Below, piece by piece: positions 1-64,000 of a stretch of DNA of 64,000 nucleotides. How positions within the stretch are numbered: position 1 is the first letter of the stretch; every line of letters begins with the position of its first letter. Location: contig NZ_JAUOTO010000002.1 in the NCBI RefSeq assembly GCF_030546645.1, forward strand, positions 558,001-622,000, given 5' to 3'. Source of the stretch: Flavitalea plasmicola. Lineage in GTDB: Bacteria; Bacteroidota; Bacteroidia; Chitinophagales; Chitinophagaceae. The position numbers and the translations under genes are program-made. A model generated the notes under the pieces. The model saw nothing but the letters and a program-made list of their open reading frames with translations. It had not been told where the DNA came from and did no database searches.

Positions 1-903
1 TTCCTGAACTGGTTCCCTTTTGTCAAATGGTCGGGGGATCAACTGGTATTCAAAAAATGGGTTGAGGCGGCGGCGTCCGGAGGGATGCCCACAGGCGTGC
101 GGATCCTGGGCGTCTTACAGCGAATCGCGCTGGCTTATTGTTTTGCCGCGCTGATCGTTTATTACGGAAAGATAAGGGGGGCCTTTGTGACAGGCGCCGT
201 CATATTATTGGGCTATTGGCTGGTGTGTATGCTGGCGGGTGCGCCGGCCGATCCTTATAGTTTGTCAGGCTATTTTGGCACTGCGGTCGACAAGGCGGTG
301 TTGGGAACGGCGCATATGTATAAGGGAGAAGGCGTGGCATTCGATCCCGAGGGGCTCGCGAGTTTGTTACCGGCCGTAGTACAGGTGATCCTGGGATACC
401 TGGTGGGCAATTATATTTTACAGAAGGGTAAGACCTATGAAATGATCGCGGGCCTTTTCGTTATTGGTTGCATCTTTATATTTGCGGGCTTTTGCTGGGA
501 CATGGTCTTCCCTATCAACAAGAAGATCTGGACCAGCTCTTTTGTCATCTATACCACCGGGCTGGCCATACTGGTGCTTTGTGTGCTGATGTACGCGATT
601 GAAATGCGCGGGGTGCGGGGTGTCTGGAGCCGGTTTTTCGACGTATTTGGGAAAAATGCCTTGTTTATTTTTATGATCAGCGGGATCCTGCCCCGGATCT
701 ATGGCCTGATCCGTATCACAGACGGAGTGGATGGAAAGGGGCAGATCATTCATAAGGGGCTAAGTCAATGGATGTATGATCATATTTTTGCGCCGGCTTT
801 CGGTTATATGAACGGGTCATTACTGTATGCTGTTTTCAATATCCTTTTGATGTGGCTGCTCTGCTATTGGCTGGACAGGAAAAAGATCTATATCAAAGTT
901 TGA
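1..903 (+). CDS. Membrane acyltransferase, HGSNAT/DUF5009-like (5' end missing)
   Basis: The reading frame is open from the first base of the window, so the N-terminus lies outside; 300 codons are visible plus the TGA stop. At least seven hydrophobic segments are present, for example FAALIVYYG and VVQVILGYLVGNYIL. The segment GVRILGVLQRIALAY resembles the conserved region of the COG4299 family, whose eukaryotic member is heparan-alpha-glucosaminide N-acetyltransferase. Such proteins are inner-membrane acyltransferases that probably modify a sugar; the substrate here is unknown. The last 11 bases overlap the 3' end of the convergent GH16-GH31 gene, leaving no room for a terminator between them. 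The family call rests on topology and one motif. Confidence 0.72.
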   Translation, partial: FLNWFPFVKWSGDQLVFKKWVEAAASGGMPTGVRILGVLQRIALAYCFAALIVYYGKIRGAFVTGAVILLGYWLVCMLAGAPADPYSLSGYFGTAVDKAVLGTAHMYKGEGVAFDPEGLASLLPAVVQVILGYLVGNYILQKGKTYEMIAGLFVIGCIFIFAGFCWDMVFPINKKIWTSSFVIYTTGLAILVLCVLMYAIEMRGVRGVWSRFFDVFGKNALFIFMISGILPRIYGLIRITDGVDGKGQIIHKGLSQWMYDHIFAPAFGYMNGSLLYAVFNILLMWLLCYWLDRKKIYIKV

Positions 904-3900
904 GGGTGACTGGTTTTCCACGGTAGGAAATAGTTTTGTGCAGCTGGTTAAGGACGATATTGAACTTCCTTTCCGTCAGCATGCCCGGGAAGCTACCTTG
1001 CCGGGGTCCGATGGTCAGGGTGCGGGTATTTTCATTCCAATGGAAGGCTATCTCGCTATAGCTGCCTTTTTCATAATGATAGCTGTCATTCTCGTCCTCA
1101 TAGAGGGTGAAGCTGGCATCGGCGCCGGGGTAGATCCGGACCTCCAGGTTATCCCATTTCTTTTCTGCGGCATATTCAACGTTGGGTCCCCAGGGTATGA
1201 TGGCGCCTGCCTTTATATAGAGGGGCATAACGTCCATGGGTGTCTGTTTTATATGTGTTGTGCCACCTTGCAGGAGCTCGTTCGTCCAGAAGTCATACCA
1301 GCGTGCGCCGGCCGGCAAGTAAACAGCTTGTTCCTTTGCTCCCTTCTCCGTCACCGGGCAAACGAGGAAGGACTTACCAAAAAGGTATTCATTGTCGATG
1401 TCGAGGGCTGCGGCGTCGTGGGGAAAATCCAGGTATAGTGCCCGCATCATGGAGCCGGCATGGGCTGTAACATCCCAGGCCATGGAATACAGGTAAGGCA
1501 GTAAATGATAGCGCAAGCGGATGAATTTTTCCTGCGCGTCGAAAGACCAGTCGCCCTGCCTTCCAAACTGGTATATTTCACGGGGTATATCGGTCCCATG
1601 CGAACGCATCATAGGTGTGAAGGCGGCAAATTGCAGCCAACGGGTGTAGAGTTCCTGGAAGTCGGGATTCTTCGCGCCTCCTCCTTTGACAAAGGCGCCG
1701 GCAAAAACCCCCCCGATGTCTGTATTCCAGTAGGGAATGCCGCTGAGGGAAAGGTTCAATCCCGCAGGGATCTGTTTGCGGAATACCTGCCAGGTGGAGA
1801 CGACGTCGCCACTCCAGTTACAGGCGCCAAATCGCTGTTGACCTGCAAAGGCGCTGCGTGTGAGGATCGTCACTCTTTTTTCGTTCGTGGTCTGCCGCTG
1901 ATGTTCGTACACGCCGCGGATATGTTGCAGCGGAAAGGCATTGCGGACGCTGCGGAACGTTCCCAGATAAGTAGGCAGATCGAAATCCTTTTCTTTCAGG
2001 TTGACATGATCGGGTTCGGAAGAGTCCAGCCACCATCCGTCGGTGCCCAGGGAGAAAACGCCTTTGTTCAGAAATTCCCAGTAAATGTCCCTTGCGGCCG
2101 GGTTGTATACATCATAGGGGCGGGCGCCGCTGTTGGGAGGCCAGGTCTCGAAATCCAGCAGCATTTGTTTTGGTTTAAAGGCGGCGTACTGCTCTGTCAG
2201 GGGGCCGAAGCCAGGCCAGGCGACGATGAACAAGTGGGCCTTCAGCTGGTGTACGCTATCCACCATGCCTTTAGGATCGGGATAGGTGGTGGGATCGAAG
2301 CGCATCGCATTCCAGTTGCTGTCCCTACCCCAGTATTGCCAGTCCTGGATGATACCGTCAAGGGGTATGTGGAGGCTACGGTATTTTTTCACCACGTCCA
2401 TCAGTTCATATTGTGTCTTATAACGCTCGCGTGACTGGTTGAACCCATATACCCAGAGGGGCATGAGGGGCGCCTGGCCGGTGAGGTCACGGAGCCGGGC
2501 AATTACCTGGTCGCCGCCGCCACCATAGAGGAAGTAATAGTCGGCGCCATCGCCGACCTGGGATTCAAAAGCTGTCTCCTGGGGATTGTCGGTAAAGTCG
2601 GTCGGGGAATAGTTGTCCCAGAAAAGGCCATATCCCTTCAAGGATTGGAAAAAAGGAATACAGATCTTCATGTTGTCCTGGCGGAGGAAGATCCTTTGTC
2701 CCCGCTGATTGAGCTTCCCGTTCTGCTGCTGACCCAGACCATAGATGAGTTCGTCCTTATCCAGGAGGAAGGCCTGCCGTACGATGAAAGTTGGCTTGTT
2801 TACATCGGTGATGGGAGAGAATTGTGTACCATAATCTTTTTCAGCGAGGAGCGGCCGGCCGGCGGTGTCTTTGAATTGGATCTTTCCGGTCTTCAGGTTG
2901 AGCAGTATATGGAGGCTGTCTGTTCTCAGGGTTACTGCATCTTCCTGTTCCTCTATCGTGAAGTTAGTTGTCTGAGGTTGTTTGATGACCGACAGGCTTT
3001 CTTTTTTGAATACGCGGCCCTCCGGTGATTTGACGATCCTGGCCATAGAGGGGCTGTAGAACTGGATCTCTATATTTATGTCGTTGACCGTCGCCTTGCC
3101 GCCTGTGGCGGTGCGCGTGAACTGTTGGCGGGCCTTCTTCTGGTATACCCGTACATAATCCACCTCAAAGCGATGGGGGAATTTTGTATCGGGCGTTATT
3201 TCGCCGCCATTCTGCCCACCCATGGCCAGGTTCAGCAGCATATAGTGCGGCTGTTTGAAAGGATTGAAGCCGGAGCCGTCTTTATTTACGAGTTTGGAAA
3301 TCCCGACTTTATTGAGGAGTACGTCATCCACATAGAGGGCAATGGCATCCTCGTCCCAGTCCATGCGCCAGATGTGAAATCGGGAGGACCACTTTTCGCC
3401 GCCCATAGAATCGACGGGCCTTGTTGTCGAATACCATTCGGCTTTTTTATCGCTGCCGAGACAGGCGATGTTGGCCAGGAGCTTATTGCGATAGTATTCC
3501 ATTATGTCTATCTCTCCATTGGCCGGCCAGCGGCCAGCATCGCCCAGGGTCCACCATGCGGGCCATAGGCCATGGCTGATGTCGATGCGTCCCCGCATGA
3601 TAAAGCGGCCATACTGCCAGCTATGGAGACCTTTTGTATTGACGCTCGATGAAGTATAGGGGCGATCGGGGTTGTCTTGTTTGCGGCCTTCGATGACGAG
3701 GTTGCCGTTCCGGCAGTAAGCATTTTCTTCCTGGTACCACTGGGCTTCCTGGTTGCGGACGAAGCCATGTTCGAAACGCCAGCTGTCGGGATCCGGCGGG
3801 CCGTCGGTGTTGAATTCGTCGGACCAGACGAGGACGTAGTTGGTGTCGCTGGAAGTTTTTGGCTGGGCCAAGGACGGCAGGGTAAACAGGAGGGAAAGGT

Positions 3901-3934
3901 ACAGGAGATGGGGACGAGTGAGGTGATGGAACAT
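893..3934 (-). CDS. Secreted GH16-GH31 fusion glycosidase
   Basis: The 1013-residue protein starts with a signal peptide (hydrophobic about 9-22, ending SLAQ). Residues about 30-265 form a GH16 domain with the catalytic motif GEIDIME (Glu141, Asp143, Glu146), the ExDxxE form typical of laminarinase-type enzymes. Residues about 285-1013 form a GH31 alpha-glycosidase with the nucleophile motif WWLDSSEPD (Asp637) and the acid/base motif NWSGD (Asp710). GH16 cuts beta-glucan-type backbones internally, while GH31 removes alpha-linked glucose or xylose; the nucleophile motif resembles alpha-xylosidases more than maltases. The gene starts 25 bp after the GH51 stop and is probably cotranscribed with it. 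Both active sites look intact, so this should be bifunctional. Substrate is inferred only. Confidence 0.9.
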   Translation of the reverse strand: MFHHLTRPHLLYLSLLFTLPSLAQPKTSSDTNYVLVWSDEFNTDGPPDPDSWRFEHGFVRNQEAQWYQEENAYCRNGNLVIEGRKQDNPDRPYTSSSVNTKGLHSWQYGRFIMRGRIDISHGLWPAWWTLGDAGRWPANGEIDIMEYYRNKLLANIACLGSDKKAEWYSTTRPVDSMGGEKWSSRFHIWRMDWDEDAIALYVDDVLLNKVGISKLVNKDGSGFNPFKQPHYMLLNLAMGGQNGGEITPDTKFPHRFEVDYVRVYQKKARQQFTRTATGGKATVNDINIEIQFYSPSMARIVKSPEGRVFKKESLSVIKQPQTTNFTIEEQEDAVTLRTDSLHILLNLKTGKIQFKDTAGRPLLAEKDYGTQFSPITDVNKPTFIVRQAFLLDKDELIYGLGQQQNGKLNQRGQRIFLRQDNMKICIPFFQSLKGYGLFWDNYSPTDFTDNPQETAFESQVGDGADYYFLYGGGGDQVIARLRDLTGQAPLMPLWVYGFNQSRERYKTQYELMDVVKKYRSLHIPLDGIIQDWQYWGRDSNWNAMRFDPTTYPDPKGMVDSVHQLKAHLFIVAWPGFGPLTEQYAAFKPKQMLLDFETWPPNSGARPYDVYNPAARDIYWEFLNKGVFSLGTDGWWLDSSEPDHVNLKEKDFDLPTYLGTFRSVRNAFPLQHIRGVYEHQRQTTNEKRVTILTRSAFAGQQRFGACNWSGDVVSTWQVFRKQIPAGLNLSLSGIPYWNTDIGGVFAGAFVKGGGAKNPDFQELYTRWLQFAAFTPMMRSHGTDIPREIYQFGRQGDWSFDAQEKFIRLRYHLLPYLYSMAWDVTAHAGSMMRALYLDFPHDAAALDIDNEYLFGKSFLVCPVTEKGAKEQAVYLPAGARWYDFWTNELLQGGTTHIKQTPMDVMPLYIKAGAIIPWGPNVEYAAEKKWDNLEVRIYPGADASFTLYEDENDSYHYEKGSYSEIAFHWNENTRTLTIGPRQGSFPGMLTERKFNIVLNQLHKTISYRGKPVTLKL

Positions 3935-3959
3935 ATGGTGAAGTTGATATGGGTTAAGC

Positions 3960-6407
3960 TTACCGGGTTTTAAAACGGAGGAGGGTGAATGAATACGGAG
4001 GCAGTTCCGTTGTAAAGTTTGCGGCGGCGGGACAGGTGGATGTTACAGGAACGACCTTTTTATCGTCGGGACGGCCGGAGAGAACAGTCTTAGTGCCAGT
4101 TGTTCCGGATAGAGCGATATTGGCCAGGTCGATCGAAGGATTGACTGCCACGGGCAGGAGGTTCACCATCTTTATGATCAGGTCGCCGGAAGCCGTCTCG
4201 CGTACAACTGAGATGGATATGCGCTTCCGAACGGGATCCTGGTTGTTGGAAATGACTGTTGACCCGGGCAGGTATTCATTGCCTTCGTTGGATCCGTAGA
4301 GTTTCTGGACCTCGTAGTCTACGGTCGTCTTTACTTCGGAATTGTTGAAATAGATGAGATCGGGGTTCCATTGGGTATGCCCTTCTTTTGCCAGCAAGGG
4401 GGCGTAGGAGGCCATGGCCACGATGTCGCCGTTCCTTTCAAGCGCGGTGAGATAGAGCGCTTCGGCCAGGGCAGTCTCGAGGTTATTGGGCCTGCCGGGC
4501 AGGTGGGCGGCGTATTCTCCCAGGTAGACCTTGCTCCGGCTGCGATCGTACCGGTCGTAATAATCCTGGTTATAGATAAACCAGCCGGGGGATTGATAAT
4601 AATGTTCGTCGACGGTGGGAACTTTTAGTTTGGTGGCGAGGTCCCAACCCTGTTCGTAGTCTGTTCCTTCGAAGGTCGGTCCCACCGTGCCGATGACCGT
4701 GATCTCCGGATGGGCTTTGCGCATGGCGTTATAGATGAGGGTGAACCTTTCCTCGAAGATGTCGGTGATGAGGTCTTCATTACCGATGCCAATATATTTG
4801 AGGTGGAAGGGCTGCGGATGACCGGCTTCGGCGCGAACTTTTCCCCATTTGGTATGGGCGTCGCCGTTGGCATATTCCACCAGGTCGAGGATATCCTGTA
4901 CATATTCATCCATTTCATTCATGGGTATACCGCCCTGTTGGCCTTTTAGACCGGACCTCCCCAGGCCTGAGTTCTGGCAGGGTACGCCGGCCGCGACGAC
5001 GGGCACCGGTTGGGCGCCAATGTCCTCACAGAATTGAAAGTATTCAAAATAGCCCAGGCCCGCCGTCTGGTGGTAGTTCCAGATATTGCGCTGGGGCTTG
5101 CGGGATTCGAGGGGTCCGATGGTGTTCTTCCAGCGGTAGATATTGTCCAATCCGTCGCCATGAGCGAGACATCCGCCGGGGAAGCGGACAAAGCGTGGAT
5201 GAATGTCGGCGATGGTGCGGGCGAGGTCGGCGCGGAGGCCGTTCTTCCTGTCTTTAAAGGTATGCTGGCTGAAGAGAGAGATCATGTCCAGCTCTACCCT
5301 ACCGGGCTTCGCAGGCTGCAATTCCAGGTGTGCGTCGCCTGCATCGGCCGTTGCGGTGAGGATGGCTTCGGACTTTTTCCAGTTGGGGCCAGCCCCGGAG
5401 ATCGAGGTCCGGGCAATGACGCCGGCCGTCGGGCTGACTAAGCTGATCTGTAATTTTCCCTGCAGGTGGCGGGTGAAGAGAGAAAGATCATAACGCTGAT
5501 CTTTTCTAACGGGAATGTTGTCGAAACCCGTGTTTATCAAAGCAGCGCCCGGAGCCGTCATGTCGAGGACGGCGTAGTGGGGATTATTTGGATGGACCGG
5601 GTTGGATGAATCGATGGTGAATCGGGCGTTGGTACCTTTTAAGGACCAGGAATGGGTGCTGTTCCAATCCTTGTCGCTGCCATTTTTGTCTTGCGGCGTG
5701 TATTCGAAGTCCCGGTTCTGGATGAGCTCTGCGTATAATCCGCCGTCGGCGGCGTAGTTGAGGTCTTCGAAGAAGACGCCTACCAGCATGTCGCTGATGG
5801 GTTTGGATCGTTCGGGCTGGAGGGAGAATTTTACGTCTACCGGATCCAGACCGGCAAAACGCACTTTATCGCCGGCAGTTGATTCGTTGTAAAGGGTTCT
5901 TTTGTATTGTTGCGCTTCGTAGGTTTGGAGCAGTTTGTCGACGGTGGTGTAAGGCACATGGAGGATCTGGCCGGGCGTGGGACCTTCGGGCAGTTGGATG
6001 GAGACGAGGGCCGGGGCGGAGAGATCGGTCACCATCTGATAGCTTTGCCTTCCCCAGGTGATGAGGTCGGCGGAGGCTGCGCGTGCAAGAATCTTTTCCC
6101 GTTGGCTTACCCGCCAGGTGCATTGCCAGCTCCCGGCGTTATCCAAAGTGAGGATCGGTGTCCACATTTGTTTGTCCGAGCCCCAGGGACCGTAGTCGGA
6201 TCTCAGGTAACTGAAATCCGTGCCGATGGGATACCAGGTGCTTTTGTCGCGGCTCCAGGCGAATTGCAGGCCGCTGCGTCCATTGTCCTTTGCTTTCGCG
6301 TAGGAAAAGAGGTAGATCGAATCGGGGTCGTGGTTCGAGGCTTTGGACTGGAAGGCCAGGAAGAGAGGGAATACTACGAGAAGCGTCAATTGGCGGATTG
6401 AAGACAT
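3960..6407 (-). CDS. GH51-type alpha-L-arabinofuranosidase with extra N-terminal domain
   Basis: The 815-residue protein has a signal peptide (about 1-22). Residues about 28-150 resemble one or two blades of a GH43-type propeller (for example ARAASADLITWG) and carry no complete active site. The GH51 part begins near residue 200 with DMLVGVFFEDLNYAADGG, contains a beta-sandwich insertion (about 240-375) and the barrel core with RFVRFPGGC. The acid/base is Glu544 in YIGIGNED and the nucleophile is Glu631 in KVYLGEYAAH. The enzyme should release terminal alpha-L-arabinofuranose from arabinan, arabinoxylan or arabinogalactan outside the cytoplasm. It follows a terminator after susD, so it may have its own promoter, and it precedes the GH16-GH31 gene by 25 bp. 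Confidence 0.9.
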   Translation of the reverse strand: MSSIRQLTLLVVFPLFLAFQSKASNHDPDSIYLFSYAKAKDNGRSGLQFAWSRDKSTWYPIGTDFSYLRSDYGPWGSDKQMWTPILTLDNAGSWQCTWRVSQREKILARAASADLITWGRQSYQMVTDLSAPALVSIQLPEGPTPGQILHVPYTTVDKLLQTYEAQQYKRTLYNESTAGDKVRFAGLDPVDVKFSLQPERSKPISDMLVGVFFEDLNYAADGGLYAELIQNRDFEYTPQDKNGSDKDWNSTHSWSLKGTNARFTIDSSNPVHPNNPHYAVLDMTAPGAALINTGFDNIPVRKDQRYDLSLFTRHLQGKLQISLVSPTAGVIARTSISGAGPNWKKSEAILTATADAGDAHLELQPAKPGRVELDMISLFSQHTFKDRKNGLRADLARTIADIHPRFVRFPGGCLAHGDGLDNIYRWKNTIGPLESRKPQRNIWNYHQTAGLGYFEYFQFCEDIGAQPVPVVAAGVPCQNSGLGRSGLKGQQGGIPMNEMDEYVQDILDLVEYANGDAHTKWGKVRAEAGHPQPFHLKYIGIGNEDLITDIFEERFTLIYNAMRKAHPEITVIGTVGPTFEGTDYEQGWDLATKLKVPTVDEHYYQSPGWFIYNQDYYDRYDRSRSKVYLGEYAAHLPGRPNNLETALAEALYLTALERNGDIVAMASYAPLLAKEGHTQWNPDLIYFNNSEVKTTVDYEVQKLYGSNEGNEYLPGSTVISNNQDPVRKRISISVVRETASGDLIIKMVNLLPVAVNPSIDLANIALSGTTGTKTVLSGRPDDKKVVPVTSTCPAAANFTTELPPYSFTLLRFKTR

Positions 6408-6460
6408 GACATGCGCGTTATGCCAATGAAGATAGGAAAATAAATGTAAAAATGATATTT

Positions 6461-6492
6461 AAAAAAGGTCCGGCCCGCAAGCGGACCGGACC
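6461..6492 (-). terminator. Rho-independent terminator after susD (left PUL)
   Basis: On the minus strand a 7-bp GC-rich stem (GGTCCGG pairing with CCGGACC, loop 12 nt) is followed directly by six T residues. It begins 9 bp past the susD stop codon and lies upstream of the GH51 start at 6407. It should end or attenuate susCD transcription before the glycosidase genes. The position, stem and T-tract are directly visible. Confidence 0.8.
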
Positions 6493-6500
6493 CGGGTATT

Positions 6501-8117
6501 TTATTGGTATCCCTGGTTTTGTGTAAGATTGGCATTCTTTGCGATCTCCGTCCGGGGGATGGGAAAAAGTGAGCGGTAGTCGCCATTGGGGGAATGCGAG
6601 AGCCATGATTTTTTCGTGAATGCCCCAAACCGGATCATGTCGGTCCTCCGGCGGGCCTCCTGGCAAAATTCCCAGCCCAGCTCATCCAGGAAACGGCCGA
6701 ACTGGATATCGGCGCCGCCTTCATATGTGGATGTCAAATGATTTCGCAGGCCATAATCATAGGTGCTGCCGCCCTGCAATTGGGCTCCGGTGACAATGGC
6801 TTTGGCGGGGTTGGACTTAAAATCCCGCTGGCGAACCTGGGTGACCAGGTCGGCTGCGTCATTAGCGAGGCCGTTCCTTAGCAAGGATTCGGCTTTCATC
6901 ATCAATATGTCGGCATAGCGGAAGAGGGGCCAGTCATTGCTCAGGCGGTTGGTGGCGCCTTTCGCGATCTCGAATTTCCCCAGCCGGAAACCATCTACTT
7001 CATCGGAGATATCGACGCCCGCCACATAGTTCCTGTAGGACAGCGGTTTTCCGGCGAAGTCACCCATGGTGGCCTTCAGGCTGTCTCCTGCAGAAGTATA
7101 CTGCTGACCCTTGATATAATTATCCTGGTAGCGGCTGTCCTCCGTGTCGAAGGTGGTGATGAATTGCGGCACGGCGCATACTCCGCCCCAGGGCGAAAAT
7201 TGCAGGTTGTAGGTGGCCTGGTTCTCCGGCTCCAGGGTTTGCATGTGAATGTCAAAAGAGTTCCAGTCACTGACATACTTCGAGTCGAAAGGCAGCGCGA
7301 AAATGATCTCTTTGGAGCCCTGGTTCTCCGTGATAAAAACGTTTTTCTGATTGGGTTCCAGGATGAATTGGTTCGCATTTATGATGGTGTCGCACACCGC
7401 AATGCATTTGTCCCAGGCCGGCGTACCTGTATAGACTTCTGCGTTCAGGTACATTTTTGCCAGCAGGGCAAGTCCCGCCCATTTATTGAATTTGCCGTAG
7501 GTGGCCGTACTATTGTCCTGGCTTACCTTGGGAATATTGGTGACGAGATCATTTACAATGAAATCATAGACTTCTTTCCGGGTGTTCTGCTTTGGCAGAT
7601 ATCCAACAGGAACGTCGAATTTGTCTACGATGGGGACGTTGCCATAGCAATCGCACAGCACCCAATAATAGGATGCCCGCAGCAGCTTAATCTCGGCAAC
7701 GAGCGCTGTGGTGTCTTTCGGATCGACGGGAATAGCGCCGGACTGGACCTGGTAAATGATCCGGTTGCAATTGGTGATGCCCTGGTAGGCCCTTGTCCAG
7801 ACGTTGATCACGATGTCGTCGTCCGTGGTCCATTTATGTTCATGGATCCTGCGGTAAACGCCTCCATCCACCCATCCGTTGGGCCGGGCCGGGGTGAGCA
7901 TTTCGTCGCCGGACACTTCCTGCGCCCGATAGAGCGTATTCCACTGGAGGAGCAGGCCGCGCCAGTCCACATAGGCTGCGCCCGACAGGGCGGCCAGGTC
8001 TGATTTACCAGGGACGAATTCACTGGCTATGATCTGGTTGTAGGACGTATCCTTTAGTTTGGTGCAGGATGCGCCTGCTATTAAAAAGAGGATGATTATA
8101 TAATTACGCACGTTCAT
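6501..8117 (-). CDS. SusD/RagB family outer-membrane lipoprotein (left PUL)
   Basis: The 538-residue protein begins with a lipoprotein signal peptide whose lipobox AGASC places the acylated Cys at residue 18. The SusD pattern is clear: TPR-like helices in the N-terminal half (YQGITNCNRIIYQV, LLRASYYWVLCDCYGNVPIV) and the typical C-terminal end with PRTEIAKN and NQGY. SusD proteins sit on the cell surface as a lid over the SusC channel and bind the glycan. The gene lies 12 bp after susC (stop at 8130) and is followed by a terminator. The ligand cannot be read from sequence. Confidence 0.95.
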   Translation of the reverse strand: MNVRNYIIILFLIAGASCTKLKDTSYNQIIASEFVPGKSDLAALSGAAYVDWRGLLLQWNTLYRAQEVSGDEMLTPARPNGWVDGGVYRRIHEHKWTTDDDIVINVWTRAYQGITNCNRIIYQVQSGAIPVDPKDTTALVAEIKLLRASYYWVLCDCYGNVPIVDKFDVPVGYLPKQNTRKEVYDFIVNDLVTNIPKVSQDNSTATYGKFNKWAGLALLAKMYLNAEVYTGTPAWDKCIAVCDTIINANQFILEPNQKNVFITENQGSKEIIFALPFDSKYVSDWNSFDIHMQTLEPENQATYNLQFSPWGGVCAVPQFITTFDTEDSRYQDNYIKGQQYTSAGDSLKATMGDFAGKPLSYRNYVAGVDISDEVDGFRLGKFEIAKGATNRLSNDWPLFRYADILMMKAESLLRNGLANDAADLVTQVRQRDFKSNPAKAIVTGAQLQGGSTYDYGLRNHLTSTYEGGADIQFGRFLDELGWEFCQEARRRTDMIRFGAFTKKSWLSHSPNGDYRSLFPIPRTEIAKNANLTQNQGYQ

Positions 8118-8129
8118 GATGTTATTTTT

Positions 8130-11100
8130 TTAGAAGGTGACATTCAGACCCACGCTAAACGTCCGGGTGGTGGGATATTTATATGGGCTGTCCATTCCGG
8201 GATCAAGACCTGCCGTAGGCGTCTGGGCGACACCGGACTGTGCATAGGAAGTGCCGTTCCTCAGGCTGACTTCCGGATCGATGCCCTTATAACCCGTGAT
8301 GATAAATGCGTTCAGCACGGCCGCATACAGCCTGGCGGATTGAATATACCGCAAACCCGTATGGTTCCAGTTATAGCCCAGGGTAATGTTATCGATCTTC
8401 CAGTAATCGCCTTTCTCGATGTAATAGCTGTTGAACTCCACGGGAGACTTTAGCTGTGTTTTGCCAAACACTTTATCAAAAGCGTTGGTGAGGACATTGT
8501 ATTGGATCTGCGTGGGGTTTTCGAACATCATCCGCTGCAGATTGGCCACCTGGAATTTGAAGGCGCCCCGCTGGGTGATGCTGAGGTCCCAGTTCTTATA
8601 GCGGAAATTGTTGTTCCAGCCGAGGTAGAATTTGGGAAGACCGTTGCCGATGACCCGTTTGTCACCGAAGGAGTGAGTGAAATCGGAATACTTCACCGGC
8701 TTGCCATCACTGCCCTGGTAGACCCATTGACCGTAGTTGGCCACGTCGGATGGATCGTTCCCGATGTCGACCACTTTGAAACCATAGAAATCACCTACCG
8801 GGCCGCCTACCTTCAACAGGTGGGAGAAAGTCTGGATGGGCGGGAAGATGGCCCCTACCTGCAGGTAGTTGGTAGAGGTTTTGTATACGTCATTCGACAG
8901 GCTTTTCAGCTTATTGGTGTTGGTGGAGTAGCTGACGCTGGAATTCCATTCAAAGTCTTTTGACTTCACGGGAACAAAATTCAGCATGACCTCCACCCCT
9001 TTATTTTCCATGGTACCGACATTGGCCAGGGTCTGGCTATAAAGGTTCGGCGGGCTGGGTACGTCGTACAGGAACAACAAGTTATGGATCTGGCGGTTGT
9101 AGTAATCCACGCTGCCGCCGACGCGGTTCTGCAGGATGCTGAAATCAAGGCCGATGTTGGTTTCGCGTTTTTCTTCCCATTTCAGGTTGGGGTTGGCGTT
9201 CTGGCTGGGCGTCAGGGTTTGGATCCATACGCCATTGGAGAATACGAAACCGCCGTACCCGACAACGCCGACGCCCCGGAACAGGTCGGTGGGCTGGGAG
9301 CCCGTGACCCCATATCCCACGCGGAATTTCAGGTCGTCAAAGATCTTTTGTTCGCTCATGAAGCCTTCCCGGGAGATCCTCCAGCCGGCCGACACAGCCG
9401 GGAATGTGCCCCAGGGGTTCTTCGTTCCCCATAGCTGGCTGGCTTCCTCTCTTCTCACGCTGGCCATTAAAAGGTATTTTTCGTCGTAGTTATAGGTGAG
9501 CCTTCCGAAGAACCCGATGAGATTGGTTTCACTTTTGAAGTTTTTGATCAGGCCCTGGTAGAGGCCGCTGCTGATGGCCTGACCCAGACCGATGTTGTTC
9601 CATCCAAACCTGTCCGTTGGAAAATCCCAGTTCTCGGTGGAGTTGCTGGTGTAGATATTTTCCTGGTAGCTATAGCCGCCCAATAAAACCAGGTGGTGCT
9701 TATTAAAGGACCGGGTGTATTCGGCGGTGAGCTCGGCTAACCTGTCTATCGATTCGTCGCCTCCGATCTTCGCATATCCGTTCTTGCCGTCGCGCAGGGT
9801 GGACACGTGCTGTTTGGTTTCGGCATAGCCGTTCTCGCTGACTCTCTTGCCATAGGAAAATACGCCGGAGAGCTTCAGCCCTGTAACGGGCGTGAAGATG
9901 ATGGCCGACTTGTATCTTGCGTTGCTTTCGTTTGACTGGCCGTCGCTCTCCATCAGATCGGAAACAGGATTCTCGTAGTCGAATTTTGTCAGCTCCTGGA
10001 ACCAGGTGCCGTCGGCGTTCTTCAACGGTGACGTGGGATTTTGCATCGTGGCCTGGCGATAGATATTTGAGTTAAAGCCATTCCATTTGCGTGAGGAGCT
10101 GAACAGGTTGAGGTTGATCTTCAGCTTGTTGTCGAACATGCTGTGATTAAAGTCAGCCCTGCCGTTGAAGATCTGGTTGTAGGATTTTTTAAAGATGCCT
10201 TCCGCGTTATTATAGTTACCGCTGATGAGGTAGTTGGTGGTGGCATTGCCTCCCCGGAAAGTGAGGTTGTGCGACTGGATGACGGGGGTTCGGGTGATGG
10301 CCTTCAGCCAATCGGTGCTGGCCCCGTTGTCGGCCATTTCTGTCTTGCGGAAGCCGGCCTTGATCTGCGCCCGGAAGTCAGCTGCGGTGGAGAGATCCAG
10401 CTTTCTGGCGATGGTCTGTGTGCTGACGTAGCCACTGTACTCGACGCTGCTCTTGTTATTACCGCTGGCTCTCCGGGTGGTGATGAGGATCACGCCGTTG
10501 GTGCCCCGGGTGCCATAAATGGCGGCTGCGGAGCCGTCCTTCAGCACGTCGATGGATTCGATGTCCTGTGTTGCGACTGTCCTCAGGTCGCCGGGGATCC
10601 CATCGATCAGCACCAGGGGATTCTGGTTGGCGCCCATCAGGGTCGTTTGTCCCCGTAAGAGTATTTGTGTGCTTCCCGTTGGATCGCCATTGGGAGATAT
10701 GACGGACAGGCCGGCTACCTTACCCTGGATCAGCTGACCTGCATCCGTGACGGAGCCTTTGATAAAATTTTCCGCCTTCACCGTTGCCACGGCGCTTGTC
10801 AATTCTCCTTTGCGCTGGGTGCCATATCCAATGACGACTATTTGCTGGAGCTCTTTATTCACCAGCTGTAAGGATACCGACAGCGTTTTGTTGCCGTTGA
10901 GCGGGAGCTCCTGCGAGGCATAGCCGATCAGGCTGAATACGAGGGTCGCGTTGTCATTGGCTACGTTGATCGAAAAGGTACCGTCCTCTTTGGAAGCAGT
11001 TCCATTATTCGTGTTCTTTTCCCGGATAGTAACGCCGGAAAGCGCGTTGCCGGAGGCATCGGTGATCTTGCCGGTCACCGGCGTGGCAATTTCGGTGGTT

Positions 11101-11477
11101 TTACGGACCGCGACGGAATCCATGATGACAAACAGCCTGTCGTTCACCCGACGGTACGTCAACGGGCTGTTGAGCAATATGATCTTCATGACGTCGCCAA
11201 GAGATGCATTTTCGACGTTGACTGACAGCCGCTGCTCTTTGGGCAGGACGCTTGTCTTGTATACAAACCGGAAGGATCCCTGGTCCTCGATGGCCTTGAG
11301 AACATCCTTTATTGTCACATTATCAAGCCTTAAGGTAATATTTCCCTGACCATAGCTACTGGCAGCGGCCGGAAGGGTAAAGCCAATAATGAATATAATG
11401 GCAAGCTTCGTCATCAAGAAATATTTGAAGATTAACCTGGCTGCCGGGCACGGCAGTCCATGTCTTGTTTTTTTCAT
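8130..11477 (-). CDS. SusC/RagA TonB-dependent receptor with STN signalling domain (left PUL)
   Basis: The 1115-residue protein has a signal region (about 20-44), an STN domain (about 46-120, containing LKAIEDQGSFRFVYKTS), a carboxypeptidase-like regulatory domain (about 130-210), a plug with GYGTQRKGELTSAVATV and YGTRGTNGVILITT, and a beta-barrel ending in the C-terminal aromatic GLNVTF. It should import oligosaccharides across the outer membrane using TonB energy. The STN domain is the part that contacts a FecR-type anti-sigma factor, and fecR and an ECF sigma gene lie immediately upstream. The ATG at 11477 overlaps a plus-strand promoter-like element discussed under the antisense RNA candidate. 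Confidence 0.95.
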   Translation of the reverse strand: MKKTRHGLPCPAARLIFKYFLMTKLAIIFIIGFTLPAAASSYGQGNITLRLDNVTIKDVLKAIEDQGSFRFVYKTSVLPKEQRLSVNVENASLGDVMKIILLNSPLTYRRVNDRLFVIMDSVAVRKTTEIATPVTGKITDASGNALSGVTIREKNTNNGTASKEDGTFSINVANDNATLVFSLIGYASQELPLNGNKTLSVSLQLVNKELQQIVVIGYGTQRKGELTSAVATVKAENFIKGSVTDAGQLIQGKVAGLSVISPNGDPTGSTQILLRGQTTLMGANQNPLVLIDGIPGDLRTVATQDIESIDVLKDGSAAAIYGTRGTNGVILITTRRASGNNKSSVEYSGYVSTQTIARKLDLSTAADFRAQIKAGFRKTEMADNGASTDWLKAITRTPVIQSHNLTFRGGNATTNYLISGNYNNAEGIFKKSYNQIFNGRADFNHSMFDNKLKINLNLFSSSRKWNGFNSNIYRQATMQNPTSPLKNADGTWFQELTKFDYENPVSDLMESDGQSNESNARYKSAIIFTPVTGLKLSGVFSYGKRVSENGYAETKQHVSTLRDGKNGYAKIGGDESIDRLAELTAEYTRSFNKHHLVLLGGYSYQENIYTSNSTENWDFPTDRFGWNNIGLGQAISSGLYQGLIKNFKSETNLIGFFGRLTYNYDEKYLLMASVRREEASQLWGTKNPWGTFPAVSAGWRISREGFMSEQKIFDDLKFRVGYGVTGSQPTDLFRGVGVVGYGGFVFSNGVWIQTLTPSQNANPNLKWEEKRETNIGLDFSILQNRVGGSVDYYNRQIHNLLFLYDVPSPPNLYSQTLANVGTMENKGVEVMLNFVPVKSKDFEWNSSVSYSTNTNKLKSLSNDVYKTSTNYLQVGAIFPPIQTFSHLLKVGGPVGDFYGFKVVDIGNDPSDVANYGQWVYQGSDGKPVKYSDFTHSFGDKRVIGNGLPKFYLGWNNNFRYKNWDLSITQRGAFKFQVANLQRMMFENPTQIQYNVLTNAFDKVFGKTQLKSPVEFNSYYIEKGDYWKIDNITLGYNWNHTGLRYIQSARLYAAVLNAFIITGYKGIDPEVSLRNGTSYAQSGVAQTPTAGLDPGMDSPYKYPTTRTFSVGLNVTF

Positions 11478-11490
11478 ACTTTTGCAAGAG

Positions 11491-11580
11491 TTAAATGTTT
11501 AAGATTGGATAGCTTCCTACGGCTATTAACTGTCTTTTACTAATACGGAGAATGCTGCAAACATTCTCCGTTTCTGTTTT
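11491..11580 (+). ncRNA. Candidate cis-antisense sRNA opposite the susC leader (left PUL)
   Basis: On the plus strand a TACTTTTG box (11477-11484, fitting TAnnTTTG) is followed 61 nt later by a perfect 10-bp hairpin (11545-11554 with 11562-11571, loop 7 nt) and a T-rich tail. The predicted RNA of about 90 nt lies wholly in the gap between fecR and susC and is antisense to the susC leader. The same arrangement, with the same distances, occurs at the other PUL. Bacteroides PULs with ECF/anti-sigma control carry DonS-type antisense RNAs in this position. No -33 TTG box is seen, and the TAnnTTTG box partly coincides with the A-rich start region of susC, so the promoter is uncertain. Confidence 0.45.
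11545..11580 (+). terminator. Hairpin with T-rich tail between fecR and susC (left PUL)
   Basis: A perfect 10-bp inverted repeat (acggagaatg and cattctccgt, loop ctgcaaa) is followed on the plus strand by TTCTGTTTT. The minus-strand side lacks a T-tract, so the orientation points to termination of a plus-strand transcript. No plus-strand protein gene lies upstream that would need it. Confidence 0.65.
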
Positions 11581-11640
11581 ACGTAGTTATTTTCATATGC
11601 AGTATTTTGGTTTACAATAGTTAGCTTATCGGTCAAATCA

Positions 11641-12744
11641 TCAGGGTCTTATGATCACTTCATTTCGCCTGATGACATATTTGAAATTCCCGGATAATTG
11701 CAGGGCATACAATACCTCCGTCAGGTTGTCATCGCTGAACACGCCAGTGTATTCGATGTTCTTCAGCTCGTCACCTATAATGATCACTTTTACGCCGTAC
11801 CACCTTTCCAGCTTTAAGGCCACTTCGCTCAGCGTCTCTCCATCGAATACCAGCTTGTTCTTCGTCCATAGCATTTCCGTGGCAATGCTATCCTTATCCA
11901 GGTGATGGACCTGGGTAAGCGTCATGACCGCCGGCTTTTTGGGGACATTGACAGCATGAGCGCTGTCTTTGGAAAGCCAGGAGCTGTCGTTGCTGACGAC
12001 CAGCTTTTCATTGGGCTTTAACACGATCTTCTTGTCCGTGCTGGCTTTCAGCGTAATTTCCACTGCGCCCCTGATGAGGGCCGTTTCGGTGATCTTTTCC
12101 TCCGGATAGGATCGTACATTGAATGCAGTTCCCAGCACTTTTATGTCGATGGTCGCCGTATGAATGACAAAGGGGCGTGACGGGTCTTTTACAACGTCGA
12201 AGAAAGCCTCGCCTATGAGCCTGACCTGGCGGGAGGCGCTTCCGAAATCATTTTCATACGATATATTGCTGCCCGAGTTGAGCCAGACCTGCGTGCCGTC
12301 GGGTAGCTGCAGCTTGGATTTGGAACCGTTCTTCGTGCTGACGGAGTTGCCGCTGACAGCGGGAGTGGCGGGGTTTGGCAGATTGCCGCTGACGGAGAGG
12401 GCGTTGAACAGGACGATGGCTATGACAGCAGCAGCAGCCAGGCTGGCGGCTATAAAGAATATTCTTTGCGTTCCGGACGTTCTGCGGCGGACATCCGGAA
12501 TGGGCTGGAAAGGAGTGTTGTCTGCCGTACCATCGCTTAAACGTTGCAAATGCCTGTTGAACAGGTGATCCGTATCAGCCGGCGCCGGCGCTCCTTTACT
12601 TTTCCATATGGATTCCACGGATGCTGCCTGCTGCGCAAGATCCGGATGTTGTCGCAAAAGAAGTTCAAGCTCAGCCAATTCTTCGCCGGAAGCTTCTCCC
12701 GAGAGCTTTAGGATGAGCAGCTGCCACATTTTTTCATTGTCCAT
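11641..12744 (-). CDS. FecR-family anti-sigma factor (left PUL)
   Basis: The protein has 367 residues from the ATG at 12744; a longer frame begins with TTG at 12750 but the ATG (MDNEKMWQLL) is preferred. It has a cytoplasmic N-terminal part, one transmembrane helix near residues 85-108 (FFIAASLAAAAVIAIVLFNA) and a periplasmic FecR domain with LPDGTQVWLNSGSNISYEN and the terminal domain around LERWYGVKVIIIGDEL. FecR proteins pass a signal from the STN domain of the outer-membrane receptor to the ECF sigma factor. It sits between sigma and susC genes, 80 bp downstream of the sigma stop. Confidence 0.93.
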   Translation of the reverse strand: MDNEKMWQLLILKLSGEASGEELAELELLLRQHPDLAQQAASVESIWKSKGAPAPADTDHLFNRHLQRLSDGTADNTPFQPIPDVRRRTSGTQRIFFIAASLAAAAVIAIVLFNALSVSGNLPNPATPAVSGNSVSTKNGSKSKLQLPDGTQVWLNSGSNISYENDFGSASRQVRLIGEAFFDVVKDPSRPFVIHTATIDIKVLGTAFNVRSYPEEKITETALIRGAVEITLKASTDKKIVLKPNEKLVVSNDSSWLSKDSAHAVNVPKKPAVMTLTQVHHLDKDSIATEMLWTKNKLVFDGETLSEVALKLERWYGVKVIIIGDELKNIEYTGVFSDDNLTEVLYALQLSGNFKYVIRRNEVIIRP

Positions 12745-12824
12745 TCGCAAAGGCTATATCAATAGGACACAGGAAAGAGGAAGTTATACCAAAGGAGAAA
12801 AAAATAAATTGGGGGGCTTGAGAA

Positions 12825-13415
12825 TTAAGCGGTTGGAGGGAGCGTTCTATTACGTACCGGCGGGATGCTGAGCTGGGCGGAAGCTGCAATTTTTTTGACG
12901 GCAATCACCAGCTGATTGCGTACGGTAAGCTCTGAAATGTTCAGGATGGCGGCGACTTCCTTATGCTTCAGGCCGGACTCCCTCACCAGCTGAAAGATGA
13001 TCTTACATTGAGGGGGCAATGTATCGATGGCCTTTTGGATACGCCTGGCAAGCTCTGCGGTAATAAACAATTCCTCCCCGTTGTCAAAATTAGCCACGTT
13101 CTCCACCTCAATGGAGTCGAGGCTTACCTTGGGATATTTGTAGTTGCGGGTGATATGGTTGATGGAGAGGTTCTTTGCGATGGTATAGAGAAAGACAGTG
13201 AGGTTCCCGATCGCCAGCAATTCATTCCTGATCCGCCACAGCTTAATGAATACATCTGACACGATCTCTTCGGCTACTTCCCTGGATTTGATGATCGAAT
13301 AGCTGAAAAGGAACAGCTCCTGGTGCAGCAGGTCATAGAGGCCCCGATAGGCCGTCATGTCGTCGCAGAGGGCAACCTTCCTTTGCAATTGTGCTATCAA
13401 TTCTCTCTTTTCCAT
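12825..13415 (-). CDS. ECF-type sigma-70 factor (left PUL)
   Basis: The ATG at 13415 (MEKRELIAQLQ) gives 196 residues, the usual ECF size. The frame is open further upstream to 13673, but that extension lies inside the GH127 gene and does not resemble a sigma factor. Region 2 is visible in FSYSIIKSREVAEEIVSDVF and IKLWRIRNEL, and region 4 as a helix-turn-helix in GLKHKEVAAILNISELTVRN. The sequence TAGGAG lies just before the start. It should direct transcription of the downstream susCD genes once released by FecR. The start is only 14 bp after the GH127 stop, so transcription from the right-hand PUL may run into it. Confidence 0.92.
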   Translation of the reverse strand: MEKRELIAQLQRKVALCDDMTAYRGLYDLLHQELFLFSYSIIKSREVAEEIVSDVFIKLWRIRNELLAIGNLTVFLYTIAKNLSINHITRNYKYPKVSLDSIEVENVANFDNGEELFITAELARRIQKAIDTLPPQCKIIFQLVRESGLKHKEVAAILNISELTVRNQLVIAVKKIAASAQLSIPPVRNRTLPPTA

Positions 13416-13429
13416 GTCGATGTCTCCTA

Positions 13430-15400
13430 TCAGTTCAGCAGTTTCAGCCACACGGTCATCTCTCCCGGGCCTCTGTTGGCCCAGGCGTAGTAAGGTATCA
13501 GGGTGACGGGAACGGACCTGGTTACGCCGGAAGTGCTGTCCCGGCGAAGCCCCTGTCCTTTCAGGACAGTGATGCTGCCCAGGTCGTTCTTCTGTTTCTG
13601 AGGGGTTAGTATGGCGGTGGAAGGGAACAGCAGATCGCTGACCTTGCCGCCATTGTCCTTCCATTCCAGGCAATACATCAGGGGGCCACGCTGGATGGCC
13701 ACTTTGCCCTTGTCTTCGCTGAGGTTTGCATTTGCTTTTACTTTCCGTACCGGCATCGGCAGGTCCAGCTCGATCTTATCTCCTTTTTTCCAGGTGCGTC
13801 GCAGGACGGCATATCCATCCTCCAGTTTGCAGGGGACTTTTTGGCCGTTGATCTTTATATTGGGCAGGGATGAATTAATGGTAGTATAGGAATACAAAGA
13901 GGAGGGCATGGCTTCATTGCGGGCCCAGCCGGGTATACGCAGGCGGAGCGTGAACGGTTGGGCGGCGGCCGGGGACAATAAAAAGGCAAGATGGCCATCC
14001 CAGGGATAGTTGTTCACCTGGGTGATCTCCAGAGGTTGGCCGTCTATGGAAAGAGAGGCCTTGCTGCTGATGAAAAGATTGACATAGAGGTCCTGGTCTT
14101 TCCGGGCATAAATATATCCTGGCAAGGAAGGCAGCAGGCGCAGGATATTGGTGGGACAGCAGGAGCATTCGAACCAGCCTGAACGTTGGGGTTCCAGGGC
14201 ATCATGCTTGAATCCATCCGTCACCTGCATGGCATTGGTATAGAAAAATGACTTACCGTCCAGTCCCACGCCGGAGAGCATGCCGTTGTACAGGACCTTC
14301 TCCAGGAGGTCCATGTATTTTGCATCACCATGGAGGAGGAACATACGGAGGTTCCAATACACATCGCCGATGGCAGCGCACGTCTCATTATAAGCGGTGG
14401 CGTTGGGCAGCTCATAGTTTCCCCCGAACCTTTCGCCGGCGGGGATGGCGCCGATGCCGCCCTGGACATAGAACTTTTTATCCGTCATGTTGGTCCATAT
14501 GCGGTCGACGGCAGCTATATATTGTTTGTCGCCTGTAAGGGCCGCCACGTCTGCCATACCGGAATACAGGTACATGGCCCTGACCGCGTGCCCTTCGGCT
14601 TCATCCTGTTCCGTCACGGGCTTGTCGTCCTGCCAGTATTCGCCATTCTTCCACTCGTCATTGCTGGTCTTGTCGTAGGCGCGTTTGCCACGCGCGTCGA
14701 TGAAGAATTTCGCCAGGTCCAGGTATTCTTTTTTTCCCGTGATCCTGTACAGCTTCACCAGTCCCATTTCCACGATCTCATGACCGGGGGCGACCTCTCT
14801 TTTGCCGGGACCGAAGGTCCGGACCAGGAGGTCTGCATTCTTCAGCGCTATATCCAGCAGGTTGCGCTGGCCGGTGGCCTGGTAGTGGGCGGCGGCGGCT
14901 TCGAACAGGTGGCCTGAGTTGTATAGTTCATGGCTCAGTTCGTGCTCTTTTACCCATCTGTCGGGTCCTGACCATGCGTGAGGATGCAGGGAGTCGATGG
15001 TGCGTGCCGTGTATAAATAGCCATCCGGTTCCTGGGCGGCGGCAACCGTGTCGATCAATGCGTCCACATACGCCTTTAGTTTCGGGTCGGGGTGGACGGC
15101 GAGGGAAAACGAGGCGCCTTCGATGGTTTTATAGATATCGGTGTCGTCAAAGGGGAATTTGGTACCGAATTTTCCTTGTTTTTGGGCGGCCATTACAAAA
15201 TTATGAACCCGGCCTGTGCTCTCGCAGCGGTCGAAGGAGGCGGGGATGGTGACGGTTCGGTTGCGGCTGATACGGGGAGACCAGAAAGAATCGGTGAGCT
15301 GTACTTTTGTAAATGCCACTGGCTGAATGGGATAGTCGCTGGACTGGGAATGAGCGGCGAGGAATGGATAAAATCCAAGAATGAGCAGGAACCTTTTCAT
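13430..15400 (-). CDS. GH127 beta-L-arabinofuranosidase
   Basis: The protein has 656 residues from the ATG at 15400 (a TTG two codons earlier is possible) and a signal peptide ending AAHS or SQS. It matches the DUF1680/GH127 family. Relative to the characterised HypBA1 enzyme, the metal-thiolate site is conserved: Glu339 and Cys341 in YNETCAA, and Cys414/Cys415 in FECSCCPTN (ATG numbering), with Glu330 in NYELPNA as the general acid/base equivalent. GH127 enzymes remove beta-L-arabinofuranose from plant extensins and pectic side chains. The gene has its own promoter-like box at 15471-15478 and lies between the thioredoxin-domain gene and the ECF sigma gene of the left PUL. Confidence 0.92.
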   Translation of the reverse strand: MKRFLLILGFYPFLAAHSQSSDYPIQPVAFTKVQLTDSFWSPRISRNRTVTIPASFDRCESTGRVHNFVMAAQKQGKFGTKFPFDDTDIYKTIEGASFSLAVHPDPKLKAYVDALIDTVAAAQEPDGYLYTARTIDSLHPHAWSGPDRWVKEHELSHELYNSGHLFEAAAAHYQATGQRNLLDIALKNADLLVRTFGPGKREVAPGHEIVEMGLVKLYRITGKKEYLDLAKFFIDARGKRAYDKTSNDEWKNGEYWQDDKPVTEQDEAEGHAVRAMYLYSGMADVAALTGDKQYIAAVDRIWTNMTDKKFYVQGGIGAIPAGERFGGNYELPNATAYNETCAAIGDVYWNLRMFLLHGDAKYMDLLEKVLYNGMLSGVGLDGKSFFYTNAMQVTDGFKHDALEPQRSGWFECSCCPTNILRLLPSLPGYIYARKDQDLYVNLFISSKASLSIDGQPLEITQVNNYPWDGHLAFLLSPAAAQPFTLRLRIPGWARNEAMPSSLYSYTTINSSLPNIKINGQKVPCKLEDGYAVLRRTWKKGDKIELDLPMPVRKVKANANLSEDKGKVAIQRGPLMYCLEWKDNGGKVSDLLFPSTAILTPQKQKNDLGSITVLKGQGLRRDSTSGVTRSVPVTLIPYYAWANRGPGEMTVWLKLLN

Positions 15401-15431
15401 TAGCAATATTTTAGAATCACACTATCGTTAG

Positions 15432-15446
15432 CGATCCCCGGGATCG
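15432..15446 (-). promoter_or_regulatory. Palindrome in the GH127 leader
   Basis: The sequence cgatccc-c-gggatcg forms a 7+1+7 inverted repeat about 30 bp upstream of the GH127 start and downstream of the likely promoter box. A one-base centre favours a protein-binding operator over an RNA hairpin. No regulator is known. Confidence 0.35.
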
Positions 15447-15470
15447 TAGTACAAGGTACATATTAATTGT

Positions 15471-15478
15471 CAAATGTA
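15471..15478 (-). promoter_or_regulatory. Promoter -7 element upstream of GH127
   Basis: The minus strand reads TACATTTG, an exact fit to the Bacteroidota -7 consensus TAnnTTTG, 71 bp before the GH127 start. No TTG -33 box is evident at the usual spacing. It lies in a 210-bp gap between the stop of the thioredoxin-domain gene and GH127, which otherwise contains no gene I can support. Confidence 0.45.
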
Positions 15479-15610
15479 CACTTTTTGAAGCGAGGATTTT
15501 TAGTTTGGGCGGGTGAGAACATGATCGACCACGACAGATGTCGGTTTTTCATACCGGAAGCTACGGGGTGCCTGCCAGGATTTGCTTGTCCAGGTGGATA
15601 TGTATGCCCG

Positions 15611-17884
15611 TCAATGGGTATCCTTTGCCATGGCCTCCGCCAGCTGCTTGTCCAATTCCGCGGCCTCTTCGTCAGTGCCTTTGTCATAGCGTCCGATGAT
15701 CTTGCCGGCAGGGTCGATCAGGATCCTGGTGGGCAGGGAATGGATGCCGAATTTTTCGCTGATGTCTTTTTCGTTCTTCTCGCCCTTTTGGATCTTCGTC
15801 ATGTCCAGTCCCCTCAATACGTTGTGCCAATCGCCTGTCCCGTCTTTTGCCATGGCTTTCTTCCATGCGGTGCTATCCCTGTCGTCGTCGGCAACCGCGA
15901 TGACATCGAACCCTTTATCCTTGTACATGGAATAAAGCTCTTTTACATGCGGCATGCTTTTCCTGCAGGGGACGCACCAGCTGGCCCAGAAGTCGATGAG
16001 GACATATTTGCCTTTCAGCGAGGAAAGGACCAGCGAATTGCCATTGATCTCCTTCGCAGTGAAATCCTTTGCCATGCTGCCGGGGGAGCCGGCTTCCAGC
16101 TTTCCCATCTCATCGGCCAGGAACTTTCCGTAGCTGCTGTGCTGTACGGCCTGGCCGAGATTCGTGTAGAACTTGCGCAGGGAGTCCACGGTCAGGCTGG
16201 CGGTGTAGAAACGCAATTGGTAGGCAGTGACGTAGGACTGTGGATGGGCGGCAAAAAAAGCATAGTCTGCCTGTGCGGTACGAGCGAAATAAGGCTCAAA
16301 CCTGTCGTGGATGGCGGCGGCGCGATTGCGCAAGGTATCGATGAGAGTGTCATCCTTTTTGGCCTTCATGGCCGCCCTTAAAGCTTCGCCGGCCTTTGTA
16401 TACTCTTTGGACAGCGGCTCCATTTCTATATATATAGATTCTTTCTCTTTGGCGAGGGCCTCATATTCCTGCTGGGAGGCGGAACCGGTGATAACCGCCT
16501 TCTTATAACTGCCGGCCGGGAGGGTGATCGTCATGTCGGCGGGCTCCAGGAAAAGGCTTACGGTATGCGGGTCATCCATGCCGGCCGCACGGGGGGCGCC
16601 GGAAAGGAAGGCGATGGTGGGCTCGTTGATGTCGCCGCGAAAGGTGAATTTACCATCACGAACCCGGACGCTGTCCTGTTTTTGCTTGCCGTCGCTGGCG
16701 AGGTAGTATAGTTTCAGCAGGGGTGTGGCGCCCTGCAGGGAACCTTTAAGCGTGAAATGCCGGGCAGTGCCGCCCAACAGTTCGCTTAATTTTTTTGCCA
16801 GCTCGTCTCCATGCAGGTCTTTTGCGATGATCTTTCCGTCGGGGCCGATCAGCAGGTTGGATGGTATCGAATTAATATCGTATTGTTTGGCCACTGCATT
16901 GTTCCAGAATTTGAGATCGGAGACATGGGTCCAGGTGAGGCCATCGTCATGAATGGCTTTCAGCCATTTTTCTTTGCCATTGGGCTGATCCAGCGAGACG
17001 CCGAGCACGGTGAAGCCCCTATCCTTGTATTGTGCATAAGCGGCCACCACATTAGGATTCTCGGCGCGGCAGGGGCCGCACCAGGAGGCCCAGAAGTCCA
17101 CCAGTACATATTTCCCTCTGAAGCTGCTGAGGGAGACGGGTTTGCCCAGCGTATCATTTTGCGTAAAGTCTAATGCAGGCTTGCCAATGCCCGTGAGGTT
17201 ATTGATGCGGATGCTTTCGGCGATGCGTTTGGAAGGGGCATTGTGGCGGGCAGCAGGCGTAAGGGAAGCCAGGATCTTCTCCTTTTCGTCAAGTGGCAGG
17301 CTGCCCAGTTGGCGGGATAACAGGAAGGCGCTGTAGGAGGAAGCAGTGTGTTTAGCAATCCACTGTTTTGTCAGCGCCTTGTCGATGGAATCCATTTTAT
17401 CCAGCTCGGGCTGCAAGGCCGCCAGGGCGGCGGAGTCTTTTTTTGCGTAGAGATCATTGGCTTTTTTATATAGATCAGAACGCCCTTTCAGCACCGGGTC
17501 CGTGTCGATGAAGGTGCGGTAGTCGTCGTTGTCGGCCAGGCATTTTTCCCCTGTGAACTTCGCGTCTTTAAACAGGGGCCCCTCCCCTTTTATTTCGATG
17601 TTACCGGGCTCGATGTAGATCAATTCGTAGGAATGCTCGGCATATCTGGCACCGATGCGAAAGATGTAGGCGTCCCCCTGACCTTCCGGGATCTGCAAAT
17701 GGATGGTGAATCCGCCGGCGCTGGTCTGTACCGAATCTTTCTGCAGGCTGTTCATCATGGCAGTGTAGTATACCCACTGGCCGGGGGCCAGGTCCCTGAT
17801 CGTGGCGTGAATAGTGGTATTAGACTGGGCCCGGGGAGAAAGGGACCAAAGGCAGGCAATAAATAGCGTGATCGTAAGTTTCAT
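15611..17884 (-). CDS. Tandem TlpA-like thioredoxin-domain protein
   Basis: The ATG at 17884 (MKLTITLFIACLWSL) gives 757 residues with a signal peptide; the frame is open further upstream, but that part lies inside susD. The chain holds two copies of the same plan: a DUF4369-like beta domain and helical linker (about 22-230), a thioredoxin domain with WASWCGPC (Cys269, Cys272), a second DUF4369-like region (about 376-475) and linker, and a second thioredoxin domain with WASWCVPC (Cys637, Cys640). TlpA-like proteins are periplasmic disulfide reductases and often follow susCD in Bacteroidota. Most have one such unit. It starts 11 bp after the susD stop, so it is in the susCD operon. Its role is probably redox maintenance of exported proteins. 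Confidence 0.88.
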   Translation of the reverse strand: MKLTITLFIACLWSLSPRAQSNTTIHATIRDLAPGQWVYYTAMMNSLQKDSVQTSAGGFTIHLQIPEGQGDAYIFRIGARYAEHSYELIYIEPGNIEIKGEGPLFKDAKFTGEKCLADNDDYRTFIDTDPVLKGRSDLYKKANDLYAKKDSAALAALQPELDKMDSIDKALTKQWIAKHTASSYSAFLLSRQLGSLPLDEKEKILASLTPAARHNAPSKRIAESIRINNLTGIGKPALDFTQNDTLGKPVSLSSFRGKYVLVDFWASWCGPCRAENPNVVAAYAQYKDRGFTVLGVSLDQPNGKEKWLKAIHDDGLTWTHVSDLKFWNNAVAKQYDINSIPSNLLIGPDGKIIAKDLHGDELAKKLSELLGGTARHFTLKGSLQGATPLLKLYYLASDGKQKQDSVRVRDGKFTFRGDINEPTIAFLSGAPRAAGMDDPHTVSLFLEPADMTITLPAGSYKKAVITGSASQQEYEALAKEKESIYIEMEPLSKEYTKAGEALRAAMKAKKDDTLIDTLRNRAAAIHDRFEPYFARTAQADYAFFAAHPQSYVTAYQLRFYTASLTVDSLRKFYTNLGQAVQHSSYGKFLADEMGKLEAGSPGSMAKDFTAKEINGNSLVLSSLKGKYVLIDFWASWCVPCRKSMPHVKELYSMYKDKGFDVIAVADDDRDSTAWKKAMAKDGTGDWHNVLRGLDMTKIQKGEKNEKDISEKFGIHSLPTRILIDPAGKIIGRYDKGTDEEAAELDKQLAEAMAKDTH

Positions 17885-17894
17885 CTGACAGTGT

Positions 17895-19316
17895 TTAATA
17901 ATTGGGATTTTGTTTGATCTTATCATTGGAAATGATCTCGGCATCGGGAATGGGGAGCAGCAGGAGGTGCTTGTCTGTGATCGAAGGCAGCAGCCCCTGC
18001 AAGGTAGCAAAGGGCAGGCGCCGGACAGCCAGCCAATCCTGTCCATTCTCGGCTGCAAAGCTCTTCATCTCTTCTTCGATGATCAGCAGTTGGAGCTGTT
18101 CTGCGGATGCGGCGGCATCGACGCTGGAGAGATCGGTGAAGCCAGCATGGGTCATCACCGTCTTCAGCAATATCCTTGCATCAGTGAGGTCGCCGCCTGC
18201 GGCCACGATGGCTTCGGCCTGGAGCAGGTAGGCCTCCGTCAGCCGGAATGCATAACTATATTCCGATACGGGTGCGGCAGCAATATGATCCACCGAACCC
18301 GGGTAATATTTGGTAAGTCCTGTGTAAGGCCCATAGGGGGTAATAACCGTCTGTATATACCACTCGTCGCGGGGATCATTTTCGAAAAGACTTTTCATGA
18401 AATCGTTGGGGCCAAAGTCGTCATAGTTGATGTAGCTCAGCCATTTTGCAGTCTGATTGGGGTATGGCTGTACACCCAGCATGACCTCCGTACTCGTGAG
18501 GCCTTTTGACCAGAAGATGTCGCGGACGTTAGTTTCCAGCTGGAAAGGGCTATGGGCGATGATATCTTTTGTAAGGTTGATGACGGTTGTATAATCGGCA
18601 GGCAGGCCCCGGTTGATCAGCACTCTTGCCTTCAGCAATTTTGCCGCCCAGCTATTGGTATAAGCCATGATCGTATTGGTCCCCGGGAGGTCCGGGATGG
18701 CGGCGTCCAGGTCACCGAGGATGGCATCATAGGCGGCGCCGACTGTGGACCTGGGAAGGAAAATATTGTCCGGCTGTATGAATTCGTTGTGCAGGATGAT
18801 GCCATAGGGACTGGTGGTGTCGTCATACTGTCCATAATAGAGCAGCAGCTCGCTGTTGCCATATGCGCGGAGGAATTTTGCCTCGGCGATCATCCGGGTT
18901 TTTGCGGAGCTGGTGATCTTAGTCAGAGGTTCTATATTTTTCAGGAAGCCGTTGGCTGCGTTGACCAATGCATAGCCATAATTCCATTTAAAATCAATAC
19001 CATAAGTTTTGGCGTCGTAGGTATGCGCGCTGAGGAGGGGGCCGCCGTTGCTGTAATCGAAGAGGCCGCTCAGCTGGGATGGCGTCTCTTCATTCCCGGA
19101 GTACCATTGGGTCACCGGCACACCATTATAATCCACACCGGCATCGGCAAATCGATAATAGACTCCATTGAGCGCTGTTGTCGCGCTTTTCTCGTCGGTG
19201 ATGATATTGCCATCCACCTCTTTTGTGGTGGGGAAGACATTCAGCTGTTTTTTACAGCTGCCGGCGAACGATGCTGCCAGAACTAAAATGAACCATATTT
19301 TATGATTGATCTTCAT
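17895..19316 (-). CDS. SusD/RagB family outer-membrane lipoprotein (right PUL)
   Basis: The 473-residue protein has a lipoprotein signal peptide with lipobox FAGSC. The N-terminal SusD helices (KSATTALNGVYYRFAD, AKFLRAYGNSELLLYYGQY) and the C-terminal half with LTEAYLLQAEAIVAAGG and the terminal DAEIISNDKIKQNPNY are typical. It begins 18 bp after the susC stop and ends 11 bp before the thioredoxin-domain gene. It should form the surface lid of the cognate SusC. It is shorter than the left-PUL SusD (473 against 538) and not closely similar to it, so the two loci probably bind different ligands. Confidence 0.94.
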   Translation of the reverse strand: MKINHKIWFILVLAASFAGSCKKQLNVFPTTKEVDGNIITDEKSATTALNGVYYRFADAGVDYNGVPVTQWYSGNEETPSQLSGLFDYSNGGPLLSAHTYDAKTYGIDFKWNYGYALVNAANGFLKNIEPLTKITSSAKTRMIAEAKFLRAYGNSELLLYYGQYDDTTSPYGIILHNEFIQPDNIFLPRSTVGAAYDAILGDLDAAIPDLPGTNTIMAYTNSWAAKLLKARVLINRGLPADYTTVINLTKDIIAHSPFQLETNVRDIFWSKGLTSTEVMLGVQPYPNQTAKWLSYINYDDFGPNDFMKSLFENDPRDEWYIQTVITPYGPYTGLTKYYPGSVDHIAAAPVSEYSYAFRLTEAYLLQAEAIVAAGGDLTDARILLKTVMTHAGFTDLSSVDAAASAEQLQLLIIEEEMKSFAAENGQDWLAVRRLPFATLQGLLPSITDKHLLLLPIPDAEIISNDKIKQNPNY

Positions 19317-19333
19317 GTTTCGTAGTTTTTAAT

Positions 19334-22300
19334 TTAGAAAGCGATCTTCACGCCCGCGGAAAAGGTCCTGACGGCGGGATAGTTACTCACGTCGAAATAG
19401 CCGCCGGACACGCTGTAGCTGTCGTCGGAGGTTTCCGGGTCATTCCCGGGGTATTTGGTGATGGTGAACAGGTTGGTGGCTGAGAGATATATAGAAGCCG
19501 CCTGTATACCCGCCTTTGTCATCCAGCTGCTCTTGTCAAAACGGTAGTTGAGCGTAGCCGTTCTCAATTTGAGGTACGAGGAGTTATAGATGCTCAGGTT
19601 CGTGTTGTAGATAAGCTGATCGCCCAACAATAGACGTGGTCTGTCGGAACCCGGATTCTGCGGCGTATAGCGTTTCAGCATATTGGCGTTGGCATTGGAA
19701 ATACCGTTGAAGGTCGTGCTGCTGACATCGTCTCCCCACATCAGCTTGCCGCCTTCCGAATACAGGAAGTAGAGGTTGAGGTCGAAATGCTTATAGCTGA
19801 AGGACTCGGTGAAGCCGCCAAAATATTTGGGCGCTCCGCTGCCGATGATCGTATGGAAATCGATGTAAGCGGCTCCCATGGAAGCATAGGTCACCGTGTC
19901 CAACTGGTACATCGGATCACCGATATCCAGGTATCTGAAATAGGCAGAGAAAAAGCCCAGCTTGCTTTTGTAATCATCCAGCTGTTTCTGGTCCCTGATG
20001 ATGCCGGTGACCTTCATCCCTGTGATGAGACCCAGCGGCTGTCCTTCAATAAGGGTGGTGTTCTGGTATTCTATCAACGACGGAGAGGTCAGCTGTGTAT
20101 TGAGATCGGCCGTTTTGCTCAGCTTTGTGATGATGGAGCGGTTCCAGGTGATATTCGCGGACATGTTCCAGCGGAAGTCCTTTGTTCGGACGATATCACC
20201 CTGGAGGGAAAGCTCGACACCCCGGTTGCGTATGCCCACGACATTGGCCAGCAAGGAAGCATAGGAGCTGCTGGGTGGAACGGGGAGGGACAACAGCGCG
20301 TCGTCGGTCTGCTTGTTGTAATAATCGAAAGTACCCTGCAGCCTGTTCTTAAAGAATGAGAAGTCCAGCCCCAGGTCCGTTTGTTTGGTCGTCTCCCATT
20401 TTACCGTGGGATTGCCCAGCTGATCCGGCACCAGGGCGTTGTTGCCCGCATAGGAATAGGGAGAATACAGTGTCCTGTATTTCTGGTCGCCTATGTTCTG
20501 ATTGCCTGTCAGACCATAGCTGCCCCGCAGCTTGATGTCCTCGATCCAGGACACTTTGTCCAGGAATTTTTCTTTCGAGAGGCGCCAGGCGATGGCGCCG
20601 GAGGGGAAATAGCCGAACTTATTATCAGGTCCGAACTTCGAGCTGCCGTCCGTACGTCCTGTAAAAGTAAAGAGGTACCTGTCCTTAAAAGTATAGTTGG
20701 CGCGCAGGTAATAGGACACCAGGTAGCTCTGCGGTTTGGATGGCTCGTCCCCCGTCGTGTACAGCGGGGTGATGGCCGAGCTGAGGCTATTGAGGACATT
20801 GTCATTGGGATAACCGGTGGCTGTCGCGCTGAAGAAGCTGGTCCTGATCGTCTCATACGAGGTCCCTGCCAGGATGTTGACGGCATGTTTGTCGTTCCAT
20901 TCTTTGGTATAGCCAAGTGTGTTCTCTATAAACCAGTCTGTAAAACGGCTGTTGCTGTTGCCTCCGATGCCGCCGTTGCTGGCGACATTTCCATAAAAGC
21001 TCCCGATCTGCAGGTAGCTGGGCGTATACAGGCGTTGGTTGTAGACCTGGCTATTCAGCGAGACGGTGCTTTTGAACTGAAGGCCGGGAGTGATGTCATA
21101 TACGGCACTGAGCGAACCCTGCAGGCTCGTCGTCTTGGAATTATTGGTGGCTGTCAGGAGGGCTATGGGGTTCTGAAAGCCCAGGTAGCTGTAACCGACG
21201 GTTGAAAAATTGGCAAAATTACCGGTGGAATCGTAAGGGCTATAGGTGGGTGGTGCTTTCAGCGCCTGGTCGTAGGCCCCGTTGGTGATGTTCTGATTGG
21301 TGGCGCCGATATTGAAATTGGTGATGAACCGGAACTTTTTGCTGATGTCGTTCTCCATGTTGATCTTACCCACCACCCTCTTGTAGTCCGAGCCAATGAT
21401 GATGCCGGGCGTGCTGGTGTAGGCGATGGATGAATAATAGCGGGAGGAGGCTCCCCCACCCTGTATGGACAGTTCCGCGGTGTGCGATACGGCTGAGCGT
21501 GTGACCTGGTCGATCCAGTCGGTGCTACCTGTTCCGAAAAAACCCTGCGGGTCGTTGACGATCTGGTCGGCCTGGGGGCGATGGGCCCTGCCCGCCTTGT
21601 CACGGGCTGCATTGTCATTCACGGCGGCTTCGGTCAGGAGCGTTTTATATTGATCAGCATTCAGCAGCTTGGGCCTTTTCATAATTTTGGTCAGCGTAGC
21701 GTAATAGTTGGCGGTGATCTGCGGCTTTGCATCCTTTTTGCCTTTTTTGGTCGTGATGATCACTACGCCGTTGGCCGCCTTGGAACCATAGATGGCTGAT
21801 GCGCTGGCATCCTTGAGGACGGAAATGGACTCGATATCATCCGGGTTGAGGCCGCCCAGGCTGTTGAGGCCATTGACGAATGCCGTGGACATACCCTGGC
21901 TGGATCCCCCCACACCGGCGATGTCGTTTCCCACGGGGCTGCCCACGTCATAGCCCTGGTTGATATAGTTCGATTGGACCTGTACGGGAACACCGTCGAT
22001 GACATAGAGGGGATCGTTCCCGCCGATGATGGAGGCAGTACCCCGGACGCGGATGCGTACGGCGCCGCCGGGCGTGCCGTCTGTCTTGGTGACCTGGACA
22101 CCGGCGGCCTTTCCTGCGATGGCATTATCCACGGTGTTGAAAGGAATGTCCTGCACATCTTTCCCGGATATGGTGGAGACGGAGCCGGTGAGATCCCGGC
22201 GTTGGGAAGAGCCATAGCCGATCATCACCACTTCATTGAGGTTGGAGGCCTGCGGTGTGAGCGCAATGGAGATATCAGTCAGCGTGCCTGTGACCTTATA

Positions 22301-22873
22301 GTTCTGTGTGCCGTAGCCAACGATGGAAAATTCCAATATATCCTTTTCATTGGCGGCAATGTTGAAGGACCCATCGGCTCTCGTCTGCGTACCTTTCTTC
22401 TGCGTCTTGTTGACCACGGAGACGCCGGCCAGCGGCTTTCCATCAGGGTCAGCGACCTTCCCTACGATCTCTTTTGGCGGAAGATGCAAGGTTGGGCTGA
22501 CGGACAAGGGGGCGGCACGCGGGCTGATGATGAGCATGCCTTCCATCAGCCGGAAATCAAAATTAGTGGAAGAAAGGGCCATTGAAAGCGCTTCGTCGAC
22601 ATCCGCATCCCGGACGACGACGGTGACACGACCGGCTTTCCGGATCAGGTCATTGTTGTAGAGGATCTCGATCCTGCCCTGGCGGCTGATCTCCGAGATC
22701 ACTTTTTCGAGGGGTTCATCATGCATTGTCAGGGTTATTCGCTGTGAGAACCCGGTGGCGGAAACATGAAGCGCTGTAACGAGCAAGATAGCGGCGGTTA
22801 ATCTCATACACCTGATCATTTGAGCATTGCTGCCTCTTATGAGGCGCAATAAGCAGTGGTCCAAAAAATTCAT
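19334..22873 (-). CDS. SusC/RagA TonB-dependent receptor with STN signalling domain (right PUL)
   Basis: The 1179-residue protein begins with a long N-terminal segment and hydrophobic signal (about 24-44). An STN domain follows (about 46-120, PLEKVISEISRQGRIEILYN), then a carboxypeptidase-like domain (about 134-210, GKVADPDGKPLAGVSVVNK), a plug with YGSSQRRDLTGSVSTISG and YGSKAANGVVIITTKKG, and a barrel ending GVKIAF. It should import an oligosaccharide and report occupancy through its STN domain to the FecR protein encoded upstream. The N-terminus is longer than a usual signal peptide, as is common for these receptors. The start codon overlaps a plus-strand TAnnTTTG box. Confidence 0.95.
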   Translation of the reverse strand: MNFLDHCLLRLIRGSNAQMIRCMRLTAAILLVTALHVSATGFSQRITLTMHDEPLEKVISEISRQGRIEILYNNDLIRKAGRVTVVVRDADVDEALSMALSSTNFDFRLMEGMLIISPRAAPLSVSPTLHLPPKEIVGKVADPDGKPLAGVSVVNKTQKKGTQTRADGSFNIAANEKDILEFSIVGYGTQNYKVTGTLTDISIALTPQASNLNEVVMIGYGSSQRRDLTGSVSTISGKDVQDIPFNTVDNAIAGKAAGVQVTKTDGTPGGAVRIRVRGTASIIGGNDPLYVIDGVPVQVQSNYINQGYDVGSPVGNDIAGVGGSSQGMSTAFVNGLNSLGGLNPDDIESISVLKDASASAIYGSKAANGVVIITTKKGKKDAKPQITANYYATLTKIMKRPKLLNADQYKTLLTEAAVNDNAARDKAGRAHRPQADQIVNDPQGFFGTGSTDWIDQVTRSAVSHTAELSIQGGGASSRYYSSIAYTSTPGIIIGSDYKRVVGKINMENDISKKFRFITNFNIGATNQNITNGAYDQALKAPPTYSPYDSTGNFANFSTVGYSYLGFQNPIALLTATNNSKTTSLQGSLSAVYDITPGLQFKSTVSLNSQVYNQRLYTPSYLQIGSFYGNVASNGGIGGNSNSRFTDWFIENTLGYTKEWNDKHAVNILAGTSYETIRTSFFSATATGYPNDNVLNSLSSAITPLYTTGDEPSKPQSYLVSYYLRANYTFKDRYLFTFTGRTDGSSKFGPDNKFGYFPSGAIAWRLSKEKFLDKVSWIEDIKLRGSYGLTGNQNIGDQKYRTLYSPYSYAGNNALVPDQLGNPTVKWETTKQTDLGLDFSFFKNRLQGTFDYYNKQTDDALLSLPVPPSSSYASLLANVVGIRNRGVELSLQGDIVRTKDFRWNMSANITWNRSIITKLSKTADLNTQLTSPSLIEYQNTTLIEGQPLGLITGMKVTGIIRDQKQLDDYKSKLGFFSAYFRYLDIGDPMYQLDTVTYASMGAAYIDFHTIIGSGAPKYFGGFTESFSYKHFDLNLYFLYSEGGKLMWGDDVSSTTFNGISNANANMLKRYTPQNPGSDRPRLLLGDQLIYNTNLSIYNSSYLKLRTATLNYRFDKSSWMTKAGIQAASIYLSATNLFTITKYPGNDPETSDDSYSVSGGYFDVSNYPAVRTFSAGVKIAF

Positions 22874-22886
22874 ACCTTTGGTTAGT

Positions 22887-22971
22887 TTGGTTAAACAATA
22901 AGCAATACAATAGCGCTTTACATGTTTTACCGATCTTTCGACCGGGAACGCGGCATCGTTCCCGGTTTTTT
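22887..22971 (+). ncRNA. Candidate cis-antisense sRNA opposite the susC leader (right PUL)
   Basis: A plus-strand TACCTTTG box (22873-22880) is followed 61 nt later by a perfect 10-bp hairpin (22941-22950 with 22957-22966, loop 6 nt) and five T residues. A transcript starting about 7 nt after the box would be about 85 nt long and complementary to the susC leader. Distance from susC start codon to hairpin (68 nt) and from box to hairpin (61 nt) are the same as at the left PUL although the sequence between differs. This resembles DonS-type antisense RNAs of Bacteroides PULs. No -33 box is apparent. Confidence 0.5.
22941..22971 (+). terminator. Rho-independent terminator between fecR and susC (right PUL), plus strand
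   Basis: The inverted repeat accgggaacg/cgttcccggt has a 6-nt loop and is followed on the plus strand by TTTTT. On the minus strand the downstream flank is cgaaagatcgg, without a T-tract, so it is not an obvious terminator for the sigma/fecR transcript. Confidence 0.75.
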
Positions 22972-23037
22972 ACGGCAACACGTAATGGATCATCGATCAT
23001 CATTGGATAAGATAAAGCAACAATGGCAAGACGGAGG

Positions 23038-24210
23038 TCAGATGGATCTTGGCAAGACCTTTACTTCTTTGTTCTGCACGGAGAATTCCACTCCTCCTGC
23101 AGCCTGGAGCATTTTTAAAACCTGAGATATATTTACCTGACGGCTTATCTTACCGGTGTAGTGGTCACTTACCGCACCATCAAAATGAACATCAATATCG
23201 TACCAGCGTGAGAGCTGTCGCATGATCGAGGTGAGCTCATCTCCGCGGAAAAGAAAATTGCCTTCTTTCCAGGCAATGACCTTTTGCAGGTCCACGGCAG
23301 GATTGAGCTCCAGCCTGCCGTCGCTTTTTGCGATCAGCTGCTGGCCGGGCGTAAGCAGCTTTGCAGCAGATCCGCTGACCACTTTGACCGATCCTTCCAT
23401 GAGGGTGGTGCTGACGGCATCCTCATCGCTGTAGGCCGTGATATTAAAGCTGGTCCCCAGCACCTGTATCTCAAGTGGATCAGAATGTAATGTTCTGACG
23501 ATAAATGGCTGGGATGGATGTTTTGCCACTTCGAACCAGGCTTCTCCGGAGATCTCCACCACCCGGGTGCCTGCAGTAAAAGCTGTAGGGAATTTTATGG
23601 AGGATGCCGCATTGAGCCATACGCGCGTACCGTCGGACAATACGACGCTGGTCCTTCTTCCCCGGGGTGTGGAGAGAGTGTTGTACATTACTTCAGCGGC
23701 GGCGGTCGTTTCGGCCTGGTAGGTCAGCTCGCCTGCGCCGAGCTTTGTTATGGCCGTATTGCCTTGCTTTGCGAGCGTCCCCTTGCTGCTGCTGTCGAGG
23801 ACGATCTGCTTGCCATCGGCCAGCGTAAGGATGGCGCCCTCATGTCCCGGCGCAACGTCGTGCGCGGCTTGCTGTGCAACACCCGGCTGCGTACCGGGCC
23901 TGCCTGCGCGCCAAAGCCAGAAACCGCCGGCCAGCAAGAGAAGGATGGCCGCTGCCGCGGCATACCGGGGCAAGGATATACGCCTGGGAGGAGCTATCCT
24001 CCTGTCGAGATGGGACAAGATAGCTTCTTTTACGCGCGGTTCGCCCAGGCCCGCAAAATCATCGGATGTCATCACCTGCCGGACAAAGTCTTCCAGCGTC
24101 CCTTCATTTCCCGGCAGATCGATGAGCTCCGCCAGGCGGATCCTTTCGGAGGGAGAAAGCTCCCCTGTGGTGTACTTATCCAATAAAACTGCGAGCTCCT
24201 GGTTGTCCAT
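23038..24210 (-). CDS. FecR-family anti-sigma factor (right PUL)
   Basis: The 390-residue protein has a cytoplasmic N-terminal part, a transmembrane helix around residues 80-102 (YAAAAAILLLLAGGFWLW) and a periplasmic FecR domain with LADGKQIVLDSSSKG, LSDGTRVWLNAASSIKFP and GEAWFEVAKHPSQPFIV. The C-terminal domain (LSRWYDIDVHFDGAV) is the part expected to meet the STN domain of the receptor. It lies 65 bp after the ECF sigma stop and 164 bp before susC; that gap holds the antisense RNA candidate. Confidence 0.93.
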   Translation of the reverse strand: MDNQELAVLLDKYTTGELSPSERIRLAELIDLPGNEGTLEDFVRQVMTSDDFAGLGEPRVKEAILSHLDRRIAPPRRISLPRYAAAAAILLLLAGGFWLWRAGRPGTQPGVAQQAAHDVAPGHEGAILTLADGKQIVLDSSSKGTLAKQGNTAITKLGAGELTYQAETTAAAEVMYNTLSTPRGRRTSVVLSDGTRVWLNAASSIKFPTAFTAGTRVVEISGEAWFEVAKHPSQPFIVRTLHSDPLEIQVLGTSFNITAYSDEDAVSTTLMEGSVKVVSGSAAKLLTPGQQLIAKSDGRLELNPAVDLQKVIAWKEGNFLFRGDELTSIMRQLSRWYDIDVHFDGAVSDHYTGKISRQVNISQVLKMLQAAGGVEFSVQNKEVKVLPRSI

Positions 24211-24275
24211 ACAATGCTTTAAGTATATACAGGACGCCTATACAGATGAGCAGGGATTAGTTGCCAGCGGATTTT

Positions 24276-24863
24276 TTACAAAAAAAAGAAAAAGGCCAGG
24301 GTCAGGTAGCCCAGATCGCGGAGCCAGCCCCGCAGGAAGTTCAATGCGATGACCATGTGGACCTTTACGGTATTTTTGGAAAGGCCCAGCTGTTGGGCGA
24401 TCTCCTCATGGGAAAGTCCTTCCAGCCTGCTGAGCTTAAAAACGAGCTTTTGCTGGGGAGTGAGATGCTCTATGCCTTCCATGAGCATCTTATACGCATC
24501 CTTCCCTTCCAACCGGAGGTCCGGGGACAGCATGTCTTCGCGGAGCGCGGCGGCGTCGGCAGCGGCCGTTTCTATTATCTTTTTCCGCAGGGCAGCAATG
24601 ACCTGGTTGCGCCCCACCACATAAATGTAATTTGAAAAATGCCGGACCTCCCTGAGCTTTTCCCTTTGCAGCCAGATCTTCAAAAAGATGTCCTGTGTGA
24701 GTTCCTGCGCGACAGGAGGAGATTTCACCAGGGCCAGCGTATTGAAATATACCCGGCTCCAATATGCTTCCACCAGCGTCCGGAAAGCCTTTTCGTCGCC
24801 CGCAGCGGCAGCCTCCAGGATCTGTCGTTCGTCCTCTATGTCGTTTTGGTGTATGTCGATCAT
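24276..24863 (-). CDS. ECF-type sigma-70 factor (right PUL)
   Basis: The 195-residue protein starts at an ATG. Region 2 is seen in VAQELTQDIFLKIWLQREKL and region 4 in LEGLSHEEIAQQLGLSKNTVKVHM. The C-terminus continues with a short hydrophobic tail (GYLTLAFFFFL), which is unusual for a soluble sigma factor and could touch the membrane or its anti-sigma partner. It is the first gene of the right-hand sigma/fecR/susCD cassette. Confidence 0.92.
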   Translation of the reverse strand: MIDIHQNDIEDERQILEAAAAGDEKAFRTLVEAYWSRVYFNTLALVKSPPVAQELTQDIFLKIWLQREKLREVRHFSNYIYVVGRNQVIAALRKKIIETAAADAAALREDMLSPDLRLEGKDAYKMLMEGIEHLTPQQKLVFKLSRLEGLSHEEIAQQLGLSKNTVKVHMVIALNFLRGWLRDLGYLTLAFFFFL

Positions 24864-24913
24864 TTTCCCAGGTGTGTCCCTTTCCCGGATAAAGATAAGG
24901 GAAACATCCCAAG

Positions 24914-25708
24914 CTATTTCACCTGCGCCTTCAGCCAGCCGACCCAGGCTGTTGCTCCTGCGGTGTTCTGGAAAGGGGCGGGAAGGATGTGGTTGTCGAT
25001 GTATTCATTATAGATCCAGGGATCGCCTACCGCGAAGACGATGCCCTTCCCCAGCCGGGCAGTGGCCGCGAGCGTAGCGCCGTTGTTTATGATGGCCGGC
25101 TTTGCCGGGGCGCTTAGCCGGAGGCTGGCAACATCCTTCATGTAAAGTTGGAGAGGAGCTTTAAAGATCGGATCGTTTGCAGGAGTGTGGATGGTGCCCG
25201 GCTCCCTGTCCTGTCCAACCACATGGTTTACGCAATCCTCATTGAAATGGATACCGAATGCTTCAGCCAGCAGGTTGAAATGTTCGAATTCTGCGTTGCC
25301 TTTGTCATTGCCCATCAGCACGAGGACGCCCCCTGCCTTCACCCAGGCTACGATGACCTGTACATCCGCCGGAGCCAGGTAATGGGGATGCGGGTTCTCG
25401 TTTTCGATGTCGGGGTCTGCAATAATATATACGGACGCCTTGCCGAGGTTGTCCGCGGAGGGCGCGGTCTCCAGGCTTGCCAGGGAAAATCCCTGGCTTT
25501 TGAAAATATCACCGAGTTTTGAGAAGCCGCTGTTGGCGGGGTCTTCCCAGGTGTAATGGAATCGCACCGAGTCCCGGCCGGCGGGGTGCTGCCATTCGTT
25601 ATTGAAGTAATAGTCCAGGAGGACCGTGGGGGCTTTTTTCTGAGAAATGGCGCTGATCGTTATCGTGCACATCGTGAGTGCCAGTGCTAATACCTTATTG
25701 GTTCGCAT
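24914..25708 (-). CDS. Secreted DUF4350/glutamine-amidotransferase-like protein
   Basis: The 264-residue protein has an N-terminal signal peptide (about 1-22). It contains VYIIADPDIENENPHPHY, VKAGGVLVLMGNDKGN and GKGIVFAVGDPWIYNEY, a pattern I associate with the amidotransferase-like DUF4350 domain found alone or attached to unsaturated rhamnogalacturonyl hydrolases (GH88/GH105) in Bacteroidota. It is probably a non-catalytic or carbohydrate-associated periplasmic protein. The gene lies 50 bp upstream of the ECF sigma gene on the same strand and has a TAAATTTG box 20 bp before its start. The family link is from memory of motif patterns and should be treated as moderate. Confidence 0.6.
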   Translation of the reverse strand: MRTNKVLALALTMCTITISAISQKKAPTVLLDYYFNNEWQHPAGRDSVRFHYTWEDPANSGFSKLGDIFKSQGFSLASLETAPSADNLGKASVYIIADPDIENENPHPHYLAPADVQVIVAWVKAGGVLVLMGNDKGNAEFEHFNLLAEAFGIHFNEDCVNHVVGQDREPGTIHTPANDPIFKAPLQLYMKDVASLRLSAPAKPAIINNGATLAATARLGKGIVFAVGDPWIYNEYIDNHILPAPFQNTAGATAWVGWLKAQVK

Positions 25709-25727
25709 ACGTTTGGAATGTATACGA

Positions 25728-25735
25728 CAAATTTA
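25728..25735 (-). promoter_or_regulatory. Promoter -7 element for the DUF4350-like gene
   Basis: The minus strand reads TAAATTTG, an exact TAnnTTTG match, 20 bp before the start codon at 25708. It is part of a 14-bp sequence (25729-25742) that recurs at 31016-31029 upstream of the pyruvate oxidase gene. No -33 box is clear. Confidence 0.5.
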
Positions 25736-25862
25736 ACCCATAGAATGTATGCGCAGGATTTATTTACTACAACGTTTTCGGGCAATCGATGGGAGGCGAG
25801 CCCTTCAATTACATTTGTATTGGGTAATACGATCCATACTAATTTGTGCACGTTCAATTATT

Positions 25863-26537
25863 TCATTTACATTGATATTCGCAGCTATAGATCGTGCCGA
25901 GGGTGGGGACCTTGAGCGCTGCGATCTTACCATCGGACGTGAAGTCATAGATAAAGGTGGCGCCTACATAACCTTTGAAAAGATTCTTTGTCCTGTAGAC
26001 CTCATAACCTGAAAGGAATTGCGACAGGTAGAGATAGTCGCCGTCCTGCCGGGGCTTGTCTGTGTAATATTCGAATCGGGTCGTATCACCGTCCCGTACC
26101 TGTCCTACCAAATTATGACCTGACCAGAGATAGGTGACTGTATCAGGGGGATTGGAAGGGAACGTAGTGATCGACCGGATGACCTCATCGCCCTCATATT
26201 CATGATAGGTATTGGACCAGTTCGCGCCGTCGGAACCAAATTCCACCCTCACATTCGCCGCAAGGCCCGCCGTGTTGTTCAGTACGATCGTCTTTCGGCT
26301 GATCAGCCCCGTATCATAAGTGGTGATGGTGACCGAGGCGCCCTCGTAGGTATAGGTGTTGATGGACCTGCCTGATTCCTCCAGAACGAGCTTTCCTTCG
26401 TTGTTGTAGGAGAGAAAGGTGGCGAGCCCTGAAGGGGCGTGCAGCGCTGTGAGCCGGCAGCTGAATTGTTTGTCGTGGTTCTTTTTGCATGCTGCAAGCG
26501 CGGCTGCCAGGAGTAAGATCAATAGTATTTTTTGCAT
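25863..26537 (-). CDS. Hypothetical lipoprotein with YD-like strands
   Basis: The ATG at 26537 (MQKILLILLLAAALAACKK) gives 224 residues with a textbook lipobox ALAAC followed by KK. The rest is beta-rich with repeated short strands such as FLSYNNEGKLVLEE, TYTYEGASVTITTYD and FIYDFTSDGKIAALK, resembling the RHS/YD-like lipoproteins (DUF4595-type) common in Bacteroidota. Function is unknown. A frame extension to 26558 is possible but would spoil the signal peptide. Confidence 0.75.
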   Translation of the reverse strand: MQKILLILLLAAALAACKKNHDKQFSCRLTALHAPSGLATFLSYNNEGKLVLEESGRSINTYTYEGASVTITTYDTGLISRKTIVLNNTAGLAANVRVEFGSDGANWSNTYHEYEGDEVIRSITTFPSNPPDTVTYLWSGHNLVGQVRDGDTTRFEYYTDKPRQDGDYLYLSQFLSGYEVYRTKNLFKGYVGATFIYDFTSDGKIAALKVPTLGTIYSCEYQCK

Positions 26538-26669
26538 AACTGATGAGATCAGGGGCAAAATTGAGCCGTTTTAAATTGCTATGGGGTTGAAACTACTCAT
26601 GGGTCCTTGGGGAGATCTTGCCGGCGAGGATCGGTTTATTACCGGCATGGCACAATATTTTCTGCCTTT

Positions 26670-26774
26670 ATGAAAATTAACCTCTATATGAAATCTATAC
26701 TTAAACTGCTCCTTCTGAGTGCTGGCTGTGGTGGCCGTTGTTATTGTCATACTTTTGCTGGTGAACAGAAGTAG
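26670..26774 (+). CDS. Possible 34-codon lipoprotein-like ORF upstream of uvrA2
   Basis: This short frame encodes [20 protein letters not shown] and 14 more residues. The first part reads as a lipoprotein signal peptide with lipobox LSAGC, and the stop lies 3 bp before the UvrA-like start codon. It may be a leader peptide, a very small lipoprotein, or the remnant of a larger lipoprotein gene. A TACTTTTG promoter box at 26750-26757 lies inside it, which would make it untranslated in a transcript starting there. Confidence 0.25.
26750..26757 (+). promoter_or_regulatory. Promoter -7 element for uvrA2
   Basis: TACTTTTG fits TAnnTTTG exactly and ends 20 bp before the ATG at 26778. The surrounding 11 bases catacttttgc are identical to those at the left-PUL susC start (11475-11485). 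No TTG at -33 is obvious. Confidence 0.4.
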
Positions 26775-26777
26775 AAA

Positions 26778-29273
26778 ATGAAACAACACTTTACCGGATT
26801 TGTCAAAGTACATGGCGCCCGCGAGCACAATCTAAAAAATATAGACCTGGAGATACCCCGTGATGCGCTGGTGGTATTTACGGGCATATCGGGCAGCGGG
26901 AAGTCTTCACTGGCATTTGGAACCTTGTATGCGGAAGCCCAGCGGCGCTATCTTGAATCGGTGTCGCCCTATGCGAGAAGGTTGTTCAATCAGATGGCGG
27001 TGCCGGAAGTAGATGAGATCGAAGGTCTGCCACCGGCTGTCGCGTTACAACAGCAGCGCGGTACTGTCAGTACCCGGAGCTCTGTGGGCAGCGTAACCAC
27101 TTTATCCAACCTGCTGCGTATGTTATATTCACGCGCCGGAGATTACCCGCCGGGACAATCCATTATTTATGCAGAGGCATTTTCACCCAATACACCGGAA
27201 GGCGCCTGTCCGCGATGTCATGGGCTGGGAAAAGTATATGAAGTAACGGAAAGGTCCATGGTCCCTGACGATTCGCTGACCATCCGGGAACGGGCTATCG
27301 CCGCGTGGCCTACTGCATGGCAGGGGCAAAACCTGCGGGAGATACTGATGACGTTGGGCTACAATGTAGATATCCCCTGGCGTGATCTTCCCAAAAAGGA
27401 CCGGGAGTGGATCCTCTTCACGGAGGAGCAGCCTACGGTGCCTGTATATTCCGGGTTTACCGCTGAAGAGATGCAAAAGGCGCTGAAGCGTAAAATGGAG
27501 CCTTCCTATATGGGGACTTTCACCGGGGCAAAAAAATATGTACTGCAGACCTTTGCCAATACCCAGAGTGCGCTGATGAAAAAGCGGGTATCCCAATATA
27601 TGGTGAGTAGCGAATGCCCGCTCTGTCACGGTAAGCGGCTGCGTCAGGAATCGCTGTCGGTGAAATTTGCCGGTTATGATATCGCAGATATCTCCAGGAT
27701 CAGCCTGGCGCGTCTGAAGGAAATGTTCGCGAAGTATCTGAGAGATCATCGTAAAGATATGGTTGCAAAACGTATCGGCGATGACATCATCTCCCGGATA
27801 AATGTCATCCTGGACCTGGGACTGGGCTATCTCACGATAGAAAGAAGCACTCCTACCCTTTCGCCGGGCGAATTACAGCGGCTGCGGCTGGCGACCCAGG
27901 TGCGTTCCAACCTATTTGGCGTAGTATATGTGCTGGACGAGCCTTCCGCCGGGTTGCATCCGGCCGATACGGAAGCATTGTTGCGGGCGCTGGACAAGCT
28001 GAAGGCTTCGGGAAATTCGCTTTTTGTGGTGGAACATGAGATAGACGTGATCCGGCATGCCGACTGGATCGTAGACGTTGGTCCGGGGGCGGGTGAAGGA
28101 GGAGGAAAGATATTGTATAGTGGGCCGCCCGAGGGGCTATCAGGCGTTGCCGCTTCGGTGACCGGGAAATACCTTTTTAGTGACCATAGCGACAGCGACA
28201 AGCCGTATAGAAAACCAAGCGGCTGGCTACGACTGGAAGGGGTGACACGAAATAATCTGCATAAGCTGGATGCCGCCTTTCCTTTGGGCGTGTTTACCAG
28301 TGTCACGGGCGTATCCGGGTCGGGCAAAAGCAGCCTGGTGAGCCAGGTGCTGATAGAGCTTGTAGCGGCGCAGCTGGGGCAGGAGATAGATATAACCCCG
28401 GAGGGAGATGAAGCGGTGAACAAGCTGGAGCAGGCCACTGTCTCTACATTGGGTGGGAAGATCACGGAGGGGATGCATGCGATCAAGCGGCTGGTGGTCG
28501 TCGATCAAAAGGCCATTGGCCGGACGCCGCGCTCCAACCTTGCTACCTATACTGGCCTGTTCGATCATGTGCGGAAGATCTTTGCGGCCACCAAAATGGC
28601 CAAAGCGCGTAAATATGATGCAGGCAGCTTTTCCTTCAATGTAGCCAAAGGCCGTTGTCCTCACTGTCTGGGAGAAGGTTTTGTAATGGTGGAGCTGTTA
28701 TTCCTTCCCAGTGTCTACACCCCCTGCCCTACCTGCCAGGGTAGCCGCTATAATAAAAAGATCCTGGAAGTAAAATACCGGGACAAGAATATTGCCGACG
28801 TGCTCGGCATGACGGTGGATGCCGCATGGGAATTTTTTGACGATGAGCCACATGTGCACCATGCGCTGGATACGGTGAGGCAGGTGGGGCTGGGCTATCT
28901 CCGGCTTGGTCAGCCGGCTACCGAGCTATCAGGCGGCGAGGCCCAACGAATCAAACTGGCGACGGAGCTGCAGCGTACCCAACATGGCAATAGCTTATAT
29001 GTGCTGGACGAGCCTACCACGGGGCTTCATCCATCCGATGTGGAGAAGCTGCTGGCGGAGCTGGACAGCCTGGTCTCGGCGGGAAATACGGTGATCGTGA
29101 TCGAACATGATATGCATGTCATTGCTCATAGTGATTGGGTCATCGATATCGGGCCCGGCGCAGGCGAGGAGGGCGGTCGTATTGTGGCTGCCGGCACACC
29201 GAAAGACCTCAGCAAGGTGAAGGACAGTCATACAGCCCGGTATCTCCGGCTATTAGTCCAGCAATTCCGCTAG
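26778..29273 (+). CDS. UvrA-like ABC ATPase (UvrA2 class)
   Basis: The 831-residue protein is shorter than canonical UvrA (about 940). It has two ABC modules: Walker [10 protein letters not shown] near residue 36 and GVSGSGKSS near 515, signature motifs [14 protein letters not shown] and [15 protein letters not shown], and Walker [14 protein letters not shown] and [13 protein letters not shown]. Zinc-binding CxxC pairs are visible in [27 protein letters not shown] and CPTCQGSR. The reduced length suggests loss of most of the UvrB-binding region, as in UvrA2/DrrC-like proteins linked to drug tolerance. No uvrB or uvrC gene is nearby. The last 21 bases overlap the convergent pyruvate oxidase gene. 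Confidence 0.92.
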
Positions 29274-30992
29274 GTGCTTGTAATTCCCTTTGACGGTGGC
29301 CAGCACCTCTTCGAACTTACCTCCCAGCATCATCTTTGTCATGGAAAGGGCCATGCCTTTGACCATCTTCAATTCAATATGGGGCGGCATGGAAAGGGCC
29401 GCGGGATCCGTAAACACATTGACCAGCACCGGGCCAGCGGTCGAAAAGGCCTCCTGCAGGCCGGGTCCGATCTGTTCAGGCTCATTGATGGTAATCCCTT
29501 TAAAACCCATGGCATCCGCCACTTTCACAAAATCAGGGTCAACCATATCCACCTGAAAATCCGGCAGCCCCATTACTTCCATTTCCAGCTTGACCATGCC
29601 AAGCGATCTGTTGTTGAAAACGATCAGCTTGATGGGAAGGCTATATTGGCGGATAGTGGCCAGCTCGCCCAGCAGCATGGATATCCCGCCATCTCCGCAT
29701 AGGGCGACCACCTGCCGGCCGGGGCAAGCCAGGGACGCGCCGATGGCGTGCGGCATCGCATTGGCCATGGACCCATGTACAAACGAGCCGATCATTTTCC
29801 TTTTGCCATTGGCCCGGATATACCTTGCGCTCCATACATTGCACATGCCGGTGTCGCAGGTGAATATCGCGTCATCGGCAGCTATAAGGTCAATGGCTGC
29901 CGCAACTGCCTCCGGATGCAGGGCATTGGTCTTCCCTTTGTCCTGTACATACGTGGCAAGATGGTCTTTTACTTTTTCATGTATATGAAGCTGGGCATCC
30001 AGGAAGCTCCGGTCCGTCTTTTCCTTCAACAAAGGCATCAGCGCTTTCACGGTTGTTTTGACATCGCCGAACAAGCCCATGGTCAGTCGCGTACGCCGGC
30101 CGAGGTTCTCAGGTCTTATATCTACCTGGACGATCTTCTTGTCCTGTGGATAGAAAGGCGTATAAGGGAAATCCGTGCCCAATAACAGGACAAGGTCACT
30201 TTCATGCATGCTGTGATAGGCAGAGGGCAGTCCAAGCAGTCCTGTCATTCCAACTTCGTAAGGATTATCATATTCTATTGCCATTTTACCCCGAAAGGAA
30301 AATCCCACCGGCGCCTTCAGCCAGCCGGCCAGTTGCACGACCTCATCATGTGCTTCCGCCGCACCAATGCCGCAGAAGATGCAGATCCTGGGATTACGAT
30401 CGATGAGGGCGGCCAAGGCCTGCAGCTCATCAGGTGCGGGACAGATGCTGGCTTTGGAGAAAAAGTTATCCGTTGAAGAATCGATGTCGGCTGCCGGCAG
30501 CCCTGCAATGTCACCGGGAAGCCCAAGGACAGCGACGCCCTTTTTTTGAATGGCGGTTTGAAGGGCCGCCTGGGCCATCCTGGGAAATTGCTGTGCATTT
30601 GCCGCCACCTGTGTATAATGACTACAATCATCGAATAGCTTGATCACATTCGTTTCCTGGAAATAACCGCTGCCGAATTCCTTAGTGGCGCAGGTGGATG
30701 CAATAGCCAGTACCGCCGCACCGGAACGCTGCGCGTCGTACAGACCGTTCACCAGGTGCACATGTCCGGGACCGCTGCTGCCAGCGCAGCAGGCAAGCCC
30801 GCTTAGCTGGGCATCGGCAGAGGCGGCGAAGGCTCCGGCCTCTTCGTTCCTGACATGGATCCATTTTAATTCAGGGTGTTTGCGAACAGCGTCATTAAAC
30901 TCATTGAGGCTGTCGCCTGTGATGGCATAGATGCGTTTAATGCCTGCCTTTAATAACATCGAAACCAGCTGATCCGCTACCCTGATTGCCAT
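29253..30992 (-). CDS. poxB: Thiamine-diphosphate-dependent pyruvate oxidase/dehydrogenase (PoxB-type)
   Basis: The 579-residue protein has the three-domain plan of the acetolactate synthase/pyruvate oxidase superfamily: N-terminal domain with the catalytic Glu in HVRNEEAGAFAA, a central FAD-binding-type domain, and a C-terminal TPP domain with GDGGISMLLGELA followed by NNRSLG. GSSGPGHVHLVNGLYDA is typical of the PoxB branch, which converts pyruvate to acetate and CO2 with quinone as electron acceptor at the membrane. Oxidase versus quinone-linked dehydrogenase cannot be decided from sequence alone. The 3' end overlaps uvrA2 by 21 bp. A TAAATTTA box about 23 bp upstream may serve as promoter. 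Confidence 0.88.
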   Translation of the reverse strand: MAIRVADQLVSMLLKAGIKRIYAITGDSLNEFNDAVRKHPELKWIHVRNEEAGAFAASADAQLSGLACCAGSSGPGHVHLVNGLYDAQRSGAAVLAIASTCATKEFGSGYFQETNVIKLFDDCSHYTQVAANAQQFPRMAQAALQTAIQKKGVAVLGLPGDIAGLPAADIDSSTDNFFSKASICPAPDELQALAALIDRNPRICIFCGIGAAEAHDEVVQLAGWLKAPVGFSFRGKMAIEYDNPYEVGMTGLLGLPSAYHSMHESDLVLLLGTDFPYTPFYPQDKKIVQVDIRPENLGRRTRLTMGLFGDVKTTVKALMPLLKEKTDRSFLDAQLHIHEKVKDHLATYVQDKGKTNALHPEAVAAAIDLIAADDAIFTCDTGMCNVWSARYIRANGKRKMIGSFVHGSMANAMPHAIGASLACPGRQVVALCGDGGISMLLGELATIRQYSLPIKLIVFNNRSLGMVKLEMEVMGLPDFQVDMVDPDFVKVADAMGFKGITINEPEQIGPGLQEAFSTAGPVLVNVFTDPAALSMPPHIELKMVKGMALSMTKMMLGGKFEEVLATVKGNYKHLAELLD

Positions 30993-31038
30993 AGTCTTTC
31001 GTTTTAATTGTCACTAAATTTAACCCATAAATTTCCAA

Positions 31039-31069
31039 TTTCGATGTAGTTTTTCTCCTTTTCGATGTA
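31039..31069 (+). repeat. 10-bp direct repeat with 21-bp period upstream of ECF sigma gene
   Basis: TTTCGATGTA occurs at 31039-31048 and again at 31060-31069, a spacing of exactly 21 bp or two helical turns. The repeat lies between the divergent pyruvate oxidase gene and the ECF sigma gene that begins at 31085, as expected for a regulator site, but no regulator is identified. Confidence 0.4.
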
Positions 31070-31084
31070 CTAATCAGGTATAGT

Positions 31085-31576
31085 ATGACTGAAGATACAT
31101 TCATAGACGACATAAACAGGAATATTGGGATTATTCATAAGATATGCAATGTCTATTTTAATGTGCCTGATGACAGGCAGGATGCTTTCCAGGAGGTATT
31201 ATATCAATTATGGAAGTCGTATCCGGGCTTCAAAGGGGATGCCAAATTCTCCACCTGGATGTACAAGGTTGCCTTGAACACGGCCATCACCTACGCAAAA
31301 AAAAGCCGCAAAGAACCGCGAAAAGAAATAATACCCGAGCACTACGAACAGATTGCTGAGATGAACGATCAACATAGCGAGGCTGAAAAGATGGCTTTTC
31401 TTTATGGCGCGATCAATAAGCTGAGTGCAATGGATAAGGCCATTACCCTGCTGTACCTTGAGGAAAACAGCTATGAAGAGATCTCTGCCATAACAGGTCT
31501 TACTAAAAGCAATGTAAGCGTCCGGCTGGTGAGGATCAAAAAGAACCTGAAGGAGTTACTGAAAAATCTTATATAA
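31085..31576 (+). CDS. ECF-type sigma-70 factor with membrane partner
   Basis: The 163-residue protein shows sigma region 2 (VPDDRQDAFQEVLYQLWKSY, FSTWMYKVALNTAI) and region 4 (YEEISAITGLTKSNVSVRLV). It is not accompanied by FecR or a TonB receptor; instead a four-helix membrane protein gene starts 16 bp downstream and may encode its anti-sigma factor or sensor. The region upstream contains a pair of direct repeats. Confidence 0.9.
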   Translation: MTEDTFIDDINRNIGIIHKICNVYFNVPDDRQDAFQEVLYQLWKSYPGFKGDAKFSTWMYKVALNTAITYAKKSRKEPRKEIIPEHYEQIAEMNDQHSEAEKMAFLYGAINKLSAMDKAITLLYLEENSYEEISAITGLTKSNVSVRLVRIKKNLKELLKNLI

Positions 31577-31592
31577 CGCAAAACTTATTACT

Positions 31593-32213
31593 ATGAACTC
31601 TTTTGATGAGATCAAAGGTCTCTGGGCAAAAAATGCGGCTTCCGAAGCCAGCCTATTAGGTAAAGAAAAGGTGGCGGCCGTCGTAAGATCGAGGATCCGA
31701 AAGGAAAAGAAAGCCATTGCCGGATATTTCTGGCTGGCCCTATCCTACCATATCCTCATTTATTCTTCTGTTTGCTGGCTGTTCATAAAATTCCGGGGTG
31801 ATAACCAGGTGATGGCCATGTGCGCCGCAGTTGCCGCTCTGTATATTCCTTTTACGATAGTGCTGATGCGCAAATTCAAAGCAATGTATCGACCAGACGC
31901 AACAGCGAAGTTGCTCGATATCCGGTGTAGCGTCAGGCGGCAGTATGAACTGTTAAGCCAATTTTTTATACTGAAGAAAAGGTTTGATCTGGGGGGGATA
32001 CCCATCACGTGCCTTGTATTGGAAGGGGTCTTATTCAAGCTGTATGTGCCCGGCGGGATCATCGCTCATCTGCCTGCCGCCCTGGCTGTTTATACCGGGA
32101 TCGTTTTGATATTTGGCACGGCTGCCTGGTTTGAAAACAGAAAGCACTTTATACGACCTCTCCGGAGGCTTGGATTTATTCTGAAGGATATTGACTATCC
32201 AGACTTTTCATAA
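31593..32213 (+). CDS. Hypothetical membrane protein, possible anti-sigma partner
   Basis: The 206-residue protein has a charged N-terminus (about 1-45) and four predicted transmembrane helices in two pairs (about 46-66, 70-90, 130-150 and 155-175). It follows the ECF sigma gene by 16 bp, and this gene pair is common in Bacteroidota, which is the only basis for the anti-sigma suggestion. No zinc-binding anti-sigma motif is present. The last 38 bases overlap the convergent peroxidase gene. Confidence 0.7.
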   Translation: MNSFDEIKGLWAKNAASEASLLGKEKVAAVVRSRIRKEKKAIAGYFWLALSYHILIYSSVCWLFIKFRGDNQVMAMCAAVAALYIPFTIVLMRKFKAMYRPDATAKLLDIRCSVRRQYELLSQFFILKKRFDLGGIPITCLVLEGVLFKLYVPGGIIAHLPAALAVYTGIVLIFGTAAWFENRKHFIRPLRRLGFILKDIDYPDFS

Positions 32214-33984
32214 ATGCGACTATCTCATTCCGCTGGTGCTCCGTAAGATCCAGTTTATCAAAAGGCAGCGTTTGGTTATCCATCTTTAGCCCCAGACCTG
32301 CCCCTCCGCCCTTGTTGTAAAAATCAATCACCTCCTCCAGGGTATTGAACACGCCATTGTGCATATAGGGGGCTGTGCGGGCTATGTTGCGAAGAGCAGG
32401 TGTTTTAAATGAATGCATGAATGACGGGACCTTTATGACTTCGTATCTTCCCCTATCCGGATCGATCTTCCTATTAGCCATCGATTGCGGCACACCGATG
32501 ACCTCCGATTCCATCTTCATAAATCTTGGGGGGAAGACACCGCTGAAGAGCGGCATGTAATGGCAGGTACCGCATTTGGCCTTACCCATGAAAAGGTTGA
32601 ATCCTTCGATCTCGCTGTCATTGAGGGCGGCTTTATTTCCCCTCATGTATTCGTCAAAGCGGCTGTTGAGGTAGGTCAGGCTACGGACGTAGGAGCCAAG
32701 TGCGTTCATTACTTCCAGGGTATCGATGTCAATCCTGTCCTTTTTGGGAAAGGCCGATGCGAACAGCCGGCGGTAGGATGTGTCTTCCCACAGGCGGGTG
32801 ACTGACAATTTTATAGAGCCATGCATCTCTTTCTCATTCTGGACGACAGCCAGCGCCTGGTCTTCCAGGCTCTTTGCCCGCAGGTCGTAGAACAGGGATG
32901 GCTGCAAGGCTGCATTGATCAGGGTCGGCGTATTCCTGGAGAGCAGCTTATGGCCCCCGATGATCGTATTTTTCAACAGGCCATCGGCAAAGGCTTTATC
33001 CGGCTGGTGGCAGGACTGGCAGCTTCTTGTACCTGTGCCGGAAAGCAGCGGATCGGCAAACAGGCGCCGGCCCAGCAGAATCTTCTCATCCGTCATGAAG
33101 GCAGCGGCATCCGGCATATAAGCGTCGACATTAAAAGCCTTTGGATCGAACAGCGTTTTTGCGTCCTGGTTCAGCAGGCGGTTGTACCGGATGATCTTCA
33201 TCTTTAACCGTTGTTGCTGGTCTGTTATCGCCGTTGATAAAGGATTGGCGTAGGCAGTAATGAATTCGGCCCTATTAAAGGAATCGAAGCCGGGATGTTT
33301 GCCGAGATAGATGGAAGCTTCACGAAGACTGGGGAGCAGGGTTTCGGCGTGTGCATAGAGAGGAAGGATGTTCTCAAGGCTGGAGAGGGCTGCGGCTGAC
33401 TCTCTTATGCTTTCCAGGGAAAGGGGGTCGTCAAAGCCCGTAATGCCCAGCGTCATTATCCGGAACACTTCGAGCTTCGCGGCATCGAACACCTGCCAGT
33501 CCAGGATATCGATGTTGGCAAAGTGACGCTTAAACCTGACGCAGGCGGATGGGAGAAGGTGCAGCTGCCGCAGGAGATCCTCTTTCCGGGTGCTGTCGTA
33601 TGCAGGATAGAGGTAACTTTCTATGACCTGTAATCCTGCCGGCTCAAGGACCTGACCATCCGCCTCGACCTCCTGCACCGGAGGGCCGTTGACAAACCTT
33701 GCGGTTGCAGGCTCGAAGTATTCGGTGGCCCATTCCATTTTTTTATATCCCATCCTTGTTTGAAGGAACAGCTCCCGTAGTTGCTTATCGTTGGAGCTGC
33801 CATGCTCTACTGCATGCTGGAGGGTATTGCATAAAGCAGCAAAGCTGTCGACTTGTGCCAACAGCGTTTGCGCTATTATTTTTTCGGGTGGATCTGGTGG
33901 CGGTTGGTTACAGGAAACCCAGATGACCGAAGCCGTGAGTAACCATATCTTAGTAACCGTGGCCGCTGTGTCCTTTATCGTCAT
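32176..33984 (-). CDS. Di-haem cytochrome c peroxidase (MauG/CcpA-like) lipoprotein
   Basis: The ATG at 33984 (MTIKDTAATVTKIWLL) gives 602 residues with a signal sequence and possible lipobox WVSC. Residues about 35-255 form a helical N-terminal domain similar to those fused to bacterial peroxidases and distantly like imelysin. The C-terminal part has two haem c motifs, CQSCH (322-326) and CGTCH (471-475). Di-haem peroxidases reduce hydrogen peroxide or oxidise protein side chains in the periplasm. The start overlaps the phosphoesterase gene end by 35 bp, so the two are translationally close; the frame is open to 34020 but that extension lacks a signal peptide. The stop overlaps the convergent membrane-protein gene. 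Confidence 0.87.
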   Translation of the reverse strand: MTIKDTAATVTKIWLLTASVIWVSCNQPPPDPPEKIIAQTLLAQVDSFAALCNTLQHAVEHGSSNDKQLRELFLQTRMGYKKMEWATEYFEPATARFVNGPPVQEVEADGQVLEPAGLQVIESYLYPAYDSTRKEDLLRQLHLLPSACVRFKRHFANIDILDWQVFDAAKLEVFRIMTLGITGFDDPLSLESIRESAAALSSLENILPLYAHAETLLPSLREASIYLGKHPGFDSFNRAEFITAYANPLSTAITDQQQRLKMKIIRYNRLLNQDAKTLFDPKAFNVDAYMPDAAAFMTDEKILLGRRLFADPLLSGTGTRSCQSCHQPDKAFADGLLKNTIIGGHKLLSRNTPTLINAALQPSLFYDLRAKSLEDQALAVVQNEKEMHGSIKLSVTRLWEDTSYRRLFASAFPKKDRIDIDTLEVMNALGSYVRSLTYLNSRFDEYMRGNKAALNDSEIEGFNLFMGKAKCGTCHYMPLFSGVFPPRFMKMESEVIGVPQSMANRKIDPDRGRYEVIKVPSFMHSFKTPALRNIARTAPYMHNGVFNTLEEVIDFYNKGGGAGLGLKMDNQTLPFDKLDLTEHQRNEIVAFMKSLDSQYPSE

Positions 33985-35320
33985 AATTGGGGTCAAATAC
34001 ATTCTGAAGAGGGTTGGCATCTCTGTCGCGGGATGCCAAGGGTTTCAGGTCCCATCTTTTTTCAATGAAAGAGAGGATGCTGACCGTCTCGTATTGCGTG
34101 TGGTCCACGTATCCGCGTTTGGCGAATGGAGATACGATGATGGCCGGAACGCGGGTGCCGGGTCCCCATTTGTCGACGACAGGAGGCGCAACATGGTCCC
34201 AGAAGCCGCCGTTCTCGTCATAGGTGACAATGATAACCACGTCCTTGCCGTTGGGGCCGTTCAGCACTTCGTTGATCAGGTCCACCGTGTGGTACTCGCC
34301 AGCGGCCAGGTTGGCATAACCGGGATGTTCGTTGTTTGCGCCGACAGGTTTTACGAAAGAGACGCTGGGGAGCGTACCTGCTTTGGCGGCAGCGATGAAT
34401 TCCGTTTCGTCTTTCAGGTGCTCTTTCTTAGCTGGCGTGCCATCCGCGTAATTGGCAAAATAGGCAAAGGGCTGATGATGGTATTGGAAGGTGCCGGGTG
34501 CATGGCCGGCCAGGGCGCTGTCCCAACCGCCGGAATACCAGGCCCAGGTGACTTTCTTCTCGCTCAACCTGTCGCCGATGGTAGGGAGGGTTTGGTTAGG
34601 CACCAACGCGGCCGGGTTAGCAGTGGATGGATGAGGGGCATTCACGGTGAAGCTGGTGTTCACCGCAAACCCATCGGGAGTTACGGCGCCGTCAGTGATG
34701 AGCTTACCCGTGGAATCCAGCTTAGCAACGATGGAGGCGGGTGCATTGGGGAACACCGGACTGGCGGCGGCTATCAGCCATATATGGTTCAGGAAAGAGC
34801 CGCCGAAGGCGCTGTGATAAAAATTATCGCAAAGGGTATATTGCTGCGTGAGGCTTAACATTGGCAACAGGCTTGTCTTATAGTAGCCCTGGGATAGTCC
34901 TGCGGTGTTGTTGTATAAAGCATATTTGTCCATCTTGCCGCCGTCGATCTGCAGCTGCTCCTGGTAATAGCGATGCAGCACGTCGGGAGTAGCCGCATCA
35001 TTGGGCACATACTGATCGATGTTGAAGTACGTGTTAGGGAGGTTGGTGGGAAATGCGGTCGAGCCGGGAATAGCCGGTAGAACACCATAGGGAGTACCGG
35101 TGGCGTCCAGCTGGATAGTATTCGCGGCCCTGGCATTTGAGAGCCCGTTGGCGCCGGCGAATTGTCCGTAGAGATTGTCGAAGCTGTGGTTTTCGAGATA
35201 GATCACTACCACGTGTTTGATCTTATTGATCTCGGAAGGGAAGGTGGGGGGAAAGTTCTTTTTACAGCTGCCCAGGACCATGGTTGACAGCAAGGCAATG
35301 GCGATGTGCGTCTTTCTCAT
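33950..35320 (-). CDS. Phosphoesterase family protein (phospholipase C/acid phosphatase-like)
   Basis: The ATG at 35320 (MRKTHIAIALLSTMVLGSC) gives 456 residues with lipobox VLGSC. The phosphoesterase family is shown by VVVIYLENHSFDNLYGQF near the N-terminus and VIIVTYDENGGFWDHVAPP in the C-terminal half, the metal-binding regions of AcpA and non-haemolytic phospholipase C enzymes. It should hydrolyse phosphate esters outside the cytoplasm, releasing phosphate or a lipid head group. It overlaps the start of the di-haem peroxidase gene; the pairing may reflect stress or phosphate acquisition but is unexplained. Confidence 0.88.
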   Translation of the reverse strand: MRKTHIAIALLSTMVLGSCKKNFPPTFPSEINKIKHVVVIYLENHSFDNLYGQFAGANGLSNARAANTIQLDATGTPYGVLPAIPGSTAFPTNLPNTYFNIDQYVPNDAATPDVLHRYYQEQLQIDGGKMDKYALYNNTAGLSQGYYKTSLLPMLSLTQQYTLCDNFYHSAFGGSFLNHIWLIAAASPVFPNAPASIVAKLDSTGKLITDGAVTPDGFAVNTSFTVNAPHPSTANPAALVPNQTLPTIGDRLSEKKVTWAWYSGGWDSALAGHAPGTFQYHHQPFAYFANYADGTPAKKEHLKDETEFIAAAKAGTLPSVSFVKPVGANNEHPGYANLAAGEYHTVDLINEVLNGPNGKDVVIIVTYDENGGFWDHVAPPVVDKWGPGTRVPAIIVSPFAKRGYVDHTQYETVSILSFIEKRWDLKPLASRDRDANPLQNVFDPNYDDKGHSGHGY

Positions 35321-35386
35321 TTGCTTGGTTGTTTGCCGGCAAAGGACCATTTTGAATATGAATCAACCGTTATTGCTGCGTAAAGT

Positions 35387-36247
35387 TTACGTTAAGCTTT
35401 GCCGGAAATCTTCCGGCGGCACGCCTGCATATTTCCTGAAGAATTTGGAGAAGTAAGCGTTATCGGAAAAGCTGAGCTTGTAAGCGATCTCGGAGATGGA
35501 TAGCTCTTTATTCACCATCAGCCTTTTTGCTTCCAGCACCACGCGATGCCGGATGACATCACCTGCGGAACGTCCGAGGATCTCTTTGCAAACTGCATTC
35601 AGGTGGTTGGGTGTGATAAAGAGCAGCTCTGCATATTCTTTCGGCAGCTTCAATGTGCCTACATGCTGTTCCAGCAGCCGCAGGAAGTTCCTTGCCAGGG
35701 TGTAATTATGAGATGTCAGCTGTAGCGTGGGGTGTTCGAAACCCAGTCTTCCGATGGTGATGAACAGCTGCATCAGCAGCACCTTTACCATGTCCAGGCT
35801 CTGTTTATTCTCCGCCGCCCTCTCTTTAAGAATATTTTCGAGGATAGCGCAAACATTCTCCCGAAGTTCCGGGGGAAGGATGATCACGGAGTTCTCCAAT
35901 ACGCCGCTGAAATACGGCAGCTGCTCGATATAATCAGGATCCAGCAGGAATTCTTTGAATAAGGGCACGGGAAAATTGATGACATACCCATCCACTTCTC
36001 CTTCAAAATTCCAGCTATGTACCTGTCCGGGTATCATAAAATACATCTGGTAAGGCTGGACGGGGAATTGCCTGAAGTCGATCATATGGGAGCCCCCGCC
36101 CTTTGTGAACAGCAAAAAATGATAAAAATTGTGTTTGTGCGGGAGGCAAAGGTTTGGATGGATCTCCAGGTAAGGCGCAAAGCGGCTGACGACGATGTCG
36201 TCCTTCGTCAGGTGGGCAATATCATAAATAGGAATATCCTTTTTCAT
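35387..36247 (-). CDS. AraC-family transcriptional regulator
   Basis: The 286-residue protein has an N-terminal cupin-like sensing domain (LPHKHNFYHFLLFTKGGGSH, YQMYFMIPGQVHSW) and a C-terminal pair of helix-turn-helices (ELLFITPNHLNAVCKEILGR; ISEIAYKLSFSDNAYFSKFF). It begins 13 bp after the acetamidase stop and is probably cotranscribed with it, so it may control the acetamidase or the downstream phosphoesterase. The inducer is unknown. Confidence 0.92.
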   Translation of the reverse strand: MKKDIPIYDIAHLTKDDIVVSRFAPYLEIHPNLCLPHKHNFYHFLLFTKGGGSHMIDFRQFPVQPYQMYFMIPGQVHSWNFEGEVDGYVINFPVPLFKEFLLDPDYIEQLPYFSGVLENSVIILPPELRENVCAILENILKERAAENKQSLDMVKVLLMQLFITIGRLGFEHPTLQLTSHNYTLARNFLRLLEQHVGTLKLPKEYAELLFITPNHLNAVCKEILGRSAGDVIRHRVVLEAKRLMVNKELSISEIAYKLSFSDNAYFSKFFRKYAGVPPEDFRQSLT

Positions 36248-36260
36248 CCGGCCGGGGAGC

Positions 36261-37283
36261 TTATTTTACAAAGATAGACTTTGGCAGCATGGCATGAACG
36301 CCCACATTGCCATCCACCAGCTGGGTGATGTCCACGTCTACCGCCACGCTGCAAAGCATGTAAGCATCCGCCTGCGACATCTTTTTTTCTTCCACCAGGT
36401 AGCTGATCATTTCCCGGACGGCGATGTGTGTGGCGGCATTGAGGTCCCTGTCGCAGCCCATGGTAATAATATGAGTGGAGGTTTCGGCCCTTGGCCAGTG
36501 GAGCGTCCTGCCTTTATGTACGGTGAATTGCAGCTTGCCTATGAGGGAAGTCTCGATGGCCGTGATATCCACTTCGCCGTTGCCTTGTGCGGCATGGCCA
36601 TCGCCGATCTCGAACAGCGCACCCTTTACGTGGACGGGAATAAAAAGGGAGGAGCCTTCCACCAGCTCCTTATTATCGAGATTGCCGGCGTGGATCCATG
36701 GCGGTGCACTGTTCCATCGCCCGGCTTCCTTCGGTGGAGCGACCCCTGCGGATCCGAAAAAAGGATGCAGGGGTATGTCTATACCGTCCGAGAAGTGACC
36801 GGTCATTTTCTTTGTGTCGAGGGTGATCAGCCGCATTTTCCTATCGAAGATCTCGTCCGAGAGAAATCCGTTTTGACCAATGGCATTGTATCCGTAAGGT
36901 ATAGCCAGCCTGATGGAATCAAACCGGACTTCCAGCACATCTCCCGGCTCCGCGCCGTCTATGTAAACGGGTCCTGTCAGCACATGACCGCCGGGCCCCT
37001 TATCCTTGACGGATTGCACGCCACGGAGCTCTTTCTCCACCTGGTCCGGGGGAAGGCCCGCCGCCTCCAGCCTTTCCGGATTGGAGGTAAGCAGGGTGTG
37101 GATCCTTACGAAATCGCCCGACCTGATATGAAGGGCGGGCGGCGTCTCCGACCAGTAGTAGCCCCAGGCTACCGTGGTTGGTGAGGGTTCCAGTATATAG
37201 GGATCCGCGGCTGCACCCTTCTGGGCTTGCAGGGACAGAAATAAGAAGCTTAAAACCAGTGACGACAAGATCTTAAATGGCAT
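36261..37283 (-). CDS. Secreted acetamidase/formamidase family protein
   Basis: The ATG at 37283 (MPFKILSSLVLSFLFLSLQA) gives 340 residues. The protein matches the acetamidase/formamidase family, with GPVYIDGAEPGDVLEVRFDS, a GHAAQGNGEVDITAIET segment and the C-terminal VAVDVDITQLVDG. These enzymes cleave short amides to acid and ammonia. A clear signal peptide ending LQAQ is unusual because well-known FmdA and AmdA proteins are cytoplasmic. An upstream extension to 37325 would bury the signal peptide and is not preferred. The AraC gene follows 13 bp downstream; the GMC oxidoreductase gene is divergent, 72 bp away. Confidence 0.87.
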   Translation of the reverse strand: MPFKILSSLVLSFLFLSLQAQKGAAADPYILEPSPTTVAWGYYWSETPPALHIRSGDFVRIHTLLTSNPERLEAAGLPPDQVEKELRGVQSVKDKGPGGHVLTGPVYIDGAEPGDVLEVRFDSIRLAIPYGYNAIGQNGFLSDEIFDRKMRLITLDTKKMTGHFSDGIDIPLHPFFGSAGVAPPKEAGRWNSAPPWIHAGNLDNKELVEGSSLFIPVHVKGALFEIGDGHAAQGNGEVDITAIETSLIGKLQFTVHKGRTLHWPRAETSTHIITMGCDRDLNAATHIAVREMISYLVEEKKMSQADAYMLCSVAVDVDITQLVDGNVGVHAMLPKSIFVK

Positions 37284-37355
37284 GTCACTAAAATACGAAT
37301 TATCGCAGAAAATGACTAGTTTCAATCGTAATGATATAATCCATTATTAATCGCT

Positions 37356-39089
37356 ATGCCAGGAGATTCGTTGAACATCAATAACAGAGCCGTCAACAAC
37401 AACACCTACGATGCCATTGTCATTGGCTCGGGTATCAGTGGCGGATGGGCAGCCAAAGAGCTGACAGAAAAAGGGCTGAAGGTCCTGATGCTGGAAAGGG
37501 GCCCCAATTTCGAGCACATCAAAGACTATAAGACGGCCAACAAAGATCCCTGGGATTTCCCCCACCGGGGAGCTGCGCCACTGCAGTATATAAAGGATAA
37601 CCCCGTGATCTCGAAGGACTGGGCCATGTATGGCACCGCGGCGCAGGAGCCCATCCTGGATTATTGGGTGAAGGAAAAAGACTGCCCTTATACACAGGTC
37701 AAACCTTTTGCATGGTGGAGGAGTTATCAATTGGGTGGCCGGAGCATACTCTGGGGCAGACAGTGTTACCGTTGGAGCGATATAGATTTCGAGGCAAATG
37801 CCAGGGACGGCATAGCCGTCGATTGGCCCATCAGGTATAAAGACATGGCGCCCTGGTATGATTACGTGGAAAAATTTGTGGGCATTTCCGGCTCCAGGGA
37901 AGGCCTGCCCCAACTGCCGGACGGACATTTTTTGCCGCCGATGGAACTCAACTGCGCCGAAAGGGATGTAGCCTCCCGAATCAAAGCGTTCTATAAAGGC
38001 AAGCGCCATATGTTCATTGGCCGTGTGGCCAATCTGACTGAAGCCATACCCGGAAGGACGAAATGCCAGTTCAGGAACCGCTGCTGGGAAGGATGCCCTT
38101 TTGGCGGGTATTTCAGCACGCAATCCTCTACTTTGCCTGCTGCGGTACAAACGGGCAACCTGACGGTACGTCCCTGGAGCATCGTTACCAGGCTTCTTTA
38201 CTCGAAAGATAGCCGCCGGGCGAAAGGCGTTGAAATACTGGATGCCGAGACCAACCAGACGTATGAATTTTATTCGAAGGTGGTCTTCCTCAATGCCTCT
38301 GCCCTCAACAGCGCATGGGTGCTGATGAATTCGGCGACGGATATCTGGCCGGGCGGCCTGGGCAGCAGCAGCGACCAGTTGGGGCATAACGTTATGGATC
38401 ATCATTACATGCTGGGCGCTCAAGGCTCGATAGAAGGCTTCGAAGACAAATATTATTACGGCAGGCGCGCCAATGGGTTCTATATTCCAAGGTTTGCCAA
38501 CCTCTTCGGCGATAAGAGGGATTTTCTTCGTGGCTATGGCTACCAGGGCAGCGCCAGCCGTGACGGATGGAAAAAAGATGTTGCGGAGCTGGCGATCGGC
38601 GCGGATTATAAAACGGCGCTTACCGAACCGGGCGGCTGGCACATCGGAGCTACGGGATTCGGAGAAATATTGCCTTACCACGAAAATAAGATCACCCTGG
38701 ACAAGGATAAGAAGGACAAATGGGGTCTTCCTATCCTGGCGATGGACGCGGAGTTGAAAGACAATGAATTGAAAATGCGTAAAGATATCATCAAAGAACT
38801 GGTAGCCATGTTCGAAGCAGCCGGCGTGAAGCAGATCAGCACCTGGGATAGTAAAGAATATGCCATCGGCCAGGGGATCCATGAAATGGGTACAGCCAGG
38901 ATGGGCAAAGATCCCAGGACTTCCGTATTGAATGGCCATAACCAGGTGTGGGATGCCCCCAATGTGTTTGTGACAGACGGAGCCTGTATGACCTCTTCCG
39001 CCTGCCAGAACCCTTCCCTGACCTATATGGCCTTGACGGCCAGGGCCGCTGACTTTGCCGTCAATGAAATGAAAAGAAGAAATATCTAG
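37356..39089 (+). CDS. GMC family FAD-dependent oxidoreductase
   Basis: The 577-residue protein starts with a Rossmann FAD motif, YDAIVIGSGISGGWAAKEL, at about residues 15-33. GGRSILWGRQCYRWSDIDFE and the C-terminal HEMGTARMGKDPRTSV and SACQNPSLTYMALTARAAD are GMC signatures; the His in IHEMG is in the position of the family's catalytic base region. No signal peptide or Tat motif is seen, so it may act in the cytoplasm. GMC enzymes of this branch oxidise sugars, gluconate or sterols; a gluconate-dehydrogenase small subunit or cytochrome partner is not adjacent. The gene is divergent from the acetamidase and ends 27 bp from the convergent AsmA-like gene. Confidence 0.92.
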   Translation: MPGDSLNINNRAVNNNTYDAIVIGSGISGGWAAKELTEKGLKVLMLERGPNFEHIKDYKTANKDPWDFPHRGAAPLQYIKDNPVISKDWAMYGTAAQEPILDYWVKEKDCPYTQVKPFAWWRSYQLGGRSILWGRQCYRWSDIDFEANARDGIAVDWPIRYKDMAPWYDYVEKFVGISGSREGLPQLPDGHFLPPMELNCAERDVASRIKAFYKGKRHMFIGRVANLTEAIPGRTKCQFRNRCWEGCPFGGYFSTQSSTLPAAVQTGNLTVRPWSIVTRLLYSKDSRRAKGVEILDAETNQTYEFYSKVVFLNASALNSAWVLMNSATDIWPGGLGSSSDQLGHNVMDHHYMLGAQGSIEGFEDKYYYGRRANGFYIPRFANLFGDKRDFLRGYGYQGSASRDGWKKDVAELAIGADYKTALTEPGGWHIGATGFGEILPYHENKITLDKDKKDKWGLPILAMDAELKDNELKMRKDIIKELVAMFEAAGVKQISTWDSKEYAIGQGIHEMGTARMGKDPRTSVLNGHNQVWDAPNVFVTDGACMTSSACQNPSLTYMALTARAADFAVNEMKRRNI

Positions 39090-39116
39090 CTTCGCAGGAT
39101 CCGTCTATGGAATCAC

Positions 39117-40538
39117 TTATCCCGGCAGTAAAAACCCGAGGGAGAAGCTGCTTTTCACGCCTACCAGCAAGGCATGCAATAAATAATAGGAGAAATACCT
39201 TTCGGGATCATGTTTGTAATCCACCTTACCTGTTCTTTTTGATTCCGGCAGCGTACGATCCTTGTCTTTCGGGATGATGAAATGTTTTAGGAAGAAAGAC
39301 TTCACCTTGTCTACTTTTTTTTCATCCTTTCCCCGCAGCTTGTCGACCACCAGGCCATGGTATTCCCCAATGATCCTGCCGGTGGCTTTTTCTTCCGTCA
39401 TCTCGAATTGAAAGGCAAGACTATTCAGCATCCCGGATTCCAGGTGAATACTGCCCAGGTTCTCTGCAGGAGGGTTGAGGGTAGTCACATCCAGCTGATG
39501 AAAAGCGCCTTCCACCCTATAAGGGTCCCCTTTGCGCAGCGGCATCTTTGTCGTTGCGGTGACGGACCCAGATCCCATCAACGAGCCTTCGGTGACCAGG
39601 GTGACATAGGCAGGGTCGCCGGCTGCAGGATGATTGATGAAGGGGCTCACGGAGATGGTCATATGAAGGATCTTCAGCACCCCTGTCTTGTTGCCTTTGG
39701 CGGGAAATTCTTCGTATGAAAAAGTACTTTTTCCCACTTTCACCGACTGCACCCGGATGGACAGCGGAAGGTCTTTCAGGTAATCCATTGGCAGCGGCTT
39801 TCTGCCCGGCTGCAAGGGAAGGCGCCGGTCCCGGAAGACATATATATTATTATGCCTGATGGTGATCTTGTCTGCAATCAGGCGGTGATGCAGGAGAGCC
39901 ATGACGTCCAGCGCTTCTATTTGCACACCTTCGCCGGAGGCTGTGACACAATCCACCTGGTGTCCTTTAATGCCGCCCAGTTCCTTTTTGTCGACGGTGG
40001 GAATAAGCTTCAGGCTGTCGATCTGCAGAGAAGATCGCTTACTGTCCAGCAAAAGGTGTGTCACGTGGATGGTTTGGTACGCACCTGGGGGTGTGATCGA
40101 TAGTTTTTCCGCGTTCAGCCGAATGGCCCCGAAGAGAAAGCTATCAGTGGGGTGGTCGAGATCGGCGATGCGGACCGAGTCCAGCTCGAGGTCGCCGGCC
40201 ATGAAGAATTTCGCAGGCTGTTCTGCTTTGATGCCGGCAAGCGTTATGCTGGTGAGGGAAATATTTTTTCTGGAAGCCGCCAGGGAAAGATAATTGATGC
40301 CATGGATCACCAGCCGCCTCGCCGAGAGGCGGCGTCCCGAATCGGTGGCCTGTATGTCATTCACCACCAGCGAACGGCCTAATATGTCCGGGTTCACGGA
40401 GCCATACGTCACTTTCAGGGAGGACGGCAATTTAAGCAGGGCTTCATCCAGCTGCCGCCGGATCACTGCATGGGTGATGAAATAGCCGGCCACCAGCATG
40501 AGCATAAGGATCCCCGCGATGTATAGAAGCTTACGCAT
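39117..40538 (-). CDS. AsmA/DUF748-like membrane-anchored protein
   Basis: The ATG at 40538 (MRKLLYIAGILMLMLVAGYF) gives 473 residues with one N-terminal transmembrane helix. The body is beta-rich with LEVNDIQ-like strands such as SLVVNDIQATDSGRRLSARR, ALLHHRLIADKITIRHNNIY and TGVLKILHMTISVSPF, resembling AsmA/DUF748 family proteins that span the periplasm and are linked to outer-membrane lipid transport. The upstream frame to 40667 is not supported by any domain. It stands alone, convergent with the GMC gene. Confidence 0.7.
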   Translation of the reverse strand: MRKLLYIAGILMLMLVAGYFITHAVIRRQLDEALLKLPSSLKVTYGSVNPDILGRSLVVNDIQATDSGRRLSARRLVIHGINYLSLAASRKNISLTSITLAGIKAEQPAKFFMAGDLELDSVRIADLDHPTDSFLFGAIRLNAEKLSITPPGAYQTIHVTHLLLDSKRSSLQIDSLKLIPTVDKKELGGIKGHQVDCVTASGEGVQIEALDVMALLHHRLIADKITIRHNNIYVFRDRRLPLQPGRKPLPMDYLKDLPLSIRVQSVKVGKSTFSYEEFPAKGNKTGVLKILHMTISVSPFINHPAAGDPAYVTLVTEGSLMGSGSVTATTKMPLRKGDPYRVEGAFHQLDVTTLNPPAENLGSIHLESGMLNSLAFQFEMTEEKATGRIIGEYHGLVVDKLRGKDEKKVDKVKSFFLKHFIIPKDKDRTLPESKRTGKVDYKHDPERYFSYYLLHALLVGVKSSFSLGFLLPG

Positions 40539-40705
40539 AACTGCTGGTATGAACGGGCGGAATGGGTGTGGAGGTTGCTCTGTGGAAGATTTTCCCCATG
40601 TATCGCAAGCAACGTTGCGCTTCGAAACGTCGTTTGATCTATTTAGGTCCATTCCTGGCAAAAGCATACACCCCTCTCCCGGATCTATCTTTTAATTTTA
40701 AAATC

Positions 40706-42052
40706 ATGTGTATGAAATTTCTTGCCTCCCTTACAGGAATGTTGATCCTCTTAGCAGCGATGGGCTGTAAAAAAAATGACAAACCACCCACCACCCATAT
40801 TACGCCCGACCTGCAAATGGTGGCGGACAATCTGGTTTCACCCGTAGCCCTGGCCTCTCCTCCCGACAATAGTAAAAGGCTTTTCATCGTTGACCAGGTG
40901 GGCAAGATCCGGGTCGTCCAGGCGGATGGAACCCTGGCTGCCACCCCTTTCATCGACCTTTCCTCTAAAATGGTGACGCTGAATGGGAGCTATGACGAGC
41001 GGGGACTGCTGGGGTTGGCTTTTCATCCGGATTTTAAGAACAACGGTACATTTTACGTTTTCTACACTGCTCCGCCCCATTCCGGCGGACCGCAACCGGG
41101 GTCTGGCTGGGACAACCTGACCCGGATCTCTGCGTTCAAGGTCACGGCAGACGGCAACAGCGCTGATATGGGTTCTGAACGGGTCATCCTGGAAGAAGAT
41201 CACCCGCAGGGCAATCACAATGGCGGGACCGTTGCTTTTGGACCGGATGGTTACCTGTATATTTCCATTGGCGACGGAGGCAACAAGGATGATGTGGGGC
41301 CCGGGCATGTCGACGACTGGTATAAAGACAATGCCGGCGGCAATGGGCAGGACATATACAGCAATCTCCTTGGAAATATCCTGCGGATAGATGTCAATAG
41401 CGGCAGTCCCTATGGTATTCCTTCGGATAATCCATTTGTGGGAACGGCTGCAAAAGGTGAGATCTATGCTTATGGTTTTAGAAATCCCTATCGTTTTTCC
41501 TTCGACATGGGAGGGACGCATCAGCTACTGGCGGGGGATGCGGGACAGTCCTTATATGAGGAGATCGACCTGGTGACCAAGGGCGGCAACTATGGTTGGA
41601 ATGTCAGGGAAGGCGCCCATTGTTTCAACACGGACAATGACCTGCAGGAACGATCCGGCTGCCCAACGGCGGATACGGCAGGCAAACCGCTGATCGACCC
41701 CATCATCGAGCTGGTGAATGCCGCCAATCCCAAAGGCGGTGGAGTAGCTGTGACTATTGTGGGAGGAAATGTTTACCGGGGTGACAGCTTGCCCAACCTG
41801 CAGGGTCGATATATCTTCGGTATTTTTTCACAGGATGGACAACCCAATGCCAGGATCTATTCGGCCCAGTCAGCCACCTCGGGTATGTGGCCCTGGTCTG
41901 AGCTGAAATTGAAAAGTTTTCCGGACAACCTGGGCATGTTCGTCAAGAGCATCGGGCAGGACCAGGACGGGGAGATATACGTGCTGACTTCCGGTCAAGC
42001 CGGTCCCAGCGGGACTACCGGCAAGGTTTTCAAGCTCGTGGGGAGGCGGTAA
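40706..42052 (+). CDS. PQQ-dependent sugar dehydrogenase-like lipoprotein
   Basis: The start MCMKFLASLTGMLILL (ATG at 40706, alternative ATG at 40712) gives 448 residues with lipobox AAMGC followed by KK. It matches the soluble glucose/sorbosone dehydrogenase fold (YliI type): LVSPVALASPPDNSKRLFIV, SYDERGLLGLAFHPDF, GPDGYLYISIGDGGN and YAYGFRNPYRFSFD are conserved blade motifs. These enzymes oxidise aldose sugars with PQQ as cofactor at the cell surface or periplasm. An upstream in-frame extension to 40562 has no recognisable domain. The 167-bp gap upstream contains two short palindromes. Confidence 0.9.
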   Translation: MCMKFLASLTGMLILLAAMGCKKNDKPPTTHITPDLQMVADNLVSPVALASPPDNSKRLFIVDQVGKIRVVQADGTLAATPFIDLSSKMVTLNGSYDERGLLGLAFHPDFKNNGTFYVFYTAPPHSGGPQPGSGWDNLTRISAFKVTADGNSADMGSERVILEEDHPQGNHNGGTVAFGPDGYLYISIGDGGNKDDVGPGHVDDWYKDNAGGNGQDIYSNLLGNILRIDVNSGSPYGIPSDNPFVGTAAKGEIYAYGFRNPYRFSFDMGGTHQLLAGDAGQSLYEEIDLVTKGGNYGWNVREGAHCFNTDNDLQERSGCPTADTAGKPLIDPIIELVNAANPKGGGVAVTIVGGNVYRGDSLPNLQGRYIFGIFSQDGQPNARIYSAQSATSGMWPWSELKLKSFPDNLGMFVKSIGQDQDGEIYVLTSGQAGPSGTTGKVFKLVGRR

Positions 42053-42179
42053 ATCCGGTAAGGGTTAAATTATTTTTTAGGGCCGATTATATGGTTTATT
42101 TTTTGCAATAAATGACCAGACAGGCAGTTGAGGAATTTTGGCCACAAACCAGGAATTCCCCGTCGTTCCTAAATCGTTT

Positions 42180-45100
42180 ATGACCCAACAGATGGTAAAA
42201 GACAAGCTCGCAGCTACTCCCGAATTCCTGGCAGGCGGAGGAGAAATGGGCCAACGTATCCGTGAATATGACTGGTCCAAAACACCGCTGGGCCCCATCT
42301 CCGATTGGCCGCAAAATCTGCGCACCTGTATCCGTATCATGCTGACGTCCCGGCAGCCCATCTGGATGGGCTGGGGAAAAGAGCTGATCAAGCTGTACAA
42401 TGATCCTTACAAAGCAATAGTCGGCGGCAAGCATCCGTGGGCGCTGGGAGAGCCGGCATCCCTCGTGTGGAAAGACATCTGGCGGGACATCGGTCCGATG
42501 CTCAGACAGGTGATGGAAAAGGATGAGGGGACCTATGTGGAATCACAGCTGCTTGTCATGGAGCGCAATGGTTATCCCGAGGAGACATACTATACATTTT
42601 CCTATACGCCCATTCCTGGCGATGACGGCGCCACTGCCGGCATGATCTGCTTCAACACCGACGACACGGAAAGGATCATCAGCGAACGGCAACTGAAAAC
42701 ACTTACCCGGCTTGGTAAGAGCCTGACGGATTCAAGATCCAACAAAGACATTATCGAAAGGACGATCACCACCCTGGGGGATAACCCGCATGATTTTCCT
42801 TTTATTTTATTTTATACGCTTTCCGGCGATAGAGCGACGCTTTCCGGTACCACTTCATTGGGAGGATCGGCGGCCATTGTGCCCGCCGAAATAGATCTTA
42901 CCGTTGATGATCCCCAGGCCTTCCCTTTTCAGCAAGCGGCGGCCACGCGAAGATCGCAGCTTTTTGAAGGGATCCATGATAAGATGGGGCTTATGCCGAA
43001 GGGCGCCTGGGAAGTGGCGCCGGACAAGGCATTTATTCTACCCATAGCATCGGCGGGAATGAAAGAGCCATTTGGCTTTCTTGTCGTAGGCAATAACCCC
43101 TACCGGCTGCCGGATGAAAAATACCGGAGCTTTTTTTCTTTGATCGCGGACCAGATAGCCACCAGCTTTTCCGACATCCATGCGTTGGAAGAAGAGCGGA
43201 AGCGGTCGGAGGCGCTGGCTGAAATAGACAGGGCCAAGACTATCTTCTTTTCCAATATCAGTCACGAGTTCCGGACGCCGCTGACGCTGCTGCTGGGACC
43301 TATCGAGGAGGTCCTCAACGACCCGCAATCGGTGGCCGTCAATAAATACAGGATGGGGATTGCCCATCGCAATGCCCTGCGTATGCAGAAGCTGGTGAAT
43401 ACGCTGCTGGAATTTTCCAGGATCGAATCAGGAAGACAGGAAGGCAAGTTCAGCCGGGTGGATATTTGCTCCTTTACGAAGGATCTGGCCAGCTCCTTCC
43501 GTTCGGCCATCGAAAAAGCGGGCATGCAGCTGCACATTTCCTGCGGTGAGATCGGGGACGAAGTATATGTGGATGTGGACATGTGGGAAATGATCGTGCT
43601 AAACCTGATCTCCAATGCATTTAAGTACAGTCACCAGGGTACTATCGACGTGGGTGTCCGGCAACAGGGAAAAGAAGTCCTTGTCACGGTGGCCGATGCG
43701 GGAGCCGGGATCCCTGAAGACCAGCTGGAGAAGATCTTCCAGCGTTTCCACCGTATCAGCGATGTCCAGGGCAGAAGCCTGGAGGGAACAGGCATCGGGC
43801 TGGCGATGGTGAAAGAGCTGGTGAAGCTGCACAAGGGCAGCATTACGGTGGAAAGCCGGCTGGGCGAAGGGTCAACCTTCACTGTGACCTTGCCCGTGGG
43901 CAAGGACCATTTGCCTGAGGACAGGATCGGCAGGGTTCCTTTTGGCGCGGCTATCCCGAAGAACGCCGATGCCTTTGTCATGGAGGCGCTGAAATGGATC
44001 CCCGACGAACAAGGTGCGCCGGGTACATGGGGATCGGGAGACGATGCCAGCGAACAAATGGCCGTCCCTGCGACCATCCATCCGCATACCGTGCTGCTGG
44101 CGGACGACAATGCCGATATGCGGGATTATGTGGGGAGGCTGCTTTCGAGCTATTACAATGTTGTCACGGCCATGAATGGGGAAGATGCGTTTGAAAAGAT
44201 GGTGCATTATAAGCCGGACCTGCTGTTGTCGGATGTGATGATGCCCCGCCTGGACGGTTTCGGTCTGCTGAAAAAGATACGGGAGCATCCTGAGATCAAA
44301 AACATTCCCGTCATCCTGCTGTCTGCAAGGGCCGGCGAGGAGGCGAAAGTCGAAGGGCTCGATGCCGGCGCGGATGACTACCTGACAAAGCCGTTCTCTG
44401 CCAGAGAGCTGCTGGCCCGTGTTGACGCCAGCATTAAGATCGCGAAGAACCGGATCACGGCCGAGGATAATTTGCGGAGCATTATCCTGCAATCACCCGT
44501 AGCGACTGCTCTTTTCCGCGGACCTTCTCTCACCATCGAGCTGGCCAATGAAAGGATGCTGGATATCTGGGGCAGGAGCAGTGGAGAAGTGATCAACCAG
44601 ACCGCTGCCCTGGCGTTGCCTGAGATAATGGCGCAAGGTTTCGACAAGATCCTGTCAACCGTATATGCAACGGGAAAAGCGCACCAAGGAATCGAGGTCC
44701 CCATCGATATCCGGCACCCGAATGGGATTCATACCTTTTACTTCGACTTTATTTACGAACCGTTGTGGGATGAGCATCATCATATCAGCGGCATCATTGC
44801 GGTAGCTACCGACGTATCCGCCCAGGTCTCCGCAAAAAATGCCATCAGGCGGCAAACGGAGATCCTGGAACAGGAAGTAAAGAGCCGCACCCAGGAGTTA
44901 AGCCAGCTCAATATTTCCCTGCGTAGAAGCAATGATGACCTACAGCAATTCGCTCATGTTGCCAGTCACGATCTGAAAGAGCCGGTGAGGAAGATCAGGA
45001 CCTTTGGCAGCCGGCTGCAGGATGAATATGGCCATCTGCTGCCGGAAAAGGGCAGGCTGTTCCTGGAAAAGATCCACCATGCCACGGAAAGGATGTTCTC

Positions 45101-45632
45101 TATGATCGATGGCGTGCTGACCTATTCCATGCTCAACGGCCTGCAGCAGTCCATCGAGACCGTCGATCTGAACGAGGTCTTCCGTAATATCGAGTCGGAC
45201 CTTGAGGTCTTTATCGTTCAGAAGCAGGGAGTGATCAGGAAAGGATCGCTGCCCGCAATTGAAGGCTCGCCCGTGCTTATCTATCAACTCTTCTACAACC
45301 TTCTCAACAATGCCCTGAAGTTCTCCAGGTCCGGCGTGCCGCCTGTGGTCCACATCAGCAGCCGCATGAAAGATGATGACGGACGTAAGTGGGTGGAGAT
45401 CGGTATTGCAGACAATGGCATTGGCTTCGATCAGAAATATGCAGCATCCATCTTTGATACTTTTGCGCGACTGAATTCGAAGGATAAATATGAAGGGACG
45501 GGGCTGGGGTTGGCACTGTGTAAAAAGATCGTCGAACGGCATCATGGCACGATTACTGCCTTGGGTACAAAAAACACCGGAGCGGCATTTACGATCAGGC
45601 TGCCTGAGCGACAAACAGAAAACAATATTTAA
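42180..45632 (+). CDS. Hybrid sensor histidine kinase with two kinase modules
   Basis: The ATG at 42180 gives 1150 residues; a TTG 42 bp earlier is possible. Order of domains: PAS-like sensor (about 25-185, EYDWSKTPLGP), GAF-like domain (about 190-335), HisKA with NISHEFRTPLTLL (His362) and its ATPase (DAGAGIPEDQ, GTGIGLAM), a receiver with LLLSDVMMP (Asp685), a second PAS (about 760-880), a coiled linker, and a second HisKA with ASHDLKEPVRK (His930) and ATPase (IADNGIGF, GTGLGLALCKKI). No transmembrane segment is seen, so it senses a cytoplasmic signal. A single-domain response regulator gene starts 13 bp downstream and is probably the output of the second kinase. Confidence 0.92.
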   Translation: MTQQMVKDKLAATPEFLAGGGEMGQRIREYDWSKTPLGPISDWPQNLRTCIRIMLTSRQPIWMGWGKELIKLYNDPYKAIVGGKHPWALGEPASLVWKDIWRDIGPMLRQVMEKDEGTYVESQLLVMERNGYPEETYYTFSYTPIPGDDGATAGMICFNTDDTERIISERQLKTLTRLGKSLTDSRSNKDIIERTITTLGDNPHDFPFILFYTLSGDRATLSGTTSLGGSAAIVPAEIDLTVDDPQAFPFQQAAATRRSQLFEGIHDKMGLMPKGAWEVAPDKAFILPIASAGMKEPFGFLVVGNNPYRLPDEKYRSFFSLIADQIATSFSDIHALEEERKRSEALAEIDRAKTIFFSNISHEFRTPLTLLLGPIEEVLNDPQSVAVNKYRMGIAHRNALRMQKLVNTLLEFSRIESGRQEGKFSRVDICSFTKDLASSFRSAIEKAGMQLHISCGEIGDEVYVDVDMWEMIVLNLISNAFKYSHQGTIDVGVRQQGKEVLVTVADAGAGIPEDQLEKIFQRFHRISDVQGRSLEGTGIGLAMVKELVKLHKGSITVESRLGEGSTFTVTLPVGKDHLPEDRIGRVPFGAAIPKNADAFVMEALKWIPDEQGAPGTWGSGDDASEQMAVPATIHPHTVLLADDNADMRDYVGRLLSSYYNVVTAMNGEDAFEKMVHYKPDLLLSDVMMPRLDGFGLLKKIREHPEIKNIPVILLSARAGEEAKVEGLDAGADDYLTKPFSARELLARVDASIKIAKNRITAEDNLRSIILQSPVATALFRGPSLTIELANERMLDIWGRSSGEVINQTAALALPEIMAQGFDKILSTVYATGKAHQGIEVPIDIRHPNGIHTFYFDFIYEPLWDEHHHISGIIAVATDVSAQVSAKNAIRRQTEILEQEVKSRTQELSQLNISLRRSNDDLQQFAHVASHDLKEPVRKIRTFGSRLQDEYGHLLPEKGRLFLEKIHHATERMFSMIDGVLTYSMLNGLQQSIETVDLNEVFRNIESDLEVFIVQKQGVIRKGSLPAIEGSPVLIYQLFYNLLNNALKFSRSGVPPVVHISSRMKDDDGRKWVEIGIADNGIGFDQKYAASIFDTFARLNSKDKYEGTGLGLALCKKIVERHHGTITALGTKNTGAAFTIRLPERQTENNI

Positions 45633-45645
45633 TCATTTATAAACA

Positions 45646-46092
45646 ATGGTTACGCGAATTTTGCTAATTGACGATGACAATGATGACAGGGAATTATTCT
45701 CGGAAGCCCTGGCCTCCGTAAACCCGGTCATTAAATGCGATCTGGCCGCCGATGCGGAAGAAGCGCTGCATAAATTAGAAACAAAAGAGATCGATTCGCC
45801 CGATGTGATCTTTCTCGACATCAACCTGCCTGTTATGACGGGCTGGCAATTCCTCACCAGCTTAAAGAGCAAAGAGGACTATAAGGATATCCCGGTGATC
45901 ATGTATTCCACGTCTTCCAACCAGCGGGACAGGGATATTGCAAAAGATCTCGGCGCCCTTTGCTTTATTACCAAGCCGAGCGCTTTCAAGAAGCTGCAGC
46001 ATACATTGGATATCATCGTCAGCTACGGCAACCGGCAGCTCTACCATCTTCTTTGCAATGCGATACACGAAGGGGGAACTAGTTTGGTTTGA
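45646..46092 (+). CDS. Single-domain response regulator (Rcp1-like)
   Basis: The 148-residue protein is a receiver domain only: acidic pocket LIDDDNDD near the N-terminus, phospho-acceptor Asp58 in VIFLDINLP, and the conserved Thr and Lys near YSTSSN and FITKPS. There is no DNA-binding domain. It follows the hybrid kinase by 13 bp, so it is likely its phosphorylation partner, with output through protein contact. Confidence 0.93.
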   Translation: MVTRILLIDDDNDDRELFSEALASVNPVIKCDLAADAEEALHKLETKEIDSPDVIFLDINLPVMTGWQFLTSLKSKEDYKDIPVIMYSTSSNQRDRDIAKDLGALCFITKPSAFKKLQHTLDIIVSYGNRQLYHLLCNAIHEGGTSLV

Positions 46093-46110
46093 ATTTCTTA
46101 ACTTTACTGG

Positions 46111-47019
46111 ATGAAGCAGGCAGAATCACTCCAGGAATTCTACACCCGGGTGCCCCAGGCCAACCCGGACAGGCTCCCGCTGAATAATGCAGGGCCTGGT
46201 CATTTCAATATATTCAGCCGGGATTGCTGCTTTCCCAAAACGTCTTATATCCGCCGGGACTTTTATAAGATATCCCTCATCATCGGAACGGGGAAATTAT
46301 ATTATGCCAATAAATGGATCGACATCGACAGGCCGGCCCTGCTGTTCTCCAACCCCATCGTTCCCTATTCATGGGAAGCCATCTCCGAGATCCAGAAAGG
46401 CTGGTTTTGCCTGTTCACCGAAGACTTTATCCATCCTGCCGAACGGAGGGAAAGCCTGCAGGAATCCCCTTTGTTCAGGATTGGCGGCTCTCCTGTATTT
46501 TTTATCAACCGGCAGCAGCAGGATGAGCTATCGGCCATCTTTGTCAAGATGCAGGAGGAGATGGGTTCTATCTACACCCATAAGTATGATCTTCTCCGGA
46601 ATTATCTTCATATCATCATCCATGAGGCGATGAAAATGCAGCCTGCGGAGGCTTATAAAAAACATCATAACGCCTCTGCCCGCATCACCTCTCTTTTCCT
46701 GGAGCTGCTGGAACGCCAGTTCCCTGTCGACACGCCTGAAACCAGTCTACAGCTGAGGACGGCCAATGATTTCGCCCGCAGCCTTTCCGTCCATGTCAAT
46801 TCACTGAACCGGAGCGTAAAGGATATCACGGGCAAGACCACCACCGAACATATCTCTACCCGTATCGTAAAGGAGGCGCAGGCGCTGCTGACGCATACGG
46901 ACTGGAATATTTCCGAAATAGCCTATAGCCTTGGCTTTGAATACCCTGCCTACTTCAATAATTTCTTTAAACGGCAAACCCGGCTCACCCCAGGTGAGGT
47001 GAGGAAAAACATTGTTTGA
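46111..47019 (+). CDS. AraC-family transcriptional regulator
   Basis: The 302-residue protein has an N-terminal AraC-type sensing domain (KISLIIGTGKLYYANKW, PALLFSNPIVPYSWEA) and a C-terminal helix-turn-helix pair (DFARSLSVHVNSLNRSVKD; ISEIAYSLGFEYPAYFNNFF). The gene lies 19 bp after the response regulator and 79 bp before the aldo/keto reductase, which it may regulate through the inverted repeat at 47027-47046. Confidence 0.93.
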   Translation: MKQAESLQEFYTRVPQANPDRLPLNNAGPGHFNIFSRDCCFPKTSYIRRDFYKISLIIGTGKLYYANKWIDIDRPALLFSNPIVPYSWEAISEIQKGWFCLFTEDFIHPAERRESLQESPLFRIGGSPVFFINRQQQDELSAIFVKMQEEMGSIYTHKYDLLRNYLHIIIHEAMKMQPAEAYKKHHNASARITSLFLELLERQFPVDTPETSLQLRTANDFARSLSVHVNSLNRSVKDITGKTTTEHISTRIVKEAQALLTHTDWNISEIAYSLGFEYPAYFNNFFKRQTRLTPGEVRKNIV

Positions 47020-47026
47020 TATTTAT

Positions 47027-47046
47027 AAGTATTGGTTTGAATACTT
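47027..47046. promoter_or_regulatory. Inverted repeat, candidate operator between araC-type gene and aldo/keto reductase
   Basis: AAGTATT and AATACTT form a perfect 7-bp inverted repeat with a 6-bp spacer, starting 8 bp after the AraC gene stop. A TACTTTTA box, one mismatch from TAnnTTTG, overlaps its right arm (47042-47049). The location fits an operator or promoter for the reductase gene at 47099. Confidence 0.4.
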
Positions 47047-47098
47047 TTACAGCCGCCCTCCTACCCCGCCGTACCTTCACCGGCATAAAATTGATTGT

Positions 47099-48100
47099 AT
47101 GCAATACAGAACACTATCAACTACCGACGAAAAATTATCCGCCATCGGGCTGGGATGCATGGGCATGAGCTTCGCTTATGGTCCTGTCGACGACAAGGAA
47201 AGCATTGCCACGCTCAACAGGGCGTTGGACCTGGGTGTCAACTTCTGGGATACTGCAGACATGTATGCCAATGGCGTCAATGAAGAGCTGATCTCACAGG
47301 TGCTGGTGCCCAACAGGGACAAGGTCTTCATCGCCACCAAGTTCGGCTTCAGGTTCCGGGATGGAAAGGCCTCGCACAGTGGCGCTCCCGGTACCTATGT
47401 GGATGGCTCACCCGCATGGATACGTGAGGCCGTGGACAAGAGTCTGCAAAGGCTGAAGATCGACACCATCGACCTGTATTATGCACACCGGATCGATCCG
47501 AATGTTCCCGTGGAAGAGACAGTAGGCGCTATGGCCGACCTGGTAAAACAGGGAAAGGTCCGTTACCTGGGCCTTTCAGAAGCTTCGGCCGCCTCTATCC
47601 GTAAGGCGCATGCGGTCCATCCTATCGCAGCCCTGCAATCGGAATATTCCGTGCTTACGCGGGACGTGGAAGGAGAGATATTAAAGACCGTCCGGGAGCT
47701 GGGAATCACCCTGGTAGCTTACTCGCCTTTGTCCAGGGGATTGGTGACATCTGTGGCGGACCCGTCCCAGCTGGCCGCGGATGATTTCCGCAAGGGTCTG
47801 CCCCGTTACTCCGGAGCGCACCTGGCCAACAACCAGTCCATAGCAAAAGGCTTTGCTGAAATTGCCGCCGGCAAAAATATAACTTCCGCGCAGCTGGCGC
47901 TGGCATGGGTCCTGGCCCAAGGCCGGGATATCATCCCTATCCCAGGCACCAAAAAAAGGAAATACCTGGAAGAGAATGCTGCTTCGGCGGATGTGACCTT
48001 GTCTGCGGGGGAGCTGCGCGCCATCGACGAGTTGCTGGCCCGTTTTCCGGATACGGGCGGCCGCTACAGTGAGGCTTCCATGAACCTGGTGAACCATTAG
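47099..48100 (+). CDS. Aldo/keto reductase
   Basis: The ATG at 47099 (MQYRTLSTTDEKLSAIGLGC) gives 333 residues, the usual size; the frame opens earlier at 47012 but the extension lacks homology. The catalytic tetrad is visible: Asp and Tyr in WDTADMYANG, Lys in FIATKFGF, and His in YYAHRIDPN. The C-terminal IPIPGTKKRKYLEENAAS binds NADP(H). It belongs to the general stress/YajO-like group that reduces small aldehydes and ketones. AraC-type regulators paired with such reductases commonly respond to reactive carbonyls or redox stress, which is inference here. Confidence 0.94.
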   Translation: MQYRTLSTTDEKLSAIGLGCMGMSFAYGPVDDKESIATLNRALDLGVNFWDTADMYANGVNEELISQVLVPNRDKVFIATKFGFRFRDGKASHSGAPGTYVDGSPAWIREAVDKSLQRLKIDTIDLYYAHRIDPNVPVEETVGAMADLVKQGKVRYLGLSEASAASIRKAHAVHPIAALQSEYSVLTRDVEGEILKTVRELGITLVAYSPLSRGLVTSVADPSQLAADDFRKGLPRYSGAHLANNQSIAKGFAEIAAGKNITSAQLALAWVLAQGRDIIPIPGTKKRKYLEENAASADVTLSAGELRAIDELLARFPDTGGRYSEASMNLVNH

Positions 48101-48122
48101 CCATCAGAACCTGCTGAAAGTG

Positions 48123-48150
48123 AGGAACGCCCCCTTGCGGGGGCGTTCCT
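48123..48150. terminator. Bidirectional terminator between aldo/keto reductase and giant T9SS gene
   Basis: A perfect 12-bp inverted repeat (aggaacgccccc and gggggcgttcct) with a 4-nt loop TTGC lies between the two convergent genes. The stem is very GC-rich but the flanking T-tract is short on both sides. Its position between convergent stop codons supports shared termination. Confidence 0.75.
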
Positions 48151-48167
48151 TATCCGGGGATGTTTAC

Positions 48168-51100
48168 TTATCTTTTTATGAGCAGCTTTTGGGTTGTTCT
48201 GGTCTTGTCATCCAAGTCGATGACCACCAAATACATTCCTGTCGCCAGCCGTGATACATCCAGCGAAAGGATGGCATCAGCTGGCTGCAACGCCACCATC
48301 ATCTGCCGGCCTGTGTTATCGAAGACAGATACCTTTTCCACTTTGTTGCCGTTGAGCCCGATGAATACCCTGTCCGTTGTGGGGTTCGGGTACATCGTCA
48401 GGCCGGATACAGCGCCGATGCTGACCATGCGCACGTCAGAATAAACTGCCGACCCGTCGAGGTCTGTCATCTTCAGCCGGTAGTAAGACGTCCCTTTCAG
48501 CGGATGGCTGTCTTTGGTGGAGTAGCTCAATGGCTGCGCACTGTTGCCGGCTGCAGGCACTGACTGCAGCGGATCGAAATGTTGCCCGTCTGCTGACCGT
48601 TCGACCGTAAAGTAGCTGCTGTTCTGTTCCGAGGCGGTGGCCCAGTCAATATCCACCAGTGAAGCGTTGACCTTATTACATTGGAAGTAAGTCAATTGGA
48701 TCGGAAGAATATTGTTCACCGTAAGGGAAGCCAGCGTAAAGGCGCCGAAGGTAGTTACGGCAGCGCCTGACGTCACGGTTCCTGCGCCGGAATTACCCGT
48801 CGTAGCGCTGTTGCCCAGGTCCTTCCACTTGGCTTGTGCGGTGCTCCAGCCTGCCACATGCAGGGCGCCCATGCTCGTGATGGCGCCGCTATGTGAATTC
48901 CACGACAGGTTTACCGTAACATTGGAAGCCCCGTTGACCCTGTTCAGCATCCAGTACTCTGCCGCCGAAACGTTGTTCAGGGTGATATCCCTGGAAGTTT
49001 GCGGATACGTCGGGGACGGGTTTGCACGGATGTATTGGGCTGTGAAAACATCCGTTGCGGAGGAAGGCGCGGACATGGCTATCGGCCTGTAGTAGTTGGC
49101 ATCTCCCACGGGGAATGTAAAGGCGCCCGTTCCCACCTTGGTGACGACGCCATTGACATGGCTGTTGTCCGATGCGCCCGAGACGGCCGAGCCATTGAGG
49201 AAGGTGAGGGTGGCATTCTGTGTTACGACACCCGAGACAAAGGTCATCAGCTTCGACACCTGCTGTGTGCCGGAGGCGACGGTCACTCCATATGGCGTAT
49301 TGATCACCAGGTTATAGAATGTCTCCGTGCCTGCGCTGCTGATGACGGCAGGCGAAGAGCAGCTGACGAAGCTCACGGTTCCGGTGCCGGGCGTAAAGGT
49401 GCCGTTATTCGTGAAGTTCCTGTAAATATATAGTATGGGTGAGCCGGAGATCGTCAGGGAGGCCCCGCTGTTGATCGTGAGATCGTAGACGTTTGCGTCC
49501 GTAGTGATGACCGGGCTGTTCGGCGTTCCGGAAGGAATGACGGCAGATGTGAACCTGTCCGGCAAACCACCCGACCAGTTGGCCGCGGTGAACCAGCTGG
49601 TGCTGGCAGCACCGGTCCAGGTCGTCGTATTCCCTGACTTCACATAGGTGACAGTATTGGATGAATAGGTTGCTGCCGCACAGCCCGGCAGGTTGGGCGT
49701 GAGTACACAGGTCACCACGTCACTGTTGGACAGGGAGGGGTTGTTATAGGAGGCGCTGGTGCCCGTCTGAACCACCGAGCCATTCACCTTCCATTGGAAG
49801 TTGGGTGAGGAGCCCGCGTTAACCGCATTGGCTACAAAGCTGCCGCTATTGAGGTTGGAAACGACGGCGCCGGAGATCGTCGCACCGGTATTGTATAGAC
49901 TGACATCCACCAGCATGGGAAGCGTGGGTGTCGAGCCGCTGCTCCGCAGCAGCGTGCCATTCCTGTAGTATCTCACTACATTGTTTTCCACCGCGATCTT
50001 CAGGATGTCGCCGGTGGTATAGGTGCCGAAGGCGCCTTTGTCTACGCTGGATTCATAGATATGCAGGCTGCCACCGGCCAGCAGGTAGAAGGCGTATTGT
50101 ATGGTCGTATAGCTGGGGCTGCTGTAGCTGGAGCTAAGACCTGCCATCCTGTTGGTAGTGGTCTCGGTGGCCGTGAACTGGAAATACCCATTGTTGCTCA
50201 CCGTATTCCAGCTGCCTACACCGCCGTCCCAGGCGTTGTTCGACAGGTATTTGGACAAACCATTCACACCCACCACATTCGTATTGGGGGACAGGGTCGA
50301 CAATTTCCATTCCACCTGCTCAACGACAGCCGCACAGCTGGAAGGATCGACCACACCCTGTATGGAAAAGTCCAGGTTCAGGGGTGGTGTTATCGTGTTT
50401 TTGATCGTGTCGGCGTTGTACGTAGAGACGGTGCAGCCGGGAAGATCGGGTGTAAGGACGCAGGTGACCACGTCATTGTTGGCAAGACCGGCATTCGTAT
50501 ACGTAGTTCCGGCGCCTGTCTGTACGGTAACCCCATTCACCTGCCACACGAAAGTGGGATTTGTCCCGGCATTCACCGTGCTGGCCGTGAAGACACCGGT
50601 GCTGTAATTAGACACCAGGGCATTGCCGATGGTACCATTCACATCGCGGATGGATGCATCCACCAGCAAGGGCAGCACCGGGGTCACACTGCTGATATAC
50701 AGGGAAGTCCCGTTCTTATAGTATTTCACCACATTGTTCTCTACAGCGATCTTAAACACATCGCCCGGTGTATAGGTACCAAAAGTCCCTCTGTTGGAGC
50801 CGGATTCGTAGATCTGCACGGAGCCGCCGGATACCAGGTAGAATGCATATTGTATGGTCGTATAGCTGGCGCTGGTATAATTCGTACTGAGGCCCGCCAT
50901 CCTGCTGGTAGAAGTTTCGGTGGCCGTGAACTGGAAATAGCCGTTGTTGCTTACTGTGTTCCAGCTGGCAACGCCGCCATCCCATGCGCCATTGGACTGG
51001 AACTTGGACAGACTGTTGACGGACACGATGTTCATATTGGACGACAGGGTAGACAGCTTCCATTTCACCTGTTCGATGACGGTGGCGCAATTGGAGCTGG

Positions 51101-54100
51101 CCGCTGTTGCCGTTATAGCGAAGTCCACATTCAGGGGCGGCACGCTGGAATTGGTGATCGTATTGGAAGTATAGGTCGCGGCCACGTTGCAGCCCGCCAG
51201 ATCCGGCGTGAGCACGCAGGTCACTACGTCATTGTTGTTCAATGACGTGTTCGTATAGGTGGCGCTGGTCCCTGTCTGCATCACGGCGCCATTCACTTTC
51301 CATTGGAAGGTGGGGTTAGCGCCGGCGTTGGCCGTGGTGGCTGTAAAAGTGCCGCTGTTGTAGTTAGACACCAGCGCGTTGCCGATGCTACCGCCTTTGT
51401 CATTGATGGAGACATCCACCAGAAGGGGCAATACGGGCGTGATGGTGCTGACATACAGCTGAACGCCATTCTTATAGTATCTCACCACATTATTCTCCAC
51501 CGTTATCTTCAACACATCCCCTGTGGCATAGGTACCGAACGTACCACGGCTGTTGCCTGACTCATAGATGCCCAGGCTGCCATTGGACACCAGGTAGAAA
51601 GCGTACTGGATGTTGGTGTAACTGGTTCCGGTGAAGCTGGCGCTGAGGCCGGCCATCCTGCTGGTGGTGGTTTCGGTCGCCGTGAACTGGAAATAACCAT
51701 TATTGCTCACCGTATTCCAGGAAGAGGCCGCCGCGTTCCAACCATAGTTCTGGAACCTGGAGACACTGTTGGTGCCAGCAACGACCAGGTTGTTACTGAG
51801 ATCGGATAGTTTCCATTTCACCTGCTCGATGACAGACTTACAATTCGCGGTGGAAGCGGTGCCCGTGATGGCGAAATCCATGTTGAGGGGAGCCGCCACG
51901 CTGTCGGTGATCGTATTGGACAAATAAGTGGTAGTTGCATTGCAGCCTGTAAGATCCGGCGTCAGCTCGCAGGTGACCACGTCGGCATTGTTCAGCGACG
52001 TGTTGGTATAAGTGGCATTGGTGCCCGTTTGCACGGTGGCGCCATTGACCATCCAACGGAAGACCGGGTTGGCGCCGGCATTCGCCGTATTGGCAGTAAA
52101 GACACCGGCATTGTAGTTGGACACGATGGCCCCGCCGATGGTGCCGCCCTGGTCGCTGATGCTGGCATCCACCAGCATGGGCAGCGTAGGCGCGACACCG
52201 CTGATGTACAGCAGCGTACCATTTTTGTAGTATTTCACCGTACCTGCCTCGACGGCGATCTTCAAGATGTCACCGGTGGCATAGGTTCCGAATGATCCAC
52301 GACCGCTGCCGGACTCGTAGATCTGCAGGGCGCCGCCTGATACCAAAAAGAAAGCATATTGAATATTCGTATAGCTGGTGCCGGTGTAGGTGGTGCTGAG
52401 CCCCGCCATCCGGGACTTGTTGGTCTCGGTGGCCGTGAACTGGAAATAGCCGTTGTTGCTCACGGTATTCCAGGAAGATACGCCGGCATTCCAGCCGCTG
52501 CTCTGGAACCTGGAAAGACCATTGGTCCCCACGATCAGCAGGTTGGTGGAAAGGTCGGACAGTTTCCATTTCACCTGCTCAACGGCCGAGTTGCAATTGC
52601 TCGTTGCCGGGGTACCTGCAATAGCGAAGTCCAGGTTGGCCGGGGTGATCACGGTATCCTTTATCGTGTTGGAAGCAACCGGTATGGCGTTGCAGTCGGA
52701 CAGGCCCGGGGTCATCAGACAGGTCACCACGTCATTGTTGCTTAATGATGGATTGGTATAGGTGGCACTCGTTCCTGTTTGCACTACCGTACCATTCACT
52801 TTCCACTGGAAGGTGGGATTGACGCCCGCGTTCGCAGTGCTGGCCGTAAAGGAACCCCCATTATAATTTGACACCATGGCGCCCGTAATCGTGCCATTGA
52901 CCGAATAGATGCTGGCGTCCACCAGCAATGGCAATGTGGGGGCAGTATTACTTTGATAGAGCAGGGCGCCATTCTTATAATATTTCACCACATTGTTCTC
53001 CACGGCGATCCGCAGGATGTCGCCGGGAACATAGCTGCCATAGGTTCCGCGCCCGCTGCCGGACTCATAGATCTGCAGGCTGCCGCCGGAATTGAGATAA
53101 AAGCAATATTGAATAGTGGTGAAATTATTACCTGTGAAGGTATTGCTGAGGCCGATCGCACGATAGGTATTGGTCTCGGATGCCGTGAACTGGAAATAGC
53201 CATTGTTGCTCACGGTGTTCCAGGAAGATACGCCTGCATTCCAGTTGCTGTTCTGCAACCTGGAGAGGCCGTTGGTGGAAAGGATGGTCAGATTGTTGTT
53301 GAGGTCCGACAGCTTCCATTTCACCTGTTCCAGGACGGAATTGCAGTTGGTGGTAACGGGCACGCCCTGTATGGCAAAATCCATATTAAGGGGAGCGACC
53401 ACCGTATCCTTTATGGCATTGGAGCTGATGGGTGCAGCGATACACCCGGCCAGGTCCGGGGTCATTTCGCAGGTGACCACATCTCCGTTGGCGAGGCCTG
53501 AATTGGCATAGGTGGCATTGGCGCCCGTCTGCATCGTAGCGCCATTGACCATCCAACGGAACGTGGGGTTAGGGCCTGCATTGACTGTATTGGCAGTAAA
53601 GGACCCTGCATTATAATTAAAGACCTGCGCATTGGTGATCGTGCCGCCTACATGATACAGGGAAGCATCTACCAGGAGCGGCAGGGTTGGCGCCACGGCA
53701 CTGATGTACAAAAGAGCGCCATTCCTGTAATATTTCACCGTCCCTGCTTCCACCGCGATCTTCAGGACATCGCCCGTACTATACGTTCCGAAGCTTGCCT
53801 TACCTGTGCCGGACTCATAGATCTGGAGGCTACCACCACTGGTAAGATAGAAAGCATATTGAATATTGGAATAGTTGACCCCGGTGTAGCTGGTGCTGAG
53901 ACCCACCATCCTTGCCGTGTTGGTCTCGGAGGCGGTGAACTGGAAGTAACCGTTGTCGCTGACCGTATTCCAGCTGGCGGCCGCGCCATCCCAATTGTAG
54001 GACTGGAATTTGGAGAGATTGTTCGTGGATCCCACCGTCACGTTGTTGGTCGTGTTACCCAGGTTCCATTTCACCTGCTCTATGACGCCGCTGCAGCTGG

Positions 54101-57100
54101 TAGAAGCCGCTGTACCCACAATGGAGAAATCCACATTGATGGGGGCGATCACCGTATCCTTGATGGGGTTGGAAGCCACTGGCACGGCGCTGCAGCCGGA
54201 AAGGTTGGGCGTGACGAGACATGTCACCACGTCACCGCTGGCCAGGCCGGCGTTGGTATAAGTGGCGCTGGGGCCAGACTGAACGATGGCGCCATTGACC
54301 TTCCACTGGAAAGTGGGGGCCGCACCTGCGTTGACGGCGCTGGCGATGAAAGAACCGGCATTATAATTCGACACCAGCGCATTAGCAATGCTGGAGCCCG
54401 TATGGTACAACGCCACGTCTACCGCCAAAGGCAGGGTGGGAGTGGTATTACTGATGTATAAAAGGTTGCCATTCTGGTAATATTTCACCACATTGGATTC
54501 TACCGCGATCTTCAGGATATCCCCTGTCGCATAGGTTCCGAAGGTCCCGCGGCCAATGCCGGATTCGGTGATCGACAGGGAGCCGTTGCTGTTGAGATAA
54601 AATCCGAATTGAACGGCGGTATTGTCATAAGAGGTATAGTTTGTGCTAAGACCAGCCACCCTCGTCTTGTTGGTTTCCGTTGCCGTAAACTGGAAATATC
54701 CATTGTTGCTGACCGTGTTCCAGGAATAGGTGCCGCAATCCCAGCCGCCGAGGGTGCTCTGGAATTTACTTACAGTATTGTCAGCGGCAATGGTCAAATT
54801 GTTGGTCGTATTGGCAAGCTTCCATTTCACCTGTTCGATCACCGAGTTACAGTTGCTGGCAGCCGCGACGCCCTGGATGGCAAAATCCAAGTTGATGGGA
54901 GACACGACGGTCTGGGTGATGGTATTGGAGGTGACCGGCGCCAGGTTACAGCCGGGCAGGTTGGGAGTCAATACGCAGCTGACCACATCATTGTTGTTCA
55001 GGGAAGTATTGGTATACGTGCTGCTATTCGTTCCCACGGGGCTGCCATTCAGCAGCCATTGGTAGGTGGGGCTTGCGCCAGCATTCACTGCATTAGCGGT
55101 GAAAACGCCGGCATTATAGTTAGACACCGTCGCGTTGCTAATGGTGCCGCCCTGGTCATTGATGCTAACATCCACCAGCATCGGCAGGGTGGGCACCACC
55201 TGGCTGATGTACAGCAAAGCGCCATTCTTATAATATTTCACTACGCCGTACTCTACTGCCATCTTCAGGACATCACCAGTGGTATAAGTGCCGAACGATC
55301 CCCTGGAGCTGCCGGACTCATAGATCACGAGGTTACCGCCGTTGACGAGGTAAAATGCATACTGAATCGTGCTATAGCTGCTGCTGGTGTGGTTTGTACT
55401 GAGGCCGGCCATACGGGATTTATTGGTCTCGCTGGCTGTGAACTGAAAATACCCATTGTCACTGACCGTATTCCAGCTGGCGGCCCCGCCATTCCAGCCG
55501 TTGAACTGGAACTTCGAAAGGCTGTTGGTGGAAACAACGGACATGCCGGTGGACAAGGAGCTCAAGTTCCATTCCACCTGCTCTGTGACGGCGCTGCAAT
55601 TGGTGGCGGCCGCCGTACCCTGGATGGAAAAATCCACATTGGGGGCTGCGCCTACCGTATCGGTGATCTTATTGGACGACATGGTCAGGGTGCCGCAACC
55701 CGTTATATTCGGGGTAAGCACACAGCTTACCACATCATTCACATTGAGTGAAGTATTCGTATAAGTAGTACTGTTGGTACCAACGGGGCTACCATTCAAC
55801 AACCATTGATAGCCGGGGCTCGATCCGGCATTCAGGGCCGTCGCGGTGAAAGTTCCCGAAGTGGGATTCGACACAACGGCGTTCGTGAGGGTGCCGCCTT
55901 TATCGGCCAGGGACGCATCCACCACCATTGGCAGCGTGGGAGCCGTCGAGCTGATGTATTGCAGCGTCCCGTTCTTATAATATTTGACGATGTTATTCTC
56001 CACGGCGATCTTCATGATGTCGCCTGTAGCGTAGGTCCCGAAACTTCCCCGGTAAGAGCCATTCTCATAGATCTGCAGGTTGCCCCCGCTGGTCAGGAAC
56101 CAGGCATATTGAATAGTGAGATAGCTGTTGCTGGTATGCGAGGTGCTGATGCCTCCCATCCGGGATTTATTCGTTTCGCTGGCTGTGAACTGGAAATAAC
56201 CGTTGTTGCCGATGGTGTTCCAGCTGGCGGCCCCTCCATCCCATGAGCCGGACTGGTACTTGGACAGACTATTACCCGTGGCCTGCACGTTGTTGAGGCT
56301 GGATGACTGCCAGGCTACTTCCTCCTTCACCTGTGCGCAGGCGCTGGCGGCAATGCCGCTGGTGACATAGAACTCGAGTCCCGCGGGGATGATCTGGATA
56401 GCATAATAGGTGCTTTGGCTGCATTCCAGCATCTGTCGATCCGCGTCGCTCAGCTTGCTGGCAAAGACGATCACCTCGGAAAGCTGCCCGGCGGGCAGCT
56501 CATCAGCCGCAGCGGAAGTACCCCTGAACAGGCGAATCCCATTCAGGTTGGGCGTAGACGCAGGAAAATCGTGCGATTGCACGCCACCGTTGAGATATTG
56601 TACGCCGTTGGTCCCGTCGGTCAGGGCCGAGTACAAGAATAAGGTATTGCTGTTCAGCTGGGGCACAGGCTGCAAAGTCGTCCCATTGTTCCAATCCTGG
56701 GGAGAGACACCCATACTGGTGGGGTTGGAGGTATTGGGGTAAGCAATCTTAAAAGTATTGTTGGAAGTTCCATCGAACATCGTGACATATCCTGTGGTAG
56801 AGGTGCCAATGCCTGTACGCCTGTTGACCAGGAAAACGGACAAGGGTCCTGAAAGCCCAAAATTGGCCGTAGCCATCGTTTGGGTGGTACCGTTGAAATC
56901 ACAGATGGCGCGTCCATTCTGTATGTCTACCACGCCGGCATTGACAATGCGCGGTTGTTTGGCGGCCGTAGCCTGCACAGCGTCGTGACCGCTGCCGCTT
57001 TGGTCATACCAGATGGATATATAACCATTGTTGCCGCCAACGAAGGACAGCAGGGTTGTTTGATCAAGATCTCCACCAGCGGTGAAACCAATATCCATTG

Positions 57101-57293
57101 TCGTGTTGTCGCTGCTGCGACGCACCTGGATAGCTTTCGTGGCGGTACTTTTTAATTGGCGAAGGGAATAGGCTGCGGTAGGCGAAGTAGATAACAGATC
57201 CAGTATCTGCTGGGATTGTCCCTGGAATGTAAAGAGAATCAATAAAGCGACCCCTAAAGCACTTCTCACGGCCTTGTGTAATGGTCTTTTCAT
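48168..57293 (-). CDS. Giant T9SS-secreted surface protein with nine tandem lectin/Ig-like units
   Basis: The 3041-residue protein has a signal peptide (about 1-28, ending GQSQQ). Residues about 29-305 resemble the ArabFuran-catal/LamG-like domain of GH54 proteins (YSLRQLKSTATKAIQVRRSS, YISIWYDQSGSGHDAVQ). Nine units of about 250 residues follow. Each has a beta-sandwich part (WNTVSNNGYFQFTATET, IQYAFYLVSGGSL, FGTYATGDILKIAVE, VKYYKNGTLLYIS) and an Ig-like part (FQWKVNG, NDVVTCVLTPDLAGC). A beta-helix-like region and a C-terminal T9SS sorting domain (MYPNPTTDRVFIGL, ending QKLLIKR) complete it. It is probably anchored on the cell surface and binds glycans or mediates adhesion. Whether the N-terminal domain is catalytic is not clear. 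Confidence 0.9.
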   Translation of the reverse strand: MKRPLHKAVRSALGVALLILFTFQGQSQQILDLLSTSPTAAYSLRQLKSTATKAIQVRRSSDNTTMDIGFTAGGDLDQTTLLSFVGGNNGYISIWYDQSGSGHDAVQATAAKQPRIVNAGVVDIQNGRAICDFNGTTQTMATANFGLSGPLSVFLVNRRTGIGTSTTGYVTMFDGTSNNTFKIAYPNTSNPTSMGVSPQDWNNGTTLQPVPQLNSNTLFLYSALTDGTNGVQYLNGGVQSHDFPASTPNLNGIRLFRGTSAAADELPAGQLSEVIVFASKLSDADRQMLECSQSTYYAIQIIPAGLEFYVTSGIAASACAQVKEEVAWQSSSLNNVQATGNSLSKYQSGSWDGGAASWNTIGNNGYFQFTASETNKSRMGGISTSHTSNSYLTIQYAWFLTSGGNLQIYENGSYRGSFGTYATGDIMKIAVENNIVKYYKNGTLQYISSTAPTLPMVVDASLADKGGTLTNAVVSNPTSGTFTATALNAGSSPGYQWLLNGSPVGTNSTTYTNTSLNVNDVVSCVLTPNITGCGTLTMSSNKITDTVGAAPNVDFSIQGTAAATNCSAVTEQVEWNLSSLSTGMSVVSTNSLSKFQFNGWNGGAASWNTVSDNGYFQFTASETNKSRMAGLSTNHTSSSYSTIQYAFYLVNGGNLVIYESGSSRGSFGTYTTGDVLKMAVEYGVVKYYKNGALLYISQVVPTLPMLVDVSINDQGGTISNATVSNYNAGVFTANAVNAGASPTYQWLLNGSPVGTNSSTYTNTSLNNNDVVSCVLTPNLPGCNLAPVTSNTITQTVVSPINLDFAIQGVAAASNCNSVIEQVKWKLANTTNNLTIAADNTVSKFQSTLGGWDCGTYSWNTVSNNGYFQFTATETNKTRVAGLSTNYTSYDNTAVQFGFYLNSNGSLSITESGIGRGTFGTYATGDILKIAVESNVVKYYQNGNLLYISNTTPTLPLAVDVALYHTGSSIANALVSNYNAGSFIASAVNAGAAPTFQWKVNGAIVQSGPSATYTNAGLASGDVVTCLVTPNLSGCSAVPVASNPIKDTVIAPINVDFSIVGTAASTSCSGVIEQVKWNLGNTTNNVTVGSTNNLSKFQSYNWDGAAASWNTVSDNGYFQFTASETNTARMVGLSTSYTGVNYSNIQYAFYLTSGGSLQIYESGTGKASFGTYSTGDVLKIAVEAGTVKYYRNGALLYISAVAPTLPLLVDASLYHVGGTITNAQVFNYNAGSFTANTVNAGPNPTFRWMVNGATMQTGANATYANSGLANGDVVTCEMTPDLAGCIAAPISSNAIKDTVVAPLNMDFAIQGVPVTTNCNSVLEQVKWKLSDLNNNLTILSTNGLSRLQNSNWNAGVSSWNTVSNNGYFQFTASETNTYRAIGLSNTFTGNNFTTIQYCFYLNSGGSLQIYESGSGRGTYGSYVPGDILRIAVENNVVKYYKNGALLYQSNTAPTLPLLVDASIYSVNGTITGAMVSNYNGGSFTASTANAGVNPTFQWKVNGTVVQTGTSATYTNPSLSNNDVVTCLMTPGLSDCNAIPVASNTIKDTVITPANLDFAIAGTPATSNCNSAVEQVKWKLSDLSTNLLIVGTNGLSRFQSSGWNAGVSSWNTVSNNGYFQFTATETNKSRMAGLSTTYTGTSYTNIQYAFFLVSGGALQIYESGSGRGSFGTYATGDILKIAVEAGTVKYYKNGTLLYISGVAPTLPMLVDASISDQGGTIGGAIVSNYNAGVFTANTANAGANPVFRWMVNGATVQTGTNATYTNTSLNNADVVTCELTPDLTGCNATTTYLSNTITDSVAAPLNMDFAITGTASTANCKSVIEQVKWKLSDLSNNLVVAGTNSVSRFQNYGWNAAASSWNTVSNNGYFQFTATETTTSRMAGLSASFTGTSYTNIQYAFYLVSNGSLGIYESGNSRGTFGTYATGDVLKITVENNVVRYYKNGVQLYVSTITPVLPLLVDVSINDKGGSIGNALVSNYNSGTFTATTANAGANPTFQWKVNGAVMQTGTSATYTNTSLNNNDVVTCVLTPDLAGCNVAATYTSNTITNSSVPPLNVDFAITATAASSNCATVIEQVKWKLSTLSSNMNIVSVNSLSKFQSNGAWDGGVASWNTVSNNGYFQFTATETSTSRMAGLSTNYTSASYTTIQYAFYLVSGGSVQIYESGSNRGTFGTYTPGDVFKIAVENNVVKYYKNGTSLYISSVTPVLPLLVDASIRDVNGTIGNALVSNYSTGVFTASTVNAGTNPTFVWQVNGVTVQTGAGTTYTNAGLANNDVVTCVLTPDLPGCTVSTYNADTIKNTITPPLNLDFSIQGVVDPSSCAAVVEQVEWKLSTLSPNTNVVGVNGLSKYLSNNAWDGGVGSWNTVSNNGYFQFTATETTTNRMAGLSSSYSSPSYTTIQYAFYLLAGGSLHIYESSVDKGAFGTYTTGDILKIAVENNVVRYYRNGTLLRSSGSTPTLPMLVDVSLYNTGATISGAVVSNLNSGSFVANAVNAGSSPNFQWKVNGSVVQTGTSASYNNPSLSNSDVVTCVLTPNLPGCAAATYSSNTVTYVKSGNTTTWTGAASTSWFTAANWSGGLPDRFTSAVIPSGTPNSPVITTDANVYDLTINSGASLTISGSPILYIYRNFTNNGTFTPGTGTVSFVSCSSPAVISSAGTETFYNLVINTPYGVTVASGTQQVSKLMTFVSGVVTQNATLTFLNGSAVSGASDNSHVNGVVTKVGTGAFTFPVGDANYYRPIAMSAPSSATDVFTAQYIRANPSPTYPQTSRDITLNNVSAAEYWMLNRVNGASNVTVNLSWNSHSGAITSMGALHVAGWSTAQAKWKDLGNSATTGNSGAGTVTSGAAVTTFGAFTLASLTVNNILPIQLTYFQCNKVNASLVDIDWATASEQNSSYFTVERSADGQHFDPLQSVPAAGNSAQPLSYSTKDSHPLKGTSYYRLKMTDLDGSAVYSDVRMVSIGAVSGLTMYPNPTTDRVFIGLNGNKVEKVSVFDNTGRQMMVALQPADAILSLDVSRLATGMYLVVIDLDDKTRTTQKLLIKR
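49640..56378 (-). repeat. Nine tandem 741-756 bp coding repeats
   Basis: Units begin, on the minus strand, at about 56378, 55637, 54890, 54134, 53384, 52634, 51881, 51128 and 50375, located by the recurring DFxIxG motif (LEF in the first). Spacing is 741-756 bp, always a multiple of three, so unit loss or gain would keep the frame. The first unit is the most diverged (it begins LEFYVTSG), while the later units share longer identical stretches, for example the segment encoding GYFQFTATET. Confidence 0.9.
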
Positions 57294-57373
57294 AGAAGGG
57301 ATATTGGTATTGGTTGTTTAAGGACTACTTTGGATTTTGGTTGACAGACCATTGGGTATTCCTAAAACATGCC

Positions 57374-57392
57374 ATAAATCTATTAGATTTAT
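57374..57392. promoter_or_regulatory. AT-rich inverted repeat upstream of giant T9SS gene
   Basis: ATAAATCT and AGATTTAT form a perfect 8-bp inverted repeat with a 3-bp spacer, about 80 bp upstream of the start at 57293. It may be an operator. The rest of the 260-bp gap between the giant gene and the phosphodiesterase stop shows no gene and no exact TAnnTTTG element on the minus strand. Confidence 0.35.
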
Positions 57393-57553
57393 TATCAGGC
57401 AGTTAGCTTCTTGGGATGCTCGTTAGCTGTCCCCTTTTGGGAAGAATTAAGTAGAATTGGGAAGGTTCTCATAAGGGGTTTGGCGTATAAAACCGGGAAT
57501 AATGGGATGCACTTAGGTTTTTTACTTACAGCTCCCTGTTACCGTTGTATAAC

Positions 57554-58906
57554 TCATTCGTCCCTCAAAACTCCCTGCGGCAATTGCCCGTCTGGTGCGC
57601 TGAAAGAGAGATGCAGCAGCCTGGCCAGGAGCGGCGCAATATCGGTGACGCAAAGATCGGGGATCTCCTTTCCTTTGTTGACGTGCGCTCCCGCGGCAAT
57701 AAATCCTGTATACATCTCCGGTATACGTGGGTCATATCCGTGGTGACCGCCTTTTACGGCGCCGAATATGCCATCAATGCCGCCTTGCCGCAAAGTAGTG
57801 CCGGGGCCCGTGCTGGCAGGGTTTGACGTTACCGCGCCGCTGAACACCAGGCCGGGAAATGCGGCCAGCGCCAACACAGCATTGCTGTCTGCGCCCAATA
57901 TGTCCAGCTCTTTTCTATCAATTATCCTGAACATGCTTCTGTAGGCGATGGGCAGGGAATCCAGCCGGGCTTTCACGTTTTGTATGACAGCCTGGCGTTG
58001 GGCGCCTTGCTTTTTAACATAGAGGAATGCAGATCCCCCGGCTGCAACGAAGGATGCCTCTATTCCTTTGATCAGGATGTTGGGGCGCATGACGAAACGA
58101 AGGTCGCTGAAACCATGATCGCCCACGATCAGCACCGTACAGCTGTCTTTCATGCCACTGCGTTCAATCGCTTCCAGCACCTCACCGACGGCCCTGTCGG
58201 CCGCGGCCACTGCCAGCCGTACGCTGTCTCCTTCCCTACCCATATTATGTTCCTGTCCGTCAACGCCTGCAAAATGCACTGCCAGTAAATGGGGCTTATA
58301 GGTACGAAAAATATAAGCGGCCATCATTCCTGCGTGCGCATCCATGCTAAAAAAGGCCTCGTTCATGCTGTAGCCATCCAGCTTGCCCGTGGCTTTCGAC
58401 TCTATCTCTTCTATCAGCCCGGGGGTGGCGTACTTGCGGACTTCGGTGATCCTGTCCTCCGGATCTTTGGGATCCCATATTTCAGGAATGTTGTAAGTGA
58501 TATTGGGGTCCACGCTGACCGGCCATTCTATGGCGGCAGTCGTCATGCCTGCTGCTTTGATGGTCCGCCAGAGGGTAGGCACTTTGATGTCGCGGGTAAA
58601 CCAGTTCCACTCACCCTTGCTGCCAACGGGCACATTGTAGTAAATGCCGCTCCTGGCAGGAAGCGCTCCCGTCAGCATGGCGGTATGTGATGGATACGTA
58701 TAGCTGGGAAAAACGGATCGCATATGCCGGGCATAGGTTCCCTGTTTCATCAGTTGCCGCAGATTGGGGGCCGGCCAGCTATCATCAAGATAAAAGTCCG
58801 GTCGTAGTCCGTCGATGCTGATCAGGACTACGTGCTGGGCTTGGAGCTTTACGACAGAAAAAGGGACTACTATAAGCAGTATGAACGAATAGATATTTTT
58901 TCGCAT
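57554..58906 (-). CDS. NPP-type nucleotide pyrophosphatase/phosphodiesterase
   Basis: The 450-residue protein has a signal peptide (about 1-23). It belongs to the alkaline-phosphatase superfamily, NPP branch: metal site VLISIDGLRPDF (Asp32), nucleophile Thr70 in FPSYTYPSHT, a second metal site in VHFAGVDGQEH, and VGDHGF. NPP enzymes cleave phosphodiester or pyrophosphate bonds in nucleotides, nucleotide sugars or lysophospholipids, outside the cytoplasm. The gene follows the DUF4249 gene by 56 bp on the same strand and is probably the last gene of the third signalling cassette. Confidence 0.9.
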   Translation of the reverse strand: MRKNIYSFILLIVVPFSVVKLQAQHVVLISIDGLRPDFYLDDSWPAPNLRQLMKQGTYARHMRSVFPSYTYPSHTAMLTGALPARSGIYYNVPVGSKGEWNWFTRDIKVPTLWRTIKAAGMTTAAIEWPVSVDPNITYNIPEIWDPKDPEDRITEVRKYATPGLIEEIESKATGKLDGYSMNEAFFSMDAHAGMMAAYIFRTYKPHLLAVHFAGVDGQEHNMGREGDSVRLAVAAADRAVGEVLEAIERSGMKDSCTVLIVGDHGFSDLRFVMRPNILIKGIEASFVAAGGSAFLYVKKQGAQRQAVIQNVKARLDSLPIAYRSMFRIIDRKELDILGADSNAVLALAAFPGLVFSGAVTSNPASTGPGTTLRQGGIDGIFGAVKGGHHGYDPRIPEMYTGFIAAGAHVNKGKEIPDLCVTDIAPLLARLLHLSFSAPDGQLPQGVLRDE

Positions 58907-58962
58907 AGGAGGTATTTAAACGCCCGGCCGCAAATTAGCGTAATCCCGATGAATGCCGGCGA

Positions 58963-59751
58963 TTAATTGACCAACAAGGTTTTTCGCTGGATAGTCTGGG
59001 CGCTGAAATATCCCACTGCTCCGCCGGAAATATTGCTGACCGGGTTGGCCGGCGAAGCGCTTTCGTTGGCGCCTGTGGCTCCGCTGCTCAGGCTGTACCA
59101 AAACTGATAAACGGCGGCGTCATTACAGATCATATCGATACTAACACTGTCTCCCTTTTTGATATCCCGGGCGGGGTTATCCGTGTCGTTGTTGTATTGC
59201 AGCTGCGATTTAACCTTTTGACCGTCCGTAAACTCATCGTCGCTGACAAAGATGGTCGGCTCTTTCAACCCGTTGATATATTGTATAAAGTGATAATAGT
59301 TGGGAAAGTTCAAGGGGTCCTTGTAGGTCACGGTAATATACCTGGTTTTGCTAAGCGGTGCCGTGCTGACATACATGCTATCGAGGTTAACAGGCTGGGG
59401 CATCGTGGAAGCCGACGAGAAAGTCTCTCCTCCCAGGCGTATGGTGAGCAGGTAGGTATGGCCGGGACGGCCAGTGAGGGTATCGCAGATGTACAGGCCC
59501 GACCCGGACTCCTGGAGAGTGGTGATGACGCCCTGGTCCTCCACGGTCACGGCGGCTCCGCTGACGCCGGGGAATTGGTTGTTCTCGCTGAAGTCTTTTG
59601 TCCGGGTGATCGATACCTGGCATTCTCCGGGTTGATCCGTGATCCTGCCGGAGACAATATATTTTTTTTCAGTGCTGTTGAGATTGATGCTGATGACCTT
59701 CTGGCAACCGGCCAGGACTATGGGTATCAGGAGCAGAAATGCAGATCGCAT
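58963..59751 (-). CDS. DUF4249 family outer-membrane lipoprotein
   Basis: The 262-residue protein has a lipoprotein signal with lipobox VLAGC. The pattern KKYIVSGRITDQPGECQVSITRTKDF and VEDQGVITTLQESGSGLYI is that of the Bacteroidota DUF4249 family, which is regularly encoded beside TonB receptors. It takes the place of SusD here, starting 5 bp after the receptor stop, so it may be a surface ligand-binding partner. It ends 56 bp before the phosphodiesterase gene. Confidence 0.85.
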   Translation of the reverse strand: MRSAFLLLIPIVLAGCQKVISINLNSTEKKYIVSGRITDQPGECQVSITRTKDFSENNQFPGVSGAAVTVEDQGVITTLQESGSGLYICDTLTGRPGHTYLLTIRLGGETFSSASTMPQPVNLDSMYVSTAPLSKTRYITVTYKDPLNFPNYYHFIQYINGLKEPTIFVSDDEFTDGQKVKSQLQYNNDTDNPARDIKKGDSVSIDMICNDAAVYQFWYSLSSGATGANESASPANPVSNISGGAVGYFSAQTIQRKTLLVN

Positions 59752-59756
59752 ATAAT

Positions 59757-62339
59757 TTAGAATTTAAAGTTATAGGAAATGGATGGAACAAAAGTGAACA
59801 GGCTGGTACGCACTGCTTCTGTCTTATTGGGATCATTCTTACCCTGCCGGAAGGTGATCTGGTAAGCATTTTGCCGGCCGTACGCATTATACAGGCTGAA
59901 GTTCAGCTCGGAAGAGAATCGCCTGTGTTTTTTCAGCTGGAGGGTTGCGCCCAGGTCCAGGCGATGGTAGCTCGGCATACGATACGCATTCCGTTTGGTA
60001 TACAGGAAGTAAACATTTCCGTCTACCGTGTATTTGCCGCTGGGAAAAGTCACCGCATCGCCTGTGTAAAAGATCCAGTCGGCCGAGATGGTCCACTTTT
60101 TACTAACCTGGTAAGTGCCTACGATGGCGATGTCATGGGTCCTGTCCTGGCGGGCATTGTACCATTGGTTATTATTGATGCCGTCGATCTTACGCTCTGT
60201 TTTGGACAGGGTATAGCTGACCCATCCCGTGAACCGACCCATTCTTTTTTTCAGGAGCCATTCAATGCCGTATGCACGGCCTTTTCCAAAAAGCAATTGT
60301 GTTTCGATGGGTTCGTTGGTATAGATATTGGCCCCATCGCGATAATCTATCTGGTGCTGCATGGTCTTGTAGTACGTTTCCACCGTCAGCTCCCACCGGC
60401 CGGCCGCAAGGTCTTTATAATAGCCCAGCGAGACCTGGTCGGAGATCTCCGGACGGATGATATCCGTATTGGCTACCCAGCGATCGGTGGGGGAAGAGGT
60501 GGTGGAATTGGATACGAGATGAAGGTTCTGCGTATTCCTGACATACGAGGCTTTAAGCGAAGTGATCTCGTTCAGCTGCCAGGCGGCAGCCACCCTGGGT
60601 TCTGCATTGAAATAAGTCTTTGTTATTTTGCTATGTTGCAGGGTGTCCAGTACATTGAATGCGGAGAGCCGTATCCCGTACGTAAAGGTCAGCCTGCCCG
60701 ATGCTTTCCAGGTGTCTGTGACATATAAGGCGTTCTCCAGGGAATAACGCCGGGGAAAGATCATGGAATTAATGCCGGCATCCTTGTTGGCAGTGATCTC
60801 GCCCGGGCGGATGGCATGGTGTACAGCATTTATCCCCATATTCACCGTATGTGCGCTGCCGGCATACCACTGGATATCTTCCTTCAGGTTCCAATCCTTT
60901 ATCTGGGAGATGATATTGAATTCGTTGCCGGCTTCTTTGTTGGTGATCTTAAAATCGTAGTTGCTGTAGATAAGGGAGGTGTTGGAGAACAGCTGGCTGT
61001 TGAATACGTGGTTCCATCGCGCTGTAGCCGTCGTATTGCCCCAGTTGATGCCGGCGAGGTTGTCCTGGCTCAGCACATCCCGCCCGAAATAACCGGAGAA
61101 GTAAAGGCGATCCTTCTCCCCCAGCTTGTAATTCATCTTTGCATTGAGGTCATAGAAGTACAGCCGGCTCTTGTTGACAGTGGAGTCATTGGACAGGCGA
61201 AGGAACATATCGGCATAGGTCCTGCGGCCGGAGACCAGGAATGACGACCGGTCCTTTTGGATCGGGCCTTCTATGTTCAGGCGGCTTGCAATAAGGCCGA
61301 TGCCACCGCTGGCCCCGAGGTCCCTGTTATTCCCTTCATTCATTTTCACGTCGACCACGGAAGAGAGCCTGCCTCCATATTGAGCGGGCATTCCTCCTTT
61401 GTAGACGACAATATTTTTTATAGCATCCGAATTAAAGGTGGAAAAAAAGCCCAGCAGGTGAGATGGGTTGTATACAGTGGCTTCGTCCAGGAGGATCAGG
61501 TTCTGATCGGCGCCGCCGCCCCGGACATAGAACCCGCTGTTGCCGTCCCCGGCCGATTTGATGCCCGGCAGCATCTGTATCGTTTTCAGTACGTCCTTTT
61601 CCCCGAAGATGACGGGCAAGTCCTTTATTTCGGACATGCTCATACGCTCCATGCCCATCTGGGGCGTTCTCAGGCTCCTGCCGGGGGTGGTCGCACGTAC
61701 GGTCACTTCCTGCAGATCTCTTGCCGCCTCCGCCAGGGGGATGTTGAGCGTCGTATCGCCGTTCAGCCGGATATCCAGTGCGACGGTGGCCATACCGACC
61801 GTGCTGATCTCCAGGTGATAGGATCCTGCCGGCAGTGTGAGGGAATAAAAACCATATTCATTGCTGACCGTTGCGGTAAAGAAGCTGGAAGTGGCGCTGC
61901 CGGCCCGGATGGTGGCGCCGATGACCGACTCGCCCGTTTTCTGCGCGCGGACGGCGCCGCTGATGGTATATTTTTCGGGTGCGGAGTAAGCCACCGGGGA
62001 ATTGTAGGAGACGGGGTGCTTTGACGGGATATAGCGTAAGACAATGTTGGTCCCCACCTGGCGGAATTGGATATCATGTCCTTTCAGCAGCTGGCGCAGC
62101 ACCTTGTCCAGCGGTTGTGACGTTGCTTCCAAAGAGAGATCCTGTACTGCATCCACGTCTTCCGAGCGGGCCAGGAACTTAAATGGCGTTATTTGCTCGA
62201 TGGCGTGCATGGCCTCTTTCAGCGAATTGTGTTGGAGACGCAGGGTTACTTTCACCTGGGAGATGTCCTGCGCGGCGGCAGCGGTGAAAGCCGTGGCGGC
62301 CAGAGCCAGTAAGACTGTGGTTATCGTTCTTATGTTCAT
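59757..62339 (-). CDS. TonB-dependent receptor with STN domain (third cassette)
   Basis: The 860-residue protein has a signal peptide (about 1-23), an STN domain (about 28-105, LKEAMHAIEQITPFKFLARS), a carboxypeptidase-like domain (about 128-212), a plug (SGFYVRGGGADQNLILLDEA, GRLSSVVDVKMNEG) and a barrel ending SYNFKF. It is clearly shorter than the two SusC proteins and pairs with DUF4249 instead of SusD. The receptor should transport an unknown ligand and signal through FecR encoded 7 bp upstream. The fecR-receptor gap here is too small for an antisense RNA like those in the PULs. Confidence 0.93.
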   Translation of the reverse strand: MNIRTITTVLLALAATAFTAAAAQDISQVKVTLRLQHNSLKEAMHAIEQITPFKFLARSEDVDAVQDLSLEATSQPLDKVLRQLLKGHDIQFRQVGTNIVLRYIPSKHPVSYNSPVAYSAPEKYTISGAVRAQKTGESVIGATIRAGSATSSFFTATVSNEYGFYSLTLPAGSYHLEISTVGMATVALDIRLNGDTTLNIPLAEAARDLQEVTVRATTPGRSLRTPQMGMERMSMSEIKDLPVIFGEKDVLKTIQMLPGIKSAGDGNSGFYVRGGGADQNLILLDEATVYNPSHLLGFFSTFNSDAIKNIVVYKGGMPAQYGGRLSSVVDVKMNEGNNRDLGASGGIGLIASRLNIEGPIQKDRSSFLVSGRRTYADMFLRLSNDSTVNKSRLYFYDLNAKMNYKLGEKDRLYFSGYFGRDVLSQDNLAGINWGNTTATARWNHVFNSQLFSNTSLIYSNYDFKITNKEAGNEFNIISQIKDWNLKEDIQWYAGSAHTVNMGINAVHHAIRPGEITANKDAGINSMIFPRRYSLENALYVTDTWKASGRLTFTYGIRLSAFNVLDTLQHSKITKTYFNAEPRVAAAWQLNEITSLKASYVRNTQNLHLVSNSTTSSPTDRWVANTDIIRPEISDQVSLGYYKDLAAGRWELTVETYYKTMQHQIDYRDGANIYTNEPIETQLLFGKGRAYGIEWLLKKRMGRFTGWVSYTLSKTERKIDGINNNQWYNARQDRTHDIAIVGTYQVSKKWTISADWIFYTGDAVTFPSGKYTVDGNVYFLYTKRNAYRMPSYHRLDLGATLQLKKHRRFSSELNFSLYNAYGRQNAYQITFRQGKNDPNKTEAVRTSLFTFVPSISYNFKF

Positions 62340-62346
62340 AATTATT

Positions 62347-63300
62347 TTATTGGTGAGCTCTGCCGGATAAAGTGACGGTGCGATCTTTTTCAGAAAAGGT
62401 CCAGTGAAGGTCGACGAGACTGCTCATCGCCGTCAGCACCTGAGAAAGGGGTTCCGTGTTATTAAAGCTTCCGATCATCCTGTAGCTGCGCGAGGACTGA
62501 TCTTTGAAGATGAATTTTACATTGTACCACCGGCTTAGCGTACCGGCGATCTCTTCCAGCGTTTCATCATCGAACTGCAGTTGTCCGTGCTGCCATGCCA
62601 GGGTATGCGCCGTGTCGACGGATACTGTTCTGGATTGCCGGCTTTTCTCATTCCACTGCAGCTGTCTGGCGGGTGTCAGCCGATCAAGCAGGCTATGCTG
62701 GTTTTCCACCTGCACTTTTCCTCGTATGACTGTCACCGTGGTATGGGTCTCCGTTGCAAAGCTCCTTACGTCGAAGCTGGTGCCCAGGACGGTGGTGGTC
62801 AGCTGTCCTGCATGCACGACAAAAGGATGTGCCGCGTCTTCAGCAACGTCAAAATATCCTTCTCCATCCAGGAAGACCTCACGATGACTGCTGAAAGCTT
62901 TTGCATACCGCAGGGTGCTGGCCGCATTCAGCCAGACGTGGCTGCTGTCCGGCAGGCTGATGGCTGTCACCTTACCGGAGGGATTTTGGATGGAGATGAG
63001 ATCAGGGCCTTTATTACCCATATACCGCCAGGCCATCCAGGCGCCGGCCAGTACCAGCAGGCAGGCGGCGGCCCGCGTTGCCATCCGGATGACGCGCAGA
63101 CGCGATGCGTGCTGAGGTTTGAGATGTTGCCAGAGTCTTTCCTGCAATAGCTGCTTTTCCCCGGGATCGACGGCGGGCCATTCCACGGGCGCGGATGTGT
63201 TGACCGTTTGGTACCATTCGTGCAGTTCCTGCACTTCTTCCGGAGTGGCCATATCATCGGCATATTTCCGGATCAGGTCGTAAAGGCGATTTTGTTCCAT
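62347..63300 (-). CDS. FecR-family anti-sigma factor (third cassette)
   Basis: The 317-residue protein has a cytoplasmic N-terminal part, a transmembrane helix at about 73-91 (AACLLVLAGAWMAWRYM) and a periplasmic FecR domain with LPDSSHVWLNAASTLRYA and GEGYFDVAEDAAHPFVV. The C-terminal domain around LSRWYNVKFIFKDQSSR should contact the receptor STN domain. It lies 56 bp after the ECF sigma gene and almost abuts the receptor gene. Confidence 0.93.
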   Translation of the reverse strand: MEQNRLYDLIRKYADDMATPEEVQELHEWYQTVNTSAPVEWPAVDPGEKQLLQERLWQHLKPQHASRLRVIRMATRAAACLLVLAGAWMAWRYMGNKGPDLISIQNPSGKVTAISLPDSSHVWLNAASTLRYAKAFSSHREVFLDGEGYFDVAEDAAHPFVVHAGQLTTTVLGTSFDVRSFATETHTTVTVIRGKVQVENQHSLLDRLTPARQLQWNEKSRQSRTVSVDTAHTLAWQHGQLQFDDETLEEIAGTLSRWYNVKFIFKDQSSRSYRMIGSFNNTEPLSQVLTAMSSLVDLHWTFSEKDRTVTLSGRAHQ

Positions 63301-63356
63301 GCTACTAATAAGTACCCATGAAAGCCCTGCAACCCTAAAGCGTAGGAAAATATTTT

Positions 63357-63917
63357 TTAGAAAGGAAGGATATTATTGAACTTTTGGATGTACTCCCGTA
63401 GTGTTTTTATCGCCTTTGTGATGTGGTACTCAACGGATTTGGGAGAAAGTTCCATCTTTCCCGCAATCTCGGATACGGAGAGCTGGTCCTCCCGGCTATA
63501 CCTGAAGACCAGCCTGGTCTTTTCAGGCAGGGTCTCCACGACGCCATCCAGGAATTCCCTTAAGAACCGGGCGTCCAGCTTTTTTTCCGTCGCATCGTCG
63601 GTGTCCGGGCCGGCTTGCTGAAGTAAAATGTCCTGCCGGCGCTGATGGCGCACCAGCACTTTGAACACTGCATATTTGACGGCTGTACCCAGATATGCGG
63701 ACAGGGAATGGATCTGCATGTCCTGTTTTCTATTCCAGAGACCGATCAGCACGTCCCCTACGACCTCTTCCGCCCATTGTTTGTTGCGGGTGTGGTAATA
63801 GCCGATGGCTACCAGCTTCTCCCAATAACGCTGGTAAATTTCGTTGAATGCCTTTTCATCGCCCTTTTGCAATGCAAGGAGCAGGTGTTGATCTTCCAAT
63901 GTTGCATAGTTCGTCAT
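63357..63917 (-). CDS. ECF-type sigma-70 factor (third cassette)
   Basis: The 186-residue protein starts at an ATG. Region 2 is present in KQWAEEVVGDVLIGLWNRKQ and region 4 in EDQLSVSEIAGKMELSPKSVEYH. It heads the cassette with FecR, TonB receptor, DUF4249 and phosphodiesterase. The 83 bases to the right of it contain no gene that I can support; a TATTTTTA box at 63935-63942 (minus strand) is one mismatch from the -7 consensus. Confidence 0.92.
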   Translation of the reverse strand: MTNYATLEDQHLLLALQKGDEKAFNEIYQRYWEKLVAIGYYHTRNKQWAEEVVGDVLIGLWNRKQDMQIHSLSAYLGTAVKYAVFKVLVRHQRRQDILLQQAGPDTDDATEKKLDARFLREFLDGVVETLPEKTRLVFRYSREDQLSVSEIAGKMELSPKSVEYHITKAIKTLREYIQKFNNILPF

Positions 63918-64000
63918 ACAGGTTCAGCAGCGGGTAAAAATACTACAATTCATGCTAGCTTTTTGCGGCTTCGTGCAGGGAGGCCCTCCGACAGCGGCTT

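Follow-up and report, generated by a model that had tools for sequence, protein, structure and literature searches.

How Bacteroidota silence so many of their outer-membrane transporters is a standing question, and ECF/FecR/SusC uptake systems can number dozens in members of the phylum, the genome studied here having 69 fecR loci. DonS-type RNAs are tied to operons regulated by an ECF sigma factor and its anti-sigma factor. A sequence-only reading of the window, the whole stretch of 64,000 nt from Flavitalea plasmicola analysed here, had proposed that an RNA of this type is encoded opposite the leader of one susC gene, and the question raised by the locus is whether the gap between fecR and susC, read on the plus strand, is a small RNA gene. 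On the side of sequence the DonS-like reading of the gap is supported: it is probably a small RNA gene of the DonS type, the product of which would lower susC expression in cis by pairing with the susC leader. The promoter box, the terminator, the fold and its strand, the conservation and the gene context that underlie this reading are observed in the DNA itself.

In Bacteroides, DonS family members are cis-antisense RNAs of 78-128 nt that are divergent to susC homologues and reduce their expression; a sigma-ABfr promoter accompanies 52% of the cis-antisense candidates of B. thetaiotaomicron, and the same report cautions that some antisense candidates may be non-functional (PMC7366714). In B. 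thetaiotaomicron, 32 PUL-associated antisense RNAs show both correlation and anti-correlation with their susC partners (PMC10994844). A further study, in the passages cited here, describes the mechanism of DonS as unknown and presents FopS of B. thetaiotaomicron, 14 paralogous sRNAs that are aimed at the 5' end of susC mRNAs and repress other loci, binding near the start codon (PMC11697453). In F. psychrophilum, 287 antisense regions over 281 genes were ascribed mostly to imperfect termination and non-canonical starts, and the passages of that study cited here report them without naming a susC class (PMC9723704). Among the matches listed in a search of the open-licence literature, no paper dealt with such RNAs in Chitinophaga-like bacteria.

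The fecR-susC gap of the window

Pfam matches at the locus follow the order ECF sigma factor, FecR, SusC-type receptor with an STN domain, SusD and a double thioredoxin protein, after which a GH127 enzyme comes next; the label PUL for this locus is uncertain. The features of the gap and its neighbours are collected in Table 1.

Table 1. Features of the fecR-susC gap and neighbouring genes, in window coordinates; R1 is the RNA model described in the text.
Feature	Position	Strand	Basis or remark
susC-type TonB-dependent receptor (STN, plug, barrel)	19334..22873	-	Pfam; leader is the putative antisense target
fecR-type anti-sigma factor	23038..24210	-	Pfam
ECF sigma factor	24276..24863	-	Pfam
susD-type lipoprotein	17895..19316	-	Pfam
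Antisense RNA, predicted, about 85 nt	22885..22971	+	Start predicted from box, end at T run; R1 match 74.2 bits, 22871-22975
Closing stem, 5' arm	22887..22897	+	Single-sequence fold; outer pairs of the model lie a few bases earlier, same GGU/ACC core
Closing stem, 3' arm	22923..22933	+	Single-sequence fold and model
Intrinsic terminator stem-loop, 10-bp perfect stem, 6-nt loop	22941..22966	+	Sequence and fold
Terminator T run	22966..22971	+	Sequence; five T after stem
Candidate -7 promoter box TACCTTTG (TAnnTTTG) of the antisense RNA	22873..22880	+	Overlaps susC start codon
Expected -33 position, reads TAAG	22850..22853	+	TTTG there in 15/79 family copies
Second, more diverged copy of the unit	11475..11580	+	R1 match 32.2 bits

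The plus-strand terminator described in the sequence-only reading, with a 10-bp perfect stem and a tail of five T, was recovered as described, its arms at 22941-22950 and 22957-22966 being perfectly complementary around a loop at 22951-22956. A consensus terminator scan returned 38 sites in 18 kb, with 18.3 expected, and the window hairpin is absent from its list, perhaps because a G-T pair extends the stem and leaves four T. The TAnnTTTG box postulated before the terminator is present as well, at a distance of 60 nt from the stem and not the 61 nt given earlier, and in its first two letters TACCTTTG is complementary to the A of the susC ATG and the T preceding it (CAT at 22871-22873). The sigma-ABfr consensus combines TAnnTTTG with a TTTG near -33 (PMC7366714); the window copy has no TTTG at the expected -33 site, in agreement with the earlier remark that a -33 box is missing. 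The flavobacterial promoter box lies at -12 to -5 (PMC9723704), which places the predicted start of the antisense RNA at about 22885 and, with its end at the T run, gives a length of about 85 nt and complementarity to the susC leader, as had been proposed. Rfam 15 gave no match for the whole window at the gathering threshold, nor for 10 of the loci at E <= 0.1.

In the nearest named relative, Sphingobacteriales bacterium 50-39 (MKTZ01000004.1), the orthologous SusC is 82% identical, and 91 of the 98 aligned bases of 22873-22971 are identical (92.9%, one gap). Outside the unit, identity is 70.8% in fecR, 69.7% in the rest of the gap and 65.5% in susC codons 24-125, and codons 2-23 of susC differ by 45 gap columns. 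Comparison of window and ortholog thus delimits a conserved block with approximate limits at the start codon and the T run; the single change in its stem makes a G-U pair in the antisense RNA, where the leader would have A-C. The hairpin, whose conservation at orthologous fecR-susC gaps had been put forward as a check on the proposal, is kept in this ortholog, in the paralogues and in relatives.

Terminators and promoter boxes at the fecR loci of the genome

The 8.73-Mb genome contains 80 FecR_C matches, and the exclusion of 11 that lie within SusC-length frames left the 69 fecR loci. After three with a negative gap or a gap above 500 nt were dropped, 66 gaps of 0-500 nt remained, 44 of at least 90 nt and 22 shorter, each measured from fecR to the first ATG of the next ORF of 200 codons or more on the same strand; these downstream ORFs are called susC by position, the Pfam check covering the window ORF only. 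At dG <= -13 kcal/mol, an antisense terminator is present in 38 of the 44 gaps of 90-500 nt and absent from six, as against a sense terminator in 2 of the same 44 and 1.8 of 44 for dinucleotide shuffles, from which it follows that the antisense hairpin in the fecR-susC gap is not a product of chance. A sense terminator of the fecR operon was rejected on the same sense count. The hairpins are often alike within the genome (GCCGGGAGTG...CACTTCCGGT).

In the gaps of 0-89 nt, an antisense terminator was found in 1 of 22. Nearly all the genes downstream of these short gaps are without the unit, and many of them seem, by eye, to have a shorter N-terminus. The two classes of ECF/FecR systems, with gaps below 90 nt and with longer ones, may be differently regulated.

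The fusion of box and start codon (CATAnnTTTG) is found at 23 of the 39 hairpin-bearing loci, at none of the 30 starts scored without a hairpin and at none of 235 mechanical ORF starts (>=200 aa, uncurated, from 400 kb of the genome); the RNA model does detect the unit in two of the 30, L019 and L075, where the first-ATG rule mispredicted the start. The earlier reservation that TAnnTTTG could arise by chance from an A-rich start region does not hold up against the 235 ORF starts. A T precedes the ATG in 37 of the 39 hairpin-bearing loci. Scanned over 79 extended copies of the family, the -33 TTTG stands out at a single offset 23 nt upstream of the box (15 copies); the next best, close to the start codon, has 6, and all others have at most 3. 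Between predicted ends, the unit has an estimated median length of 91 nt in this genome, with a range of 19-128 nt whose low end belongs to a locus with a mispredicted start codon (L018). No statement of a promoter-start codon fusion was found in the literature searched, which did not cover Cao et al. (2016).

An insulating terminator against stray antisense transcription, paired with a promoter-like box that is there by chance, would suit the observation that antisense transcription is common in flavobacteria (PMC9723704). Box and hairpin, however, co-occur in a fixed order around a body that is itself conserved and folded, which leaves this explanation scarcely credible.

Fold, strand and copies of the unit

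The stretch 22886-22970 folds on the plus strand with -29.1 kcal/mol (z -4.9). The copies fold as a 5' closing stem (UUUGGGUUAA with UUAACCCAAA in typical ones), a variable loop and the terminator. Many copies within the genome, L029, L025, L070 and L079 among them, have a near-constant loop motif, AATAAGCAGTC, for which a protein site and a seed are candidate roles.

From the 39 copies, the 18 that align better were aligned with MAFFT, RNAalifold returned 19 pairs for them, and the covariance model R1 was built from these 18 rows. This unfitted alignment contains 35 double-change cells, compared with 9.4 (sd 2.6) when shuffled; by a weak measure, 10 pairs have double changes compared with 6.1 in shuffles, 8 of 500 shuffles being as high, and one version of a slid control has 11 double-change pairs. 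Applied to 100 of the 259 loci collected, among them loci fetched by R1 and its 18 building rows, R1 matched 80 stretches, of which 79 are distinct, and 94.3% of cells are paired. In the resulting 80-row alignment, which is fitted to the antisense model R1 and leans towards it, all 19 pairs have double (compensatory) changes, and double-change cells number 217, compared with 40.5 (sd 5.6) in shuffled and at most 63 in slid alignments.

Strand was judged from the same fitted alignment, so that the strand counts share its leaning towards R1: the consensus energy is -25.6 kcal/mol for the antisense and -9.2 kcal/mol for the sense strand, in each of the 79 distinct rows the antisense strand has the better fold, and A-C cells number 8, compared with 66 in shuffles, while G-U cells number 240, compared with 264. 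An earlier count of 59 G-U to 7 A-C was set aside because its hairpins had been picked by antisense folding. Strand energies and A-C depletion together indicate that the folded product is most likely an antisense RNA. A conserved element acting in the susC mRNA leader, as an attenuator or a structured 5' UTR, with the antisense terminator as a side effect of its inverted repeats, would draw on the fact that inverted repeats fold on both strands (z -3.8 for the sense strand of the window), yet 38 of the 44 longer gaps have a T tail behind the antisense hairpin and 2 behind a sense hairpin, there is a deficit of A-C cells, and every row gives the lower energy to the antisense strand; such a leader element is very unlikely. 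A sense-leader structure as the element under selection is likewise disfavoured by the strand statistics.

The fold also bears on transcriptional interference, in which polymerase collision or promoter occlusion would do the work, the RNA would be a by-product and the terminator would protect fecR. The unit varies least in its promoter box and its terminator, and the latter lies between susC and fecR in all 39 units measured, as interference would have it; interference needs no folded RNA, however, and yet the closing stem covaries and the antisense strand folds. Selection on the fold itself favours a pairing RNA as the explanation, and pure polymerase interference is considered unlikely.

A search of the genome (8.7 Mb, E <= 1) with R1, in which 150 of 2022 first-look candidates were scored, listed at least 33 places, and every one of the 33 listed matches is found on the strand opposite to a FecR_C match and 5-137 nt downstream of it. 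About 41 of the 69 fecR loci carry the unit, 39 by hairpin and L019 and L075 by model. The second copy in the window, missed by this genome-wide listing and found by a search of the window only, is opposite the start of ORF 8130-11477, its box merging with that start codon; this ORF is susC by position and lies directly downstream of a FecR_C gene (ORF 11641-12750).

Copies in such number could also form a trans-acting family of paralogous sRNAs in the manner of FopS, the members of which would silence each other's susC leaders and so establish a hierarchy among dozens of uptake systems. Consistent with such a family are the approximately 41 copies among 69 fecR loci, a 5' end and a loop motif that part of them share, as are 30 of 1332 cross pairs that beat all 2220 background pairs under an energy function that ignores internal folding. 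A cross target beyond background was found for only 8 of 37 RNAs, however, and each listed copy lies opposite its own neighbour gene, so that a family of this kind is distinctly improbable. Trans-regulation by cross-pairing is disfavoured, with just those 30 pairs and 8 RNAs beyond background.

Proposed mechanism, range and relation to known systems

The preferred reading, a DonS-type antisense RNA acting in cis, predicts that the RNA is transcribed and that it lowers susC expression through leader pairing. The housekeeping sigma factor would make the antisense RNA while the operon is off, from a housekeeping-type promoter whose -7 box overlies the susC start codon, read as its reverse complement. 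Antisense transcription would run away from susC through its leader and stop at the intrinsic terminator before fecR, yielding an RNA of about 85 nt complementary to the leader from about -12 to -96, the pairing of which would block ribosome loading or trigger decay and thereby silence leaky or read-through susC mRNA. On release of the ECF sigma factor by FecR, sense transcription, which crosses the antisense promoter, would overrun the RNA. The weakest step is the point at which the sense susC transcript starts: the terminator stem ends 4-7 nt past the fecR stop in 3 of 39 paralogues, so the susC leader may start inside fecR or be read-through, and a susC start inside the antisense gene would make the pairing short.

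Among 98 genomes of relatives, the genome studied here included, 40 match R1 at E <= 0.01, 39 of them in the window's family, and one weak match falls in another family of the order. An even draw across the phylum at the same limit gave R1 matches in at least 32 of 395 genomes, from the window's family and families f23, f25, f45 and f47 of the same class, and no match outside the class is among those listed. A second model, R2, built from the 80 rows, matched at least 31 of 396 genomes of the class at E <= 0.001, in the same families plus f87; the two surveys differ in draw and E limit, and nine candidates were scored per genome in each, which makes the counts lower bounds. Given these limits of the surveys, distant families were judged by architecture. 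Eight of 10 chosen genomes match R2 at E <= 0.01, with 43 matches in one genome of the family, 37 and 22 in two of the same genus, 1-4 in each of four genomes of other families and none in two of family f46. The highest number among the 10, 84 R2 matches, was seen in a further genome of the same genus (G023; 8.1 Mb, 6% contamination).

The architecture test applied dG <= -11 kcal/mol (as against -13 in the home genome), a limit chosen after the results there, to gaps of 90-500 nt without shuffles, in 67 loci and then in 40 loci from four FecR-rich genomes picked among 49 with matches. Antisense terminators were found in 10 of 11 gaps in f25 (sense 3/11; exact fused box 4/11, by eye), in 6 of 7 in f23 (sense 1/7; exact fused box 2/7, by eye), in 2 of 3 in other genomes of the window's family, one of these hairpins lying inside a coding stretch, and in 3 of 6 in five further families pooled (sense 1/6). 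In f47, 15 of 21 gaps have an antisense terminator and 15 of 21 a fused box, with no sense terminator and six gaps without an antisense one; the corresponding figures for f46 are 6 of 12 and 2 of 12, again with no sense terminator and six without. A single case outside the class, L187 (genome G129, family f31, another class of the phylum), has CATAACTTTG on the start codon and an antisense terminator of -23.0 kcal/mol in a fecR-downstream gap.

Like DonS, the unit of the window is antisense to the 5' region of a susC homologue and divergent from it, its RNA of about 85 nt, between predicted ends, falls within the DonS size range, and its context is that of an ECF sigma factor and FecR, as is that of the listed matches, each beside a FecR_C gene. 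With respect to the sigma-ABfr promoter, the -7 box is present in the window copy and the -33 TTTG, found in a minority of the family, is absent from it. The anatomy of DonS is also seen in named loci of Bacteroides finegoldii and Parabacteroides distasonis. Unlike DonS, in a comparison by description and not by sequence, the copies in the window's family form a covarying RNA family of closing stem plus terminator outside Rfam, some 41 of them in one genome, and R1 matches the gut loci weakly, in 2 of 16. The earlier suggestion that the same logic operates here with an unrelated sequence stands in part: the copies of the window's family are one recognisable RNA family, and weak matches to it reach two gut loci. 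The units resemble FopS as multicopy paralogous RNAs linked to the 5' end of susC mRNAs, and differ from it in lying opposite their own neighbour gene and beginning about 12 nt upstream of its start.

The kind of RNA is thus already known from Bacteroides; to this the present analysis adds that it occurs, and is abundant, in the window's family and other families of the class, that its fold covaries and that its promoter is fused with the start codon. This suggests that the RNA switches of gut Bacteroides are part of a wider, older group. A broader proposal, the chances of which appear evenly balanced, is that susC genes under ECF/FecR control have, in much of Bacteroidia, a start codon that is at the same time part of an antisense -7 element, so that one DNA word would specify both the start of SusC translation and the start of its own silencing RNA; the DonS RNAs of the gut would on this view represent a single branch of an ancient layer of RNA control, which in the window's family takes the form of a covarying structured RNA found dozens of times per genome, every copy setting a threshold for its uptake system. 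With a covariance model and a sequence-definable candidate antisense RNA at most long-gap loci, the silencing of these transporters becomes a testable question in gut and other species.

For the gut loci, 16, from Bacteroides finegoldii, Parabacteroides distasonis and Phocaeicola massiliensis, were fetched from 30 matches listed in 235 PLSDB records; 15 were scored (L338 gave no downstream ORF), and 11 have a gap of at least 90 nt. A distant-mode search of plasmid records with the DNA of the window unit gave no match. Antisense terminators are present in 8 of the 11 gaps and absent from three, and sense terminators are found in none. The two weak R1 matches have E values of 2.6e-4 (P. distasonis) and 0.003 (B. 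finegoldii). The PLSDB records concerned (OY7257xx-OY7260xx, from all three species) look like chromosome fragments, with ordinary metabolic genes and plasmid numbers that reach 56 in one strain. Four loci (L329, L334, L335 and L336) have the box fused to the annotated start, and three others have it on an in-frame ATG that precedes the annotated receptor start, by 123 nt in L328 and 69 nt in L330 (B. finegoldii) and by 54 nt in L332 (P. distasonis), which suggests that these three annotated starts are too far downstream. As in these three loci, the box can serve as a marker for susC start codons.
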